Shown here: positions 1 through 64,000 of the stretch, one piece after another
Layout: each line of letters begins with the position of its first letter
Position numbering within the stretch: position 1 is the first letter of the stretch
Origin: Acidobacteriota bacterium
GTDB lineage: Bacteria; Acidobacteriota; Terriglobia; UBA7540
DNA length: 64,000 nt
Direction: 5' to 3'
Assembly: GCA_004298155.1 (NCBI GenBank)
Contig: SCRD01000017.1
Location: forward strand, 62,001-126,000
Program-made: the position numbers and the translations under genes
Notes under the pieces: generated by a model
What the model saw: the letters and a program-made list of their open reading frames with translations, nothing else
Databases searched by the model: none
What the model was told of the DNA's origin: nothing

Positions 1-304
1 AGGCTGGTGGTCCGGCCCAAATCCTTCTGCAATCGACTGTAAAATCCGGCGATGAAGCGCGTCGCCATGGGCCGCCACTGGCTTGCCTTCCCGATGTTCC
101 GGGGCATGCGATGCGCGTTACCATGGGATGCCGCCGGGTGATTGGTATCACAGCATCTGGATTCAAGGTGGGGGAAGATATCAGTGGCGGTAGAATCGGG
201 CAGTCAGCTTCGAGTGCGACGGCGCCAGCATCGGGCACCGGAATCGAAAAGCAAAAGGCATAAGACAAACCCCGCCTCGCACCGGGAAGGGGGGAGTTCC
301 TAAC
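1..304. other. Intergenic left edge, no gene recognised
   Basis: I see no coding frame with recognisable protein similarity in this stretch. It ends in a GGGGGGAG purine run at about 290-297, which serves as the ribosome binding site of the following gene. Any promoter for that gene should lie here, but no convincing -35/-10 pair was found. Confidence 0.5.
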
Positions 305-1045
305 ATGATACACCCAGAGCATGGAACAAGCCTTGAACAGCTCGTTGAGCAGCAAATGGCACGCTGGGAATTGGCCAGCCATCAGCGAAAACAGCTCGAA
401 CGGCCGGGCCGAGGCAAACTGGGGCGAATCTACTTTGGGCCCTACCTACTGATCTCGCGCGATAAGGGAGCAGGAGGCCACCAGGTCGCAAACATGATTG
501 GGCAGAAACTAGGCTGGCAGGTGTTTGACCGCCAGATTGTTGACGCCATTGCCCTGCGGACCCGGATGCGCCAGCAAATGGTGGAGAACCTCGACGAGAA
601 AACGCGAGGTGGACTGGAGGAATTTATTCGCAATGTCCTGACTCGGGAAATCGGCTCAACGGATTACGTGCTCCACCTCCGGCAGGTCCTGCTGACACTG
701 GGGCAGCAGGGTGACGTGGTGATACTCGGCCGGGGCGCTGAACACATTCTGCCTGGGCAGTTCGGACTTCGCGTCAGGTTGGTGGCCGCGTTTGATGTTC
801 GAACCGAGCGTATTGCCAGGGCGGGCGGGCTGGAGCAGCAATCCGCGCGTCCACTCGTAGAGAAAGTTGATCGGGAACGAAAGCACTTTGTCCATGACCA
901 GTTCCAGAAAGACTTGCGCGATCCCTTGAACTACGACCTGGTGATTAACACCGATGCCCTGACGGTAGAGGGGACTGCGGAAATTGTGCTGGCAGCACTC
1001 AAGCAGAAACTGGCGGTTGTACAAACGTTCGAGCCAGCAATGTAG
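305..1045 (+). CDS. Cytidylate kinase-like family protein
   Basis: The 246-residue product has a P-loop-like N-terminal segment (ISRDKGAGGHQVANMIGQKL, about residues 52-71), then FDRQIVDAIA and the later ILGRGAEHIL motif. This is the pattern of the stand-alone cytidylate-kinase-like family, which resembles Cmk but lacks its full substrate-binding region. The ATG follows GGGGGGAG at good spacing. The roughly 45 residues before the P-loop are basic and glutamine-rich and have no assigned role. Members of this family are often annotated as kinases without a proven substrate, so CMP phosphorylation is only a guess. It seems to be a single-gene unit. Confidence 0.75.
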   Translation: MIHPEHGTSLEQLVEQQMARWELASHQRKQLERPGRGKLGRIYFGPYLLISRDKGAGGHQVANMIGQKLGWQVFDRQIVDAIALRTRMRQQMVENLDEKTRGGLEEFIRNVLTREIGSTDYVLHLRQVLLTLGQQGDVVILGRGAEHILPGQFGLRVRLVAAFDVRTERIARAGGLEQQSARPLVEKVDRERKHFVHDQFQKDLRDPLNYDLVINTDALTVEGTAEIVLAALKQKLAVVQTFEPAM

Positions 1046-1129
1046 AGAATGTAGAAGAGGAAGGCGTTCCTGCCCATCAGCGTTTTTCGATTGTCCGCCG
1101 GGTCGCCGTTGCTGCGAGGAGGCGGTGAA

Positions 1130-1402
1130 TCATCGCTCGGGGGCAGAGGCGAGGCTGCGAGGGCGGCCCAGAATAGCCATCGGACGCTCACGCCACACGC
1201 CGTTTTCCTCGTATTTCAGCGTGTAGATGTGAAGCAGCTTCCAGCCTTCTGAGAGCAGCCGGTTTACTTCCTCTCTCCCGCGGGCTTCGATGTTGTGCCC
1301 TGCAAGCTCTGCGATGTCAAGCTGCCAGAGTGGAGTTGTCCCCGAGGTCAGGGTTTCGAATGGGTCGCTTTGACTTTCGCCAATGATTCTAGCTCGCTTC
1401 AT
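1130..1402 (-). CDS. Small conserved-looking protein of unknown function
   Basis: I place the start at the ATG at 1402 because the upstream minus-strand sequence reads AGGGAGGT with about 8 nt spacing; a longer open frame to 1594 lacks such support. The 90-residue product begins MKRARIIGES and has a C-terminal half with EVNRLLSEGWKLLHIYTLKY. This resembles the small DUF4177/DUF1737-type fold in which a GW dipeptide sits in a conserved helix-strand turn, but similarity this short is suggestive only. No signal peptide or membrane segment is present. A possible promoter and a 16-bp palindrome lie upstream at 1440-1483. Confidence 0.55.
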   Translation of the reverse strand: MKRARIIGESQSDPFETLTSGTTPLWQLDIAELAGHNIEARGREEVNRLLSEGWKLLHIYTLKYEENGVWRERPMAILGRPRSLASAPER

Positions 1403-1741
1403 ACGCTTCAAACCTCCCTGCAAGCCGCCAGTCAACTTAACGAATAGAACAAAACGCTCGTCAAGGAAGTGACAACTGTCACTGTGCGAAGTGACTGCTC
1501 TGCGGCGGTGATGCGGATACCCAATCGCTCCAGCTCTTTCTTTCCCATTCACATCTGCTGTGGTGGACGTCCAAAAAGGGGGCGGCAACATCACCTGAAA
1601 TTGTGAGAGCGGTCACTGTCAAACGACGAAAAATATTATATCTGTTTGAATAGGACGGAGGAAAGCAAGTGTACCCGCACTGTTCCAAAGCGCGACGCGG
1701 CTTCCCTAATTTAAGTTCCAGAAAGCATAAGGAGAGCACCA
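1403..1741. other. Divergent intergenic region
   Basis: This 339-bp region separates the small minus-strand gene from the HPF-like gene. It contains the palindrome at 1468-1483 and an AT-rich stretch near 1628-1645 (AAATATTATATC) that could hold the -10 of the plus-strand gene. No coding frame here is convincing. Confidence 0.4.
1440..1483 (-). promoter_or_regulatory. Possible promoter with adjacent palindrome
   Basis: On the minus strand, TTGACG (1459-1464) is followed after about 18 bp by TTAAGT, a weak -10. Just upstream of the -35 lies AGTGACAACTGTCACT (1468-1483), two 7-bp arms around a 2-bp centre. This arrangement suits a dimeric regulator controlling the small gene ending at 1130. 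The weak -10 lowers confidence. Confidence 0.35.
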
Positions 1742-2383
1742 ATGGTCCTTCCACTCCAAATCACCTTTCGCAACCTGCACTCGTCAGAAATGGTAAAAGG
1801 ATGGATCCAGGAAGAAGCCAACAAATTGAATGAATTTTACGGAAAGATTACCAGTTGCCGGGTGGTGGTAGAACTCCCCAACCGGCGCCACAAGGCAGGC
1901 AATCTGTACCACGTGAGGATTGATCTGACCGTACCCGGAGGAGAGATGGTTGTGGAACGGCAGCCTGGTCTCCGAGGACTGCCTGGCCACATTGAGATAA
2001 AGCCTACAAAAAGCCTGGAAGTCATGGCGCCGCATAAAGACCTCCGCCAGGCGATCAATGATGCCTTTGGGGCCATGCAACGTCGGCTGCAGAATTACTC
2101 CAGGCGCCGGCGCCATGATGTGAAGGTCCATAACGCGCCCCCGACAGGGCGGGTTATCAGGCTGTTTCCTCAGGGCGGGTATGGTTTTCTTGAAGCCGTG
2201 GACGGGCGCGAGATATATTTCCACAAAAACAGTGTTCTAAATGATGCCTTTGCCCTTCTGGCTATTGGATCGGCGGTCAGCTTCATTGAGGAAAAAGGTG
2301 ATGAGGGACCCCAGGCCAGCAACGTGAAGCTGGTTCGGCGCAGGACTATGCCGGGAGAGCGTGGATCACAGATAGCCGCCTGA
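1742..2383 (+). CDS. HPF/RaiA-type ribosome-associated protein fused to a cold-shock domain
   Basis: Residues 1-125 match the ribosome hibernation/RaiA fold: LQITFRNLHSSEMV at the start, and a conserved helix with DLRQAINDAFGAMQRRL. Residues about 135-205 form a cold-shock OB fold with RNP1-like GYGFLEA and RNP2-like IYFHKNSV. The expected role is binding ribosomes or RNA under stress or slow growth, with the cold-shock domain replacing the dimerisation domain of long HPF proteins. The ATG follows AAGGAGAGCACC. HPF-CSD fusions are known in other bacteria. The next gene, a phosphoribosyltransferase, starts 72 bp downstream, so co-transcription is possible. Confidence 0.85.
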   Translation: MVLPLQITFRNLHSSEMVKGWIQEEANKLNEFYGKITSCRVVVELPNRRHKAGNLYHVRIDLTVPGGEMVVERQPGLRGLPGHIEIKPTKSLEVMAPHKDLRQAINDAFGAMQRRLQNYSRRRRHDVKVHNAPPTGRVIRLFPQGGYGFLEAVDGREIYFHKNSVLNDAFALLAIGSAVSFIEEKGDEGPQASNVKLVRRRTMPGERGSQIAA

Positions 2384-2455
2384 AAGCCCGTCATTACAGC
2401 CCTGTCTGGCATCCCGGAAGGGGACGGGTGGTACAAACTGAGCAGGAGGTTCGCC

Positions 2456-3106
2456 ATGTTCCAGAACCGCACAGAAGCGGGACGTAAGCTTGCTTCCAAA
2501 CTTTCATCCTATTGCGGCTGGCCCGATGTTCTGGTTCTTGCGCTGCCGCGCGGCGGGGTCCCGGTTGGCGCGGAAATCGCCAGGGCTTTGCACGTACCCC
2601 TGGATGTTTTCGTGGTGCGTAAACTTGGAGTTCCGTGGAATCCGGAACTGGCAATGGGCGCGGTTGCAACGGGCGGCGTGCGTGTTCTGGATGAAGATAT
2701 AGTCCAGTCGCTCGCCATCCCCCCTGAAGAAATCGCAAAGGTTGCTGCCGGGGAGGAAATTGAACTTGAAAGGCGCGAGCGGGCCTATCGCGGGGGCCGA
2801 GTTCGACACACGATTGCCGGCAAGAAAGTGATTCTTGTGGATGACGGAATTGCCACCGGATCCACAATGAGAGCGGGAGTGGCCGCTCTCCGCAAACTAC
2901 AGCCGGCGCGCGTCGTGGTTGCGGCGCCTGTTGCCTCACACGCCTCCTGCACGATGTTGCGAAGAGTTGCTGATGAGGTCGTGTGCGTTATTGAGGCGGA
3001 AGACTTCTTCGCCATCGGAGAATGGTACGAAGACTTCACACAACTGACCGACGATGACGTGCAGAACCTGCTGGAGAACACTTCAGGAGTGATCTCCGCC
3101 GCGTAG
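2456..3106 (+). CDS. Phosphoribosyltransferase-family protein
   Basis: The 216-residue protein carries the PRPP-binding signature VILVDDGIATGSTMRA near residues 122-137 and an N-terminal LPRGGVPVGAEIA loop. Both are characteristic of the stand-alone type I phosphoribosyltransferases often annotated as predicted PRTases linked to stress or dienelactone-hydrolase-type genes. The substrate cannot be read from the sequence. An AGGAGG motif precedes the ATG at 2456. It lies just downstream of the HPF-CSD gene and converges with the esterase gene, leaving only 33 bp between the two stop codons. Confidence 0.8.
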   Translation: MFQNRTEAGRKLASKLSSYCGWPDVLVLALPRGGVPVGAEIARALHVPLDVFVVRKLGVPWNPELAMGAVATGGVRVLDEDIVQSLAIPPEEIAKVAAGEEIELERRERAYRGGRVRHTIAGKKVILVDDGIATGSTMRAGVAALRKLQPARVVVAAPVASHASCTMLRRVADEVVCVIEAEDFFAIGEWYEDFTQLTDDDVQNLLENTSGVISAA

Positions 3107-3139
3107 CCGGAATTGTTGCGAAAAAGATGCCGCAAGTTA

Positions 3140-4015
3140 TCACTTCAGCAGGCCTCGCGTCCGGAACCAGTTGGCCAGCAGCGTGGGCCAGATGGATAGC
3201 GCCGCGTGGGTCGGCGCCAGCCCCACCCCGTGCGGTCCGGGTTCAAAGATATGCATTTCCGCCGGAACGTGGTTCCGGCGGAGCGCCAGGAAAAACAGCA
3301 CGCTGTTCTCGCAAGGGACGCCCGTGTCATCATTTGTGGAGAACAGAAACGTGGGCGGAGTTTCAGGGGTCACTTGAAGCTCATTCGAAAGCAGGCGCTG
3401 CAGCTTAGGATCCGGATTTTCGCCGAGCAGGGCATGCATCGATCCTTTGTGGGCGTAAGGCGTGACAAACGAAATCACGGCATAGGAGAGTACCATAAAA
3501 TCGGGCCGGCAACTCACGGCGTCAACCGGATCAGCCGCTTGGGCGTTGCCATTGTCAAAGTGCGTGCCGATGGTTGAAGCCAGATGTCCACCCGCAGAAA
3601 ATCCCCAGATGCCGATGCGGTCCGGAGCGATGCCGTATTCTTTGGCGTGGTAACGGACATACCGCATGGCCCGCTGGCCGTCCCACATCTCAATCGGATG
3701 GTGATAGCGCGGCCCCAGCCGGTACTTTAGAACGAAGGCAGCGATGCCGGCGGAGTTGAGCCACTCGGCGATGTCGGTTCCTTCCTTTTGCATGGCTAAG
3801 CCGACATAGCCACCGCCCGGGCACACCACCACGCCTGTCCGGACCTCTTTTCCGGGGTCAGGCAGGAAAACAGTCAGGGTTGGCGTGTCCTCGGGCTGAT
3901 TTCCCTCCGCGCCGGGCGCCCCATTGGGCCAGAGCAACACGGTCTGGTGAGCTGCCGCCTTGGAAACACCGGCACTGAGAATCGCTAATAGAATCGCGAT
4001 TGCCGCCCTCTTCAA
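3140..4015 (-). CDS. Secreted alpha/beta hydrolase, acetyl-xylan-esterase-like
   Basis: I choose the TTG at 4015 because AAGGAGGT lies 7 nt upstream and translation then starts with a clean signal peptide (LKRAAIAILLAILSAGVSKAAA); a longer frame to 4084 has no such support. The 291-residue product has the oxyanion segment CPGGGY, the nucleophile elbow GFSAGG, and late Asp (TNDDTGVP) and His (PGPHGVGLA) residues that complete the triad. It resembles the BD-FAE/Axe-type esterases that remove acyl groups from plant polysaccharides. It is transcribed away from the neighbouring LacI gene in the same direction and probably belongs to the same sugar-use locus. Confidence 0.8.
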   Translation of the reverse strand: MKRAAIAILLAILSAGVSKAAAHQTVLLWPNGAPGAEGNQPEDTPTLTVFLPDPGKEVRTGVVVCPGGGYVGLAMQKEGTDIAEWLNSAGIAAFVLKYRLGPRYHHPIEMWDGQRAMRYVRYHAKEYGIAPDRIGIWGFSAGGHLASTIGTHFDNGNAQAADPVDAVSCRPDFMVLSYAVISFVTPYAHKGSMHALLGENPDPKLQRLLSNELQVTPETPPTFLFSTNDDTGVPCENSVLFFLALRRNHVPAEMHIFEPGPHGVGLAPTHAALSIWPTLLANWFRTRGLLK

Positions 4016-4196
4016 TTCACAACCTCCTTGTCGCGGCCGATGAGGTTTATCATCCGCCCGCCGCGCAAGTCGAATTTGAAACACACGGCTCCACGCCGTC
4101 CCGTAGAGTGGGTAAACCTGGTTTATTTACTTTTCCAATAATTAAGTAAAGTGCTCCGCTGTGCTCAGTATGCCGAATGAACTTTTCAGCAATCCG

Positions 4197-5240
4197 CTAA
4201 TTCTTTGATACAGCATGCACTGGCACCGTCGAAAGAGACGCGCAGGATTCGCGCTTGATAATCTCTGTGGGGATCGTCACCTGCCGGGGCGGAAGTTCCG
4301 GTTCCGCAATCCGACTGAGGACAAGTTCCACAAGCTGGCTGCCTAGCAATTCCGGAAATTCCCTGATGGTTGTCAGCGGCGGGCTCAACAGCCCTCCAAA
4401 AGTGTCATTGCAGGCAACCACGCTTAAATCGCCAGGGATGTGTTTCCCCGCCTCTCTGGCGGCCCGATAAACCCCGCGCGCGGCAGGGTCGGTGCCGGCA
4501 AAAATGGCGGTCACCGCCTGGCCGCCTCCCAGAATCGATTTGGCTGCGAGGTAACCCACTTCCTCCTCATCATGCGAGTAAAACTCGCTCAAGCGAGGCA
4601 TCAAGCCGGCGTCTTTCATGGCGCGGTTATACCCGCTGTAGCAACGGGCGAACCAGGGAAGCTTCGTATTGCCTACAAACCAGATATTCCGGTGATTCAG
4701 GCTCTGCAGATATCGGGTCAATTCGTAAGCGCTTTGCAGATCGTTGGAGTAAACGACGTCATATTCCACGTGCGCGGTTTCATTCAGCAGAAGGTTGTTG
4801 CCCAGTGCGGCAAAAGGAATCCCTCGATGCTCGAGAGCAATCAGGAGATTTTCTGAATGCGTTCCGCCGAGGATGGCGGCCCGAATGATGTCACGCCTCC
4901 GCAACACCTGCGGGAAACGCAGTTCCTTCCAGGGGACATTTGGCTGGTAGTTGTAGGAGAGGAAAATCGCGTCCCACCCGTGGGCCGTGCAGTAGTCCTG
5001 CGCACCGGCCAGGACCCTGGAATGAAACATGTGAAGCATGTGGCGGTTGCCAAGTACGAAAGCGACGGTCCTCGATCGCGTTGTATCCTGGAGGTTGATT
5101 CCAATTTCGGCTGCCGCTTTCCTCACTCGTTCCTGAAGTTCCTGGCTAACGCGTGCTGAACCGTTCAGGATGCGCGAAACGGTTGCAACGCTTACATTGG
5201 CTCGACTGGCAAGTTCCTGGACCCTTAATTTCCCTGCCAT
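4197..5240 (-). CDS. LacI-family transcriptional regulator
   Basis: The protein starts with the LacI helix-turn-helix (VQELASRANVSVATVSRIL, about residues 6-24) and hinge, followed by a periplasmic-binding-like effector domain to residue 347, which is the normal family length. The start at 5240 is supported by AAGGA 8 nt upstream. It is divergent from the PmoA/oxidoreductase/deaminase/transporter genes and probably controls them; operator-like palindromes with central CG occur at 5365-5378 and 5661-5674. The inducer is likely a sugar or sugar derivative taken up by the MFS transporter, but this is inference from neighbourhood. Confidence 0.9.
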   Translation of the reverse strand: MAGKLRVQELASRANVSVATVSRILNGSARVSQELQERVRKAAAEIGINLQDTTRSRTVAFVLGNRHMLHMFHSRVLAGAQDYCTAHGWDAIFLSYNYQPNVPWKELRFPQVLRRRDIIRAAILGGTHSENLLIALEHRGIPFAALGNNLLLNETAHVEYDVVYSNDLQSAYELTRYLQSLNHRNIWFVGNTKLPWFARCYSGYNRAMKDAGLMPRLSEFYSHDEEEVGYLAAKSILGGGQAVTAIFAGTDPAARGVYRAAREAGKHIPGDLSVVACNDTFGGLLSPPLTTIREFPELLGSQLVELVLSRIAEPELPPRQVTIPTEIIKRESCASLSTVPVHAVSKN

Positions 5241-5364
5241 GATATTAGTCCTTTCATCAGATCTTCTATATTGTTGCCGGATCCCCCAGCGGTTCTGTCC
5301 GTGTCAGCGATACCAGTTTGTCTGGAAAAAGGTACCAGAAAACTTAGTAATTTGCATGGATTTT

Positions 5365-5378
5365 CGTAAACGATTTCA
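5365..5378. promoter_or_regulatory. LacI-type operator-like site 1
   Basis: CGTAAACGATTTCA fits the LacI/CcpA-family pattern TGNNANCGNTNNCA at all fixed positions except the first. It lies about 125 bp upstream of the LacI start, a position suited to autoregulation. Binding is inferred. Confidence 0.4.
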
Positions 5379-5660
5379 TTTTGCCAGAAATCTGCTTCCA
5401 GCCGTGGTAATGGCTTCTGAATGGCATTCTCAACATAATTAAAGCACTTCTGAGGCAGTTGCCTCTGCAAATGCATCACGCGTAAGAGTTTTTCTGAAAA
5501 TATATGGAAATTCGCCTTGACCATTACTATCAAAGCTGGTAAACAAACGAGTTAGGTTACCGCCTTAGAAAGGTTGGTCATAGAGCGCCTTTGGCGTTCA
5601 GAATCGTGATCTTTGTCCAGTCCCGTGCTATTATCCCGTCGCGGGAGGCACAGTTTTTAA

Positions 5661-5674
5661 TGGGAGCGCTTTCA
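5661..5674. promoter_or_regulatory. LacI-type operator-like site 2
   Basis: TGGGAGCGCTTTCA matches TGNNANCGNTNNCA fully and is a near-perfect palindrome around a central AGCGCT. It lies about 110 bp upstream of the DUF6807 gene and is the best candidate operator for the divergent LacI regulator. Confidence 0.55.
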
Positions 5675-5784
5675 CGGGATGCCGGGAGAGCACGGCTTCC
5701 GGTTAGGATTCCCGGCAATGTGCCTGGCGGATTTCAGCAGGCAGGATATTTGAAATGTTTGCAGCACGGAGGTTCGAAACAGTG

Positions 5785-6792
5785 ATGAAGCACAGGACCG
5801 CACTTATTCTATTTGCACTCGCGGGCGCTTTGTGTTGCCTTTCCCAATCCGCAACAGGGGCCGGGGAGCCCGTGCAGTTTCAACGGGAGGGGTTTGAGAT
5901 CCACGTAACAATCGGCGGCAAGCCTTTCACGACCTATTACTTTAATCCTGAAATTGCCAAACCGTACCTGCAGCCTCTGCGCAGCGCACAGGGAACCGTC
6001 GTCACACGCAGCTACCCGATCGGAAACACCATCCCGGAAGCTAACCGCCACGACTCCTCGCTGGAGCCCCATCAGCGGCCGCTCTACTTTGATCATGGGG
6101 ACGTCAACGGGCTGGATTTCTGGAGTGAGGAAGCCTTCAACAAATTCTATGGTCGGGAGGGCGAGGGCCATGCTTACGGGCGAATGGTGTTCCGCAAGAT
6201 TGATGAAATGCAGGGTGGTCCCGATTCCGGGACGATCCAGGCTGAATTTGATCTGATCTCGCCCTATAAACGGGTGATTGCAACTGAGACCCAGATTTTT
6301 ACTTTCCGTGGCGACGGAAACACCCGAACCATTGACTGCCAGTTTGTGGTCCATGCAGGCCGCAACCCTGTGGTGTTCGGCGATACCAAAGAAGGTACGT
6401 TCGGCATTCGCCTGGCGCCAGAGTTGAATTCGCCCCCGGCACGTATGGTCGATTCGAAGGGTGCGGAGGGAGAAAAGGGCATATGGGGGACGCGCGCGGA
6501 TTGGGTAAACTACGACGGCGCCGTCAAGGGAGAGGACCTCGGTATCGCCGTTTTTGACAGCCCACGAAGCTTCCGCCATCCCACTTATTGGCACGCCCGC
6601 GGTTACGGCTTGTTTGCAGCAAACCCATTCGGACTCAGCTTTTTTACCCGCGACCCGAGACAAGACGGCAGTTGGACGTTGCATGAGGGCAAGTCTTTAC
6701 TTTTTCGCTACCGCGTTTTCATTCACCACGGCGACTATAAGCAGGCCGACGTAGCAGGGGCCTACCGGAAATACGCTGAGCAGGAGAAGTGA
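5785..6792 (+). CDS. PmoA/DUF6807-family secreted protein
   Basis: After a signal peptide (MKHRTALILFALAGALCC), the protein has the DUF6807 pattern: IGGKPFTTYYF, LRSAQGTVVTRSYPIG, FDHGDVNGLDFW and RSFRHPTYWHARGYGLFAANPFG. Although annotated as 'methane oxygenase PmoA', this family is unrelated to particulate methane monooxygenase and usually sits beside Gfo/Idh/MocA oxidoreductases in sugar-use loci, as here. GGAGG at 5768-5772 serves either the GTG at 5782 or the ATG at 5785; I use the ATG. The product is about 335 residues. Its biochemical activity is unknown to me. Confidence 0.8.
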   Translation: MKHRTALILFALAGALCCLSQSATGAGEPVQFQREGFEIHVTIGGKPFTTYYFNPEIAKPYLQPLRSAQGTVVTRSYPIGNTIPEANRHDSSLEPHQRPLYFDHGDVNGLDFWSEEAFNKFYGREGEGHAYGRMVFRKIDEMQGGPDSGTIQAEFDLISPYKRVIATETQIFTFRGDGNTRTIDCQFVVHAGRNPVVFGDTKEGTFGIRLAPELNSPPARMVDSKGAEGEKGIWGTRADWVNYDGAVKGEDLGIAVFDSPRSFRHPTYWHARGYGLFAANPFGLSFFTRDPRQDGSWTLHEGKSLLFRYRVFIHHGDYKQADVAGAYRKYAEQEK

Positions 6793-6842
6793 GCCAGGGG
6801 GGCACGTTTCATTTTTGGACTGATGAGAGGAGAGGGGATGCC

Positions 6843-8276
6843 ATGTCAGAAGAATCCAGAAAGCCGGAAGTGAGCCGCCGCGCTTTTCTCAAGAAAAGTG
6901 TGGGCGCTTCGGCAGGGTTGGCCGCGCTCTCGAGCGTCAGCTTTATCACGCGCCCGGAAAGAATTTTTGGCGCAAACGACCGCGTCCGTGTGGCTATCTG
7001 CGGCGTACATGGCCGGGGCTTCGACCACGTTCAGAACTATGCCAAGATCCGCAACGCGGAAATTGCCGCAATTTGCGACATTGATGAGAACGTGTCGGCC
7101 CAGCGCGCAGGGCAAATGGAGAAAATGGGAATACCTCGGCCGAAGACCTACTACGATGTGCGGAAGCTGCTTGAGGATAAAACCATCGACGCCATATCAA
7201 TTGCTACGCCGAACCACTGGCATTCGCTGATGGCCATCTGGGGATGCCAGGCCGGTAAAGACGTTTATGTTGAGAAGCCCTGTTCGCACAACCTGTGGGA
7301 AGGGCAGCAGCTGGTGCAGGCGGCCAACCGTTACAACCGGATTGTCCAGCACGGCACCCAGTCGCGTTCCAGCAAGACGGCGCGGGAAGCAATCCAACGG
7401 GTCCACGACGGCGAGATCGGAGATATCTACCTGAGCCGTGGCCTGTGCTACAAGTGGCGCGATACGATTGGGCGTGCTGCCGTCGCCGCGGTTCCCGCCG
7501 GGGTGCATTACGACCTGTGGACCGGCCCAGCTCCGGAGCACGCCTTTACCCACAACCGCTTTCACTACAACTGGCACTGGTTCTGGTACTACGGGAATGG
7601 CGACCTGGGGAACCAGGGAATCCATCAGGTGGATGTGGCGCGCTGGGCCCTTGGACTTGGCTTCCCCAACCGGGCAACTGCTTTGGGCGGCCACTTCATG
7701 TTTGACGACGACCAGGAGACTCCTAACACGATTAACTGCGCCTTTGAGTATGACATGCCCGACGGCAAGACCCGCATGCTGGAATTTGAAGTGCGGCACT
7801 GGATCACCAACGGCGAAGCTGTGGTGGGGGCGGGGAACAGGCCGGCTGCCGCGAGCGACCAACCTAAACTGGGACCTTTGGCCGGGAGCCATAATGCTAT
7901 TGGCAACCTGTTCTACGGCTCGAAAGGTTACATCGCACTTGCGGACGGCGACGAACCCGAAAATTACAGGACCTGGCTGGGTAAGGAACAGCAGCCCGGT
8001 CCGCATGGGCAGTACGATGATGATGAGGTCGTCCACTTCCAGAATTTTATCGATTGCGTCATCAGCCGGAAGAAAGAAGACTTGAACGCGCCCATTGAAG
8101 AAGGACATATGTCCTGCGCGCTGGTACATCTGGCGAACGCCTCCTACCGGCTCAAGCGTACCGTGAACTTTAATCCCGAGACGCAGGAGGTTGTGGGAGA
8201 CGAGGAGGCGGCTGAACTGGTGCGAGACGGCGGACGTGGCTATCGCGCGCCCTTCACAGTTCCTGAAGAGGTCTGA
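6843..8276 (+). CDS. Gfo/Idh/MocA-family oxidoreductase with Tat signal
   Basis: The ATG at 6843 follows GGAGAGGGG and gives an N-terminus with a twin-arginine motif (SRRAFLKK), implying export in folded form. Residues about 45-170 form the Rossmann domain (VRVAICGVHGRG, EKPCSHN), and the rest is the alpha/beta catalytic domain (NGDLGNQGIHQVDVARW). The 477-residue length is normal for the exported subgroup common in Acidobacteriota and Planctomycetota. It probably oxidises or reduces a sugar derivative with a bound nicotinamide cofactor. It lies 50 bp after the DUF6807 gene, a frequent pairing. Confidence 0.88.
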   Translation: MSEESRKPEVSRRAFLKKSVGASAGLAALSSVSFITRPERIFGANDRVRVAICGVHGRGFDHVQNYAKIRNAEIAAICDIDENVSAQRAGQMEKMGIPRPKTYYDVRKLLEDKTIDAISIATPNHWHSLMAIWGCQAGKDVYVEKPCSHNLWEGQQLVQAANRYNRIVQHGTQSRSSKTAREAIQRVHDGEIGDIYLSRGLCYKWRDTIGRAAVAAVPAGVHYDLWTGPAPEHAFTHNRFHYNWHWFWYYGNGDLGNQGIHQVDVARWALGLGFPNRATALGGHFMFDDDQETPNTINCAFEYDMPDGKTRMLEFEVRHWITNGEAVVGAGNRPAAASDQPKLGPLAGSHNAIGNLFYGSKGYIALADGDEPENYRTWLGKEQQPGPHGQYDDDEVVHFQNFIDCVISRKKEDLNAPIEEGHMSCALVHLANASYRLKRTVNFNPETQEVVGDEEAAELVRDGGRGYRAPFTVPEEV

Positions 8277-8506
8277 AGGGGCGAAGGCAAATCTTGCCAC
8301 TGGCTGATCGAATGGTAAAATGCCTCCAGCCAGGCGTCATTAAGAGCACCACGAAGGGAACGTCTCTAAGCGGGCGACGGAGAAACGTCGCAGGCCGTAG
8401 TGATTTAACGCCCGCTGTCGGTTTGGACTGGTCCTGGCCTGGAAAGCGCCAGGCGCAGGAACCAGGCCATCCGCAAACTGTAGTGTGCGAATTCTCAGGA
8501 GGGAAA

Positions 8507-9412
8507 ATGAAGAAGGTTGGCAGGCTGTTAGCTATGCTAACGTGCGTTCTTGTTTGCGGTCCGCTTTCGGCACAATCCGCTCAACCCAAAGTGATCGATG
8601 GGCACCTCCACTACAACGGTGACCCCGCTTTTCTGCAGAAGGTACTGGACAAACTCGAATCAGTGGATGGGATGGCGTTCCTGCTGGTCCCTCCATCTGA
8701 CATGGATACCGCGGTGCCCTTCATTCATGCGCACCCAGACCGGTTGGTGGGCTTTGCGGAAATCGACATGGATAGCGCGCATGCTCTTGAAGACATCGAT
8801 CTCGCCCATGAAGCCGGGTTTCGCGGCATCGGCGAACTGGAGTACGTCCGTCACAATTATGATGACCCGATTTACTTTCCCATTTACAAGCGCGCTGAAA
8901 AATACCGCATGATTGCATTGTTCCACACGGGTATCGTGAATCGTGAACACCCCAACGTGCCCACGGACGTCAGCGTGGCGCGGATGCAGGCTATCCACCT
9001 GGACCTGATCGCCAGAATGTTTCCGAAACTCACGGTCGTCGGCGCGCACCTTGGCAATCCCGATTATGCCTGGGCTGCCGAAATCGCCCGTTGGAACCCG
9101 AACCTCTTTTTTGATCTTACCGGATCGTCTCTGATCAAGAAGCAGAACGATTACGCATTCTTTAAATCCATTTTCTGGTGGTCAGGCGTTGTGAGTCCTC
9201 ACACGCCCAAATCCGAGCATAGCGCTTTTGAAAAGCTGGTTTTTGGGTCCGATGTGTTTGGGGGCGACCTGGAGGAGTTTGACCGCGAACTGAAGCGCTA
9301 CCACGAGATGCTCGATGCCTGCGGCGTATCGAAGGAGGCCCAGGCCAATATCTTCAGTGGCACGTTGTGGCACATTCTCCAACAACAGAAGGAAGCTATG
9401 GCCGCGAACTGA
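8507..9412 (+). CDS. Secreted amidohydrolase-family (TIM-barrel) protein
   Basis: The start at 8507 follows CAGGAGGG and yields a signal peptide (MKKVGRLLAMLTCVLVCG). The mature part begins with VIDGHLHY, the HxH metal ligand motif of amidohydrolase-2 (PF04909) proteins, followed by GIGELEYV, a His in VVGAHLGN and an Asp in FGSDVFGG. These are the expected metal and catalytic positions. Relatives hydrolyse or decarboxylate small ring compounds and lactones, but the substrate here is unknown. About 230 bp separate it from the oxidoreductase gene, so it may have its own promoter. Confidence 0.8.
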   Translation: MKKVGRLLAMLTCVLVCGPLSAQSAQPKVIDGHLHYNGDPAFLQKVLDKLESVDGMAFLLVPPSDMDTAVPFIHAHPDRLVGFAEIDMDSAHALEDIDLAHEAGFRGIGELEYVRHNYDDPIYFPIYKRAEKYRMIALFHTGIVNREHPNVPTDVSVARMQAIHLDLIARMFPKLTVVGAHLGNPDYAWAAEIARWNPNLFFDLTGSSLIKKQNDYAFFKSIFWWSGVVSPHTPKSEHSAFEKLVFGSDVFGGDLEEFDRELKRYHEMLDACGVSKEAQANIFSGTLWHILQQQKEAMAAN

Positions 9413-9524
9413 CCCGTAGGGGGGCCCGGGCTGCCGGCTTTTAAGATACTGGTTCGTATGCAGCCAGAGCCTGAGCCATGTCGCGGCGCATTAATCTTAT
9501 ACTTTGCAGCAAGGAGCCAATACA

Positions 9525-10307
9525 ATGAGCACGAGCAGCATTATCAGGTCTCTTCAAGTGGATCGTTTGAAAGTTGAGGCGTATGAAAGTATCGAGGCGA
9601 TGGGCAAGGCCGCGGCGGAGTCCGCCGCCGAGAGCATTCGCGCCCTGGCAGCACGGAACGATACGGTCGCTGTGATTTTCGCTACAGGGGCTTCCCAGAT
9701 GGCAACTCTCGATGCCTTGACGTCCATTCCCGGGTTACCCTGGGACAAGGTCGTAGGTTTTCATATGGACGAGTATCTCGGCATTCCGGACGACCATCCG
9801 GCGTCATTCCGCCGCTATTTGCGCGAACGGCTGACCAGCAAGGTGAAAATGCGCCGGTTTTACGGTGTTGACGGTACCAGCGGTGATCCCGAAGAAACAT
9901 GCCGGAACTACGCACAACTGCTGCGGGAACTCAATCCGCAATTGTGCCTGCTGGGGATCGGCGAAAACGGGCACCTGGCCTTTAACGATCCGGCTGAGGC
10001 GGACTTCGAAGATCCGCTCGACATCAAGATCGTTTCGCTCGACACGGAATGCCGCCAGCAGCAGGTGAACGAAGGCTGGTTTCCAAATCTCGCGGCGGTC
10101 CCCACGCGCGCGATCACGCTGACCATTCCGACGTTGCTTCGCGTGCCGCGGCTGATCGCTTCGGTTCCCGGCGAGCGGAAGGCGCACATTGTCCACCGGA
10201 CGCTGACTGAAGAGATTTCAACCCGCTGCCCGGCAACGATTATGAGGAATCATCCCAACACCACGGTCTATCTGGACCCGGCCTCGTCCACCGAACTCCC
10301 GCAATAG
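9525..10307 (+). CDS. nagB: Glucosamine-6-phosphate deaminase-like protein
   Basis: The 260-residue protein has the NagB/6-phosphogluconolactonase fold, with FHMDEYLGI around residues 79-87 and GIGENGHLAFNDP around 144-156. AAGGAG lies 8 nt before the ATG. In classical NagB the active-site loop reads DGHIAFNE; here it reads NGHLAFND, so the catalytic Asp is Asn148 and the later Glu is Asp155, while His150 is kept. I have seen this loop type in NagB-like proteins of Planctomycetota-type sugar loci, so it marks a subfamily and the exact substrate is uncertain. The MFS transporter follows 54 bp downstream. Confidence 0.75.
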   Translation: MSTSSIIRSLQVDRLKVEAYESIEAMGKAAAESAAESIRALAARNDTVAVIFATGASQMATLDALTSIPGLPWDKVVGFHMDEYLGIPDDHPASFRRYLRERLTSKVKMRRFYGVDGTSGDPEETCRNYAQLLRELNPQLCLLGIGENGHLAFNDPAEADFEDPLDIKIVSLDTECRQQQVNEGWFPNLAAVPTRAITLTIPTLLRVPRLIASVPGERKAHIVHRTLTEEISTRCPATIMRNHPNTTVYLDPASSTELPQ

Positions 10308-10361
10308 CGGCAAGGGTGGAGAAAATTTATCTGCTTGCAGTTTGAAGGCATGCGAGACGCC

Positions 10362-11642
10362 ATGAATCCCAAACCGATTAAGCGCCTGCGATGGTTTATC
10401 GTCTGGACGCTATTCTGCTCTACGGTGATCAATTACATCAACCGGCAGACCCTTTCCGTCCTCGCTCCCGTGATCATGCAGCATTTCCACATGACCCACG
10501 AGGATTACTCCTACGTTGTGTCGGCATTCCAGGTTGCATACGCGGGCATGTGGCTGATCGGCGGCATCATCATTGACATCATCGGCACGCGGCGCGGGCT
10601 GACGGTGGCCATGATCTGGTGGTCGCTTTCCAGCATGGTGCATTCACTGGCCAGTTCTGTTTTTTCGCTTGCTATCTTTCGCTTTATGCTGGGAATCGGC
10701 GAGGGCTTCAACTGGCCGGGAGCCAGCAAGACCGTGGCGGAGTGGTTTCCCGCTGAAGAACGAGGGCTTGCCGTGGCCATCTTCGACAGCGGGTCGAGCG
10801 TAGGAGCAGTCATCGCGCCGCCCTTCGTTGCCTTTATCGCCTATGAGTTTGGATGGCGTTACTCGTTTGTGGCCGCAGGCCTTCTGGGCTTCCTATGGCT
10901 CATTCCGTGGCTGTTTTTTTATCATCCCTTCAACTCACATCCCCGTTTGGGCGAGGAGGAGCGGAAAATGATCCAGGAACGCCGGGGCACGCCACGGGCC
11001 TCGACGCTTAAGGGAGCCAAACGCTGGCTGACTCTGCTGAAGGAAAGGAACGTCTGGGGCATTGTTCTGGGGCGCTCTCTCACTGATCCGATCTGGTGGT
11101 TTTACGTGTTCTGGCTTCCCGCGTACCTCAGCGAGGCCCGCGGCTTCAGCCTGAAAGAGATTGGCGCGTTTGCCTGGATCCCTTTTCTTGCCGCCGACAT
11201 TGGAAACTTTACCGGAGGTTTTGCGACGGGCTTCTTTATTAAGCGCGGAATGCCCGTCATCCGCTCGCGCAAGCTGGTTTGCATTTTGAGTTCGCTGCCG
11301 ATCCTTGCCGGCATCCCTGCCGCCATGACTCATAGCGCAATTTCCGCCCTGTTACTCATCAGTCTGGCCACCTGGGGGTATGCAAGCTGGTCCACCATGG
11401 GGCTGACATTTCCCTCCGATCTGTTTCCGCAGGACGTTGTCGCCTCTGTCACCGGCCTCAGCGGGCTGGGCGCGGGACTGGTGAGCACCGCTTTTACGCT
11501 TCTAATCGGATACATCGTTGACAAATTCTCTTATTTCCCCGCTTTCGTAGCTGCCGGTACGGTTCCACTCCTGGCGACGGCCGTTGTCCTGATTCTCATC
11601 CGGGCTCCCGAAAGTGGAAAGAACGAGCTACCTGCAAACTGA
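10362..11642 (+). CDS. MFS transporter, anion:cation symporter (hexuronate-like) type
   Basis: The protein of about 426 residues has roughly twelve hydrophobic segments and N-terminal features of the ACS family (VINYINRQTLSVLAPVIM; IGEGFNWPGASKTVAEWF). Relatives import hexuronates, sialic acid or similar acidic sugars with protons. The start is uncertain: ATG codons at 10350 and 10362 are both in frame, and I prefer 10362 because GAAGG at 10344-10348 lies too close to the first. It is the last gene of the sugar locus and probably imports the substrate of the upstream enzymes. Confidence 0.83.
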   Translation: MNPKPIKRLRWFIVWTLFCSTVINYINRQTLSVLAPVIMQHFHMTHEDYSYVVSAFQVAYAGMWLIGGIIIDIIGTRRGLTVAMIWWSLSSMVHSLASSVFSLAIFRFMLGIGEGFNWPGASKTVAEWFPAEERGLAVAIFDSGSSVGAVIAPPFVAFIAYEFGWRYSFVAAGLLGFLWLIPWLFFYHPFNSHPRLGEEERKMIQERRGTPRASTLKGAKRWLTLLKERNVWGIVLGRSLTDPIWWFYVFWLPAYLSEARGFSLKEIGAFAWIPFLAADIGNFTGGFATGFFIKRGMPVIRSRKLVCILSSLPILAGIPAAMTHSAISALLLISLATWGYASWSTMGLTFPSDLFPQDVVASVTGLSGLGAGLVSTAFTLLIGYIVDKFSYFPAFVAAGTVPLLATAVVLILIRAPESGKNELPAN

Positions 11643-11779
11643 GTTGAGGCCCGGGTTCCTGCACTGCAGGTTGATGAAAACGTCCTTCATTATGCCAAGG
11701 CGAAAGCCCCGTGGTTCTTGCCGAGCCCCCGGGCTAATTCACTTCACGTGTTTTTCCGCGGGCATGACGGTTGGTGAAG

Positions 11780-12949
11780 ATGATTGATCGTGCAGATGCC
11801 ATCGTGGTTGGGGCGGGGCCGGCCGGCTCCACCGCAGCCAAGTTGCTGGCGGACCGCGGCTACTCCACGCTTCTTATCGACCGTTCGAATTTTCCGCGTC
11901 ACAAGACCTGCGCAAGCTGGATCAACCGGCTGGCATTTGAACGATTTGCCTATCTCCGGAATTCACTTTCAGACCTGGTTGAGAATCCTTTCTACGGTGT
12001 GGCGTTTTATGACCGGGTTGTCGAGAGAGAGGCCCGCTACATGGAAAGCCAGCCGTCCGGCTATCTGTCATTACGATCGAAATTTGACGATGGACTGCGC
12101 CGCATCGCGATGGACGCAGGTGCGCGATTCATGGGCGGCTCGGCGCTTGCCGACCTGCTGGAGGAGCGAGAAGGCGTCCGTGTCCGGCTTGAGGATGGCA
12201 GGGAAATGACAGGGCGCGTCCTGATCGGCGCGGATGGAGCCTCCAGCCGGGTGGCTATGAAGGCGGACCTGCGCAAGGGCTGGTCGCCCGGCGATTATGT
12301 GCTGTGCGCAAACACTGATGTTCCTTTTTCGCCTGAGCGCATCAGCACGTTTTATGGCCGCAGGTTTCCATTCCGTGTGTTTCTGGAATACGGGGGTATT
12401 CAAGGCTACGGCTGGGTCTTTCCCAAGCGGCGGCACGTTTGCATCGGCATTGGCGCCCTTCTGAAGAACGGTCGCTCGATTCGGCCGCTTTTTCGCGAGT
12501 TTGTGCGCACGCTTCGAGCGGGAAACCATGTCCCCGGCGACCTACCGAAGGAGAAAATCTATTTTGATCTCGACCCGGTCGGAGGCGTTTATCGCCTTCC
12601 CGCCCTGGTGCGCGGCCGTGTGATGTTGATTGGCGATGCGGCCGGTTTTGTTTCCGGGTCAACGGGAGAAGGAATTTACCCGGCCATGGTGAGCGCGGAG
12701 GTTGCGGTTGATCTCATTCACCAGGCGTTGAAAAACCCTTCGCCCGCAGCCGTGCTTGAAACGTTCAATACGAAATGGCGCACCGAACTGGGCGACTATG
12801 TTAAAAGGTTGCCGGGAGGCGAGCGAGAAGGCCAGACCCGCGGCCGTATTGAAATGATTTTCAAGTTCCCGCTCGTCCCTCGTATTGCAGGCCGGGCATT
12901 TCTGTATGGGGAAAGGCCGTCGATTGCAACCCTCCTGCGCTCGTTTTAA
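11780..12949 (+). CDS. NAD(P)/FAD-dependent oxidoreductase, geranylgeranyl-reductase family
   Basis: The N-terminus holds the dinucleotide-binding motif VVGAGPAGSTAAKLLADRG, followed by the family signature FPRHKTCASW, and later LIGDAAGFVSGSTGEGI, the second FAD-binding motif. Length (389 residues) is normal for the geranylgeranyl/digeranylglycerophospholipid reductase-like flavoproteins, which hydrogenate isoprenoid chains or halogenate and hydroxylate polyketides. The ATG at 11780 has only a weak GGTGAAG upstream; GTG or TTG codons just before it are possible. A second member of this family lies at 15902, so the two may act in one pathway with the ketosynthase. Confidence 0.8.
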   Translation: MIDRADAIVVGAGPAGSTAAKLLADRGYSTLLIDRSNFPRHKTCASWINRLAFERFAYLRNSLSDLVENPFYGVAFYDRVVEREARYMESQPSGYLSLRSKFDDGLRRIAMDAGARFMGGSALADLLEEREGVRVRLEDGREMTGRVLIGADGASSRVAMKADLRKGWSPGDYVLCANTDVPFSPERISTFYGRRFPFRVFLEYGGIQGYGWVFPKRRHVCIGIGALLKNGRSIRPLFREFVRTLRAGNHVPGDLPKEKIYFDLDPVGGVYRLPALVRGRVMLIGDAAGFVSGSTGEGIYPAMVSAEVAVDLIHQALKNPSPAAVLETFNTKWRTELGDYVKRLPGGEREGQTRGRIEMIFKFPLVPRIAGRAFLYGERPSIATLLRSF

Positions 12950-13193
12950 TTCTGCGCCGGCGGATGGGTTTGAGGATCTGTGCTTCCAGAGGCTTCCTGT
13001 TGATTTGGTTTTCTCTTGCCTTTAACATTGAGGCGGCATCTTGGGCTGTAGGGCGTGCGAGGGTGGGGCCGTTTCCTGAGGAGTGATTGGTCGATTGAAA
13101 ACACATAACGCCGGGTTTGATGTCTTTCAGGGCCCCTGCGGCAGGCCGCTGCGAACATACGGAATTTTTATTCAAAACAGGTTTTGCGAGTGT

Positions 13194-13829
13194 GTGGCGA
13201 CGATCGTTGGCCGACAGGCGCCTCTGCTGTTCTTACTGGCTCTGGCCTTGTCTCTGGCCTGCCCGAGAACGTTGCCGGCGCAGGCCTCTGATTCCTACCG
13301 GATAAATACGAAGGAGAGCAAGATTGAAATTCTCCTCTACAGAGGGGGGCTTCTGAGCGCATTTGGAGACAATCACCTGATTAACCTGACGCACTTCTCA
13401 GGTAAAGTGAATCTCTCGCACATGGACGGCTGGAACGCTGTCTTGTCGGGTGACGCCGCTTCCCTGAAAGTGATCGACCCGTGGGGAAGTCCTGCCGAGC
13501 GCAAGGAAGTGGAGGACACCATGCTCGGACCCACGCAGCTTGATGTTAAGAACTTCCCTTCGATCAAGCTTCGGTCGGTCTCATTTGATCCCACCGCTCA
13601 GGACACGGCCTGGCGCCTCTGGGCCGAAGTCGAGCTCCACGGCGTGACACGCAAGATACAATTTTCACTGGATTGTCATCAAATTGGAGAGAAATTGCAA
13701 ATTCAGGGAAAAAGGATGTTCAAATTGACTGATTTCAACATCCAACCTTTTAGCGCCGCATTCGGTGCAGTCAAGATAAAAAATGATTTTGAGGTCACTT
13801 ACAACATCGTCCTCGACCGCGTCCACTGA
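13194..13829 (+). CDS. YceI-like secreted lipid-binding protein
   Basis: I place the start at the GTG at 13194, which gives a signal peptide (APLLFLLALALSLACPRTLPAQA) directly at the N-terminus; an open frame back to 13083 adds residues with no signal features. The mature part has the YceI lipocalin-like pattern: SYRINTKESKIEILLYRGG, GDNHLINLTHFSGKV, TMLGPTQLDVKNFPSIKLRS and VTRKIQF. YceI proteins bind polyisoprenoids in the periplasm. Its position between an isoprenoid-reductase-like gene and a ketosynthase fits a lipid-related role, though this is inference. Confidence 0.75.
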   Translation: MATIVGRQAPLLFLLALALSLACPRTLPAQASDSYRINTKESKIEILLYRGGLLSAFGDNHLINLTHFSGKVNLSHMDGWNAVLSGDAASLKVIDPWGSPAERKEVEDTMLGPTQLDVKNFPSIKLRSVSFDPTAQDTAWRLWAEVELHGVTRKIQFSLDCHQIGEKLQIQGKRMFKLTDFNIQPFSAAFGAVKIKNDFEVTYNIVLDRVH

Positions 13830-13964
13830 GCGCGCAATTTCCTGGAGTGTACTGTCTCTCTGCGTCGGGCGCTTCAGAATCTGTTCTCCCGGACCTCGTT
13901 CACTTATTTTGACCGATCGAATACCCTGTTCCCTAAATCCCCATCGTGCAGACTGGGGGACAAT

Positions 13965-15215
13965 TTGAGCGGCCGCGTTGTGGTTACAGGCATCGGCGCT
14001 GTAAGCCCCAACGGCCTGGGCCGCGAGGTCTTCTGGGAGGCAAGCTGCCAGGGCAGGAGCGGCATTCGTCGCATCCAGCGCTTTGATCCATCATCACTCA
14101 GTGTTCAGATCGCCGGCGAAGTCGTTGGGTTTGAACCGACTCGCTACATCAGCGAGAAAGACGCCTCCAACGTCAGCCGCGTCGTACCGCTGGCGATTGC
14201 GGCCACCCATGAAGCCGTCTCTGACGCCGGACTCGATCCGTCAATGATGACGCTGGACGAACGGCGCCGCGTCGCCGTTCTTCTGGGCTCGGGCGGCGGC
14301 GGCCAGGAATTTGTCGAGCATCAATTTGAACTCTACTATTCCGGGCAGGCGCGCCAGTGCAGTGTCTACACGATTCCTTCGGCGACCCTCGGTACGCTTG
14401 CCAGTGAAATCTCCATGCACTTCGGCTTTCGCGGATTCAGCCACCTCATCTCAACCGGCTGTACTTCATCAACCGATGCAATCGGGTATGCCGCGCAGAA
14501 CATCCGGTGCGGGATGGCGGATGTGGTGGTGTGCGGCGGGGCTGACGCTCCTCTGGCCCCGCTGATCATGAAAGGTTTTTCCCTGATGCGCATCCTCACT
14601 TCCTCATGGAACAATCAGCCGGAACGCGGCTCACGCCCGTTTTCGGCAGACCGTGACGGCTTTGTGATAGGCGAAGGCGCATGGATGTTTGTTCTGGAAA
14701 GTTTTGAGCATGCGCATGACCGGGGAGCGCACATCTACGGTGAGATTTCGGGCTACGGCTCTACCTGCGAAGCATTCCACCGGGTGCGCCTGGAAGAAAA
14801 CGGTGAAGAGCCGGCGCGCGCCATGCGCCTGGCAATGGAGCAGGCAAGGATCGGCCCGGACCAGGTGGACTATGTGAATCTTCACGGCACCTCCACCGTG
14901 CTCAACGACCGCATCGAGACCCGGGCCCTCAAGGTGGCCCTCGGCAAACGGGCCTACCATGTGCCGGCGTCTGCGCTTAAGTCCTTGATCGGCCATCCCC
15001 AGGGGGCTTCCGGCGCTGCCGGGCTTGCAGCAACGTTGCTGGCCATGCGCGACGGACGGGCCGCTCCCACGCTCAACGTCGACGTGCCCGACCCGGACTG
15101 CGACCTGGACTATGTGCCGCATCAGTCGCGGCAAATTGAAATTGAACACGCCATTTGCAACTGCATTGCGTTCGGGTCAAAAAACTCTGCGTTGGTTGTT
15201 TCGCGGACGGCGTAG
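13965..15215 (+). CDS. Beta-ketoacyl-ACP synthase (FabF-like, stand-alone KAS)
   Basis: The 416-residue thiolase-fold protein keeps the full catalytic set: Cys166 in STGCTSST, His307 in NLHGTSTV, Lys339 and His344 in LKSLIGHPQG. The Cys motif differs from housekeeping FabF (TACASG) and resembles KAS enzymes of aryl-polyene or type II polyketide pathways. The start is a TTG preceded by GGGGGAC. The methyltransferase begins 6 bp after the stop, and the flavoprotein overlaps it, so the three are one operon. No acyl carrier protein, ketoreductase or dehydratase gene is nearby, so partners must be supplied from elsewhere. Confidence 0.85.
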   Translation: MSGRVVVTGIGAVSPNGLGREVFWEASCQGRSGIRRIQRFDPSSLSVQIAGEVVGFEPTRYISEKDASNVSRVVPLAIAATHEAVSDAGLDPSMMTLDERRRVAVLLGSGGGGQEFVEHQFELYYSGQARQCSVYTIPSATLGTLASEISMHFGFRGFSHLISTGCTSSTDAIGYAAQNIRCGMADVVVCGGADAPLAPLIMKGFSLMRILTSSWNNQPERGSRPFSADRDGFVIGEGAWMFVLESFEHAHDRGAHIYGEISGYGSTCEAFHRVRLEENGEEPARAMRLAMEQARIGPDQVDYVNLHGTSTVLNDRIETRALKVALGKRAYHVPASALKSLIGHPQGASGAAGLAATLLAMRDGRAAPTLNVDVPDPDCDLDYVPHQSRQIEIEHAICNCIAFGSKNSALVVSRTA

Positions 15216-15221
15216 AAAAAG

Positions 15222-15914
15222 GTGACATCCGTGCTTCGCGTTCCGTCACAAGAATGGCTTGATGAAGACATCGGCACGCCCGAGGACATCCGCAAAAGTT
15301 TTGACGATCTGTGGCGAATCAACCGCTGGCTGGGAGGCGTATCGGGTTGCCTGCAACTGCTAGGGCGCTATTTCGTCCGCACCGGTTCCCGGCACGCGCG
15401 CATACTCGACGTAGGCGCCGGCGATTCGCGCCTGGCGGCCCATCTGCAATCCGAACTGGTGCGGTCCAACCGGAGCGTGACGTTTGTGGCGCTTGACCGC
15501 CGCCTCAGCCACCTGCGAAATGGAAACCCTTCCCCGGGAGCGTTGCCGCGAGTTGCGGCCGATGTCTGCCAGCTTCCCTTTGCCGACCGAAGTTTTGATG
15601 TGGTCATCTGCAATCTGTTCTTGCATCATTTTTCCGGGGATGAAGTTGTAGATCTATTGCGACGGTTTGCCACGATCGCCTCCGAAGCAGTCCTGATCAA
15701 CGACCTCGATCGGAAGCTTCTGCCCTACCTTTTCATCCGCCTCGCCTGGCCGTTTGCGCGCAGCCGGATCACCCGCCACGATGGCGCGGCCAGCGTGCGC
15801 CAGGCGTTTACGAAGGATGAGCTGACGGCTCTTGCCGCGCGCGCAGGCTTCTCCGATTTTGAAGTCCACCGGCTCGCTGCTTACCGTCTTGGGCTTGCGC
15901 TATGGAAAACCTGA
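15222..15914 (+). CDS. Class I SAM-dependent methyltransferase
   Basis: The SAM-binding motif I is ILDVGAGDSRLA at residues 61-72, motif II sits in the VALDRRLSHLR region, and the post-II segment is FDVVICNLFLHHF. Start codons GTG 15222 or GTG 15231 are possible; the second has AAGGTG 8 nt upstream. The last 13 bp overlap the flavoprotein gene, indicating translational coupling. Methylation of a hydroxyl or carboxyl on the product of the neighbouring ketosynthase is plausible but not shown. Confidence 0.8.
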   Translation: MTSVLRVPSQEWLDEDIGTPEDIRKSFDDLWRINRWLGGVSGCLQLLGRYFVRTGSRHARILDVGAGDSRLAAHLQSELVRSNRSVTFVALDRRLSHLRNGNPSPGALPRVAADVCQLPFADRSFDVVICNLFLHHFSGDEVVDLLRRFATIASEAVLINDLDRKLLPYLFIRLAWPFARSRITRHDGAASVRQAFTKDELTALAARAGFSDFEVHRLAAYRLGLALWKT

Positions 15915-17086
15915 CGCCGCATTCGGGCATCCTCGATCTGGCAATTATCGGCGGAGGCCCCGCCGGGACCGTCGCGGCGCTGGAAGCCCGCCACCATGGC
16001 TTGAGCGTCGCCCTCTGGGAGCGGGACCGCTTCCCGCGCGACAAAGTCTGCGGTGAGTTCATTTCTTCTGAAGCCCTTCCTATCCTGCAAAACGAGATTC
16101 CGGGAACTATTGCACACGGGGCTGAAATTTCCGGCGCACAATTTATAATCGGCCACGGAGCGTCGCGGACTTTTGGTTTGCCCCGCCCCGCGCTGGGATT
16201 GTCGAGACGCGCGCTGGATGCCGCACTCTGGAAGGCGGCGGAGGCGGCCGGCGCCGAGGTGCACGAAAACGAAGCGGTTCGCAGCGTGCGGCCGCCAGTG
16301 TCCGGCAGCGGCCGGGCCGGCGCCTGGGAAATTGAAACCGCCAGCAGCAGCACACGAAGGGCAAAATCGCTGATTGTTGCCTGCGGGCGCTGGTGGGCGA
16401 TTGAGGGCTTGTCCTCGCCGGCTGGCCGGCCAGGGCCTCAGCGCCAAGTTGATTGGATGGGGGCCAAGGCGCACTTTGACGGCATTCTCTCCCGTGGCAG
16501 AGTTGAAATGTATTTGTTTCGCGGGGGCTATTGCGGGCTGGCCCCGGTGGAAGATGGGACTTGTAACGTATGTTGTCTGGTGCATCGTCAGCAAGCGCGG
16601 CATTTGAGCCTGAAGGTGATGGAAGATTTTGGCGCATGGCTGGCGCTAGTCTCCCGGTTGCCTGCCCTGGAATCTCGCTTGCGCGGAGCCGTTCAGATTT
16701 CACCTTTGGTAACGACGGCCCCCGTGCAACCGGCCCGGCGCCAGGCCGTGCTGGGCAGAGCGCTGATGGTGGGTGATGCTTCAGGTTTTCTCGATCCATT
16801 CACCGGCGAAGGAATTTCCATGGCCTTGCACAGTGGGAGGCTGGCCGCCCAGGCAGTCGCCAGCGGGCTGATCGAGGGATTCGATGGCCAAAGAGCCGCT
16901 GAAAATTATAGCCAGAGCCTGTCATGGGCAGTGTGGCGCAGTTACAGGATTGCCGCTGTGGCCCGCGGTCTGATTCAGGGTCCTGAGTGGCTGCGCGGGC
17001 TGGCCACTATCCCGCTTCCCTGGGTTGGGAGGCGCCTGGTCCGCGAGACGCGCTGGCGCGGAAATGATGAAGCTGAGCCGGGCTAA
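15902..17086 (+). CDS. NAD(P)/FAD-dependent oxidoreductase, second geranylgeranyl-reductase-like
   Basis: The protein begins with LAIIGGGPAGTVAALEARHHG, FAD-binding, then FPRDKVCGEFISSEAL, in which the Cys-Gly-Glu is characteristic of this flavoprotein family, and later LMVGDASGFLDPFTGEGISMAL. At 394 residues it is a normal length. It overlaps the methyltransferase gene by 13 bp, so the two are coupled. Members next to ketosynthase/methyltransferase genes oxidise or reduce polyketide or lipid products. It shares family with the gene at 11780 but is clearly not a duplicate at sequence level. Confidence 0.82.
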   Translation: MENLTPHSGILDLAIIGGGPAGTVAALEARHHGLSVALWERDRFPRDKVCGEFISSEALPILQNEIPGTIAHGAEISGAQFIIGHGASRTFGLPRPALGLSRRALDAALWKAAEAAGAEVHENEAVRSVRPPVSGSGRAGAWEIETASSSTRRAKSLIVACGRWWAIEGLSSPAGRPGPQRQVDWMGAKAHFDGILSRGRVEMYLFRGGYCGLAPVEDGTCNVCCLVHRQQARHLSLKVMEDFGAWLALVSRLPALESRLRGAVQISPLVTTAPVQPARRQAVLGRALMVGDASGFLDPFTGEGISMALHSGRLAAQAVASGLIEGFDGQRAAENYSQSLSWAVWRSYRIAAVARGLIQGPEWLRGLATIPLPWVGRRLVRETRWRGNDEAEPG

Positions 17087-17224
17087 CCCACAGGCAATAG
17101 AGCCCCGTGCGAAGGGGCCGTCACAAAAGAACCGAACTAACCTAGTGCCAGGCCCGGAGCCATTGTGAAGTGACGAGGTTTTAGTTTATGTAGAAGCCCA
17201 GCCGGCAGGGCCAGACTCCCATCT

Positions 17225-19732
17225 TCAAAAGATTTCGAACCGTTCCTGATGAATGGCCGGATCGCTCTTGATCACCAGGTTCTTGCGCGTGAGCGCTTCG
17301 ATTTCCCGGATGAACGACCCGTCCTTCGATTTCAGTTCCTTGGCGACCTCGGGATTGACCCGGAGCGTCAATGTCTTGCCCTCGATTTCATCAGCCATCT
17401 TGCGCGCTTCTGCCATGATTTCGTTGGTGACGGTGCTCACGGATTTCACCCAGCCCGACCCGTTGCAGTAAGCGCAGGGGTCGCAGAGAGTGCGTTCAAG
17501 TGATTGTTTGACGCGCTTGCGCGTCACCGCTACAAGGCCGAAATCGTTGAATGAGAGTATCTTGGTCGGTGCTCGATCTCGGCGCAGAGCTTCCTCGAGC
17601 GCCTGCACCACCTTGTTGCGGTTGCGGCGCTCGTCCATGTCGATGAAGTCGATCACGATAATCCCGCCCAGGTCGCGCAGGCGGATCTGCCGCACAATCT
17701 CGTTGACCGCATCAATATTGGTCTTGACGATGGTGTCTTCAAGCCGGTTGGTTTTGCCGACGTATTTGCCGGTGTTGACGTCGATGGCCACCAGCGCCTC
17801 GGTCTGGTTGATGACGATATACCCGCCGGATTTCAGCCAGACTTTCGGTTTAAGGGCTTTGGCAATCTCATCTTCTATTCCGTGTTCTTCAAAGAGCGAT
17901 GCCAGCCGGGTGTGGAGCTTGGCGCATCCCACCAGCGACGGTTGCAGCCGATTGACAAATTCGACCACGCGCTCGTAGTCGGCCTCATTGTCGAGCCAGA
18001 TGGATTTAAAGTCGGGAGTGACGAGGTCGCGCATCAACCGCTGGGCCAGGTCGAGGTCGCGGTAAAGCAGCGCCGGGGCCTTCACCTGTTCTGCACGGGT
18101 GCGGACGTCATTCCACAGGTTTGTCAGGAACCTGAGGTCGGCCTTGATTTCTTCGTCCGTGCGGCCTTCGCCGGCCGTGCGTACAATGAAGCCTCCGGTC
18201 AGCGCCCCCTTGTGCTCCAACACAATGTTTCGCAGCCGCAGCCTTTCCTGCTCGGAGGCGATCTTGCGCGAAACCCCTATGTGAGTAATGGTCGGCATGT
18301 AGACCACATAGCGTCCAGGCAATGCCACGTGGGAAGTGATGCGGGCGCCCTTGGTCCCCAGCGGCTCCTTGGCGATCTGGACAATAATTTCCTGGCCTTC
18401 TTTAAGCAGTTCAGAAATCAGCAGTCCCTGCTGGCCACCGGGCCGCGAAGACTCGCGCTCACGGCTCGTATTGCGGCGTGAATGTCTGCCTGTGCGGCGG
18501 CGTCCGCGGCGCCCCCTGCGTGGCGCAAAATGCGGCCGCGCGTGAGGTTCGCGCAGCGTGAAAGACCGCTCGGAAGACTCACCGGTCGCTTCAGACGTTC
18601 CGTCGGCCTGCTCCTCTGTTCCGGGACCGTCTTCGGTTTCGGAACCCTCGTCCGGCGCAAGCGATTCTTCCGGCCCGGAGTCACCGTACGATTCAGCCGA
18701 GAAGGCATCTTCGGCCTGCGATTCTTCTGGTTCGGCTTCGGCTGCCAGGTCCGTGTAGTGCTCCGGCTCCTCATCTCTATGCCCCGCATGGTCTGCAGGC
18801 GAAAGATCCTGGACATGAGCGGGGAAAGCAGTGGAATCCGACTCCCACTGTTTTTCGCTGCTTTTGCCGCCAATTCCGCTCTTCACTTCCACCGGGGGCT
18901 CCGTAACCTGAAAATCTTCAGCCCGGCCGGCATCGGATGCGGAGGCATTGAAATCTGTCGTGCCTCGTGAAGATGTGAATTCTGAGCCGGAACCCCCAGC
19001 AGCGTTCCTGGCAGTGTCTGCTGAAGACGCTGATTCCTCTGTGGAAGGGTGCCGGTGCCTGGCCAGGGATTCACCCGGCAGAATTTCAAAATCATCTGAT
19101 TCCGCCTTGCGTTCCGGACCGGGAGTTTCGGCCGGCGGCTCAGCGTGGCGTTCCTGGCGACGGTCGCCAAAACCTCCGCGTCCGCGACGGCCGCGGCGCC
19201 TGCGTCCACGATGAGAGCGGCGATGGAAGTCCCCTCCCTCACCATAGGGTTCTGTGTGAGGGCCAGAGTGGCGCGGTGGCGCGGAATCCGTAGGCGGGGG
19301 CTGGACGGCTGCCGTGACGGCCGGCCTTTCGTGCGCCTCCGCTGGTTCCGCTGCCTCGTCGCCCGCTGGGACGTGGCGGCCGGCCTCAGGTTTCTCCGGG
19401 GCGGCCGCGGCCCCTGCTTCGGCTGCGGGCTTCCTGGGCTCAACCTCGATTGTTGCCCCCCGTGCCTGCGATTCGTCCAGGACGCCTTCAAACTCATCCT
19501 GGTCCTGGAGAGAGAAATCGGAAACGTACAGGAAGGCATCCCGTTCGAGCCCGATATCGACGAAAGCCGATTGCATCCCGGGAAGCACGCGGTTGACGCG
19601 GCCCTTGTAAATTCCGCCCACCAGGCCGACGTCGGTGTCGCGCTCAAAATAAACTTCTACCAGTTGGCCGTCTTCACACACGGCAACCTTCGTCTCGTGC
19701 GGAGACGATGAAATAAACATCTCCTTGTTCAT
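17225..19732 (-). CDS. rng: Ribonuclease E/G family protein with a large insertion in the S1 domain
   Basis: The start at 19732 follows AAGGAG with 6 nt spacing and reads MNKEMFISSS. Residues about 35-73 are the first half of the S1 domain (GIYKGRVNRVLPGMQSAFVD), and the second half resumes at residue 437 (LLISELLKEGQEIIVQI). Between them lie about 355 low-complexity residues rich in Glu, Ser, Gly and Arg, including RRGRRRRGRRGRGG-like basic blocks. The catalytic part is complete, with GIIVIDFIDMDERRN and the zinc-link CDPCAYC. It processes rRNA and degrades mRNA. It is the last gene of the mre-mrd cluster, where rng is often found. Confidence 0.93.
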   Translation of the reverse strand: MNKEMFISSSPHETKVAVCEDGQLVEVYFERDTDVGLVGGIYKGRVNRVLPGMQSAFVDIGLERDAFLYVSDFSLQDQDEFEGVLDESQARGATIEVEPRKPAAEAGAAAAPEKPEAGRHVPAGDEAAEPAEAHERPAVTAAVQPPPTDSAPPRHSGPHTEPYGEGGDFHRRSHRGRRRRGRRGRGGFGDRRQERHAEPPAETPGPERKAESDDFEILPGESLARHRHPSTEESASSADTARNAAGGSGSEFTSSRGTTDFNASASDAGRAEDFQVTEPPVEVKSGIGGKSSEKQWESDSTAFPAHVQDLSPADHAGHRDEEPEHYTDLAAEAEPEESQAEDAFSAESYGDSGPEESLAPDEGSETEDGPGTEEQADGTSEATGESSERSFTLREPHARPHFAPRRGRRGRRRTGRHSRRNTSRERESSRPGGQQGLLISELLKEGQEIIVQIAKEPLGTKGARITSHVALPGRYVVYMPTITHIGVSRKIASEQERLRLRNIVLEHKGALTGGFIVRTAGEGRTDEEIKADLRFLTNLWNDVRTRAEQVKAPALLYRDLDLAQRLMRDLVTPDFKSIWLDNEADYERVVEFVNRLQPSLVGCAKLHTRLASLFEEHGIEDEIAKALKPKVWLKSGGYIVINQTEALVAIDVNTGKYVGKTNRLEDTIVKTNIDAVNEIVRQIRLRDLGGIIVIDFIDMDERRNRNKVVQALEEALRRDRAPTKILSFNDFGLVAVTRKRVKQSLERTLCDPCAYCNGSGWVKSVSTVTNEIMAEARKMADEIEGKTLTLRVNPEVAKELKSKDGSFIREIEALTRKNLVIKSDPAIHQERFEIF
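18425..19495 (-). other. Low-complexity insertion encoded inside the RNase E/G S1 domain
   Basis: This part of rng encodes alternating acidic (Glu/Ser/Pro) and Arg/Gly-rich blocks, which look disordered and RNA-binding. E. coli RNase E has only a short loop here and keeps its disordered scaffold at the C-terminus, which this protein lacks. The insertion may serve as a displaced degradosome scaffold. Confidence 0.7.
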
Positions 19733-20012
19733 GGAAACTCCTTTATATCGGGCAATCGGCAAGGATCAATCCGCAAACGCGGAGATCAACTTCGATTGTC
19801 CCGGGTCCGGCCACACATGCCGTTTTTTTTACAGCGCACGCCTTGCCTGTCTCCGGTGATCTCCTGGAGGTCTCGGACTGGATCGTGCGCCTCGGGCAAG
19901 TGTGTTCCGGCCATACTTTGCAAAATATTCGGCTGCTTTGAGCCGTCCCATAACATCTGGGTTCGAAAACTTATTCCAAAAGCGGCTGCCACTTCTCGTG
20001 CTTAATCTTCAG

Positions 20013-21101
20013 CTAATTCACAAACCGTTGCATCTTGACGCTCATGACGAGCCCGAGCCCCAGAAAAATAAAGAGCATCGAAGACCCGCCCTCGCTCATG
20101 AGCGGTAATGGGATGCCGGTGATTGGAAACAAGCCAATCATCATCCCCACGTTCACAGCAACCTGAAAAAACAAGACCGAAGCGAATCCGATAAGGAGGA
20201 AGCTGCCCGCCCGGTCAGTCGCTGTCCGTGCGCCTTCAAGCAAGCGCAAGAGTAGAATAAAATACAGCGCAAAAACGGCCAGCGTGCCGATAAAGCCCCG
20301 CTCTTCGGCAAACGCGGCAAAGATGGCATCTGCATGGGAAACGGGGATGAACCCCAGCTGACTTTGTGTACCGTTCCCCAGCCCCCTGCCCAACAGGCCA
20401 CCTGAGCCGATTGCGATCTTTGTTTGGGTTACCTGGTAGCTGGAACCTTGGGTGTTCTGCTTGGGATGAACAAAAGCTTCCAGCCGCTCGCGCTGGTATG
20501 GACGTAACAAAAACCAGCCCGCGGGCAATGCCAATATGCCTATCAGTCCCAATACCATGATTTGCTGGCGCCGGATCCCTGCCATGAACGCCCCAGCTGC
20601 CACTATCGGCAGATAGGTCAACGCGGTCCCAAGGTCCGGCTCTAGCGCAACCAGGATTCCTGGCACGCCGGCCAGGAGCCCCAGCATCGCTAATTCTCCC
20701 CATGTGAAAGCCCTGTTTCGCCTCTTCGCGAACGCGGCTGCCACTGCCAGTATTATAACCAACTTGGCCAGTTCTGACACTTGCAAAGTGAAGCTGCCCA
20801 CCTGAATCCAGCGATGGGTCCCGGCCAGGCGCGGCCCCACCAGCAGAACGCCGCCCAGGGTCAGCACAGCGAGCAGGTAAATCCACGGAATGTGGGCCAG
20901 GACCAGATGATAATCTAACTGGCTCACAATCAGGGTCAGGGCACAGCCTAGCAGGAGCCAGTAAATCTGCTTTTGAAACTGGCCGGCGAGGGGCGTCTGA
21001 GTCGTTGTGCTGTAAATTTCAAGGAGCCCGATAGCTGCGATCAGAAGCGCCAGCCCTAGCATGGTCCAGTCGAAATCATGAAAATTAAACAACTTTCGCA
21101 T
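20013..21101 (-). CDS. rodA: Rod shape-determining SEDS glycosyltransferase RodA
   Basis: The 362-residue protein has about ten membrane segments and SEDS hallmarks: LEPDLGTALTYLPI near the middle and a C-terminal IGLFPITGIPLPLMSEGGSS loop. RodA polymerises lipid II into glycan strands during cell elongation, in complex with PBP2 encoded just upstream. I start it at 21101, 14 nt after the mrdA stop; the longer open frame to 21425 overlaps mrdA and has no family similarity. It belongs to the mreBCD-mrdA-rodA-rng operon. Confidence 0.93.
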   Translation of the reverse strand: MRKLFNFHDFDWTMLGLALLIAAIGLLEIYSTTTQTPLAGQFQKQIYWLLLGCALTLIVSQLDYHLVLAHIPWIYLLAVLTLGGVLLVGPRLAGTHRWIQVGSFTLQVSELAKLVIILAVAAAFAKRRNRAFTWGELAMLGLLAGVPGILVALEPDLGTALTYLPIVAAGAFMAGIRRQQIMVLGLIGILALPAGWFLLRPYQRERLEAFVHPKQNTQGSSYQVTQTKIAIGSGGLLGRGLGNGTQSQLGFIPVSHADAIFAAFAEERGFIGTLAVFALYFILLLRLLEGARTATDRAGSFLLIGFASVLFFQVAVNVGMMIGLFPITGIPLPLMSEGGSSMLFIFLGLGLVMSVKMQRFVN

Positions 21102-21115
21102 GTCTTGAGCCAGTC

Positions 21116-23002
21116 TCAGGGTTCCCGGTGCGCAGGCCCGGGTCTTGCCTTGCCGGTCACCTGGCTCACCAACTGGTTGGGAGTCGGGGCATTCCCTTTC
21201 TCGCGGTAATATGCCCTGATCACATCTCCGGCGATGGGCACGGCAACCGTCGAGTGTTCGCCCTGCATGACCAGAGCGGCAACCACAATATCGGGCACCG
21301 GCGAGGGAGAATAGGCGACGAACCAGGCGTTGTTCCTGAAGTCCGCATTGTGTGCAGCCGCCTGCAGGCTGGCGCTGACCACCTGAGCGGTCCCGGTTTT
21401 TCCCGCCACGTTCAGCCCCTGACACCGGGCGCCTGCTCCGGTTCCCCCGGGTTCATTCACCACGCCCCACATGGCGTCGGTCACAGCCTGAACGGTGCTC
21501 TCGTGAAGTGGAAATCGCACCGTTGAATTGGGCGGCGGATCGACTCCCAGATTTTCAAGTTCCTGGCTGGACGCCAGGTGTGGCCGCTGAAAGTTGCCGC
21601 CGGATGCAATCCCGCCAATAACATACGCAATCTGCAAGGGTGTAACCTGGACGGCGCCCTGCCCGATGGCGACGGACATGGTAACGCCAGGCCACCAGGG
21701 ATGGTGAAACACTCGCTGGACCCAGCCGGGCGAGGGTATCAAACCGGAGTCCTCATCGGGAAGATCGACGCCTGTCCGATGGCCCAGCCCCAGGCGATCG
21801 GCAAAGTAGTCGATTTTATCAATGCCCAGCATCTTGCCGAGCGTGTAAAAGTAAACGTCGCAGGAGACGACAATGCCCCTGTGGAGGTCCACGGTCCCAT
21901 GCCCGCCGTGAAGCTTCCACCACGTCCAGTCATGATAAGTATGCCCGTAAATTGTCACCTGGCCGTTGCAGAGAACTTTGAAGTCGGGCGTGATAGTCCC
22001 GGTTTCCAGCGCCGCAGTGCTTGTAACGATTTTGAAAATGGACCCCGGCGCCAATTGCGCCTGGATCGCCTTGTTCATCAAGGGGTGCAGCGGATCACTG
22101 GTGAGCTGCTTCCAGGTTGCTACGGGAATGTGATGCGTAAAATCATTGGGATCAAACGAAGGGTGGCTGGCCATGGCCAGCACTTCACCTGTGCGCGGGT
22201 CCAGCGCTACCACGGCCCCCGCCTTGTCTCCCAGCGCGGCCTCGGCCGTGAGTTGCAGATCCAGGTCCAGAGTCAGTCGCAGATCATGCCCCGGCAGAGC
22301 GTTCACTGTTCCGAGCGTTCCAACTTCCTGGCCGCGGCTGTTGACGACCACGCGCTTCATTCCGTCGCGCCCGCGGAGAATGGAGTTGTATTCTTTCTCG
22401 ATACCGAATTTCCCGATCAGGTCCCCAGGCCGATAATTCGCGCCCGGCCTGGCAAGGTCAGCCTGGGACACTTCGCCGACATAGCCCAGCACGGCAGAGG
22501 CGACACTATGCTTGGGATAGAACCGTTGCTGCGACTGGATGACGTCGATTTCAGGAAACTCGGACCGATGCGCGTCAATAAAGGCAATATCCTTCAGCGT
22601 TGCCGCCTGCTTCAGCACGATGGGCTGGTATCGCGGGAGCCGCACGGTGTGCTTGACCATATCCAGCACATCGGCAGGATCAAGTTCCAGCGCCGTGGCG
22701 ATCTTTTGGAGGTGTGCGTCATTCAGCCGCGAAGAGTTTTCGCGGTTCAGCAGGATGGTAAATGACGGGAAGTTATCAACCAGCACCCGCCCCTCGCGGT
22801 CAAGAATGCGGCCTCGCGGCGCAATCACGGGAAGGTCGCGAATCCGGTTGTGTTCCGCCTGTTCCAGCAGTTGTGTATGCTGCCCGATCTGGAGCCGCCA
22901 GTAACCTACCAGCAGACCGGCAAAGGCCGCCGCAATAAAATATTCCAGGAAGGTAATCTTCCAAGGGGGAAACCGCGCGTCCTCGGGGAATCGAACCTGC
23001 AT
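21116..23002 (-). CDS. mrdA: Penicillin-binding protein 2 (peptidoglycan transpeptidase)
   Basis: A single N-terminal membrane anchor (ITFLEYFIAAAFAGLLVGYW) is followed by the pedestal domain (ITPRGRI-like APRGRILDREGRVL at 61-74) and the transpeptidase domain. Catalytic motifs are SIFK (321-324), SCD (380-382, the SxN motif variant typical for PBP2) and KTG (535-537). It crosslinks the side wall during elongation together with RodA and MreBCD. The length of 628 is normal. The stop codon lies 14 nt before rodA. Confidence 0.94.
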   Translation of the reverse strand: MQVRFPEDARFPPWKITFLEYFIAAAFAGLLVGYWRLQIGQHTQLLEQAEHNRIRDLPVIAPRGRILDREGRVLVDNFPSFTILLNRENSSRLNDAHLQKIATALELDPADVLDMVKHTVRLPRYQPIVLKQAATLKDIAFIDAHRSEFPEIDVIQSQQRFYPKHSVASAVLGYVGEVSQADLARPGANYRPGDLIGKFGIEKEYNSILRGRDGMKRVVVNSRGQEVGTLGTVNALPGHDLRLTLDLDLQLTAEAALGDKAGAVVALDPRTGEVLAMASHPSFDPNDFTHHIPVATWKQLTSDPLHPLMNKAIQAQLAPGSIFKIVTSTAALETGTITPDFKVLCNGQVTIYGHTYHDWTWWKLHGGHGTVDLHRGIVVSCDVYFYTLGKMLGIDKIDYFADRLGLGHRTGVDLPDEDSGLIPSPGWVQRVFHHPWWPGVTMSVAIGQGAVQVTPLQIAYVIGGIASGGNFQRPHLASSQELENLGVDPPPNSTVRFPLHESTVQAVTDAMWGVVNEPGGTGAGARCQGLNVAGKTGTAQVVSASLQAAAHNADFRNNAWFVAYSPSPVPDIVVAALVMQGEHSTVAVPIAGDVIRAYYREKGNAPTPNQLVSQVTGKARPGPAHREP

Positions 23003-23246
23003 TACGAATATACTTCCGCCGGGCAGCCTTCAGAGACAAAAGAACCCGGCTCCTCTCGCGCGTCTTGATTTCCAGTCTGTGGCCAGCGCGGCAAAGAGGA
23101 TTACAAAATTTCCCCCCCCGATAACCCCCCACCTTACCACACCATGCTCAGCAAAATAAAGAAATTATCAGGCTGTGCGGCTTTCCGCACGCTGGGTTTA
23201 TCACCTTGAAGGCAACGAGGTTGGCCCTGACTCGCGAACTGGAGCT

Positions 23247-23759
23247 TCATCCCCGCTTTCTGAGTCGGTCGAACAGGGGGAACAGCATAAGGCCGAGGGC
23301 GACATTGACCAGGGTGCTGGTCAAAATGTGGAGGGGCTCAAAGGGGGCCGGCAAACCAAGCAGTTGACTGGTAATTAAGTAGACAAAACTATTGTGGACT
23401 GCAACCAGCGCCCCGATCAGGAAGCCGCGCACCAGAAGGTTATCGAATTCAAGTTTCAACCCCGCCATTGCCGCGAAGTATCCCACCAACGCTTTTGCCA
23501 TGCCCATCTGGCCCAGGTATCCGTGCGAGAGCGCGTCTTCCAGAAGCCCTACACTCATTCCAAACGCCGTGCCAAAGATCTGATTCTCACGGATCATGGG
23601 GAAATAGATAGTGACCAGCAGGGAAAGCTGAAACAGCCGGGCAACCGGCAAGGTGGGAGGCAGCGTGACTTCCAGCAGCAGGCTGGCGAAAACGATCAGC
23701 GACAGAATGCCAGGGTGGATCCGGAAAGCCTCTTTTGGTCGATGGCGATAGAGGTCCAT
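23247..23759 (-). CDS. mreD: Rod shape-determining protein MreD
   Basis: The start at 23759 (MDLYRHRPKEAFRIHPG) follows a GGGTGG motif. The 170-residue protein has about five hydrophobic segments and the MreD-like motif FGTAFGMSVGLLEDALSHGYLG. It is an inner-membrane partner of MreC and RodA. A longer open frame to 23879 would overlap mreC and lacks support. The gap to mrdA is about 244 bp, in which no gene is recognised. Confidence 0.9.
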   Translation of the reverse strand: MDLYRHRPKEAFRIHPGILSLIVFASLLLEVTLPPTLPVARLFQLSLLVTIYFPMIRENQIFGTAFGMSVGLLEDALSHGYLGQMGMAKALVGYFAAMAGLKLEFDNLLVRGFLIGALVAVHNSFVYLITSQLLGLPAPFEPLHILTSTLVNVALGLMLFPLFDRLRKRG

Positions 23760-23875
23760 TTCATCCACCCGTCTTGCAATGCGACGGTTTGCGCAACAGG
23801 ATTCCCGAAGCGAACAGCTCGTCCGCCGAATAATGCGAACTTGGTGGAGTTGTGCAGGCGTTCCCTGCACCGCCC

Positions 23876-24769
23876 TCAACGACGCTGGTGTTGCGCCACT
23901 TCTTCTTCCTGCGCCGAAGCGGGCTTGAAGAGGACCAGCACGCTTTCAAGCCGGTTGAGCGAAGCTGCCGGCTTGACGGTAATCTGGCGGTAAATGTTGC
24001 CATCTTCTGAGCGGATAACATGCCCCACCAGCAGTCCCCTGGGATAAACCTGGTCCAGGCCGGACGTGACGACGGCCTCGCCGACAGCCACTTTCTGGTC
24101 ATCCATTACGTAATGCAGGCCGCACTGGTTCCGGCCACTGCCCTTCAAAACTCCCTGGGTGCGGCTTTCTTCCAGCAGGCACCCGACTCCGCAGGTGGGG
24201 TCCGTAATCAAAAGGATCTGCGCCGTGTGGGCAAAAACTGCGGCAATCTTGCCCACCACCCCGTCCGGCGTAATGACGGGCATATCAACTTCAATGCCCG
24301 CATCCTTGCCCCGGCCGATAACGACCGTCGTGGAACCGTCCTGCGGGCTTGCGGCAATCACCTGCGCCGCGATGGTCTTATAAGGGGACTGTTCCTTAAA
24401 CTGCAGCAGCGCTTTCAGGCGGTCAGCCTCGGAAGCTTTTTCTGTAAGCTGCTGGATCCGCGCCCGCGCAACAACCAGGTCGGACCCCAGCTGCTTGTTA
24501 GCTTCCTTGTACGCCCACAGGTCGTGCACAGAAGCCCACGCTTCCACAGTACTTTCGATGGCGCCGTGAAACCCGCGTTCAAAGGGACCGAAAACTTCCG
24601 CTGCCCAGACGTTGACGAGCCTCACGTTCTGGTTTCGCGTGACCTGGATCGAGAGGAGCAGAAGCTGGCCGAGCAGAACTCCCAGCAGCACAAAAAAGGA
24701 GGTGTGCCTGGCCACGATTTCCGGCAGCCATGTTTTCTGGTCGAATTGTGTAAAGGCAGTTCGTTTCAA
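23876..24769 (-). CDS. mreC: Rod shape-determining protein MreC
   Basis: MreC features are present: an N-terminal membrane anchor (FFVLLGVLLGQLLLLSIQV), a coiled coil (about residues 75-115) and the periplasmic double beta-barrel domain (VVIGRGKDAGIEVDMPVITPDGVVGKI; LLEESRTQGVLKGSG). It links PBP2 to the cytoplasmic MreB filaments. Length of 297 residues is normal. It is separated from mreB by about 230 bp, longer than usual for this operon, which could contain an internal promoter. Confidence 0.93.
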   Translation of the reverse strand: MKRTAFTQFDQKTWLPEIVARHTSFFVLLGVLLGQLLLLSIQVTRNQNVRLVNVWAAEVFGPFERGFHGAIESTVEAWASVHDLWAYKEANKQLGSDLVVARARIQQLTEKASEADRLKALLQFKEQSPYKTIAAQVIAASPQDGSTTVVIGRGKDAGIEVDMPVITPDGVVGKIAAVFAHTAQILLITDPTCGVGCLLEESRTQGVLKGSGRNQCGLHYVMDDQKVAVGEAVVTSGLDQVYPRGLLVGHVIRSEDGNIYRQITVKPAASLNRLESVLVLFKPASAQEEEVAQHQRR

Positions 24770-25002
24770 CGCAGGCCGCTTCGATCCGTGTTCCCGCAGA
24801 TTGCCGTAGACTGCTTGAAAGCCGCGCCGTCCCGCAGACCTTGCCCGCCAATCCGGTCCGCTTCGGTTTGCGCCGGCAGAAGCGTCTCAGCGCGGAAAGG
24901 TGTACAGCAACCCTTTCGCCGGACCCTTCACAGTTCCATTCGCGGCGCCGGCTCCGTTCCTCCAGGCCATGAAACTCAGGCTCGCAGGGCCGGGAGAGCC
25001 TT

Positions 25003-26028
25003 CTATTCTATAGCAACCCGGCGCAGGAGATTAAAATCAGTTAACATTCGTCCCGTTCCCAAAACCACGGAAGCCAGCGGGTCCTCGGCAATGGAAACGG
25101 GCAGTCCGGTTTCCTCCCGAATGCGCTTGTCGAGGTTTTTCAGCAGCGCGCCTCCGCCGGTGATCACGATGCCGCGGTCCGAAATGTCCGCGGAAAGTTC
25201 CGGAGGCGTCCGTTCCAGCGCCACGCGGATGGCGTTGATAATCGTGGCGACGCATTCTGAAAGGGCATCACGGATTTCGGAATCATCGATCGTGATGGTC
25301 TTGGGGACCCCTTCCAGCAGGTGCCTTCCCTTGATCTCCATGGTCTGAGGTTTTTCCAGCGGAAACGCGGAGCCGATTTCCATTTTGATCTGCTCGGCGG
25401 TTCGCTCACCGACCAGCAGGTTGTAACGGCGCTTCAGGTAGGCGGTGATGGCCTCGTCCATCTCGTTCCCGGCAACGCGCACGGAACGGCTGTACACAAT
25501 GCCGGAAAGTGAAATCACCGCAATGTCCGTGGTGCCTCCGCCGACATCCACGATCATGCTCCCCGAAGGTTCGGTGATCGGCAGGCCCGAACCGATGGCA
25601 GCCATCATGGCCTGTTCCACCAGGAAGACTTCACTGGCCTTGGCCCGGAACGCCGAGTCCTGCACGGCGCGCTTTTCCACCTGGGTGATTTCCGAAGGCA
25701 CTCCAATCACAATGCGCGGATGCACGAAAACCTTGCGGTTGTGCGCCTTCTGGATGAAGTGATTGAGCATCTTCTCCGTCACCTTGAAGTCTGCAATCAC
25801 GCCGTCTTTCAGGGGTCGGATGGCCACAATGTTGCCGGGCGTGCGCCCCAGCATCTCCTTGGCGTCGCGTCCCACGGCCTCAATGTCGCCGTTCACCTTG
25901 TTGATGGCGACAATCGAGGGCTCGTTGACAATCACGCCTTTACCCTTGGCGTAAACCAGCGTGTTGGCTGTGCCGAGATCGATTGCCAGGTCCGATGAAA
26001 AAACACTGAAGAGAGAACGAAAACTCAT
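25003..26028 (-). CDS. mreB: Rod shape-determining protein MreB
   Basis: The 341-residue protein is a clear bacterial actin: DLGTANTLVYAKGKGVIVNEPS (phosphate 1), DVGGGTTDIAVISL (phosphate 2) and VITGGGALLKNLDKRI (adenosine motif). It forms membrane-associated filaments that organise lateral wall synthesis with MreC, MreD, PBP2 and RodA, all encoded downstream. The FecR/Ig gene ends 44 bp upstream and is likely co-transcribed. Confidence 0.97.
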   Translation of the reverse strand: MSFRSLFSVFSSDLAIDLGTANTLVYAKGKGVIVNEPSIVAINKVNGDIEAVGRDAKEMLGRTPGNIVAIRPLKDGVIADFKVTEKMLNHFIQKAHNRKVFVHPRIVIGVPSEITQVEKRAVQDSAFRAKASEVFLVEQAMMAAIGSGLPITEPSGSMIVDVGGGTTDIAVISLSGIVYSRSVRVAGNEMDEAITAYLKRRYNLLVGERTAEQIKMEIGSAFPLEKPQTMEIKGRHLLEGVPKTITIDDSEIRDALSECVATIINAIRVALERTPPELSADISDRGIVITGGGALLKNLDKRIREETGLPVSIAEDPLASVVLGTGRMLTDFNLLRRVAIE

Positions 26029-26072
26029 TCCTTTAATGAATCCCTTTCTAGAAACTGATACCGGTCCGGTTT

Positions 26073-27374
26073 TTATTGCTCGATCACGACCGTTTTGCGG
26101 ATGGTCTTGGTGTTACCCTTCCGGTCCTGCGCGGTGATCGTGACCTGGTTTGAGCCCTTTCTGGGCAGCGGAGACGTAAAGTGACGGAAGGTGCCGTCCG
26201 CCGCAATGTTAAAAACCTGCTGATTGTTAATGATCACCGTGGAACCCGGTTCCGCGCGGCCAACAACTTCCACGACGCGTCCGTGCTGGACGATGTTCGT
26301 GATTTCAAGGAAGGCCTGGTGGTTTTCTGAAATCTGCTGGACAACGTCAAAACGGCTGGCCATAGACGGCTGGCTTTCGTTCCCGTTCCCATCGATCGAT
26401 TTAACAAGCCAATAGTAAACCCCTTCGTCAAGCCCGGACACCTCCGCCGAGGTCCCCTCCACTTTCCGGTTCACCACCAGGTTTGAGAACATGCCGGACG
26501 GTGAAATCTCCAGCACGTAGTCACGGGCTCCCTCAACGGCTGACCACCGGAATTCAATCTGCGTGGACCGCGTGTTCTGGACAACGTTCAGGGCCATGTT
26601 GGCGGGCAAAATAAGGTTCGGCGGCGCAATGACTCTTTCACGAAGCAATCCGGGCTGGTTCGCGGAGAAGCCTACCTTCTCATATTGTCCCAGCTGCACC
26701 GTGGTTGACCCGCGCGTGACGCGCGCGCCGCCCTGGTCCATGGTCATCTGGTGGATGTTCCGCTTCGGATCATTCTGCACCACGGCCCTGCTTTCCTCTC
26801 CGAGGTTGGCCAACGCATCCGCAAAAGCCACTCTGGAGGTCGAACCCGGGACCTCAAATCTTCCCGTGGAAAGGTCGACGGTGCCGGAAGTCACCTGTAC
26901 GGCCACGCGCGTCGCCCGAGTCACCGGATCTTCACCGCTCTCCTCCACCGCAATCAGGGAGTCCGGTTTAATGACGTAATTGGTCCCATCCGCAAAAATG
27001 ATTCTTGCCACTCCGTCGCTGCCGGTCTGGATAAAGTCACCCGTCACAAGATTTGTATTGTAATTCGCCTGCACCCATTGCGGCGACTGTGCCTTCTTTA
27101 CGCGGACCGTCCCGTCAAGGTTGACAAAATGGGCGGCGCGCTTCGAGGGCGTAACATTTTCCGCACCATTCTCCACCACCCCTGCCGTCAGGGCGTGGAG
27201 CGCTCCCCGGGCTTTCAGCGCGAAATAATTAGGAGCAATGAGGTAAAGGATAAAGCCCACAGCCACGAGGCCGAGCACGGCATAAAAAGCGATGGTGCGG
27301 TAACTGACAGTTGTCCATTCGACCTCGACTTTATGTCCTTGCTCGGGGCCTCCTACCCGTGATTTCGGAGCCAT
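26073..27374 (-). CDS. Membrane-anchored FecR-domain protein with Ig-like C-terminus
   Basis: A short cytoplasmic N-terminus is followed by one membrane segment (IAFYAVLGLVAVGFILYLI, about residues 29-47), a FecR-like region (LVTGDFIQTGSDGVARIIFADGTNYVIKP), a fibronectin/Ig-like module (EFRWSAVEGARDYVLEIS) and a final Ig-like strand set (VEVVGRAEPGSTVIINNQQ). FecR modules bind partners in the periplasm. Here no sigma factor or TonB receptor is adjacent; instead the gene heads the mreB cluster, suggesting a cell-wall or morphology role. This role is inference. The 433-residue protein is not one I can name. Confidence 0.75.
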   Translation of the reverse strand: MAPKSRVGGPEQGHKVEVEWTTVSYRTIAFYAVLGLVAVGFILYLIAPNYFALKARGALHALTAGVVENGAENVTPSKRAAHFVNLDGTVRVKKAQSPQWVQANYNTNLVTGDFIQTGSDGVARIIFADGTNYVIKPDSLIAVEESGEDPVTRATRVAVQVTSGTVDLSTGRFEVPGSTSRVAFADALANLGEESRAVVQNDPKRNIHQMTMDQGGARVTRGSTTVQLGQYEKVGFSANQPGLLRERVIAPPNLILPANMALNVVQNTRSTQIEFRWSAVEGARDYVLEISPSGMFSNLVVNRKVEGTSAEVSGLDEGVYYWLVKSIDGNGNESQPSMASRFDVVQQISENHQAFLEITNIVQHGRVVEVVGRAEPGSTVIINNQQVFNIAADGTFRHFTSPLPRKGSNQVTITAQDRKGNTKTIRKTVVIEQ

Positions 27375-27494
27375 TCGGCCAATACCCTAGAGCATTCTTG
27401 ACCAAAGGACAAATTGGGTCAAGCAGTTTTCCCGGATGCATGGGTCTCGGGGCCCTGAAGCCGCATTGTCCTTCAATCCGCTCATTCCTTTCAG

Positions 27495-27523
27495 TTGTTA
27501 GCCCTTAAGGGCTGTCATATAAT
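27495..27523 (+). promoter_or_regulatory. Sigma70-type promoter with palindromic spacer
   Basis: TTGTTA (27495-27500) and a perfect TATAAT (27518-27523) are separated by 17 bp. The spacer begins with AGCCCTTAAGGGCT (27500-27513), a perfect 14-bp palindrome that could be an operator. The predicted transcription start near 27530 gives a short leader for the foldase gene at 27557. Confidence 0.7.
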
Positions 27524-27556
27524 GGTTAAGATCGACACTATGCGCCGGGAGCACTA

Positions 27557-29488
27557 ATGTTCAGACTCTTTCAAAAGCACCGGGAGAAGGTGAAAAAATA
27601 CCTGCTGGTTTTTTTCCTCACCATCGTTTCTCTCGGCATGATCCTTGTTTTTACCCCGCTCGGCGGCGGGGATATCGAGCAGACTTCGACTGACACTCTG
27701 GCCAGCGTGGGCGGCGTCAAAATCACCATGCAGGACCTCAGAGACCGGATCGATACGCGTCTGCGCAATTCCTCGCTGGGCAGCAATCCGCAGATTGTCC
27801 CCGTCATCGCCGGCACCATGCTGGATGAGATGGTTCTGGGGCAGGCCATGGCGATGCAGGCCAAAAAGATGGGCCTGGAAGTCTCCAACCAGGAACTGGC
27901 CGCAGCGCTCCAAAAGATTCCATGGCTCTATTCCGACGGCAAGTTCATCGGCATGGCGCAGTACCAGAATTTCGTCAGCCAGCAGATGGGCATCACGACC
28001 CAGGAGTTCGAGGAACAGATTCGCCAGAGCCTCCTGATTCAGAAGATCCAGGCGGTGGTGTCTGACGGCGTTGCGGTGACGCCCGTCGAAGTGCACGAGG
28101 CCTACAACCAGCGCTACATGAAGGCCAAAATTCAGTACGTGGTTTTCGATCCCAGCAAATTTTTGAAGGCAGTCCCCGTCACGGACAAGGACCTCGAAGC
28201 ATTTTTCAGCAAGAATCCCTCCCGCTACCAGCAGAAGGAACAGCGGCAGGTGCAGTACGTGCTGATCACTCCCGACGACGTGCGCGCAAACGTCAACGTC
28301 AGCGATTTTGAATTAAAGCAGTATTACACGGACCACCTTTCTGATTACCGCATGCCGGACCGCGTGAAGGTCTCTCACATCCTTTTCAAGACCACGGGCA
28401 AAACGCCGGAACAGGTGAAGCAACTGGAAAAAACCGCCGCTGACGTGCTGGCCAAAATCAAGGCGGGCGCCGACTTCGCGGACATGGCAAAGAAATATTC
28501 TGAAGACACCAGCGCCTCAAACGGCGGAGACATCGGCTGGATCACGCACGGGCAGACGGTGAAGGAATTTGACGACACCGCTTTCAACATGCAGCCGGGG
28601 CAGGTGAGCGGCCTGGTGCATACCACTTACGGCATCCACATCATCAAGGTTTTTGACAAGCAGACCGCGCACCTCCAGTCCTTCAATGACGTGAAGGGTG
28701 CCATCACTGAAACGCTCACCAAGCAGGCGATGGCGGCCGCCCTCCAGTCTTATGCGGACAAGCTCGAAGCCAAACTCCAGGCGGCCCCAAAGCAGTTTGA
28801 GTCCATCACCAGGCAGGCCGGGCTCGAGGTAAAGCAGACCCCCCTGTTCCAATACAGTCAGACCGTTCCTGATTTCGGTTCGAACGACGCCTTCCAGAAC
28901 CTCTCATTCCAGCTCCGGCAGGGTGAAGTGGGGCAGCCCATCACCGTCCCCAAAGGCACGGCCATCATCCAGTTGACGAACATTGTTCCCGCCCACACGC
29001 CCAAGCTGGATGACGTTCGCTCCCGCGTGGAAGAGGATTACCGCGCCTCGCAGTCCCAGACCCTGGCGCACCAGAAGGCCCTGGCCCTGGCCGAAGCAGC
29101 CAAAAAGGGTGACTTTGCCAAGCTGGCCAAGGCCGGCGGCTACGACCTGCAGGAGAGCAATGACTTTACGCAGCAGGACACGGTCCCCAATCTCGGGCCC
29201 GGACAGGGCGTGCCGGAAGCCTTCACGCTCCAGCCCGGCCAGACCAGCGGCGTGCTTACGGCGGAAGGCAACGACGTGGTCATCCACGTGCTCACTCACA
29301 CGCCTCCGGACCAGAGCGGCTTTGCTGCGCAGCAGGCCCAAATCCGCGAGGACCTCCTCACCCAGAAGCGCTCCCTCGCCTATGAAATCTATCGCCAGAA
29401 CCTGAAGAAGGAATTCATTCGCGACGGTAAGCTCAAAATGAACGAGCAGGGGATGAAAACCTTCTTGGCTTCTTATTCAACTCAATAA
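27557..29488 (+). CDS. PpiD/SurA-like membrane-anchored peptidyl-prolyl isomerase
   Basis: The protein has a cytoplasmic N-terminus, one membrane anchor (KYLLVFFLTIVSLGMILVF), a SurA-like chaperone domain (residues about 50-220, with VGGVKITMQDLRDRI) and a parvulin domain (VKVSHILFKTTGKTPEQ to LVHTTYGIHIIKVFDK, about residues 270-380), followed by a second chaperone-like stretch. This is the PpiD architecture: a periplasmic foldase assisting proteins that emerge from the Sec translocon. The ATG follows CGGGAG. A strong promoter lies upstream. The length of 643 residues is normal. Confidence 0.88.
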   Translation: MFRLFQKHREKVKKYLLVFFLTIVSLGMILVFTPLGGGDIEQTSTDTLASVGGVKITMQDLRDRIDTRLRNSSLGSNPQIVPVIAGTMLDEMVLGQAMAMQAKKMGLEVSNQELAAALQKIPWLYSDGKFIGMAQYQNFVSQQMGITTQEFEEQIRQSLLIQKIQAVVSDGVAVTPVEVHEAYNQRYMKAKIQYVVFDPSKFLKAVPVTDKDLEAFFSKNPSRYQQKEQRQVQYVLITPDDVRANVNVSDFELKQYYTDHLSDYRMPDRVKVSHILFKTTGKTPEQVKQLEKTAADVLAKIKAGADFADMAKKYSEDTSASNGGDIGWITHGQTVKEFDDTAFNMQPGQVSGLVHTTYGIHIIKVFDKQTAHLQSFNDVKGAITETLTKQAMAAALQSYADKLEAKLQAAPKQFESITRQAGLEVKQTPLFQYSQTVPDFGSNDAFQNLSFQLRQGEVGQPITVPKGTAIIQLTNIVPAHTPKLDDVRSRVEEDYRASQSQTLAHQKALALAEAAKKGDFAKLAKAGGYDLQESNDFTQQDTVPNLGPGQGVPEAFTLQPGQTSGVLTAEGNDVVIHVLTHTPPDQSGFAAQQAQIREDLLTQKRSLAYEIYRQNLKKEFIRDGKLKMNEQGMKTFLASYSTQ

Positions 29489-29812
29489 TCGCCCCGGCAC
29501 AGCGGCAATCTCAAAAAGCCTTCCCCTCTGCCTGGGGAGAGGGTGACCGCGCCAGCAATCGGGTAGAGAGATTTTCCCGCAGTGGCGACCTTACCTCGCC
29601 GCATCGGGGAACTCACGGCGGCATAAAGCCGCCGCTACGGGTCGGCACGTGGGGATCTACTGCCATCTGAAATCTTAAATCCCCTGCGGTGGGCGTGCAG
29701 GCGTGGCACGGGCGTCCAGCCCGTGTCGGGCCACGGCCGCCAGGATGACAATCACGCATGTTGAGATTTTGCCGGGATCGGATGGTGTCAAAGTGCAATT
29801 CCTCCGCATTAA

Positions 29813-29971
29813 GTAGCGCGGGCCTTTATGGCCCGCGGTTCTTGTTCTCGTAGCGTGGACCTCTGGCCTCGAGGCCCGCGGCTCTTGTTCTTGTAACGCC
29901 GGCCCTGACGGCCCGCGGTCCTTCGTTTGGAAAATCCCAAAAAAGCCGCAGGCCGTAAAGGCCTGCGCTAC
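29813..29971. repeat. REP/BIME-like composite repeat, copy 1 (expanded)
   Basis: The element has left arms of about 26 bp beginning GTAGCG or GTAACG at 29813-29838, 29850-29882 and 29893-29918, and a right arm ending GCCTGCGCTAC at 29946-29971. Each arm is itself a hairpin (for example GCGGGCCTTTATGGCCCGC), and the right arm is the reverse complement of the left-arm type. It is a multi-arm version of the elements at 31669 and 33313. Confidence 0.75.
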
Positions 29972-30049
29972 AACCCAGGCCCGGAGGGCCGATAGATTTT
30001 AGCCCACGCCGCAAGCCGTGGGAATACTCCGCGCACAAAGGAATTAACA

Positions 30050-30081
30050 CCCTCTCCGAGGGGAGAGGGCTGATTTTTTTT
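30050..30081 (+). terminator. Hairpin followed by T-run (repeat-derived terminator-like)
   Basis: CCCTCTCCGAGGGGAGAGGG (30050-30069) folds into a strong stem and is followed four bases later by eight T residues (30074-30081). It belongs to the short CCCTCTCC palindrome family also seen at 29523 and 31247, but only this copy has a T-run, so it may end plus-strand transcripts. Confidence 0.5.
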
Positions 30082-30313
30082 GAAGCGGCAGGCCACAAGG
30101 CCCTGCGATAACCGGGCCTCAACCCTTTTATCTTTTTTAAACCAAACCTCCGCACACCGTAAAGGCGCGCGCTACACCGCGGCCCTGGTTGAGGGCTGTT
30201 ATGTTGCAATTCGCATATCTTGCGTAATATAGTTGCGGTCTTGAATCCGCGATGAATGTGTATTGCGCACGTCATGGCGATGCGGTGGAAGCGGTGTCCT
30301 TGGGGAGTGCGAG

Positions 30314-31126
30314 ATGCCACGAAAATTCTATTTCGACACAGATATCTTCCGCAATATTGGTAAAACATTTGAAAATGCGGCCCTGCCCAATGACCTCAGG
30401 GGAAATTTGCTCGTCTCCCCTCTGAGCGCCTTCGAGGTTATCTCACAGCTCTCGACGGCGGCAGGCGACGAGATCCTGCGTCAGATTCATGCCATCCGCA
30501 ATTGGGTCAATCCAGAAAGGGCAGGTATGCTCCCTTGGCCCGATGACGTCCTCTTGAACGTTGGGTTCGGGATGCCTATGAGGGAAGATGATTTCACACA
30601 ACGGATGGCGAACGCTTTTAAAATCTGCCTCGCCGCGACTTCAGTTGAACCTCTCCGGGAAGAAGCACACAGGGTTAAGGAGATGCTGGACGAAACCAAA
30701 CTCAGGAACGCCCAAGATTTTGGGCGGCTACTCAAAGCGGCCAGAAGGGAGTCACCGAAGGGGGATTGGTTCTCGGACCCTTGGTATCAGGGTATCGCAA
30801 GGAGGGTGAACGCAAACCCGGAGACAAGATCCGCTGATGCAATCGCGGCCACCTTCAACGCCTATCGGGAGTTTGAACGAGTCAAACTGCAGACCGCCCT
30901 GAAAGAGAAAGACTACAATGTGGAGAAGCATAAGAACGACTTATTTGATGCAGAACAGCTGATCTATCTCGGCAGCCCAGATTTGTATTTCCTGACTTGC
31001 GATAAAGGTTTTTCTCGCGTGAATCAATCCGCGCAATTTGAACGTGTCATGATAGTTCCGCTGGATGAGATTTCTGACGTTCATCGGGTTGAAGCACTGT
31101 TGAGGAAACAATTGAGCGCGGTGTAG
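30314..31126 (+). CDS. PIN-like domain protein
   Basis: The ATG at 30314 follows GGGGAG. The 270-residue protein starts with YFDTDIFRNI and contains SAFEVISQL, then near the C-terminus DLFDAEQLIYLG and FLTCDKGFSRV. The order of acidic residues (Asp near the N-terminus, Glu about 40 residues on, Asp pairs late) matches PIN-like nucleases. It is longer than VapC toxins because of a helical middle part, and no antitoxin-like gene is adjacent, so a stand-alone RNA-processing or defence role is as likely as a toxin role. It sits within the repeat-rich island, consistent with mobility. Confidence 0.6.
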   Translation: MPRKFYFDTDIFRNIGKTFENAALPNDLRGNLLVSPLSAFEVISQLSTAAGDEILRQIHAIRNWVNPERAGMLPWPDDVLLNVGFGMPMREDDFTQRMANAFKICLAATSVEPLREEAHRVKEMLDETKLRNAQDFGRLLKAARRESPKGDWFSDPWYQGIARRVNANPETRSADAIAATFNAYREFERVKLQTALKEKDYNVEKHKNDLFDAEQLIYLGSPDLYFLTCDKGFSRVNQSAQFERVMIVPLDEISDVHRVEALLRKQLSAV

Positions 31127-31246
31127 GCTTAGGCCGCGACTAACAATTCCCGGCTGGCCGGTCGCGTTGTGAAGGCAGGGGTTAGTTTATAGTGGATGGT
31201 TCTCAGCAAAGAAATGACCCCTCACCCGTCACGCCAAGTCGCGACA

Positions 31247-31267
31247 CCCTCTCCCCAAGGGAGAGGG
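31247..31267. repeat. CCCTCTCC-type intergenic palindrome
   Basis: CCCTCTCCCCAAGGGAGAGG and one further G form a near-perfect hairpin. Similar palindromes occur at 29523-29543 and 30050-30069, and a degenerate one near 31291-31315, so this is a local family of short intergenic repeats. Confidence 0.6.
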
Positions 31268-31403
31268 CTAATACTCTTTGATGGCTTGCGCGCCCACTCT
31301 CTCCCAGAGGTAGAGGGAATTGATTTTCACGGTGGGCCGGTGCGGGGTGGCTGAAGCCATCCCCTCCTAAACCGCAAGCCACAAGCGCCCGCACGTCACA
31401 TTA

Positions 31404-31634
31404 CTACCGGATCTTTTCTGACGTGCGGCTGGCGATCCAATTCAGGATGCCGAGTGCCGGGACCCAATAAGGGAAGATTCCGTAGAGAGTGTCGCTCACG
31501 GAATGCGAATGGCGGTCAATCGCCAGGAAAGTATTCGTGCAGAACAGGAGCGTGAGGACCACGGCCAGCCATCCCGCCGCCGAAACCGGCGCGTAAATCC
31601 ATCTCCAGGGCTTGAACCAGATTCGATTCTTCAT
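31404..31634 (-). CDS. Small membrane protein of unknown function
   Basis: GGAGGAG lies 6 nt before the ATG at 31634, giving 76 residues. Two hydrophobic helices are visible (AGWLAVVLTLLFCTNTFLAI and TLYGIFPYWVPALGILNWIA) with RHSHSVSD between them. The segment order and HSVSDTLYG motif seem conserved in small Acidobacteriota proteins as far as I can recall, but no function is known to me. A composite inverted repeat lies immediately upstream. Confidence 0.65.
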   Translation of the reverse strand: MKNRIWFKPWRWIYAPVSAAGWLAVVLTLLFCTNTFLAIDRHSHSVSDTLYGIFPYWVPALGILNWIASRTSEKIR

Positions 31635-31668
31635 GGGGGGCTCCTCCGGATTCTGCACCGTGGGTTTT

Positions 31669-31754
31669 GTAGCGCGGGCCTTTATGGCCCGCGGCTCGTC
31701 ATTTGAAATAACATCTAAGAACTAAGAACCGCAGGCCGTAAAGGCCTGCGCTAC
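31669..31754. repeat. REP/BIME-like composite inverted repeat, copy 2
   Basis: The left arm (31669-31695, starting GTAGCGCGGGCC) and right arm (31728-31754, ending GGCCTGCGCTAC) are inverted copies matching at 23 of 27 positions, and each is itself a hairpin. The spacer contains CGTCATTTGAAATAACATC. Copy 3 at 33313-33391 is nearly identical except for a 7-bp indel. The TAG stop of the DUF4173 gene lies inside the right arm. Confidence 0.85.
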
Positions 31755-33253
31755 GCATGCCGTCTTTGCCCGCCCGTACAGGACATCTGTTCCAGCGCGG
31801 CACGATAGCTTTCGACGGCTTCGGCGGCCCGTGCGCGGCCCCAACTCCACGACCGCCAGTCGCCGCGTTCACCGGCTGGCCATTGCTTCAGGATTCGCGT
31901 GGCGATTGTGCGGCTTTCCTGCGGTTTCAGTTCCGAGAGATGCGCCGCCAGCGCCGGCACAGCGTCAGCGCTCAACCCGACAACGTAGCCCGCATCAAAG
32001 CGCCGCCCTTCCAGGGCACGCTCCACGTTGATCCGTGCGATCAGCGCGTCGGGGCTCACAACGTGCAGCACGCCGATCAGCGCAAAGCCAGCCAGCATGG
32101 CGCCGAAGGCAAAACGTTCCCGGCGGCCGCGCAGAACAGTGAAGGCAAACCACACAAACACCACCGCCAGCCAAGCCATGAAGGCGGTCGCGTAAAGACG
32201 CTGCTCGGTCAATCCGAACTGATCTGTGTAAAGCCGCATCCGCTCGAGCGCCGAGGCCATGATGACGAACAGGAGAACGATCTGCACGCCCGCAAGGCCC
32301 CGGAAGAGGCGCGCGTGCTGCGGATTTTCCTGCCGCAACAGCCAGTGCGCCGCCAGCAGCAGTGGCAGAACCAGCGCCGCCACGGCAACCAGTTCAAAAA
32401 ATCCATGGCGCGCATACTCGGCGTAGCTCAGCCCCGGCGTGATTCCCACCAGCGACGCGCCCCCAAACAGGTAACGCACCTGTACGGCGACGAAGGCCAG
32501 GAACAGCAGATCAAGGAGCCCCAGCACGATGCCCACTTCAGTGATGCCCAATGAAAACAGGCGGGGAAGTTCACTCGGTTGCTGGGGCACAGCGTTTGAT
32601 ATTAAGAGGCTGCGCAGCCAGCCCGCCACAATCCAGCCGCAAAAGAAAATCACAAAAGCGTGCACGAATAACCGCGGGAGATTAATGTGGAACGTTGAAC
32701 GCACCAGGTTGTCAAACACGACGTCAGCCGACATCAGCAGCACGCCGAAAACCAGCAGCGGCGGCACCGCCAGCGCCACGCCACGGCCCACCGCCAGCAC
32801 CGGCCGCCCACGGTTTTCGCGCGAGATTTCTTTCCACTCGATATCGCCGAAAACCAGTGCGAAAAGTCCGAGTGCCGTATAAGCCCCTGCTGCCACCGCC
32901 GCTGCAAAATAATGGAAAAGGCTGGCCAGCGGCACCCGCACGCGACCCAGCAGGGGAGAAGCCAGCGCTAGCGCCACCAGAATCGCCAGGATATCCATCA
33001 GCTGCAGGGGAACGGAGGCCCGCCAGGCAAAACAAGCCCCGAAAGCGATAACGGGCGCCAGCATCCAGCGGTTTACCCGCGTACCGGAGGAAGGCTGAAG
33101 CCGGACAATGATTGCGACCGTCGCCACCAGAAAAGCCAGCCACAGGAAGACGTTCAGACCCCAGGGGAACTGCCGCAGTAAAAGGTCGCCGAGAACTCCC
33201 ATCACTGCCGCCCCGGCGAATACACGCAAGGCCAAAACAGTCTTTTCGCCCAT
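31751..33253 (-). CDS. DUF4173-domain integral membrane protein
   Basis: The 500-residue protein has about a dozen hydrophobic segments and the DUF4173 pattern (GDIEWKEISRENRGRP loop, FGVLLMSADVVFDNLV, GLSYAEYARHGFFELVAVA, MRLYTDQFGLTEQRLYATAF). A soluble C-terminal segment follows. Family function is unknown; members often sit near two-component systems or other membrane proteins. The stop codon lies in the inverted repeat that borders the gene, and an almost identical repeat lies just upstream at 33313-33391, so the gene is bracketed by direct copies. Confidence 0.75.
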   Translation of the reverse strand: MGEKTVLALRVFAGAAVMGVLGDLLLRQFPWGLNVFLWLAFLVATVAIIVRLQPSSGTRVNRWMLAPVIAFGACFAWRASVPLQLMDILAILVALALASPLLGRVRVPLASLFHYFAAAVAAGAYTALGLFALVFGDIEWKEISRENRGRPVLAVGRGVALAVPPLLVFGVLLMSADVVFDNLVRSTFHINLPRLFVHAFVIFFCGWIVAGWLRSLLISNAVPQQPSELPRLFSLGITEVGIVLGLLDLLFLAFVAVQVRYLFGGASLVGITPGLSYAEYARHGFFELVAVAALVLPLLLAAHWLLRQENPQHARLFRGLAGVQIVLLFVIMASALERMRLYTDQFGLTEQRLYATAFMAWLAVVFVWFAFTVLRGRRERFAFGAMLAGFALIGVLHVVSPDALIARINVERALEGRRFDAGYVVGLSADAVPALAAHLSELKPQESRTIATRILKQWPAGERGDWRSWSWGRARAAEAVESYRAALEQMSCTGGQRRHA

Positions 33254-33312
33254 GGGGTGAATCCTCCAGTCACGGGTTTGTAGGGGAGCCCTCCAGGCTC
33301 TCGCAGGGTTTT

Positions 33313-33391
33313 GTTGCGCGGGCCTTTACGGCCCGCGGCTCGTCATTTGAAATAACATCTAAAAACCGAAGGCCGTAAAGGCCTGCGCTAC
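33313..33391. repeat. REP/BIME-like composite inverted repeat, copy 3
   Basis: This 79-bp element is nearly identical to copy 2 in arms and in the CGTCATTTGAAATAACATC spacer, in the same orientation, with a 7-bp deletion in the spacer. A degenerate right arm follows at 33414-33439. Confidence 0.85.
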
Positions 33392-33462
33392 ATTGGCGAA
33401 AAACACCTAACGACCGCAGATCACAAGGATCTGCGCTACATATGCCGTGCTGGAGCCCTGCG

Positions 33463-34203
33463 TTACACCGTAGCGGGGACGGCGCCGAAGCGGCGGTCGC
33501 GCGAATGGAATTCCTTGAGGGCGCAGCGGAGGTCTTCGCCGGCAAAATCGGGCCAGAGGACGGAGGTGAAATAAAGCTCGGCGTAGGCGCATTCCCACAG
33601 CATAAAATCGCTCAGGCGCTGTTCGCCGCCGGTACGAATCAGCAGATCGACTTCCGGGACAGCTTCGCCTTCGCTCCCGGCCAGGAGCTGTTCGAATTGC
33701 GCCCTCTCATCTTCCGGACTCGATTCCTGCGATTTCGCCGAATTCAAACAATGTGCGGCGTCGAGGATGGCGTGACGCGCGGAGTAATCAATGGCCAGGC
33801 GCAGGTGGAAGCGCCGGCAGCCTGAGGTTGCGCTTTCGGCGTATTCGATGGTCTGGAGCAGCGTGCCGGGCAGGCGGTCGCGCCGGCCGATGACGGAGAG
33901 GCGGACGCCGCTCGCGATCCAGAGCGTGGGCTCCGTGAAGAGGAAGTCTTCAAAAATTCCGAACAGGCGCGCCACTTCTTCGGGCGGGCGCTGCCAGTTG
34001 CCCGAGCTGAAGGAATGGAGCGTGAGCGTGCTGACACCCAGATCGGGCGCCGTGGCAATCACCCTCCGCACGGCCTCGACGCCCGCGCGATGGCCCTCCG
34101 GCCGCTCCAGGCCGCGCTCGCGCGCCCAGCGTCCGCTGCCATCCATAATGATGGCCAGGTGAAAGAAGGATGAAGTGCAAGCGTGCAAAGGACTTTGGTC
34201 CAT
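33463..34203 (-). CDS. Isoprenyl transferase, UppS-family paralogue
   Basis: The protein has the cis-prenyltransferase motifs [14 protein letters not shown] (residues 18-31), [14 protein letters not shown] and the C-terminal [26 protein letters not shown] precedes the ATG by 5 nt. In housekeeping UppS the first motif is MDGNGRWA and the last LSNF; here Asn is Ser23 and the second Asn is Asp. Asp21, needed for catalysis, is kept. These changes suggest a divergent paralogue, possibly making a polyprenyl carrier of different length, with the main UppS elsewhere. The calling as cis-prenyltransferase is firm; chain length is not. Confidence 0.83.
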
Positions 34204-34242
34204 AAAGCTCCTGCCCGAAAAAAATTGCCCTCCCCGGAACCC

Positions 34243-34632
34243 TTAATGCGCGCGCGTGGCCCGGATCAACGCTTCCATGTGGTCGAGGTAATTCTCGAGC
34301 GCCTTGCGGCCCGACGCCGTCAGGCGGTAGACCGTGCGGGGCAGCCGCCCGTCGAACGACTTGGCGCATTCGATGTATTCCGCGTCTTCCAGCTTGCGCG
34401 CGTGGACGCTCAGGTTGCCGTCAGTGGTCTTGAGAAGCTGCTTGAGCTCGTTGTGGCTCAGGGAAGTGTTTACCGCCAGCGCGCTCACAATGCCCAGGCG
34501 AATGCGCTCATGAATCAGGCGGTCAAGCCGCGAGGCGCGGCTAACTTTCTCTGCTCGAACATTCCGTTCCTCGGGAGCGGCGACGGCTTCTGCGCCCCGG
34601 TCGCGTACCCATGCGTTGGACTTACCCACCAT
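34243..34632 (-). CDS. Winged-helix transcriptional regulator
   Basis: The core (LDRLIHERIRLGIVSALA, LSHNELKQLLKTTDGNLSVHARKLEDAEYIEC, RTVYRLTASGRKALENYL) is a PadR/MarR-like winged helix of the small single-domain type. I take the ATG at 34632, which overlaps the end of the membrane-protein gene by 11 bp; GGAGG lies very close, so the GTG at 34629 is also possible. Such regulators paired with a small membrane protein form a recurrent operon in Acidobacteriota. It may bind the AAGTA/TACTT palindrome upstream of the operon. Confidence 0.8.
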   Translation of the reverse strand: MVGKSNAWVRDRGAEAVAAPEERNVRAEKVSRASRLDRLIHERIRLGIVSALAVNTSLSHNELKQLLKTTDGNLSVHARKLEDAEYIECAKSFDGRLPRTVYRLTASGRKALENYLDHMEALIRATRAH

Positions 34633-35236
34633 GCCTCCAGGCGATAATCGCTCCGAAAATGAGATGCAGACCGCCAAAACCGACGGCCATATAAACGCCT
34701 CCCCAGGCGGCGGGTGAAAACAGGGCGGCCGTCCCCAGAACCATGAACGCTACGCCCATTGCCGGGACCACTCGAACAGAAAACGCGCCGCCCGTTACCA
34801 CTCCTGCTCCGTATAGCAGCAGCCACAGGCCGGGGAGTATGGCCACATCGCCCGCGCGGAAAAGAAACAACGTGAGCAACGCCCCGGCGACAAGAGGAGG
34901 AGAAAGGCTCAGCGCAAAACGGCGGCCGGGTTGAGAAAGCAGAGGCGTGTCCGCTTTGCGCGCCTTCTGCAGCATGGCGACAGCGCCAATCAGACAGGAA
35001 ACCGCCGCCTCGATAATCCAGACGCCAAGCCATAGCGTCGGGACGGGCTGCGCGGAAGCAATATAAGCCGCTACCAACGCCGTAACGCCCATCAGCATGC
35101 CGCCCCAGCCCGGTACCGCCGTGAAAGACGCGGCGCCTTCCATTGTTTCGCGGATGTAACGGAGATTGTCCATGGCGCGGGCTTCGAGCGCCAGAGGGTC
35201 AGAGGAGTGTGGGCGAATGGGATGAATGCCAGCCAC
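34622..35236 (-). CDS. Multi-spanning membrane protein paired with winged-helix regulator
   Basis: The 204-residue product has about six hydrophobic helices after an N-terminal segment with [23 protein letters not shown]. The start is probably the GTG at 35236, because a good promoter places the transcript start right there and the N-terminal segment before the internal Met (35173) looks like part of the family; the Met at 35173 remains possible. Function is unknown. Its stop overlaps the regulator gene, so the two are translationally coupled. Confidence 0.68.
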
Positions 35237-35243
35237 GTGAATA

Positions 35244-35278
35244 CGAATACATCAACCAAAAAGTATTGTCAAGTACTT
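35244..35278 (-). promoter_or_regulatory. Promoter with operator-like palindrome for the membrane protein/regulator operon
   Basis: On the minus strand TTGACA (35267-35272) and TATTCG (35244-35249) are spaced by 17 bp. The -35 is embedded in AAGTACTTGACAATACTT (35261-35278), with AAGTA/TACTT arms, suggesting a repressor site overlapping the -35. The predicted start falls within a base or two of the GTG at 35236, so the mRNA may be leaderless. Confidence 0.5.
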
Positions 35279-35448
35279 TATATTATAAAGTCGCGTGCCG
35301 AGAGGGGCCGCAAAAACATGTGTCATTTTGGTACATTTTAGTTTTTCCGATTGTGACGAAATTTCATAGGTGTATCATAATCTTATATTTACCACCGAAC
35401 ACGCGATTGCTCCAGTCAGATCAAACTTTCGCCCTAGGAGCCGGATTG

Positions 35449-35715
35449 ATGAATATTAAGGATTGGGAGAAGAAGCTGAACGCGGAAGGCTTCGGCAGGA
35501 CCTACGTCTGGCAGGATGGCTCGGGAGCACATTATCCCGACCACACTCACGCGATGACCACGGCGCACGTGATCCTCGAAGGCGAAATGACGCTGACTTC
35601 CGAAGGCGAGACGCGCACTTACAGGGCCGGTGACCGTTGCGATGTTCCCGCCAATACGGTGCATTCCGCCCGCATGGGACCGCAGGGTTGCCGATATCTG
35701 ATAGGCGAGCAGTAG
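35449..35715 (+). CDS. Small cupin-domain protein
   Basis: TAGGAG lies 8 nt before the ATG. The 88-residue protein is a single cupin: HYPDHTHAMTTAHVILEGEMTL contains the first metal-ligand motif region and YRAGDRCDVPANTVHSARMG the second. Substrate is unknown; such small cupins are metal-binding and often act as isomerases or sensors. It is transcribed divergently from the regulator operon. Confidence 0.75.
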   Translation: MNIKDWEKKLNAEGFGRTYVWQDGSGAHYPDHTHAMTTAHVILEGEMTLTSEGETRTYRAGDRCDVPANTVHSARMGPQGCRYLIGEQ

Positions 35716-35757
35716 TCGCTCTGCGCACTGGCATCGCGCGCGACGCGAGTATCCTTA

Positions 35758-36507
35758 TCACGGGCCAGGCAGGGTGATGTTCTCTCGCTGGAAGCATTCT
35801 TCCACTTTGCGCAGATCGTCTTCCGTATCCACTCCCACCGTATCGTCCGCGGTCTCAACCACATCAATTTGGATTCCGTTCTCGAGAAACCGAAGCTGCT
35901 CGAGCGCCTCCGCTGATTCCAGTTCAGAGGGCGCCAACATGCTGAAGGCCGCGAGCGCCTCCCGCGTGTAGGCATAAAGTCCCAGGTGCTTGTAGTATTG
36001 CACGCCGCCAGCGCCTGCGCGGTCATAGGGAATCGGCGACCGCGAAAAATAAAGCGCGCGGCCGTTGCAATCGGTCACAACTTTCACGTCGTTAGGATTC
36101 GCGACCTCTTCACGAGTGATCGCCACCTTCAGTGTTGAAACCGCCGTGCCCTTCTGCGATTGGAAAGGCGCCATCAGCAGTTCGATGTGCCGCGCGGTCA
36201 CCATGGGTTCATCGCCCTGGATGTTGACATACAGTTCCGCGGGCTCGCGGGTCATCACCTCGATCACGCGGTCTGAACCCGAGCGGTGCGCGGATGACGT
36301 CAGCGTGGCCGGGATGCCGAGCCCACCGCAATGCGTCACTACCTCTTCAGAATCGGTCGCCACCACGAGTCGCGCGAAGCCGTGCCACCCCCGAGCGCGG
36401 CGGTACACCCACTCGATCATGGAGTGTCCACAAATCAGCCGCAGCGCCTTGCGAGGCAGACGCGTTGATTCCAGCCGCACCGGAATGACGCCGATCACTC
36501 TGTTCAT
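35758..36507 (-). CDS. kdsB: 3-deoxy-manno-octulosonate cytidylyltransferase
   Basis: The start at 36507 gives MNRVIGVIPVRLESTRLPRKAL, the KdsB N-terminus. VNIQGDEPMV (metal and nucleotide site), RSPIPYDR and QYYKHLGLYAYTREAL are further KdsB motifs. It activates Kdo as CMP-Kdo for lipopolysaccharide inner core, showing that the organism has an outer membrane with LPS. Length of 249 residues is normal. The ribosome binding site is weak. A longer open frame to 36600 has no family similarity. Confidence 0.93.
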   Translation of the reverse strand: MNRVIGVIPVRLESTRLPRKALRLICGHSMIEWVYRRARGWHGFARLVVATDSEEVVTHCGGLGIPATLTSSAHRSGSDRVIEVMTREPAELYVNIQGDEPMVTARHIELLMAPFQSQKGTAVSTLKVAITREEVANPNDVKVVTDCNGRALYFSRSPIPYDRAGAGGVQYYKHLGLYAYTREALAAFSMLAPSELESAEALEQLRFLENGIQIDVVETADDTVGVDTEDDLRKVEECFQRENITLPGP

Positions 36508-36621
36508 AGTCGCCAAGAAAGCGAGGTTATCCTTTTGTACGGTTCCTGACAAGCCTCTGCTGCTGCGGATTGCACCGGGCCGGTTGTTCTGCCGGCGCAA
36601 GGCGCGCTATACTCGGCAGCG

Positions 36622-37644
36622 ATGCCGCGATCAGAACTGCTTCCCGTGGGAAAACTTCCGCCGCGCCTGCTCGAAAAGCTGCTGAAATTATGCGCCGCTC
36701 CTGCATCTTCCGGAATAGTTCTCGGGCCGCGTTACGGCGAGGACGCAGCGGTGATCGAGACCAGCGGAAAGTATCTCGTTGCCAAGACCGATCCTATCAC
36801 TTTCACCGCCGGCCGCATTGGCTGGTACGCCGTCAACATCAACGCCAACGATCTTGCTGCCATGGGCGCGCGCCCGCGCTGGTACCTCGCCACGTTTCTG
36901 TTTCCGGAAGGCCACACGACCGATGCGCTGGTCGAGAAAGTCTTTGATGAAACGCTTAAGGCCTGCCGGTCGCTTGGCATCACACTCTGCGGCGGCCACA
37001 CTGAGATCACCGTCGGTCTCGATCGCCCGATTGTTGTGGGCCAGATGCTGGGTGAAGTCGAGCCCGGCAAGCTGGTCCGCAAGGAACGGCAACGGCCAGG
37101 CGACCTGGTGGTCCTGACCAAAGGCGTGGCGATTGAAGGCGCCACCATTCTGGCCCGCGAGAAAGCGCATGAATTGAGGGGAAGGATCGCGGCAAAACAC
37201 CTCAAGAAGGCGCGGCAATTACTCTCAAAGCCTGGCATCAGCGTGGTACGTGACGCGCAGGTGGCGCTGGAATACGGCGAGGTCCACGCCATGCACGATC
37301 CCACGGAAGGCGGCTTGCTGACCGGACTTGTTGAGCTGGCGCGCGCTGGCCGCGTGGGCATGCGAGTGTGGAAGGAAAAGATTCCTGTGCTTTATGAAAC
37401 ACGATTGCTGGCGCGGGCGCTCGGGTTTGACCCGCTCGCTCTGCTGGCTTCCGGGGCTTTGCTGATTGTCGCAGAACCCCGCAGCGCGGGCCGCATCGTT
37501 CACGCGCTTCGGCGACGCCGGATCGTTGCGCAAATCATCGGCGAGGTCCGCAGACCGAAAGACGGTATTACCATGGTGGAAAATGGTCGCGCCCGGCCTA
37601 TCCGGCTCCCCGAGCGAGATGAGATTGCTCGCCTGCTGGAGTGA
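36622..37644 (+). CDS. AIR synthase-related (HypE-like) protein
   Basis: The 340-residue protein has the PurM/HypE/ThiL/SelD fold: RYGEDAAVIETSGKYLVAKTDPI, AVNINANDLAAMGARPRW and CGGHTEIT in the N-domain, and MHDPTEGGLLTGLVELA in the C-domain. It lacks the C-terminal Cys of HypE that receives the carbamoyl group, ending in ERDEIARLLE, and no other hyp genes are nearby. It is thus probably an ATP-dependent enzyme of unknown substrate and not a hydrogenase factor. It diverges from kdsB. Confidence 0.72.
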   Translation: MPRSELLPVGKLPPRLLEKLLKLCAAPASSGIVLGPRYGEDAAVIETSGKYLVAKTDPITFTAGRIGWYAVNINANDLAAMGARPRWYLATFLFPEGHTTDALVEKVFDETLKACRSLGITLCGGHTEITVGLDRPIVVGQMLGEVEPGKLVRKERQRPGDLVVLTKGVAIEGATILAREKAHELRGRIAAKHLKKARQLLSKPGISVVRDAQVALEYGEVHAMHDPTEGGLLTGLVELARAGRVGMRVWKEKIPVLYETRLLARALGFDPLALLASGALLIVAEPRSAGRIVHALRRRRIVAQIIGEVRRPKDGITMVENGRARPIRLPERDEIARLLE

Positions 37645-37759
37645 AAAGACACGCTCGATCGAAACCTCCCGAACCTAGAGTCGTGAGTCCACATCTGCAC
37701 CAGCAGCTCCTAGCCGCCATCATCCCCCCTCCGCTTCATTTATAGCAGCCATGAAACAA

Positions 37760-37822
37760 CTATTGCGGAAGCGTGGTATCAAGGTAGGCCAGATAGGCTG
37801 CGGTCAAACGATAGGAATCGTA
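37760..37822 (-). pseudogene. Severed C-terminal segment of the M28 peptidase
   Basis: This in-frame segment directly after the amber codon encodes 20 residues with the family-typical YRLTAAYLAYLD helix, then stops at 37762-37760. It has no start of its own and is best read as the original end of the peptidase. Confidence 0.65.
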
Positions 37823-38605
37823 CTAGTCGTTGAAATTGATGGCAGAGAGTTTGTCATTCGGGCTGTGGAGGATGGGCCAAGTTTTCTGAGTGACGGAGTG
37901 GATCGTGATGACCGGCACGTGCTTCGATAGGAATGGGTGCGTATCATCGTCCCCGACGCCGTCCACATCCACGCCCTGCAAATCAACCTGAGAATTACGC
38001 GCAATTAGAATGAGATCGCTCAGGAGATGTCGATCTGCCCGGTCAGACCAGACTTTGGTCGGCGTCAGCCCCAGGCATTCCAGATTGACCATTGCGCGGA
38101 TACCGCGCAGTTGTTCATGGCTCAGGTGTTGGACGTAGTAGTGCGAGCCCCACATTCCCTTCTCCTCGTCTGCGAAACCTATAAACAGGAAGGTGTGGCG
38201 GCGGGGCAACTTGTGGAGGCTCTTGAGAATCGCCGGTAGCAATGCTGCGCCGCTCCAATCATCCACCACGCCCTGCCCTGCTCCGGCATGGTCCGTATGA
38301 GCCCCGACGATGATCACGGAATCGCTGCTGCCTCGCAGCGTGCAAATGATGTTGGGAGGATCCTTCCGCTGGACCGGTTCTTCTTTCAGATCGGCATCGG
38401 CACAACCGGCTTGCTCAAACATTTTCCGAAGTTGTGATTCCCGCGCTGCGTCACTGTCAGTGAACGAGCGCAAATCTTGCTGAATCTCACTGGGCGGTAA
38501 TTGGGAGAACTTTAACAAAACGGTTTGCGCGTAGGCTGGCGCGCAACAACAAAGCAGGGTGGCAAACAGTGGAACAGAAAAGTAGCGGCAAATTGTTTCG
38601 CGCAT
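37823..38605 (-). CDS. Secreted M28-family zinc aminopeptidase, ended by a premature amber codon
   Basis: After a signal peptide (residues 1-26) the M28 ligands are all visible: His103 in GAHTDH, Asp in VVDDWSG (115-116), the Glu pair in ADEEKG (147-148), Glu176 in NLECLG and His247 in LHSPND. The frame ends at TAG 37825-37823 after INFND. Reading on through the TAG gives YDSYRLTAAYLAYLD and a final TAG at 37760, which is exactly the C-terminal helix expected for the family. I therefore suspect a Tyr-to-amber change (TAC or TAT to TAG), an error in the assembly, or suppression. All metal ligands are upstream of the break. Confidence 0.8.
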   Translation of the reverse strand: MRETICRYFSVPLFATLLCCCAPAYAQTVLLKFSQLPPSEIQQDLRSFTDSDAARESQLRKMFEQAGCADADLKEEPVQRKDPPNIICTLRGSSDSVIIVGAHTDHAGAGQGVVDDWSGAALLPAILKSLHKLPRRHTFLFIGFADEEKGMWGSHYYVQHLSHEQLRGIRAMVNLECLGLTPTKVWSDRADRHLLSDLILIARNSQVDLQGVDVDGVGDDDTHPFLSKHVPVITIHSVTQKTWPILHSPNDKLSAINFND

Positions 38606-38707
38606 CCTGCGCAGTATACAACGGTTCAGGATAGGAAGGTCTCACCCGCTTGCGTCAATTGTTTTAGACACGGCAGACAAAGTGTGCCAAGGACGTCCGG
38701 GCGGCAC

Positions 38708-40219
38708 TCAAAACAATTTTCCCTGGTCGCGGTCGGGGGGATTATTGATTTCCTCGCGCACGACATCGCTCAAACTGAAGCGCGCATGGTCTTCCTGGAT
38801 GACGAGCCGCCTTACCAGTTCGTTAAGCAGGTTTTCGGTGAATCCGACTGGCCGTTCGATCACGCGCGCCAGCTGGCCGATGTCCGCCTGGGGTGTCTTG
38901 TGCAAGTGCTTGAGGAGCAGCAGGCTTTCCAGCCTGGTAAATTCTTTACTCCGGTCGCGGATGAATCTGGCGAAGTTGGCATCTCTTTCGAGCGGAACCA
39001 GGGCATTGAAAGCCTCGGAATCGCCGTCAAAATGAGGGAAGTCGTGCCCGGAGGCGACAGCCTCCTGGTAGACGATGTCAATTCCGCTGCCGCTCTTCTC
39101 GCAGAAACCGAGCAGGGCCGCCGCTTCTGTGAGCAAGGGGTTCCGGTGCACGGGGCTGGCATTGATGAGGTTTCGCGGGCCAAGGTTGCGGAGAAAACCT
39201 CCGGGGTTCTGGATTTCAAACAAATGGTCGGGCGTGATCCGGACGTTGACCGGCTCCGAAGAGCGATAGGACCGGTGGACCAGCGCGTTCACGATAAGTT
39301 CGCGGAGGCACCGCTCCGGAACCGACGATGCCGTGAGGGCCATCAGGTCTCCGCGGCCCGTCCACAAATCGCGGAACGTCTCGGCAATGTTCTGCTGGAT
39401 GTGGATGGTGTACGGCTCTGAAGTAGCATTCCCTGAACCATTAACGGTGACCCGAAGGAATGCCGATCCCGAAAGCCGGGACAAAAACTCCTTCCTGCCG
39501 AAAAGGAGCGCCGCTGCCAGGGTAAGGGCGCTGCCTCGTCCCTGCCGGATGACGAGGTTGAAATCCACCAGCAGGTCTTCAATCGAGCGACCAGACTCCC
39601 GCCATCGTTGCGGCTGCCGTGGACGCACAACGTGATTGGCGAACGCCCAGTGCAGCGATTCCTTTGAAAGGTTGTCCATGCCTTCGCCGTCGAGCAGAGC
39701 GCCGGTGTAATCTTCCTGGGACGCCAGATGGTCAATCTCGCAGCGGCCGCCACGCCGAATAATGCATACACCCTGGTGGGTGCGATGCATTCCGGCGATT
39801 GACTTTCTTGGGACCAGCAGGGCAATGCACTGCTGCGCGGCTGCGGGTGTGGCCGGGACTGCATCGCCAAGCCGGCATGCGGTGCACTCCACGGGCGGGT
39901 GGCTGCACGCTCGGACTGATTCCTGCAACCATTCCGGAGTGACCTCTTCGTGCGGGCAGGGAGGCGCTTCCTCGATTACGCGATTCGGATCGAGGCCCAC
40001 CAGGACAATTCCCCCCTCCGTGTTGGCCAGGCAGACTGCAGCATCGGTCGTTTCTTCCTGAAGCTGCTTCTTGCTGTCGCACCATCCCTTGACTTCAAGA
40101 ATGCCAGCCCCCACATGGGTGGACGGGGCGGCACGTAAACGCTCAACGAAGCCGGGGAGGCGCCCAAGCAGTTCGTAGGGTGTCATCGGCATCCCAAATT
40201 GCTGAAAGGTTGTTGTCAC
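38708..40219 (-). CDS. AlbA_2/Schlafen-type DNA-binding protein with ATPase domain
   Basis: The N-terminal region contains an AlbA_2-like module (ILEVKGWCDSKKQL, CLANTEGGIVLVGLDPN) and the C-terminal half an HATPase_c_4 module (RELIVNALVHRSYRSSEPVNVRI, FEIQNPGGFL, EKSGSGIDIV), followed by a winged-helix end (LLKHLHKTPQADIGQLARV). This is the RecG-like ATP-binding 'putative DNA-binding domain' family, thought to be regulators. Starts at GTG 40219, ATG 40192 and ATG 40186 are all possible and none has a clear ribosome binding site. It diverges from dnaA. Confidence 0.75.
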   Translation of the reverse strand: MTTTFQQFGMPMTPYELLGRLPGFVERLRAAPSTHVGAGILEVKGWCDSKKQLQEETTDAAVCLANTEGGIVLVGLDPNRVIEEAPPCPHEEVTPEWLQESVRACSHPPVECTACRLGDAVPATPAAAQQCIALLVPRKSIAGMHRTHQGVCIIRRGGRCEIDHLASQEDYTGALLDGEGMDNLSKESLHWAFANHVVRPRQPQRWRESGRSIEDLLVDFNLVIRQGRGSALTLAAALLFGRKEFLSRLSGSAFLRVTVNGSGNATSEPYTIHIQQNIAETFRDLWTGRGDLMALTASSVPERCLRELIVNALVHRSYRSSEPVNVRITPDHLFEIQNPGGFLRNLGPRNLINASPVHRNPLLTEAAALLGFCEKSGSGIDIVYQEAVASGHDFPHFDGDSEAFNALVPLERDANFARFIRDRSKEFTRLESLLLLKHLHKTPQADIGQLARVIERPVGFTENLLNELVRRLVIQEDHARFSLSDVVREEINNPPDRDQGKLF

Positions 40220-40865
40220 GTGAATCTGTTATTTTAGCAGACCAGAGGCAGCGCAGGCCCAGCTTTCGAGGCAGGCCTTCTCTTGGGTCGACTGGCGAAC
40301 CTCGAACGCCGAGCCAGGTGAACTCTGCGCCACCTGGTCTTTGCCATCCTTGGTCTTTATTCTGGTATCCTGGTTTGTATACCACTTGCGGGCTTTTGAA
40401 TCAAGACTCCAGGGTTCCCGACGGGCCTTGATCTTATTGTGGCAGCGTTTAAAAAGGGGAACATCAAGGGCTTTTGGGGCAGTCGGCGATGAGGACAGAG
40501 GAGGCTAGCTATCGAGGCTCTCCTCAGGCGGCTGCGCCTTTCCTCGCACCTGCCTTTGCCCACCCCTTGAAGAGGCGTTCTTATGCCTTGTGGAAAATCC
40601 CGCAAGTTACACATTCCAATATAGAAAGACTATATGGAATTGAACTCCTTATCTGTGCTAAACTAGGAGATTGAATGTGGTCGTAATTCGCATTGCAGGG
40701 CAGCCCACTTCGAAAAATTCTAACGCCTAAAAAGCAAGGGAAGACCGGGGGGAAACCAGCTGCGTAAGGGAAGCCTCCGGAACGTGCAAGGTTGAACAAT
40801 AAAGGGCCTTTCTGCACAAAAGCGACCTGGCCCGTCTGCGGGTTTTCTTTCCAACTGACACTGTT
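40220..40865. other. Divergent region upstream of dnaA
   Basis: This 646-bp region holds one DnaA-box-like site on the minus strand (TTTTCCACA, 40589-40597), a poly-purine stretch near 40730-40770 and no convincing gene; an open minus-strand frame across it has no recognisable similarity. It probably contains the dnaA promoter and an untranslated leader. I do not recognise a known structured RNA here. Confidence 0.45.
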
Positions 40866-42188
40866 ATGAATGCCTGGCAAGAAGTTCTGAATTACCTGAA
40901 GACGAAGGTAAACACCCAAAGCTACCAGACTTGGCTCAAACCCACCCGGTTCAGCCATTCAGAGGCGGATACTCTGGTGGTGCGCGTTCCCAACCAGGAA
41001 TTCCTGGAGTGGATTCAGGACCATTACAGCGCCATCATCCAGGAGGCGCTCGAGAAGCTCCGATTGGGATTCAGTGGGATCCGGTATGAGATGGAGTTGA
41101 TACCGGAAAAGAAATCTTCTGGAAACGGGGAAGCAAAACCCAAGCAGGGCAAGCTTGATTTTGAGTCGGTAGATCATCAGTTGAACGCCCGGTACACGTT
41201 CGATACCTTTGTGGTTGGTTCGTGCAACCAGTTCGCCCATGCTGCGGCCCGGGCTGTGGCGGAAACTCCAGCCAAGGCATACAACCCGCTTTTCCTGTAC
41301 GGCGGCGTGGGACTTGGCAAGACCCACCTGATGCAGGCCGTTGGCCACACGGTTAAGCAGCGCCAGCGGGAGATGCGCCTGGCTTACGTTTCCTCGGAGG
41401 CTTTCACGAACGATGTCATCAACTCCCTGCGCTATGACCGGATGGTTTCATTCCGCGACAAGTACAGAAACGTTGATGTCCTGTTGATGGACGATATCCA
41501 GTTTATTGCCGGGAAGGAACGCACGCAGGAAGAGTTTTTTCACACCTTCAACACGCTTTACGAGGCACAGAAGCAGGTGGTGATCTCAAGCGACCAGCCC
41601 CCGAAGGATATTGCCGGGCTCGAAGAACGGCTGCGCTCGCGCTTTGCCTGGGGTTTGACGGCAGACCTGCAGCCTCCCGACACAGAGACCAAGCGCGCGA
41701 TTCTGGCCAAGAAGAGCGAGGAGCAGGGGGTCAAGCTGCCGGAGGTTGTCGGGGATTTCATCGCCACCCGAATAAAGACCAGTATCCGGGACCTGGAAGG
41801 CGCCTTGACGCGCTTGATTGCGTATTCCTCGCTGACGGGCGCCGAAATCTCTCTGCCCATGGCTCAGCAGGTGTTGAAGAATATTATCGATCTTGACCAG
41901 CGGCGCGTCTCGATTGAACACATCCAGCGCCTGGTATGCCAAGAGTATCGGCTCACAATAACGCAATTGAAGGCCAGAGACAACAGCCACGCGGTGGCTT
42001 TTCCCCGGCAGGTGGCGATGTACCTTGCAAAAGAATTGACGCCCGCCTCCCTGCCTCAAATCGGCCGGGAGTTTGGCGGAAAACATCACACGACCGTGCT
42101 GCATTCGATCCAGAAGATTGAGCAGTTGAGGAAAACTGACAAGGATTTGAACAAAGTTCTCAACAAGCTTCGAGACACATTAAGTTAG
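40866..42188 (+). CDS. dnaA: Chromosomal replication initiator protein DnaA
   Basis: All four domains are present in 440 residues: domain I (WQEVLNYLKTKVNTQSYQTW), a short linker, the AAA+ domain with Walker A GGVGLGKT (146-153) and Walker B VDVLLMDDIQFIAGKE, and the DNA-binding domain with GGKHHTTVLHSIQKIE. DnaA opens the origin by binding DnaA boxes; such sites cluster just downstream, before dnaN. No strong ribosome binding site precedes the ATG. Confidence 0.98.
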   Translation: MNAWQEVLNYLKTKVNTQSYQTWLKPTRFSHSEADTLVVRVPNQEFLEWIQDHYSAIIQEALEKLRLGFSGIRYEMELIPEKKSSGNGEAKPKQGKLDFESVDHQLNARYTFDTFVVGSCNQFAHAAARAVAETPAKAYNPLFLYGGVGLGKTHLMQAVGHTVKQRQREMRLAYVSSEAFTNDVINSLRYDRMVSFRDKYRNVDVLLMDDIQFIAGKERTQEEFFHTFNTLYEAQKQVVISSDQPPKDIAGLEERLRSRFAWGLTADLQPPDTETKRAILAKKSEEQGVKLPEVVGDFIATRIKTSIRDLEGALTRLIAYSSLTGAEISLPMAQQVLKNIIDLDQRRVSIEHIQRLVCQEYRLTITQLKARDNSHAVAFPRQVAMYLAKELTPASLPQIGREFGGKHHTTVLHSIQKIEQLRKTDKDLNKVLNKLRDTLS

Positions 42189-42393
42189 GTTTATGGGCTT
42201 TTCAACAGCCGGGGCCAGGAACAGGTCTGTGGATTTAGAAGTGAGGCCGAAGCATGCACAGCAATGCACAGAAAAGGGGAAAGTATCCACAAGCATCCGA
42301 CTGTGATTGGGCGCTGCAGTAGAGGCGTTGCGGCGATTTCCACATGTCCACAGCCCCTACTACTAAGACTCTATATAGAAGGAACTTTAAATA
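42189..42393. promoter_or_regulatory. dnaA-dnaN intergenic region with DnaA-box cluster, candidate oriC
   Basis: Within 205 bp I see DnaA-box-like 9-mers: TGTGGATTT (42228-42236, box on minus strand), GTATCCACA (42283-42291), ATTTCCACA (42336-42344) and ATGTCCACA (42344-42352), plus the repeated ATGCACAGC/ATGCACAGA at 42254-42272. Each differs from TTATCCACA by one to three bases. An AT-rich stretch (42358-42393) borders dnaN. The region is a candidate origin or the site of DnaA-controlled dnaN expression. Confidence 0.5.
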
Positions 42394-43509
42394 ATGGAAC
42401 TCTCAGTAGAAAAGAACCTCCTCCTCAGGGAATTGAATCTCACTCAGGGAGTTGTCGAGAGAAAAACCACAATTCCAATTCTCTCAAACCTTCTTCTGGA
42501 AGCGAATGATTCTTCCCTTCGGATCAGCGCCACGGACCTGGAGCTCGGTATCTGCTGTGGATGCCCGGCGAAGATCAAGAAAGCAGGGTCTGGAACGATT
42601 CCAGCGAAGCGGCTGTTTGAAATTGTGCGGTCGCTGCCTGAAAAGGAAGTCAAGCTCAAGCTTCTTGAAAACCACTGGATGCAGGTAACGTGCGAGCGCG
42701 CTTCATTCAAACTGGTAGGAATGGCGAAGGATAATTATCCGACTCTGCCTTCACTTCCGGATTCTCTGGTTTCCCTGCCGGTCGGCGTGCTTTCCACGAT
42801 GATCAAAAGGACAATCTTTTCGATTTCAGGCGAAGAGTCACGCTATACGCTGAATGGCGCGCTGCTGATCCTTAAGCCTGACAATGTGGCGATGGTGGCG
42901 ACCGACGGGCATCGGCTGGCGCTGATTGAGCGCGACCTGGAAGTGGCCGGGCTCAAGAACGAACTGCGAATTCTGATTCCCAAAAAGGCGATGGCGGAGC
43001 TGCAAAGGTTGCTGGCCGAAGCCGAAGAGGATTCAAAAGTCGGATTGTCAAAGGACGATAGCCACCTCTATTTTTCAATGGGACATCGCGTTTTGATTTC
43101 CCGGATGCTGACTGGACAGTTTCCCAATTACGAGGCGGTGCTGCCGCGCGAAAATAAGCTGGTGATTGAACTCGACAAGGATGTGCTTTCCACAGCCATC
43201 CGCCGCGTTGCCCTTCTGGCTGACCAGCGGTCAAGAGCCGTCCGGTTCAAGCTCTCTGATGGACAGATGGAAATCTCTTCTTCCAGTGGTGAATTTGGCG
43301 AAGCCCGCGAGGAGCTGGAGGTCGAGTACAAGGGCGAGCCAATGCAGGTTGGTTTTAACTATGAGTATCTGCTGGATTTCCTGAATGTTGTTGACGAGGG
43401 AAGTAAAGTCCGGCTGGAATTGAAAGACGAGCAGAGCGCGGGGCAAATGCGCTCGGGAGAAGAAAAGTTATTTCGATACCGCTACGTCGTGATGCCAATG
43501 AGAGTGTAA
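42394..43509 (+). CDS. dnaN: DNA polymerase III sliding clamp, beta subunit
   Basis: The 371-residue protein has the three-fold clamp architecture and typical sequences: ERKTTIPILSNLLLEA, YTLNGALLILKPDNVAMVATDGHRLAL and the C-terminal YRYVVMPMRV. It encircles DNA and tethers polymerase III. AAGGA lies upstream of the ATG. It follows dnaA as in most bacterial origins; the gyrB gene follows without the usual recF. Confidence 0.97.
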   Translation: MELSVEKNLLLRELNLTQGVVERKTTIPILSNLLLEANDSSLRISATDLELGICCGCPAKIKKAGSGTIPAKRLFEIVRSLPEKEVKLKLLENHWMQVTCERASFKLVGMAKDNYPTLPSLPDSLVSLPVGVLSTMIKRTIFSISGEESRYTLNGALLILKPDNVAMVATDGHRLALIERDLEVAGLKNELRILIPKKAMAELQRLLAEAEEDSKVGLSKDDSHLYFSMGHRVLISRMLTGQFPNYEAVLPRENKLVIELDKDVLSTAIRRVALLADQRSRAVRFKLSDGQMEISSSSGEFGEAREELEVEYKGEPMQVGFNYEYLLDFLNVVDEGSKVRLELKDEQSAGQMRSGEEKLFRYRYVVMPMRV

Positions 43510-43731
43510 GTCCGTTCAATCTATATGTTTTTACTTGCCGCCAGTTCTGTTGCCAGCATTGAATGTGTGGCCTGTTCCTGCCTGTTGAGGCTCAAACTTT
43601 GGCATGATGTCAATCAATGAACAGAAGGATTGACCGTAAAGTCTCCGTGAATGGCGGACAGTTTCATTGCGCCTATTTTCTACTGTTACGCAAAGACGTG
43701 GCGAATTGAGTCCCGTAGTATGGAGGAATAG

Positions 43732-46143
<2,412 letters not shown>

Positions 46144-46193
46144 CCCGATGGAAGAATTGATGTCGGCAAGCCAAGAAAAAGGAAAGTTGATTT

Positions 46194-48707
46194 ATGGGTG
46201 ACCAGGAACTGATCAGGCCTGCGAACGAAGTGCCTGTGAACATTGAAGACGAGATGCGGAAATCGTATCTCGATTACGCCATGAGCGTGATCATCGGGCG
46301 CGCGCTGCCTGATGTGCGCGACGGGTTGAAGCCCGTCCATCGGCGCATCCTTTATGCGATGTACAAGGAGGGAATGACCTCCGACAAGCGCTACACCAAG
46401 TGCGCCGGCGTGGTGGGAGAAGTGATCAAGAAATATCACCCGCACGGCGATTCCGCGGTCTACGACGCTCTGGTGCGCATGGCCCAGGATTTCAACCTCC
46501 GTTATCCGCTGATTGACGGCCAGGGGAATTTTGGATCGATCGATGGCGACCCGGCCGCGGCCTACCGGTACACTGAGTGCCGCCTGGAAGCGCTGGCGGA
46601 AGAGCTGCTGGAAGACATCGGCAAAGACACGGTGGACTTTGTTCCCAACTTCGATGAGTCAACCGAGGAACCGCTGGTCCTTCCCACGCGGGTCCCCAAT
46701 CTTCTGATCAACGGCTCGGACGGCATCGCGGTCGGCATGGCAACCAAGATTCCGCCGCACAACCTGTCTGAAGTGATCAACGCCACCGTCCTTTTGATCG
46801 AAAAGCCCACGGCGACACTGGACGAAGTTCTGGAGCTTATTCCCGGCCCCGACTTTCCAACCGGCGCGTACATTTACGGGCGAAGCGGCATCAAGTCGGC
46901 GTACGAAACCGGACGCGGGCAGTTCACCATGCGCGCCAAGGCGGCCATCGAGCACCAGACCAAGGAGAAAGAGCAGATCGTCATCACGGAGATTCCTTAC
47001 CAGGTGAACAAGGCCCGGGTGATCGAGCGCATTGCCAGCCTGGTGCAGGACAAGAAAATTGAAGGCATCTCGGACATCCGGGACGAATCCGACCGCGAAG
47101 GCATGCGCATTGTGATTGAAATCAAGCGCGGCGAGCAACCGGAAATTGTTCTGAACAATCTCTATAAGCACACGCAACTGCAGGAAAACTTTGGGATGAT
47201 CATGCTGGCTATTGTGAATGGCCAGCCTCGAGAACTGCCGTTGATGGAGGCCATCCAGCACTTCATCGACCACCGCGTTAACGTCGTCCGGCGGCGCACT
47301 ACTTATGATCTTCGCAAAGCCCAGGAGCGCGCCCACATACTGGAAGGGTTTCTGAAAGCGTTGTCGCACCTGGATGCCATCATCAAGCTGATCAGGGCTT
47401 CCAAGACGCCGGCAGACGCCCGCACAGGGTTGATGGAGCAGTTTGACTTTTCGCAGCGGCAGGCGCAGGCCATCCTGGAAATGCAGTTGCAGCGCCTGAC
47501 GGCCCTGGAACGCGATAAAATCCAGGAAGAGTACGATGAACTCCAGAAGAAGATTGCCGAATACGAAGAGATCCTGCGGAATGAGAAGGTCCTGCGCCGC
47601 GTGATTGTAAAGGAGCTGAAAGAGGTGCAGAAGGAGTACGGTGACGAGCGCAAGACGGCCATCATCAGCGAGCAGGCAGAGATTGGCCTCGAAGATCTGA
47701 TTGCCGTTGAAGATGTGGTGATCACGCTCTCGCACTCCCAGTATCTCAAACGCACTCCATTATCCACTTACCGCCAACAGGCCCGCGGCGGCAAGGGACG
47801 CCTGGGAATGAAAACCCGGGAGGCTGACTTTGTGGAGGGGCTGTTTGTCGCCTCCACGCACAGTTACATTCTGGTTTTCACCAACACCGGAAGAGTTCAC
47901 TGGCTGAAGGTTTATGAGATTCCCGATGTTGCCGCCGCCGGACGCGGGAAACACATTCTCAACCTTGTGAATCTGAACCCGCGCGAAAAGGTGGCATCGC
48001 TGGTAACGCTGAAAGAACTCCCCGATGAGCGGAAAGACATCCAGGTGAACGATGAAACCTACGCGGCAGAAGGCTATGTCACGCTTGTGACCCGCAACGG
48101 CGTCATCAAGAAGACGCGCCTCGCGAATTTCTCCAACCCCATGGCGCGCGGCATCATTGCGATGAATGTGGATGACGATGATGAGTTGATTGGAGCCAAG
48201 CAGACAACGGGGCAGGACACCATCTTTCTCGCCACGCACGAAGGCATGGCCATTCGCTTCCGGGAAAGCGACGTTCGTGACATGGGCCGGCAGGCGCGCG
48301 GCGTTCGCGCGATGACGCTCGAAAAAGGGGACTACATTATCGGCGTCGAAGTCGTGGGTGAAAAGGAATTGATCCTTTCCGCCACCGAAAAGGGTTTTGG
48401 GAAGCGCACGCCCATCACCGAGTACCGGCTGCAATCGCGCGGCGGCAAGGGCGTCATCAATGTGAAGACGGTGGCGCGCAACGGCAAGGTGGTCAGCTCG
48501 CTCAGTGTTACGGAGGACTCGGAGGTCATGTTGATCACCCAGCAGGGTAAGATCGCGCGGCTCGATTCCGCCAAGATTCGCGAGTCAGGCCGTTCGTCGC
48601 AGGGGGTGAAACTGATTAATCTGGGTGAAGAAGACCAACTGGCCGCCGCGTGCCTCATCCGGGCTGAGGACACTGAGGACGATACGCAGGGCATGCTGAT
48701 CCAATAG
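46194..48707 (+). CDS. gyrA: DNA gyrase subunit A
   Basis: The catalytic Tyr is Tyr126 in [10 protein letters not shown]. The quinolone-resistance region reads [16 protein letters not shown], with the sensitive-type Ser retained at the position of E. coli Ser83. The GyrA box (QQARGGKG), needed for DNA wrapping and thus true gyrase activity, is present near residue 527, followed by a six-blade beta-pinwheel. Length of 837 residues is normal. AAGGAA lies upstream of the ATG. It is part of the dnaA-dnaN-gyrB-gyrA block. Confidence 0.97.
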
Positions 48708-48766
48708 CCCTTGATCACAGGTGTGGATGATGTCATGATCCTGTTAGAGACGCCAAGGAGGGAATC

Positions 48767-49144
48767 ATGGCATCAGAATCTGTCGCCCTCGGAACGCGTT
48801 GGATTGCCCGCGCATGGAGTATCCTCAGTATTATCTACGTGCTGATTCTTGCCGCCGGTGAGATCTTAAGGAACCAGGGTCCAGCATCCGCCGCCCAGGA
48901 GTGGTTTGGTGTGGCGTTGTTTCCTATCGGAGTTTGCGCCGGGCTCGCTCTGGCCTGGTTTCATGAAAGGCTGGGAGGGTTCCTCGCTCTCGGGTGCTTT
49001 GTAGCTTTCTACGCGTGGAACCTGCTTTGGTCGGGATCTATACCTCACAGTCCCTTTTACCTCTGGATTGCTGCTCCAAGTATCCTTTTTATTGCTGCGG
49101 GAATCCAAACTCATCGGATAGCGCACGGCGGGATCAGGCGGTAA
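48767..49144 (+). CDS. Small membrane protein of unknown function
   Basis: AAGGAGGG precedes the ATG. The 125-residue product has about four hydrophobic segments (SILSIIYVLILAAGEIL, GVALFPIGVCAGLALAWF, LALGCFVAFYAWNLLW, LWIAAPSILFIAAGI) and resembles the small DUF7670-type four-helix proteins, though I cannot assign it firmly. It begins 59 bp after gyrA and may be co-transcribed with it. Confidence 0.65.
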   Translation: MASESVALGTRWIARAWSILSIIYVLILAAGEILRNQGPASAAQEWFGVALFPIGVCAGLALAWFHERLGGFLALGCFVAFYAWNLLWSGSIPHSPFYLWIAAPSILFIAAGIQTHRIAHGGIRR

Positions 49145-49228
49145 TCACTGCAACCAAAATGGCGGCTTGGTACTCCGGGTTGAGAGCATTCCGTCCACCT
49201 GCTATGCTAGTTTCTTGAGGAGTATTCA

Positions 49229-50050
49229 TTGAGCGGGCTGGAAGTCAAGCAGAAACGGCTGGAAGGCGAGCTGAAGAAACTGCCCTCGTTGATTGTTGCC
49301 TATTCAGGCGGCGTCGATTCCGCCTACCTGGCCTATGCAGCGCACGAGGCGCTTGGAGAGCGCATGCTCGCGGTGACAGCACTCAGCGCAAGCTACTCGG
49401 AACGCGACCGGCGGGTGGCTGAGGCCTGCGTGGAACGCTTCCAGGTCCCACACGAATTCATCAACACTGCTGAACTTTCAAATCCCAACTATCGCGCCAA
49501 CAATCCTGACCGCTGCTTCTTCTGCAAGGATGAGCTTTTCAGTCAGCTCGACCAGCTTGCCGCCCAGCGCGGATTTTCAGCCGTCGCCTACGGCCTGAAT
49601 GTGGATGACCAGGGCGACTGGAGGCCCGGTCAGCGGGCGGCCAGCAAGCACAAGGTCCTGACGCCGCTGGTCGAGGCTGGCCTCACCAAGGCTGACATTC
49701 GTGAGCTCTCGCGGCGAGCGGACTTGCCGGTCTGGGATCGTCCGGCTTCGGCATGCCTCTCATCACGCATCGCTTACGGGGTTGAAGTTACTCCGGAACG
49801 GCTGGCGGTGGTGGAAAAAGGCGAAGAGGCGCTTCGGGCGCTTGGGTTCCTCCAGTTCCGCGTCCGGCACCACGACAAGCTGGTGCGTCTGGAAATTGCT
49901 CCGGACGAGCTGCCCCGGGCTTTAACGCCGGAAATGGCTGTGAAGTTTGTGGAAATCTTCAAGCCCCTGGGGTTCAACTTTGTAACCCTGGACCTGGAAG
50001 GTTATCGCAGCGGGTCCCTCAACACCCACCTCATCAAGATCGCCGGCTGA
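49229..50050 (+). CDS. larE: ATP-dependent sacrificial sulfur transferase LarE
   Basis: The protein has the PP-loop SGGVDS (26-31) and, at residue 176, the Cys of PASACLSSRI that donates its sulfur in the single-turnover LarE type; CFFCKDELF lies between. LarE makes the thiocarbonyl groups of the nickel-pincer nucleotide cofactor used by lactate racemase and related enzymes. Start is TTG with GAGGAG upstream. LarB and LarC are not adjacent, so the cofactor pathway must be completed elsewhere, or this protein has another sulfur-transfer role. Confidence 0.85.
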   Translation: MSGLEVKQKRLEGELKKLPSLIVAYSGGVDSAYLAYAAHEALGERMLAVTALSASYSERDRRVAEACVERFQVPHEFINTAELSNPNYRANNPDRCFFCKDELFSQLDQLAAQRGFSAVAYGLNVDDQGDWRPGQRAASKHKVLTPLVEAGLTKADIRELSRRADLPVWDRPASACLSSRIAYGVEVTPERLAVVEKGEEALRALGFLQFRVRHHDKLVRLEIAPDELPRALTPEMAVKFVEIFKPLGFNFVTLDLEGYRSGSLNTHLIKIAG

Positions 50051-50177
50051 TCTCCGCCGGCTTACATTCTCCGCTGACTCCCTCAAGAGACTTAGCGAAA
50101 GACAAAGGCTGACGTACGGATGTATGCTGTCGTAGCTCGATCGCAGGGCCATTCCCGTCTTCTGCCGGAGGTGTGTG

Positions 50178-51116
50178 TTGAAGAAGGTCCTTGCCCATTC
50201 ATTGCTCATTCTGCTTCCGATATTATCCTTTGGGGGCGTTGCCAACGCCCAGATGCAGCACATTGCCGAAAAGCTCGGATACCCGCCGGACTCAAAGTTG
50301 TTGATCATCCATGCAGACGACCTTGGCGTGGCGCATTCCCAGGATATGGCCAGTTTCAAGGCGCTCGAAGAGCGGGCCGTTACAGCAGCAAGTGTGATGG
50401 TCCCGTGCCCCTGGTTTACGGAAGTCGCGGACTTCGCAAAGTTGCATCCCGACATGGATATTGGGCTTCATCTGACGCTAACCAGCGAATGGAAAACCTA
50501 TCGCTGGGGGCCTGTGGCGCCCAGAGACCAGGTGGCGAGCTTGCTCGATCCGAACGGCTATTTCTACCGTGATAACGGCCCGGTGGCGGCACGTGCCAGG
50601 CCCGAAGAAGCTGAGCTTGAAGTCCGCGCCCAGGTCCAACGCGCGCTCGCAATGGGAATCCGCCCTAGCCACCTCGACATCCACATGGGAACACTCGCCG
50701 CAACGCCGCAGCTCTATTCCGTCCTTATCAAAGTGGCGCATGAACTCCATCTGCCCTACATGGCGGTCAAGCTTCCGGGCAGACAGGGCGAAGAGATGCT
50801 GAAACTGGTGTCACCGAATGACATTGTTCTCGATCACCTGGTAATGTTCACTCCGCCGGTCCCTGCCGACCGCTGGACGGAAAATTACTTGAAGGCCATT
50901 GAGTCACTCAAACCCGGCTTGACTGAGATGATCGTCCATCTGGCCTACGACAATTCTGAAATGCGCGCCATCACAGTGGACCATCCGGATTACGGAGCCG
51001 CGTGGCGGCAACGCGATTTCAACGCCGTTACCAGCCCGGAGTTCAAGCAGGCGCTCAAAGAGAACCATATCATTCTTGTGGGTTGGAAACAGTTGGACAG
51101 GTTGGTGCAAAAGTAG
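50178..51116 (+). CDS. Secreted ChbG/YdjC-like carbohydrate deacetylase
   Basis: GGAGG lies 6 nt before the TTG at 50178 (a GTG just before is less well spaced). After a signal peptide (LKKVLAHSLLILLPILSFGGVANA), the ChbG motifs appear: LLIIHADDLGVAHSQ with the metal Asp pair, DIGLHLTLTSEW and SHLDIHMG. YdjC-family enzymes remove acetyl groups from chitobiose-type sugars; this one is exported, unlike ChbG, so the substrate is probably extracellular. It is transcribed convergently with the deacetylase-family gene at 51131. Confidence 0.82.
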   Translation: MKKVLAHSLLILLPILSFGGVANAQMQHIAEKLGYPPDSKLLIIHADDLGVAHSQDMASFKALEERAVTAASVMVPCPWFTEVADFAKLHPDMDIGLHLTLTSEWKTYRWGPVAPRDQVASLLDPNGYFYRDNGPVAARARPEEAELEVRAQVQRALAMGIRPSHLDIHMGTLAATPQLYSVLIKVAHELHLPYMAVKLPGRQGEEMLKLVSPNDIVLDHLVMFTPPVPADRWTENYLKAIESLKPGLTEMIVHLAYDNSEMRAITVDHPDYGAAWRQRDFNAVTSPEFKQALKENHIILVGWKQLDRLVQK

Positions 51117-51130
51117 CTTGCCGCGTCAGG

Positions 51131-52060
51131 CTATTCATCGCCCCGGCCTGTCGCAAGGCTGGCAAACTCCATCGCGACCTTGAACGTATTACAGTGGATG
51201 CGGACGGTATCCGAAACGTGGCGGGCGTAGCCGCCTGCAAGAGTTACCACCACGGGAATATTCTTTGCCCTCGTCTTCTCGAACAGAATTCGGTCGCGGT
51301 GTTCGAGGCCCTGCAGGCTGAGCTTCAGCCCGCCCAACTGGTCTTCGCGGTAGGGATCAGCCCCTGCAAGATAGAAAACTACCTGGGGATTGAACTCAGC
51401 GAGCGCCTTATCGAGACTGTCTTCCAGAGCGGCGAGATACTCCGTGTCCTGAACTCCGTTGTGGAGGTTGACGTCCAGGTTGCTGGGCGGCTTGGGGTAA
51501 GGATAATTGTTTTCCTGGTGGATCGAAAGCGTATAAACGGATTCGTCGCCGCCGAAAATGGCTGCTGTGCCGTTACCCTGGTGGACATCGCAATCAACGG
51601 TCATTGCACGCTCGATGAGGTTGTCTTTCTGCAGCCGCCGGATGGCAACGGCGACGTCGTGGATTACACAGAATCCCTCGCCGTGGTCGGGAAAAGCGTG
51701 ATGATAGCCGCCGCCGATGTTGACGCCGACTCCATTCTCAAGCGCCAATCGTCCCGCCAGTATCGAGCCGCCTGCCGAAAGCCAGACGGCCCGGACAAGC
51801 TCGGGGGAATAAGGAACTTCCATCCTCAGGATTTCAACGTGGGAAAGTTTTGCGTTCTTCAGTTTCCAGATGTAATCGCGATCATGAACCAGGGCCACAT
51901 CGTCATCCGAGGCCGGAGACGGCTCAATAATTTCCTCCGGACTGATTAGGTTCTCCTGGAGCAACCGCTCCTTGATCAGGCGGTACTTCGCGGAAGGAAA
52001 GACGTGGTTGCCCAGGTTCAGGTCGTATTGGTCTGAGTAAACAGCTATCATCTTGCCCAT
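51131..52060 (-). CDS. Histone-deacetylase-family hydrolase
   Basis: The HDAC/acetoin-utilisation fold is clear: GGGYHHAFPDHGEGFCVIHD (tandem His), VDCDVHQGNGT (zinc Asp and His) and YLAGADPYREDQLGGL (second zinc Asp), with LAGGYA at the end. Bacterial members deacetylate polyamines, acetoin-related compounds or proteins; which one applies here cannot be read. The length of 309 residues is normal. It is convergent with the ChbG-like gene, leaving 14 bp between stops. Confidence 0.88.
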   Translation of the reverse strand: MGKMIAVYSDQYDLNLGNHVFPSAKYRLIKERLLQENLISPEEIIEPSPASDDDVALVHDRDYIWKLKNAKLSHVEILRMEVPYSPELVRAVWLSAGGSILAGRLALENGVGVNIGGGYHHAFPDHGEGFCVIHDVAVAIRRLQKDNLIERAMTVDCDVHQGNGTAAIFGGDESVYTLSIHQENNYPYPKPPSNLDVNLHNGVQDTEYLAALEDSLDKALAEFNPQVVFYLAGADPYREDQLGGLKLSLQGLEHRDRILFEKTRAKNIPVVVTLAGGYARHVSDTVRIHCNTFKVAMEFASLATGRGDE

Positions 52061-52149
52061 ACTTCCATTCCCACCAATTCTACCAGTTCTGATATCCCGA
52101 CAGCGTTTTCAGCAATGCCTTTCCTGCCTCCGCGCGTTTTTACCCGTCA

Positions 52150-54624
52150 TCAGAACCCGAAATAGTATGAGAACTTCACAAAGAACTGCCGCCCATCGTT
52201 CAGGAAACGGTTAGTGCGGAAGAGTTCCGAGCCGGTGGGCGTGGGAACCAGATTGATATTCTGCTGGTCGCTGTTATAGCCCACATAGAGAGCTGTCCAC
52301 GGGTTGACGATGTACGAAACCAGGAAGTCGGTGTTGAATTGTTTTACCGGATGGAGGGACGTCAGTCCCTCATTGGGAAGAATGGTGTCGTATTGGAAAA
52401 TCGTTCGTACGCCCAGGCGTGGATTGAATTGCCAGTTCCACTTGGAACGGATGATGTGATTGTCAAAGATACTCGCTCCACCTTCCCGGCTGGTGAGCCG
52501 CTCCAGGATATAAGTATTGTCAACCTCCAGCTTCGTGATTGGACGAATGGTCATCAGCATCTGGGCGTGCGTGAGGTTGGCCAGCATAGGCGGCTGGCTT
52601 GTGCGGGGCACAAAGTTCACGTCAGTGCCCCACTCGTATTGCGCGCTGAAAGTGAAAGGTTGATAGTACTGGCTGCCAACGTAGATGCCCTTGTGCTGGT
52701 GGACATAAGTGCGATTGGAAGGCAGCACGGGAAAATCCTGAGGCCGCAGCAATTCATGGTCTCCGGACTGGTATAGTTCAATGTAGGTCTGGCCGGTCAG
52801 CTCAAAGCTCAACCCCGTATCATAGTACTGGTCAAGCTGATTCCCGGCGTGGTCCCAGACGGGATCGACGTAAAGGGTGGGGCCCCATGAGATTAGTGTT
52901 TTTTCTTCCGGTCGAAAACGATAGGTGATGAACTGCCCAAGGCCTCTGAAGTCTGGGCGCAACGCGGGCCTTGGAATCGCGCGGGTGTAGGGCACAAATT
53001 GGTCCACTGTGTTTTCGCCCAGGAATCCGGCTTCGGTTTTGAAGCCAGGGCTGAGGTCCTCATAGTTGAGGTCGTAATAAAACTGGTAACCGGTGCGCTG
53101 CAAATGAAATTTATAAGCCGGGCCGGCGGACCGCGGAGCACGGGGCAAGGTGGTTGTGCTGGTAACTCCCTGCCAGTCCAACGTCCAATTGGGCGTGAGT
53201 TTGAAATGGCCGTCGACGCCTCCTACGCGGTTGTAGGCGCCCGCGAATTCGCGGTCGGTATAGATCATACCGATCGTTGACTGTTTCCCGACGTCCCGAT
53301 TGATTCTCACAACGCTGAAACGAGCGTTCTTACCCGCGAGTGGATCATTCGGTGCGACGCTTTCTCCCGGCGATTGATCATCAGAGAATAGAGTTCCAAT
53401 GGCATAATGTCCTACCCTGCCGGTCAGTCTGACGCCCAACTGCGGATCAGCAATGTTGCGGGAAAAAAACAGATTGAGCGGCGTCTGGAAGAAGTTGGCA
53501 TTCTCCAGGAAGAACGGCCGCTTCTCCGGAAAGTTGACTGCGAACCGCTGGTTGACGGTCACCTGCGGCTGGTCGGACTCTACCTGGCTGAAGTCGGGCT
53601 TCAAAGTTGTGTCAAGCACCAGGCTGTCTTTGAGGACCGCCTTGGCATCAACCCCTGCTCGCGGATCGAAACCGCTGGAAACGAACCGTGGATTGTTGGG
53701 GTCACGCGTATCCAGGGCCCGATAGGAACGTTCAAAGGCGTAAGGGATAAATTGCACATTATGTCCCCGGGAAATCGAATCCAGGCCTTCCAGCGTGGCC
53801 TCCTGGCCGAGCCGTCCCTGAATGCGAGTTGATACGCGCGGCCAGGTGTCTGAACCGTTGTTCCGCGGGATCCAGCGTATGAAGAGGATTCCCCAGGTTT
53901 GTTTTGGAGTTGCCGGGAACCGCAGGCTCTTGAACGGGATGGCCTCCCATACCACAAATCCCTGTTTGGTCCGTTGGCCTTTCGATTTCCATACCGTGTC
54001 GAACGAGCTATCGTAATTCGGACTTGCGTTTTCTTCGTAGCTGCCGTCCTGCTGCAACCCAAACGGATTAACGGTGAAAACGTAGGCGTGGCGACGATCG
54101 TGAAAAGTGTCGAGAAACAGGTCCAGCCGTTCGTCGCCGGACAGATGGTCCCGCACCGTCATGTGGGCGCGCACTTTACTGGGTTCGTCGTCGAAGGCGA
54201 CGAAAACCACGTAGAGGTAATTGCTGTCGTAGCCGAGATATACATCCGTATGCTGGTTAGGTGGCGCGTTGTCCTTCGGCGTACGCTGGATGAATCCCTG
54301 GATCTTGAGCATCTTGCCAGCCATCGCGGCGTCCGGCTTCATCTCCAGAAAATCAGAAAGCCTGGGCGAAGAGCTGACGCGGGGGATTGTGATAGTCGGG
54401 CGGGGCTCCGCGAGATCGGACGAAATTGAGGTTCGGGCGTAGGCCGGCCCGGCTGCACCCAGGGCAGCCAGGCCCAGTGCCACAGCGGACCAGAAGAAGC
54501 GAATGAGCAGCGCCCTGATTGTGGAAGGCTGGATGATCTTTCCACGGGAACGTGCCCGGCTGGGGTGCAAGGAACTAAGAAGTCGATTTCTTTGCTTCAT
54601 CAGCCGGACCGGTCTATGCCTCAT
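52150..54624 (-). CDS. CBM9-like/DUF5916 outer-membrane protein
   Basis: A long N-terminal segment with a signal-type hydrophobic stretch (FFWSAVALGLAALGAAGPAYA) is followed by a CBM9-like beta sandwich (TDVYLGYDSNYLYVVFVAFD, RRHAYVFTVNPFGLQQDG) and a DUF5916 region predicted as an outer-membrane beta-barrel, ending in the aromatic QFFVKFSYYFGF typical of barrel C-termini. Role is unknown, perhaps substrate binding or transport at the outer membrane. The start could be 54624 or the Met at 54600; neither has a clear ribosome binding site. Confidence 0.83.
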   Translation of the reverse strand: MRHRPVRLMKQRNRLLSSLHPSRARSRGKIIQPSTIRALLIRFFWSAVALGLAALGAAGPAYARTSISSDLAEPRPTITIPRVSSSPRLSDFLEMKPDAAMAGKMLKIQGFIQRTPKDNAPPNQHTDVYLGYDSNYLYVVFVAFDDEPSKVRAHMTVRDHLSGDERLDLFLDTFHDRRHAYVFTVNPFGLQQDGSYEENASPNYDSSFDTVWKSKGQRTKQGFVVWEAIPFKSLRFPATPKQTWGILFIRWIPRNNGSDTWPRVSTRIQGRLGQEATLEGLDSISRGHNVQFIPYAFERSYRALDTRDPNNPRFVSSGFDPRAGVDAKAVLKDSLVLDTTLKPDFSQVESDQPQVTVNQRFAVNFPEKRPFFLENANFFQTPLNLFFSRNIADPQLGVRLTGRVGHYAIGTLFSDDQSPGESVAPNDPLAGKNARFSVVRINRDVGKQSTIGMIYTDREFAGAYNRVGGVDGHFKLTPNWTLDWQGVTSTTTLPRAPRSAGPAYKFHLQRTGYQFYYDLNYEDLSPGFKTEAGFLGENTVDQFVPYTRAIPRPALRPDFRGLGQFITYRFRPEEKTLISWGPTLYVDPVWDHAGNQLDQYYDTGLSFELTGQTYIELYQSGDHELLRPQDFPVLPSNRTYVHQHKGIYVGSQYYQPFTFSAQYEWGTDVNFVPRTSQPPMLANLTHAQMLMTIRPITKLEVDNTYILERLTSREGGASIFDNHIIRSKWNWQFNPRLGVRTIFQYDTILPNEGLTSLHPVKQFNTDFLVSYIVNPWTALYVGYNSDQQNINLVPTPTGSELFRTNRFLNDGRQFFVKFSYYFGF

Positions 54625-54674
54625 TCCACAGTTGGAGCTGGATTTTCTGACTGCGAGCTTTAAAGTCTTGCGAT

Positions 54675-56549
54675 CTATTCCACGGTCACTGATTTTGCCA
54701 GGTTTCTGGGTTGGTCCACGTCGCAGCCACGCAAGACTGCGATGTGATAAGCCAGCAACTGCAGGGGTATGACCTCAAGAACCGCAGAAAGGTATTCATT
54801 GGTCTGTGGGATCGTGACCAGGTGGTCCGCCATATCCTGCACTTCGCGGTCGCCTTCCGTGACCAGGGCGACGATAACGGCCCCGCGGGCTTTCGCCTCC
54901 TTGATGTTTGAAACTGTCCGCTCGTAGCGAACCTTGGAGTCGGCGGATTTGCCGTCGCACGTCGCCATCACTACTACGGGCAGACCTTCCGTGATGAGGG
55001 CGATAGGACCGTGCTTCAGTTCGCCGGCGGGGTAGGCTTCCGCATGGATGTACGAGACCTTCTTCATTTTCATCGCACCTTCCAGAGCCACTGGAAAATG
55101 GACGCCCCGGCCAAGAAAAAGAAAATCCGAAACGCGGTCAAAGTGGCGGGCCAGCTCTTCGTATTCTTCGTCCTTTTGCAGGACGTGTTCAAGCTGCCGC
55201 GGCAGCATCGTCAGCGCGCCGAGCAGTTCCTTAGACTCGGCTGGCGGAACCAGGCCGCGAAGCTGGCCCAGGTAAACCGCGAACAGGTAAAGTCCAATCA
55301 ACTGCGAGGTAAAAGTCTTGGTGGAACCCACGCCAATTTCCGGTCCCGCGTGCGTATAGATGGTTCCATTGGCTTCGCGGGGCACCATGCTCCCGAGCAC
55401 GTTGCAGATGGCCAGCGTCTTGGAACCTTTGGCCTGGGCCTCGCGCTGCCCCGCAATGGTGTCTGCCGTTTCGCCCGACTGCGTGATCAGCACGGTGAGC
55501 GTGCGGGAGTCCACCAGCGGATCGTGATAGCGGAACTCTGAGGCGTAATCCACTTCCGTGGGCACTCGCGCCAGCCGCTCAAACATGATCTTTCCCGCCA
55601 GACCTGCGTGGCGCGACGTGCCCGCAGCCACAATCTTGATTTCCCGGAATGCGCGGAATTCGTCCTCGGTGATTTCCATTTCGTCCAGGAAAATCTGGCC
55701 CGTTTCCGGAGAAACGCGGCCCAGCGCCGTGTCGCGGACGGCGCGCGGCTGCTCGTAAATCTCCTTCAGTGTATAGTGTTTGAATCCGCCCTTTTCCGCC
55801 AGAATCGGGTCCCAGCTGATGTGTTGCACACGGCGCGTGACAGGCTCGCCATGGAAATCCATCAGCTTCACACCATTCGGCGTCAGCACAGCAATGTCGC
55901 CATCGGCAAGAAAAAATAGATCACGGGTGTGATAGAGGATGGCCGGGACGTCACTGGCGACCATGTATTCGTTCTTGCCCAGCCCGATCACAGCGGGCGG
56001 ACCCTGGCGGACCGCAACAATTTTGTTCACGTCTCCCGCGGACATGATAGCCAGAGCGAATGATCCCGTCAGCCGCTGAACGGCGGCCCGCACGGCGTCG
56101 TCCAGGGTAAGGCGCTCTCTGGGTGTCGGAGGCCTGTCGAGATACTTCTCAATGAGGTGCGCAATCACCTCGGTGTCGGTCTCGGTGGTGAAGGTATGCC
56201 CTTCTTCCACCAGTTCCTGCTTCAGCTCCATGTAGTTTTCAATGATGCCGTTGTGGACTACCGCCACAGTGCCGTGGCAGTCGCGATGAGGGTGGGCGTT
56301 TTGTTCCGTGGGCGCTCCATGCGTGGCCCATCGTGTCTCCCCTATGCCGCATGTACCGTCCAGCGGGTTGAGCCGAATGACTTCTTCCAGGTTGCGAAGT
56401 TTCCCCGTAGCCTTCCGAATGTCCAGCTTGCCGTCCTTCATCACTGCCAGGCCGGCAGAGTCATACCCGCGATATTGTAGCCGCTGAAGTCCTTCCAGCA
56501 GCACAGGGACTACGCGTTTGTTCCCGAGGTATCCTATAATTCCTGACAT
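54675..56549 (-). CDS. glmS: Glutamine-fructose-6-phosphate aminotransferase with Ser in place of the catalytic Cys
   Basis: The isomerase half has two SIS domains and the conserved C-terminus DVDQPRNLAKSVTVE. The glutaminase half keeps GETRWATHG, NAHPH, VVHNGIIENY and TETDTEV. However, the mature N-terminus reads MSGIIGYLG, where GlmS normally has MCGIVGY: the codon at 56546-56544 is TCA (Ser). Cys1 is the nucleophile for glutamine hydrolysis in this family. The enzyme may be ammonia-dependent or Ser may substitute. The 624-residue length is normal and there is no alternative start with Cys. It makes GlcN-6-P for cell wall and LPS. Confidence 0.93.
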   Translation of the reverse strand: MSGIIGYLGNKRVVPVLLEGLQRLQYRGYDSAGLAVMKDGKLDIRKATGKLRNLEEVIRLNPLDGTCGIGETRWATHGAPTEQNAHPHRDCHGTVAVVHNGIIENYMELKQELVEEGHTFTTETDTEVIAHLIEKYLDRPPTPRERLTLDDAVRAAVQRLTGSFALAIMSAGDVNKIVAVRQGPPAVIGLGKNEYMVASDVPAILYHTRDLFFLADGDIAVLTPNGVKLMDFHGEPVTRRVQHISWDPILAEKGGFKHYTLKEIYEQPRAVRDTALGRVSPETGQIFLDEMEITEDEFRAFREIKIVAAGTSRHAGLAGKIMFERLARVPTEVDYASEFRYHDPLVDSRTLTVLITQSGETADTIAGQREAQAKGSKTLAICNVLGSMVPREANGTIYTHAGPEIGVGSTKTFTSQLIGLYLFAVYLGQLRGLVPPAESKELLGALTMLPRQLEHVLQKDEEYEELARHFDRVSDFLFLGRGVHFPVALEGAMKMKKVSYIHAEAYPAGELKHGPIALITEGLPVVVMATCDGKSADSKVRYERTVSNIKEAKARGAVIVALVTEGDREVQDMADHLVTIPQTNEYLSAVLEVIPLQLLAYHIAVLRGCDVDQPRNLAKSVTVE

Positions 56550-56805
56550 GGATTGTGGTTCCCGCCCGGCAGGCTTCGAAAAAAACGAGATGCTCTGCGG
56601 GCTGCATCAGGCGTGCTCACTTAAGCCTGCATTATAGCAGAATCACACGGTCATGTTCTCAGGCCTCAGGTTGGCGCGGAATTGTCCGAAGGTCATCTGG
56701 ATTGGTGGACGGAAACTTCGCCGGCGTTCGAACTGGCCTCCTGGCCGAAGCTGCCTGATTTTGTACGACGACGCTTGCCCTTCAAACGCAACGGTTTCGG
56801 AGACT

Positions 56806-58023
56806 CTATGACCTTGAAGCATTAATCCGGATATATTCGTTGGTGAAGTCGCAGGTCCACACCCATGCATCGGCTTTGCCCTGGTGCAGGTCAATGCGAA
56901 TCACGAGTTCGCTATTGTCGAGTTCCTTTTTTGCGGCGGCTTCATCAAACCCTGCGTGTACGCCGCGGCGGCAAAGGTAGAGGCCGTTGACGCGGACATC
57001 CACCTTTGATGCATCGATGGCGGCGCCGGAATATCCTGCGGCGCATACAACCCGTCCCCAGTTGGGGTCGCCTCCAGCAAGCGCCGTTTTGACCAGCGGC
57101 GAATTGGCCACGGCCCGGACCACACGCTCGGCGTCATATGTGCTTCCGGCCCCGCGCACCTCGATTCGCGCGATCTTTGTCGCGCCTTCTCCATCCTTGA
57201 CAATCATCTGAGCAAGCATCTGGCAGAGCTCCGTAAGCCCTTGCAGGAACTTCTTCGCGGCGGGCGTGCCGGGCCGAATGGCCGCTCCGGATTGGCCGCT
57301 TGCGAGCGCCACCACACTGTCGTTCGTTGAAGTGTCTCCGTCCACAGTGATGCGGTTGAAAGAAGCGTTCACGGCGATGCGCAGCATCTTCTGGAGAGCA
57401 GCGGGGGCAACAGCTGCGTCCGTTGTGACGTAAGAGAGCATGGTGGCCATGTTGGGATGGATCATGCCGGCCCCCTTAGCTACTCCGGCCAGCGTCACGG
57501 TCTTGCCGCCAATCTTTGATTGCAGCACAGCTGATTTGGGAAAGCGGTCCGTTGTCATGATCGCGCGCGCGACTTCCGGAGCGCATTCGACGGAGAGAAC
57601 TTCATTCAAGGTCGGAAGCTGCTGCAGGATCAGGTCTACGTTTAGCGGCGTTCCTATCACGCCCGTGGAGGACACAAAAACCTCGCAGGGGCGCACTCGC
57701 AGCATTCGGGCCACGGCTTCGGCCGTCTGTTCGGCCACCGCCAGGCCTGCGCGTCCCGTGCACGCATTGGCGTTGCCCGAGTTGGCGATGATGGCCCGGC
57801 CACGCCCGCGATTCCCCTTCAGATTTTGCCTGCACAGCAGCACCGGTGCGGCGGCCGCCCGGTTCGTTGTAAACACGCCGGCAGCGCTTGCCCCAGGAAC
57901 GTCGCAAACGATCAGGGCAAGGTCCAGTGCGCCGGGCGCTTTTTTGACCCCGGCCGCAGCCGCGGCGGCGCGGAAGCCTTTGGGCGTCGCAAGGCTTCCT
58001 TCAACTGTATTCCAACTGGGCAT
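56806..58023 (-). CDS. argJ: Bifunctional ornithine acetyltransferase/N-acetylglutamate synthase
   Basis: ArgJ features: GVFTTNRAAAAPVLLCR, NSGNANACTG, and the autocleavage site MIHPNMATMLSYVTTD in which Thr194 becomes the N-terminal nucleophile of the beta chain. The C-terminal region includes GGDPNWGRV and the ending CDFTNEYIRINASRS. It recycles the acetyl group in arginine biosynthesis. Length of 405 residues is normal. No other arg genes are nearby. Confidence 0.95.
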   Translation of the reverse strand: MPSWNTVEGSLATPKGFRAAAAAAGVKKAPGALDLALIVCDVPGASAAGVFTTNRAAAAPVLLCRQNLKGNRGRGRAIIANSGNANACTGRAGLAVAEQTAEAVARMLRVRPCEVFVSSTGVIGTPLNVDLILQQLPTLNEVLSVECAPEVARAIMTTDRFPKSAVLQSKIGGKTVTLAGVAKGAGMIHPNMATMLSYVTTDAAVAPAALQKMLRIAVNASFNRITVDGDTSTNDSVVALASGQSGAAIRPGTPAAKKFLQGLTELCQMLAQMIVKDGEGATKIARIEVRGAGSTYDAERVVRAVANSPLVKTALAGGDPNWGRVVCAAGYSGAAIDASKVDVRVNGLYLCRRGVHAGFDEAAAKKELDNSELVIRIDLHQGKADAWVWTCDFTNEYIRINASRS

Positions 58024-58131
58024 GGGTTAGTTACACTCCTTTGTGGGTTGAACTTTAGAGTTGCACAGTCCAGCAGATATTCGTGACGTCGCGGAGGAAG
58101 TGTTAATGGTTCTTTGCCGGACGTCAACATT

Positions 58132-58809
58132 CTAATGGAGGGGTTCGGGGTTTTTCAATTCAAGTACTCCCGGTTCGGGCGTTTCCCGGGGCGGAGGCCC
58201 GCTCACCTTGATTGACCGGATAGTTTCCTCGCAGGCTCGCAGGAAGAGTGCCGGGTCACTCGAGCCGGGCCGGCAGTTGGCCTGGACAATGTGGTCGGGA
58301 GAAATGATGTGCGCCGTCACCAGCTGCGGGTTTTCCGCACTTGGGACGTCAAAACTGATGGCCGGCAGCACCTTTGCATGTTCTGCGGATTGCCAGATCA
58401 TCACGGCGTCACGGCCCTGGATTTTCATGTGATCAAAACGGTAATCGGGAATTTTCTGGTACGTCCCGGCAGTTTCCCAATTGGCCAGAAGCTGCGCCGA
58501 AAACTCATCTGCGCTGTTCGGGTTCGACTGCGAGGTTATGATCAGAACCGGTCCCCTGCTGAACAGGTGAGACCGATAGATCCTTACCCCTCCCGGAAAA
58601 TCATCAACCTTGCCGTAGATACCCGCGGCAACCTGCATGTCAATTCCAAGCGTTGTGTTCTGGTATGGAAGAGCTTCGAGTACCTTGTTGGCCTTATAGC
58701 CCTGATAGTACGGATACCATTTGACCAGGATGTATTCCGCCGCGAGCGCTCCTCCGCCGATCAGGATAATTCCCAGCGCAAATTTCACTTGCATGGAGAG
58801 CTTCTTCAT
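58132..58809 (-). CDS. Membrane-anchored protein of unknown function
   Basis: The 225-residue protein starts with a short basic stretch and one hydrophobic segment (VKFALGIILIGGGALAAEYIL, anchor or signal), then a soluble domain with LFSRGPVLIITSQSNPN, MKIQGRDAVMIWQSAEH and FLRACEETIRSIKV. I do not recognise the family. It may be the C-terminal PEST-like-end protein (PPPRETPEPG) seen in Acidobacteriota, but no function can be inferred. Confidence 0.65.
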   Translation of the reverse strand: MKKLSMQVKFALGIILIGGGALAAEYILVKWYPYYQGYKANKVLEALPYQNTTLGIDMQVAAGIYGKVDDFPGGVRIYRSHLFSRGPVLIITSQSNPNSADEFSAQLLANWETAGTYQKIPDYRFDHMKIQGRDAVMIWQSAEHAKVLPAISFDVPSAENPQLVTAHIISPDHIVQANCRPGSSDPALFLRACEETIRSIKVSGPPPRETPEPGVLELKNPEPLH

Positions 58810-58947
58810 GGGCTCATCTTAGCCTTAGTTCACCCGGCTTGCAATGCCATGACGCATGGGCGTTCAGCGGTTCATTCCTACCTCAATCTGAGTTCAAGGA
58901 AGACCGCCAAAGGAATGTGAAGATCCTCTGCCGTTATGGGGCGAGCC

Positions 58948-59988
58948 TCATTCTACTCGCAGAAGCGGACTTGTTTTTTTAACCACGCGGCCCACTTGCC
59001 GGGCGAGAACCCCGCGTTCGGACAGTCTCTTTACCAGCATCGGGGAATCCTTACCGCTCACCACAAGAAGCAGGCCGCCGCTCGTCTGCGGATCGAAGAG
59101 CAGGTCGCGGATTTCTTGTGGGACATTCGAGTCAAACTCCACGCAGCCGCTCACGAATTTAGCGTTGTTTTTCAGTCCGCCGGACAGGTAGCCTTTGCGC
59201 GAATAGTCAAGCGCATCGGGAAGAAATTCGACCTGGGTATGCTCGATCACCATGCTGACCCTGCTGGCCGCGGCCATGGCGTGTAAGTGCCCCAAGAGCC
59301 CGAAGCCAGTGATGTCCGTGGCAGCATGGACATTGAATTCCCGGGCTACTTCGCTTCCCACGCGGTTGAGCGTCCGCATGGAATTGATCGAGGCGTTAAT
59401 GGCAGCGTCGCTTGCTTTCCCTTTTTTCAAGGCCGTGGAGATGATTCCGGTGCCGAGGCGCTTGGTGAGGACCAGTCGGTCACCAGGGCGCGCTCCCCGG
59501 TTCGTCAGCATACGTTTGGGATCCACCACTCCCGTCACCGCATAACCGAATTTGATCTCCTCGTCCCCGATTGAGTGCCCGCCGATCACTGTGCAGCCCG
59601 CCTCCTGCATCTTGGCCAGGCCGCCCTGCAGGATCTTTTCCAGCATATCCAGGTTGCGGCCTGTGTTGGGAAAGCCAACAATTGAGAGCGCGGAAACGGG
59701 ACGTCCACCCATGGCGTAAACATCGCTCAAAGAGTTTGTTGCTGCAATATCGCCGAACGTCCACGGATCATCAACGATGGGCGTAAAGAAGTCGACCGTC
59801 TGCACAAGCGCGATATCAGGCGCAATTAGATACACTCCCGCGTCATCGCCGGTGTCAAAGCCGACGAGAACATTGGGGTCAGCTTGTTTCGGCAGCGAAG
59901 CCAGCACGGAGTCCAAAATACTTGGACTCAACTTGGCTGCTCAACCCGCCGCCTTCACCATCGCGGTCAACCGCTTTCGGTCGTCCAT
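58948..59988 (-). CDS. selD: Selenide, water dikinase (SelD) with UGA-encoded selenocysteine
   Basis: From the TTG at 59931 the protein is a good SelD (DTGDDAGVYLI, GGHSIGDEEIKFGYAVTG, TDITGFGLLGHLHAM, FDPQTSGGLLLVV) but lacks the N-terminal catalytic residue. Reading upstream in frame to the ATG at 59988 gives MDDRKRLTAMVKAAG, then TGA at 59943-59941, then AAKLSP. LTxxVKAAGUAAKLSP is the hallmark N-terminus of selenocysteine-containing SelD, with Sec16 at the Cys position. A hairpin follows the TGA at once. The full protein is 346 residues. It makes selenophosphate, the selenium donor for Sec-tRNA. It begins 82 bp after kbl. Confidence 0.9.
59909..59943 (-). promoter_or_regulatory. SECIS-like hairpin following the selD UGA codon
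   Basis: After TGA (59943-59941) and 11 bases, GAGTCCAA (59929-59922) and TTGGACTC (59916-59909) form a perfect 8-bp stem around GTATT. AGCCA and TGGCT outside it can pair to extend the stem around an internal loop. The apical loop contains GU and lies about 19 nt from the UGA, as in bacterial SECIS elements that recruit SelB. Confidence 0.75.
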
Positions 59989-60070
59989 AACTGGCATTAT
60001 AGGCTTAAGTTCCAGATTGATGTGGAGGTGATGCTTTGCCCGTGGAATTAGTGAAGTGCAGACTAATTCC

Positions 60071-61255
60071 TTACGCCATCGAGGCCCGTACTTCCTTGAA
60101 GCACTGGACAGCGAATTCCAGGTCTTCGCGGGTATGCGCGGCGGAAATCTGCACGCGGATGCGCGCTTTGCCCTGAGGCACCACAGGATACGAGAAGCCG
60201 ATCACGTAGACGCCCTTCTGGAGCAGCGCGTCGGCTATCTGTGTTGCTTTGGCGGCGTCGCCGATCATGATGGGCACAATCGGGTGCTCTCCCGGCAGGA
60301 TGGAAAACCCCAGTGCCGTCATCTGCTGGCGGAAGAAGCGCGTGTTCTCCATCAATCGCTCGCGCAGCTCTCCTGATTCCTGCAGCAGGTCCAGCACTTT
60401 GAGCGATGCAGCAACAATCGATGGCGTGACGGAATTGGAAAACAGGTACGGCCTCGAGCGCTGTCTCAGCAGGTCAATAATTTCCCTGCGTCCCGTGGTG
60501 TAGCCGCCACTCGCGCCACCCAGGGCTTTGCCCAGCGTTCCCGTAATGATGTCTATCCGGCCCTCCACGCCGCAATGTTCCGGAGTTCCTCGCCCGTGCT
60601 TGCCCATGAATCCCACGGCGTGCGAATCATCCACCATCACCAGCGCGCCGTATTTTTCCGCCAGATCGCAGATCTCGCTGAGTTTCGCCACGTAACCGTC
60701 CATGGAGAAGACACCGTCAGTCGCCACCAGCGCGTACCGTGCCTCCGCCTTCGCCTGTTTCAATTTCTCTTCCAGGTCGCTCATGTCGCCGTTACGATAG
60801 CGATACCGCTCTGCTTTACACAACCGGATGCCGTCGATGATGCTGGCATGATTTAGTTCGTCGGAAATAACGGCGTCTTCGGCATCCAGCAGCGTTTCAA
60901 ACAGTCCGCCGTTGGCGTCAAAGCATGAACTGTAAAGAATGGTGTCATCGGTCCCAAGAAACCGGCTCAGCGCCTCTTCCAGTTGCTGGTGGATTGTTTG
61001 CTTGCCGCAAATAAAACGGACCGACGAGAGGCCGTAGCCCCAGCGGTCGAGAGCCTCCTTCGCCGCCTGCACAATGGCCGGATGGTTCGCCAGACCCAGG
61101 TAATTGTTGGCGCACATGATCAGCACGTTTTTGTTGCCCTGCAATTCCACTCGCGTCTGCTGCGGGGACGTCAGCGTTCTCTCATTCTTGTACAGACCGG
61201 CCTGCCGGATTTCGTCCAGACGTGTTGTGAGTTGGTCGCGAATCCTTCCGTACAA
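60071..61255 (-). CDS. kbl: Glycine C-acetyltransferase (2-amino-3-ketobutyrate CoA ligase)
   Basis: I start it at TTG 61255, which has GGAGG 7 nt upstream in the end of tdh; the open frame to 61312 would overlap tdh. The 394-residue PLP enzyme shows [32 protein letters not shown] and [16 protein letters not shown], whose Lys binds PLP. It splits 2-amino-3-ketobutyrate with CoA into glycine and acetyl-CoA. Its start is one base after the tdh stop, so the two form a threonine-degradation operon, with selD possibly following. Confidence 0.95.
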
Positions 61256-61256
61256 T

Positions 61257-62285
61257 TTATGTCCTCCAATCCAGAATAACCTTCCCGCAATTGCCAGTCC
61301 GCATGGCCTCAAAACCTTTTTCGTATTCCTGCCACTTGAGACGGTGCGTAATGACGGGCTTGATGTCCAGGCCCGATTCCAGCATCACAGTCATTTTGTA
61401 CCATGTCTCGTACATCTCGCGGCCGTAGATGCCCCTGATGGTCAGCATGTTGAAGATCACCTCGTTCCAGTTGATAGACGTCTCCTGGTTGGGTATGCCG
61501 AGCATGGCGATCTTGCCTCCGTGGCTCATGTTGCTGAGCATGCTGCGAAAGGCCGCCGGATTGCCGGACATTTCAAGCCCAACGTCAAATCCTTCCTGCA
61601 TACCCAGCTCTTTCTGCACTTGACTGAGGGGCGTCTCCCTGGGATCGACGGCTCGGGTCACACCCATCTTTTCCGCCAGCTTCAGACGCTCCGAAATCAG
61701 GTCTGAGATCACCACAAAGCGCGCTCCGGCATGGCGCGCCACTGCCGCCGCCATCAACCCGATGGGACCTGCGCCTGTGATCAATACGTCCTCACCGAGC
61801 ACAGGGAATTGCAGCGCCGTGTGGACCGCGTTGCCGAAGGGATCAAAAATCGAGGCGATTTCCAGCGGAACAATGGGATTGTGCCGCCAGATGTTGGCCA
61901 TCGGCAGTGAAATATATTCGGCAAAGGCGCCAGGCCGGCCGACCCCAACGCCCTTGGAATGCGCGCACAGGTGTCGGCGACCAGCCAGGCAGTTCCGGCA
62001 GCGCCCGCAAACCACGTGGCCCTCGCCGCTCACGGTCATTCCGGGCTCAAAGTCGGTGACGTTCGATCCCACCTCCGCAATCTCGCCGACAAATTCGTGA
62101 CCTATCACGAGCGGCACGGGAATCGCCTTTTTGGCCCAGTCGTCCCATTCATAAATATGCAGATCGGTGCCGCAGATGCCGGTCAATTGCACGCGGATCA
62201 GGACGTCGTTAATCCCAATCACCGGTTTGGGAACATCTTCAACCCAAAGGCCTTTATCTGCCCGGCTCTTTACCAGTGCTTTCAT
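61257..62285 (-). CDS. tdh: L-threonine 3-dehydrogenase
   Basis: The zinc-dependent medium-chain dehydrogenase has the catalytic-zinc Cys38 in [16 protein letters not shown] and the structural-zinc cysteines 93, 96, 99 and 107 ([15 protein letters not shown]). [20 protein letters not shown] is the NAD-binding motif. The 342-residue length and IYEWDDWA motif are diagnostic for Tdh. It oxidises threonine to 2-amino-3-ketobutyrate, which Kbl then cleaves. Confidence 0.95.
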
Positions 62286-62633
62286 CAGTATCTCTCCGGA
62301 ATTTCGGTTCGCGCGGACCTTATGGGTGCGGCCTGCGGGTCTCTCTTTAATGGCAGAATGATAAGCTCTGATTATCTCACGAAAAGCGCGGAAAGCTTTT
62401 CAGCGCGACCAATATTTGCGGGGAAGGGCTCTGGTTTTTTTCGCCTTGCGTGGCAATGGGAGCAGGAGTTTGCTTGTAACATAATGCGCCAGTCGGGGGC
62501 TTTGGGTTTATGAGCGGCGCGGAAGATGAAAGGCCGCGTACTTGTTGCCCGCTAACTGTGATAGTCCTGGAGAAAGCATCTGTTCAAAGTGTAAAATGGA
62601 ATTAAAGGCAGTCAATAAACCTTGAGATGAGTC
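62286..62633. other. Intergenic region upstream of tdh
   Basis: No gene or obvious RNA is visible. It must contain the tdh promoter on the minus strand, but I found no clear -35/-10 pair. No repeats of the families seen at 29-33 kb occur here. Confidence 0.4.
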
Positions 62634-63017
62634 ATGGCTTCCCTCGCCTTAGTTCGGCTTCTACTCTCAGCGCTTAGCAGCTTCGAGACTGGCTTGCCCG
62701 TGCTGCCTCTAGTCGGTGCGAGCATGGCAAAAGCAGGCGGTCCGGCCTGGGCGGTTTCAAACGCTGCGGCGCTTCCTTGGACTGCTTTGGCTGGCATCGA
62801 CAGCGCGTATCGGCAGCCGGCTGAAGGCAGATCGACCCCAAGGGAGAGAATTGCCCGGCCAGGGCCTTCCCCATCGGCAAAGTTGCAGCTCCGGGCAGAG
62901 GGTCTCGGAAGGCCTGAAGTTCTGAGATCCGAAGACCCGGATCCCCTTTTTTGCCATTGCAGGACTAGGCGTGTCAACACGCGAAATGTCCAGGTCTTTG
63001 GCAACGTCCAGATGTAA
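62634..63017 (+). CDS. Doubtful ORF of unknown function
   Basis: The 127-residue frame starts MASLALVRLLLSALSS, hydrophobic at first, and then becomes Pro/Arg/Ser-rich with no recognisable fold. An opposite-strand frame covers the same DNA (62612-63037), and no strong ribosome binding site precedes either. The segment may be non-coding, a decayed gene or a repeat; I give it low confidence as a gene. Confidence 0.2.
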   Translation: MASLALVRLLLSALSSFETGLPVLPLVGASMAKAGGPAWAVSNAAALPWTALAGIDSAYRQPAEGRSTPRERIARPGPSPSAKLQLRAEGLGRPEVLRSEDPDPLFCHCRTRRVNTRNVQVFGNVQM

Positions 63018-63288
63018 TTTGCACCATTAAGAAACAAGGACTTCGACGCGATGCATACCTCGATGGTGGACGATCACGGCCTTGCGGACGTTGTTTTGGA
63101 AATCGGCTACACCTTTGCATGGGACTACCCCTTCAAGCTGAAATATCAAAATGTGGGCTTGCTTCTTCTTGCCGGCAATGGGTCATCCACCTTTTCGATA
63201 CCTGCGGGCGGGTTCTGCGTACGCCCAAAAAGCTGCATCAAAGAAACAAGTGCGACCGTTTGAATCAAATGAAAGAGAGGGTGTATTC

Positions 63289-63720
63289 ATGACTAAAGAT
63301 CGAACAAATGAAAAGCATTCATCGAATGAGACAAGCGCAGGATCCCGGCCTACGGGTCATCCAGTTCCAGGCCTCGTCGGACCTTTGCTCAAATTTGACT
63401 TGGCGTCCGAAACTGAGCAATTGCAGAAGGAGGACGCCTATACCGCCACCCTGCGGAACGCGAAGACGCTGGTGAAATATCCGGATCTCCGTATCGTCTT
63501 AATTGCGATAAAGGCAGAGACGCATATCGAGGGGCACAAGGCGCCCGGGACTATTTCGATTCAGGCTCTCACCGGTAGGCTCCGCCTGTGTCTGCCTGAT
63601 CAGGAAGTGGAAATTGCAGCTGGGTCCCTTATAACGCTCGAACGTGCACTACCACACGATGTGAAGGCCCTTCAAGATAGTTCCTTCCTGCTCACAATTT
63701 CGGGGTCGGGAGGCGCATAG
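63289..63720 (+). CDS. Cupin-domain protein
   Basis: The ATG at 63289 follows GAGAGGG with about 8 nt spacing. The 143-residue product has an unstructured N-terminus and a cupin domain (IVLIAIKAETHIEGHKAPGTISIQALTGRLRLCL, then EIAAGSLITLERALPHDVKALQDSSFLLTI). The conserved His ligands of the two cupin motifs are partly present: HIEGH and PHDV. A second cupin gene follows 43 bp downstream, so the two are probably one operon. Such cupins often respond to or protect against oxidative stress, but substrate is unknown. Confidence 0.75.
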   Translation: MTKDRTNEKHSSNETSAGSRPTGHPVPGLVGPLLKFDLASETEQLQKEDAYTATLRNAKTLVKYPDLRIVLIAIKAETHIEGHKAPGTISIQALTGRLRLCLPDQEVEIAAGSLITLERALPHDVKALQDSSFLLTISGSGGA

Positions 63721-63763
63721 AAGATCAAACGGGCGTACTCAGGCTGATCATTGGAGGTGGACC

Positions 63764-64000
63764 TTGGACGAGAGCAGAAGATCCGGGCGATTCGAAAAAC
63801 TCATAGCATCGCCGGCAAAACTGGTTGAATTGGTTGATTACCAGGAAGGCTCAGTCGTGAGCAGGACCCTGATCGATAAGAAATCAGGAACGGTCACCCT
63901 GTTCGCGTTCGACGAAACGCAAGGCTTGAGCGAACACACCGCGCCATACGATGCAACGGTTTGTCTACTGGAAGGTAGCGCAGAGATTCTCATATCGGGC
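63764..64000 (+). CDS. Cupin-domain protein, cut by the window edge
   Basis: GGAGG (63753-63757) lies 6 nt before a TTG at 63764, from which 79 codons stay open to the end of the window. The translation (for example KLVELVDYQEGSVVSRTL, GTVTLFAFDETQGLSEHTAP, DATVCLLEGSAEILISG) is the first half of a cupin, with the first metal-binding motif around LSEHTAPYDA. It is the partner of the cupin at 63289. The C-terminus lies beyond the window. Confidence 0.7.
   Translation, partial: MDESRRSGRFEKLIASPAKLVELVDYQEGSVVSRTLIDKKSGTVTLFAFDETQGLSEHTAPYDATVCLLEGSAEILISG

What the first reader, a model, noticed from the sequence alone, without database searches (positions are those of the whole stretch)
29813..33439. 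Family of composite inverted repeats of about 80 bp (REP/BIME-like) flanking DUF4173
Copies at 31669-31754 and 33313-33391 are nearly identical direct repeats, including the non-palindromic spacer CGTCATTTGAAATAACATC. Each has inverted arms of about 26 bp that are themselves hairpins. A three-left-arm version lies at 29813-29971 and single arms at 30084-30108, 30152-30175 and 33414-33439. The shared spacer shows that whole units move or are copied, as in BIMEs mobilised by RAYT transposases. The two direct copies bracket the DUF4173 gene, so recombination could delete it.
Basis: partly seen in the sequence, partly recalled or inferred. Interest (0 to 1): 0.55.

Follow-up and report, generated by a model that had tools for sequence, protein, structure and literature searches.

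The report
RAYT-linked REP hairpin repeats in Acidobacteriota
The repeats are a real, genome-wide family of short hairpin sequences of the REP/REPIN type, and the genome carries a matching transposase gene set among copies of the same repeat; this is a known kind of bacterial miniature mobile DNA, here in a soil phylum where this form seems little described.

Summary
Observation confirmed. The 31669-31754 and 33313-33391 units are direct copies (75 of 86 aligned columns) of an inverted pair of REP arms. Each arm is GTAG + 8-bp stem + 5-nt loop, followed by a conserved YYCTT. The arms are not local: a covariance model finds 59 in the 5.2-Mb genome. With a strict pattern there are 47, against 10 and 14 in two congeners, 3 in the 58 other relatives, and 0 for the reversed control pattern. 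A RAYT gene lies inside the densest REP cluster (match C10:37047-37589). Its best solved relative by sequence and by fold is E. coli TnpA-REP bound to a REP hairpin, PDB 4er8, and it keeps the HuH motif, the catalytic Tyr and W94/Q95/R104. REP/REPIN/RAYT reading: supported. Corrections: the gene is DUF4153, not DUF4173; one of the 'three left arms' belongs to another REP family. The deletion idea is open: congener G002 lacks DUF4153 and has a REP doublet at that site, but two other genomes lack DUF4153 with no REP there. New member of a known kind.

The parts
31669..31754 (+). REPIN copy 1: arm 'a' 31669-31694 (+), spacer, arm 'b' 31729-31754 (-); lies between the 84-aa ORF and the end of DUF4153
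33313..33391 (+). REPIN copy 2: arm 'a' 33313-33338 (+, GTTG foot), spacer 7 nt shorter, arm 'b' 33366-33391 (-); lies between DUF4153 and uppS
29813..29971 (+). mosaic REP cluster: REP-A arm 29813-29838 (+), arm of another GTAG family 29850-29881 (+), decayed REP-A arm 29893-29918 (+), REP-A arm 29946-29971 (-)
30086..30111 (-). decayed single REP-A-like arm (4 mismatches)
30150..30175 (-). decayed single REP-A arm (3 mismatches)
33414..33439 (-). single REP-A arm with compensated stem changes (4 mismatches, 8-bp stem intact)
33280..33304 (+). arm of a second GTAG family (GTAGGGGAGCCC...), shared with congener G001
31751..33253 (-). DUF4153 membrane-protein gene; its TAG stop codon (31753-31751) is part of the GTAG of REPIN copy 1
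31404..31658 (-). 84-aa ORF, duplicated together with REPIN copy 1 at C16:70001-70344

Best explanation
The repeats are REP elements of one family (REP-A), in part arranged as REPINs: two REP hairpins facing each other with GTAG outward and a short spacer. They are non-autonomous miniature elements. The RAYT (TnpA-REP, a single-strand HuH/tyrosine endonuclease) encoded at C10:37047-37589 most likely binds the folded arm on single-stranded DNA, reads GTAG as guide, cuts at a CT next to the hairpin (the conserved YYCTT just 3' of each arm fits), and so moved the units into intergenic DNA, sometimes at gene ends. Shown here: sequence, predicted fold, copy number, extragenic position, doublet order, cognate RAYT with conserved catalytic and GTAG-region residues. 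Inferred: cutting, movement, and that this RAYT made these copies. Any effect on DUF4153 is taken as a side effect.
For: 59 arms genome-wide; 47 by strict pattern, reversed control 0. Conservation starts at GTAG and ends after YYCTT. Unit-only copies at C13 and C7 with unrelated flanks. 10 of 17 close pairs are GTAG-outward, none inward; 9 of those 10 join an 'a' with a 'b' arm. 10 of 53 arms in a crude ORF set covering 84.5% of the DNA. RAYT among REPs of the same sequence, nearest solved protein E. coli TnpA-REP 4er8 by sequence and fold. RAYT homologues in Acidobacteriota are flanked by their own GTAG hairpins (36 of 39 loci) and REP and RAYT distances correlate (r 0.66, 0 of 5000 permutations).
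Against: No clean empty site was found. The C16 copy came with its neighbouring ORF, so some spread is by larger duplication. 24 of 53 arms are not in close pairs. G001 and G002 hold REP-A arms without a near-identical RAYT-A (best 55% and 54%), so the REP family is not strictly tied to this RAYT. The Mantel correlation is also expected from common descent. RAYT-A has the nearest REPs in the less usual, inward order.
Confidence: 0.87

Rival explanations
1. The copies spread mainly by ordinary segmental duplication and recombination, with REPs carried along, not by RAYT action.
For: 84-aa ORF plus REPIN are duplicated together at C16; RAYT-A lies between two direct arrays (173 nt at 92%, 118 nt at 86%).
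Against: Units at C13 and C7 share the doublet but not the flanks; arms are spread over many contigs and mostly single.
Confidence: 0.1
2. The arms are kept mainly as transcription terminators or mRNA-end hairpins of the host, with mobility long past.
For: Arms are extragenic; REPIN copy 1 begins at the stop codon of DUF4153, and a hairpin of another family takes the same place in G001.
Against: Arms are not held in place between congeners; GTAG, loop and YYCTT are conserved beyond what a terminator needs; the two-family replacement fits insertion better.
Confidence: 0.1
3. Add-on claim: the two direct REPINs around DUF4153 act as a deletion or swap site for the gene between them.
For: DUF4153 present in G001 and absent in G002, which has a REP doublet at the left junction. 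In G001 the neighbouring gap holds a RAYT gene between two direct REP doublets (65 of 71 identical).
Against: G002 lacks the right-hand flank that simple recombination would leave. DUF4153 is found in only 10 of 31 relatives; G008 and G015 lack it with the 84-aa ORF near uppS and no GTAG hairpin there. G001 keeps the gene without REP-A on either side.
Confidence: 0.2

Closest known systems
REPINs of Pseudomonas fluorescens SBW25 with RAYTs (PMC3116915; passages seen)
   Same: inverted REP doublets of about 70-90 bp with conserved spacer, extragenic, folding into one hairpin, single cognate RAYT
   Different: other phylum; two unlike arms per doublet; far fewer copies (47-59 arms); spread by duplication also seen
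E. coli BIMEs and TnpA-REP/YafM (PMC6006769 section 12; PMC8266576 passages; PDB 4er8)
   Same: GTAG foot, two related arm types in one doublet (as Y and Z2 REPs), RAYT with HuH, Tyr and W94/Q95/R104
   Different: no stem bulge; HuH is DHWH and Y motif YIHMNP rather than DHLH and YIHYNP
Acidobacterial TIRYTs (PMC3733652) and class 3 TnpA-Y1 (PMC6006769)
   Same: Y1 transposases with flanking repeats in Acidobacteria
   Different: Those are flanked by repeats unrelated to GTAG or by hairpins with a CnGA foot; class 3 has Y----Q, here Y---NP and GTAG

Membership tests
REP (GTAG superfamily) | 20-40 bp palindrome with GTAG at its foot | tested here: met
   26-nt arm, 8-bp stem, GTAG; foot positions 92-100% conserved over 53 arms
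REP (GTAG superfamily) | many dispersed extragenic copies | tested here: met
   59 arms; 10 of 53 in a crude ORF set covering 84.5%
REPIN | inverted doublet with spacer that recurs as a unit and folds into a hairpin | tested here: met
   10 outward pairs, unit copies at C13 and C7, fold z -6.3 and -5.5; but 24 of 53 arms are not in close pairs
RAYT / TnpA-REP (class 2) | HuH and Y---NP motifs, TnpA-REP fold | tested here: met
   DHWH, YIHMNP; 4er8 best by sequence and fold
RAYT / TnpA-REP (class 2) | gene flanked by REPs of its own family, one gene per family | tested here: met
   REP-A arms both sides; next own homologue 52% identical with other REPs
RAYT / TnpA-REP (class 2) | cuts and joins single-stranded REP DNA | not testable with these tools
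   needs purified protein
TnpA-REP subclass 2.2 or 2.5 (PMC6006769) | HuH/Y consensus DHLH + YIHYNP (2.2) or DH[LF]H + YI[VI]ANP (2.5) | tested here: not met
   DHWH + YIHMNP; no tree of all subclasses was built
IS200/IS605 insertion sequence | multi-copy transposase gene moving as a unit | tested here: not met
   one full-identity copy in the genome; Y---NP, not Y---Q

The most novel reading that the evidence does not exclude
Acidobacteriota (Terriglobia) carry their own RAYT subclass, marked by a DHWH motif, in several copies per genome. Each copy has a private GTAG-REP family that diverges with it, and REP-doublet-bracketed slots such as the one between uppS and the 84-aa ORF act as swap sites where genes (DUF4153, a second RAYT) come and go between sister species.
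Probability: 0.3. Interest if true: 0.5.

Novelty: new member of a known kind. Interest (0 to 1): 0.33.

Why it matters
REPINs and RAYTs are best known from gammaproteobacteria; PMC2817692 proposed that RAYTs arose after that group branched (passage), and PMC3733652 listed GTAG repeats in Proteobacteria, Cyanobacteria, Chloroflexi and PVC, with TIR-type genes named for Acidobacteria (passages). A complete GTAG-REP/RAYT pair with many sister pairs in Acidobacteriota gives another set for testing how RAYTs and REPs stay matched, and shows the same intergenic slots taken by different REP families in sister species.

Tried and rejected
Empty-site search: stretches of C7 and C13 with unit-only REPINs against G001 and G002 gave broken, repeat-driven matches and no clean empty site. 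A simple REP-REP recombination scar in G002 was looked for and not found. Local-only repeat: rejected. Plain terminator hairpins: rejected as the full account, because arms are not kept in place between congeners. IS200 remnant: rejected (one full-identity copy, GTAG arms). The NCBIfam scan failed on coordinates and was not repeated. Papers: full text searched; no paper on GTAG-REP/RAYT pairs in Acidobacteria appeared in those listings, but only open-licence papers are held, and the 2017 RAYT classification (PMC5581495) is not held.

Limits of controls: the random-sequence control used a loose prefilter that the real scan did not have, so (reversed pattern) is the control I rely on. In one search, 61 of the 80 named loci plus 3 own loci were used; the other 19 (L123, L139, L147, L156-L158, L160-L162, L168, L172, L177, L180, L182, L183, L186-L188, L193), mostly partial or weak matches, were left out by my choice, and 2 of the 64 had too little flank. 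The named scan itself kept the best 80 of 228. The 39 'acidobacterial' loci include L119, titled Acidimicrobiia in its record; it is one of the three without hairpins. The remaining 23 loci (other phyla) gave a hairpin in the expected place in only 1; the threshold may miss short-stem REPs. The extragenic test used loci chosen because they hold REPs, and its P value treats clustered arms as independent. In one search more than 40 genomes were scored with stricter filters.
Full report
What is there. The two units at 31669-31754 and 33313-33391 are direct copies of one doublet (75 of 86 alignment columns identical). Each doublet is two hairpin arms facing each other: GTAG, an 8-bp stem, a 5-nt loop, then G and YYCTT. 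Over 53 arms from this genome, base conservation starts at the G of GTAG and drops after the T of YYCTT. Each arm folds alone, and the doublet folds into one long hairpin (z -6.3 and -5.5; 0 of 200 shuffles as stable). The two arms of a doublet are not alike: one has stem CGCGGGCC ('a'), the other CGCAGGCC ('b').

Genome-wide family. The window is C17:62001-126000 of a 5.21-Mb, 29-contig genome. BLAST with the unit gives 64 matches at E up to 10, of which the weakest are chance. A covariance model built from 28 arm variants finds 59 arms at E <= 0.01. A 31-nt pattern with up to 2 mismatches gives 47 in this genome, 10 in G001 and 14 in G002 (same genus), 1 in G014, 2 in G022 and 0 in the other 56; the reversed pattern gives 0 in all 61. 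Arms avoid genes: 10 of 53 lie in a crude ORF set that covers 84.5% of the same DNA, and these 10 sit in four doubtful ORFs. Of 17 close pairs (<130 bp), 10 are GTAG-outward, 6 minus-minus, 1 plus-plus, 0 GTAG-inward; 9 of the 10 outward pairs join 'a' with 'b' and the tenth an unassigned arm with 'b'. Unit-only copies with unrelated flanks are at C13:26573 (80 of 86 identical) and, with a shorter spacer, C7:66253. The copy at C16:70252 is different: there the neighbouring 84-aa ORF is duplicated too (221 of 237 positions), so that pair spread, or was copied, as a larger block.

The transposase. Seven PF01797 loci are in the genome. One, matched at C10:37047-37589, lies in the densest REP-A cluster, with REP-A arms on both sides. 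It is a 180-aa protein with DHWH, WQ and YIHMNP. In the PDB its best match by sequence is 4er8, the REP-associated transposase (E 7.9e-19). The alignment places its W, Q and R on W94, Q95 and R104, which PMC6006769 (section 12) describes as well-conserved residues of the GTAG-recognition region, and its Tyr on Y115 (Y115F is the catalytic mutant in PMC8266576, passages). The residue numbering is my own count along the printed alignment. An AlphaFold2 model (mean pLDDT 88.4) finds the same entry first (E 6.1e-12), titled as bound to a REP hairpin. The gene's stop codon TAG is part of the GTAG of the next REP, as is that of DUF4153; PMC3733652 says GTAG REPs often do this.

Each RAYT has its own REPs. 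The genome's other close RAYTs carry other hairpins: C16:846-1361 has GTAGCGCAGAGTTGTTCTGTAACTCTGCG, whose core pattern occurs 15 times here and 0-7 times in each of the 60 relatives; C18:109874-110392 has GTAGCGCGGACCTCC.... Of 61 genomes searched (own included), 44 encode a homologue at E <= 1e-10. A scan of named genomes gave 228 encoded relatives, best 80 kept; the top hits are Acidobacteriota/Terriglobia MAGs, then Planctomycetes and Xanthomonadaceae, so the host is most likely an acidobacterium of the Terriglobia (inference). Of 62 loci with enough flank, 32 have an outward hairpin upstream, 34 downstream, 29 both; shuffled upstream flanks give 6 of 620. Of 39 acidobacterial loci 36 have a GTAG hairpin within 400 nt; the nearest pair is GTAG-outward in 22, inward in 5 and same-strand in 4 of the 31 with both. 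PMC2817692 describes the same outward arrangement around gammaproteobacterial RAYTs (passages). RAYT-A itself is one of the inward cases, set between two direct arrays. RAYT and REP distances correlate (r 0.66, 0 of 5000 permutations, n 35; inside the GTAGCG group r 0.41, 10 of 5000, n 24). Common descent alone would also give this.

The DUF4153 locus. The gene is PF13687 DUF4153, not DUF4173. The likely old order is uppS - DUF4153 - 84-aa ORF. G001 keeps it (91% identical) with no REP-A at either site; a GTAGGGGAGGGC hairpin lies right after DUF4153 instead, and the DUF4153-uppS gap holds a different RAYT gene (THLH, LWQ, YISMNP) between two direct doublets of GTAGGGGAGCCC type (65 of 71 identical). 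The window keeps one arm of that family at 33280-33304, beside REPIN 2. G002 has no DUF4153 match and has a REP doublet beside the 84-aa ORF, then about 300 bp of other DNA up to uppS. A REP-REP crossover would leave the right-hand flank of REPIN 2, which is not seen, so loss by this route is possible but not shown. G008 and G015 lack DUF4153 with the 84-aa ORF near uppS and no GTAG hairpin in the locus. DUF4153 is present in 10 of the 31 genomes searched, own included.

Verdict. REPs, REPINs and a cognate RAYT: supported, by features tested one by one. Movement and cutting by this RAYT: inferred from the family's known biochemistry (PMC8266576, passages). Gene deletion by the two copies: open. 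Novelty lies in the host phylum and the RAYT branch, not in the kind of element. From passages seen, PMC2817692 said in 2010 that no homologues were found in other major lineages than the gammaproteobacteria, PMC3733652 names TIR-flanked genes for Acidobacteria, and PMC6006769 mentions Acidobacteria for class 3 and gives L, V, I, F, Y or M, not W, as the middle residue of HuH in class 2. I did not read their supplements, so acidobacterial GTAG pairs may be listed there.

Noticed in passing
L107 6914-7653 (G001:C33): In the congener the DUF4153-uppS gap holds a different RAYT gene between two direct GTAGGGGAGCCC doublets; the window has one arm of that family at 33280-33304.
   Followed up: partly
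29524-29543, 30050-30069, 31211-31269: Another dispersed repeat of the form CCCTCTCCCCAAGGGAGAGGG, without a GTAG foot, also found near this locus in G001.
   Followed up: partly
29489-30262: This gap is a mosaic of several REP-like families, among them GTAGCGGCGGC... at 29638 (-) and GTGGCACGGGC... at 29703 (+).
   Followed up: partly
30263-31126: A 287-aa ORF without a Pfam match that looks by eye like a PIN-domain protein.
   Followed up: no
L040 8001-8344 (C16:70001-70344): 84-aa ORF plus REPIN duplicated beside a recJ-like gene (named by eye); the two copies differ by as much as this genome differs from G001 in that ORF (221 of 237 both).
   Followed up: partly
L036 1018-2206 (C10): RAYT-A sits between two direct arrays (173 nt at 92% and 118 nt at 86% identity).
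   Followed up: partly
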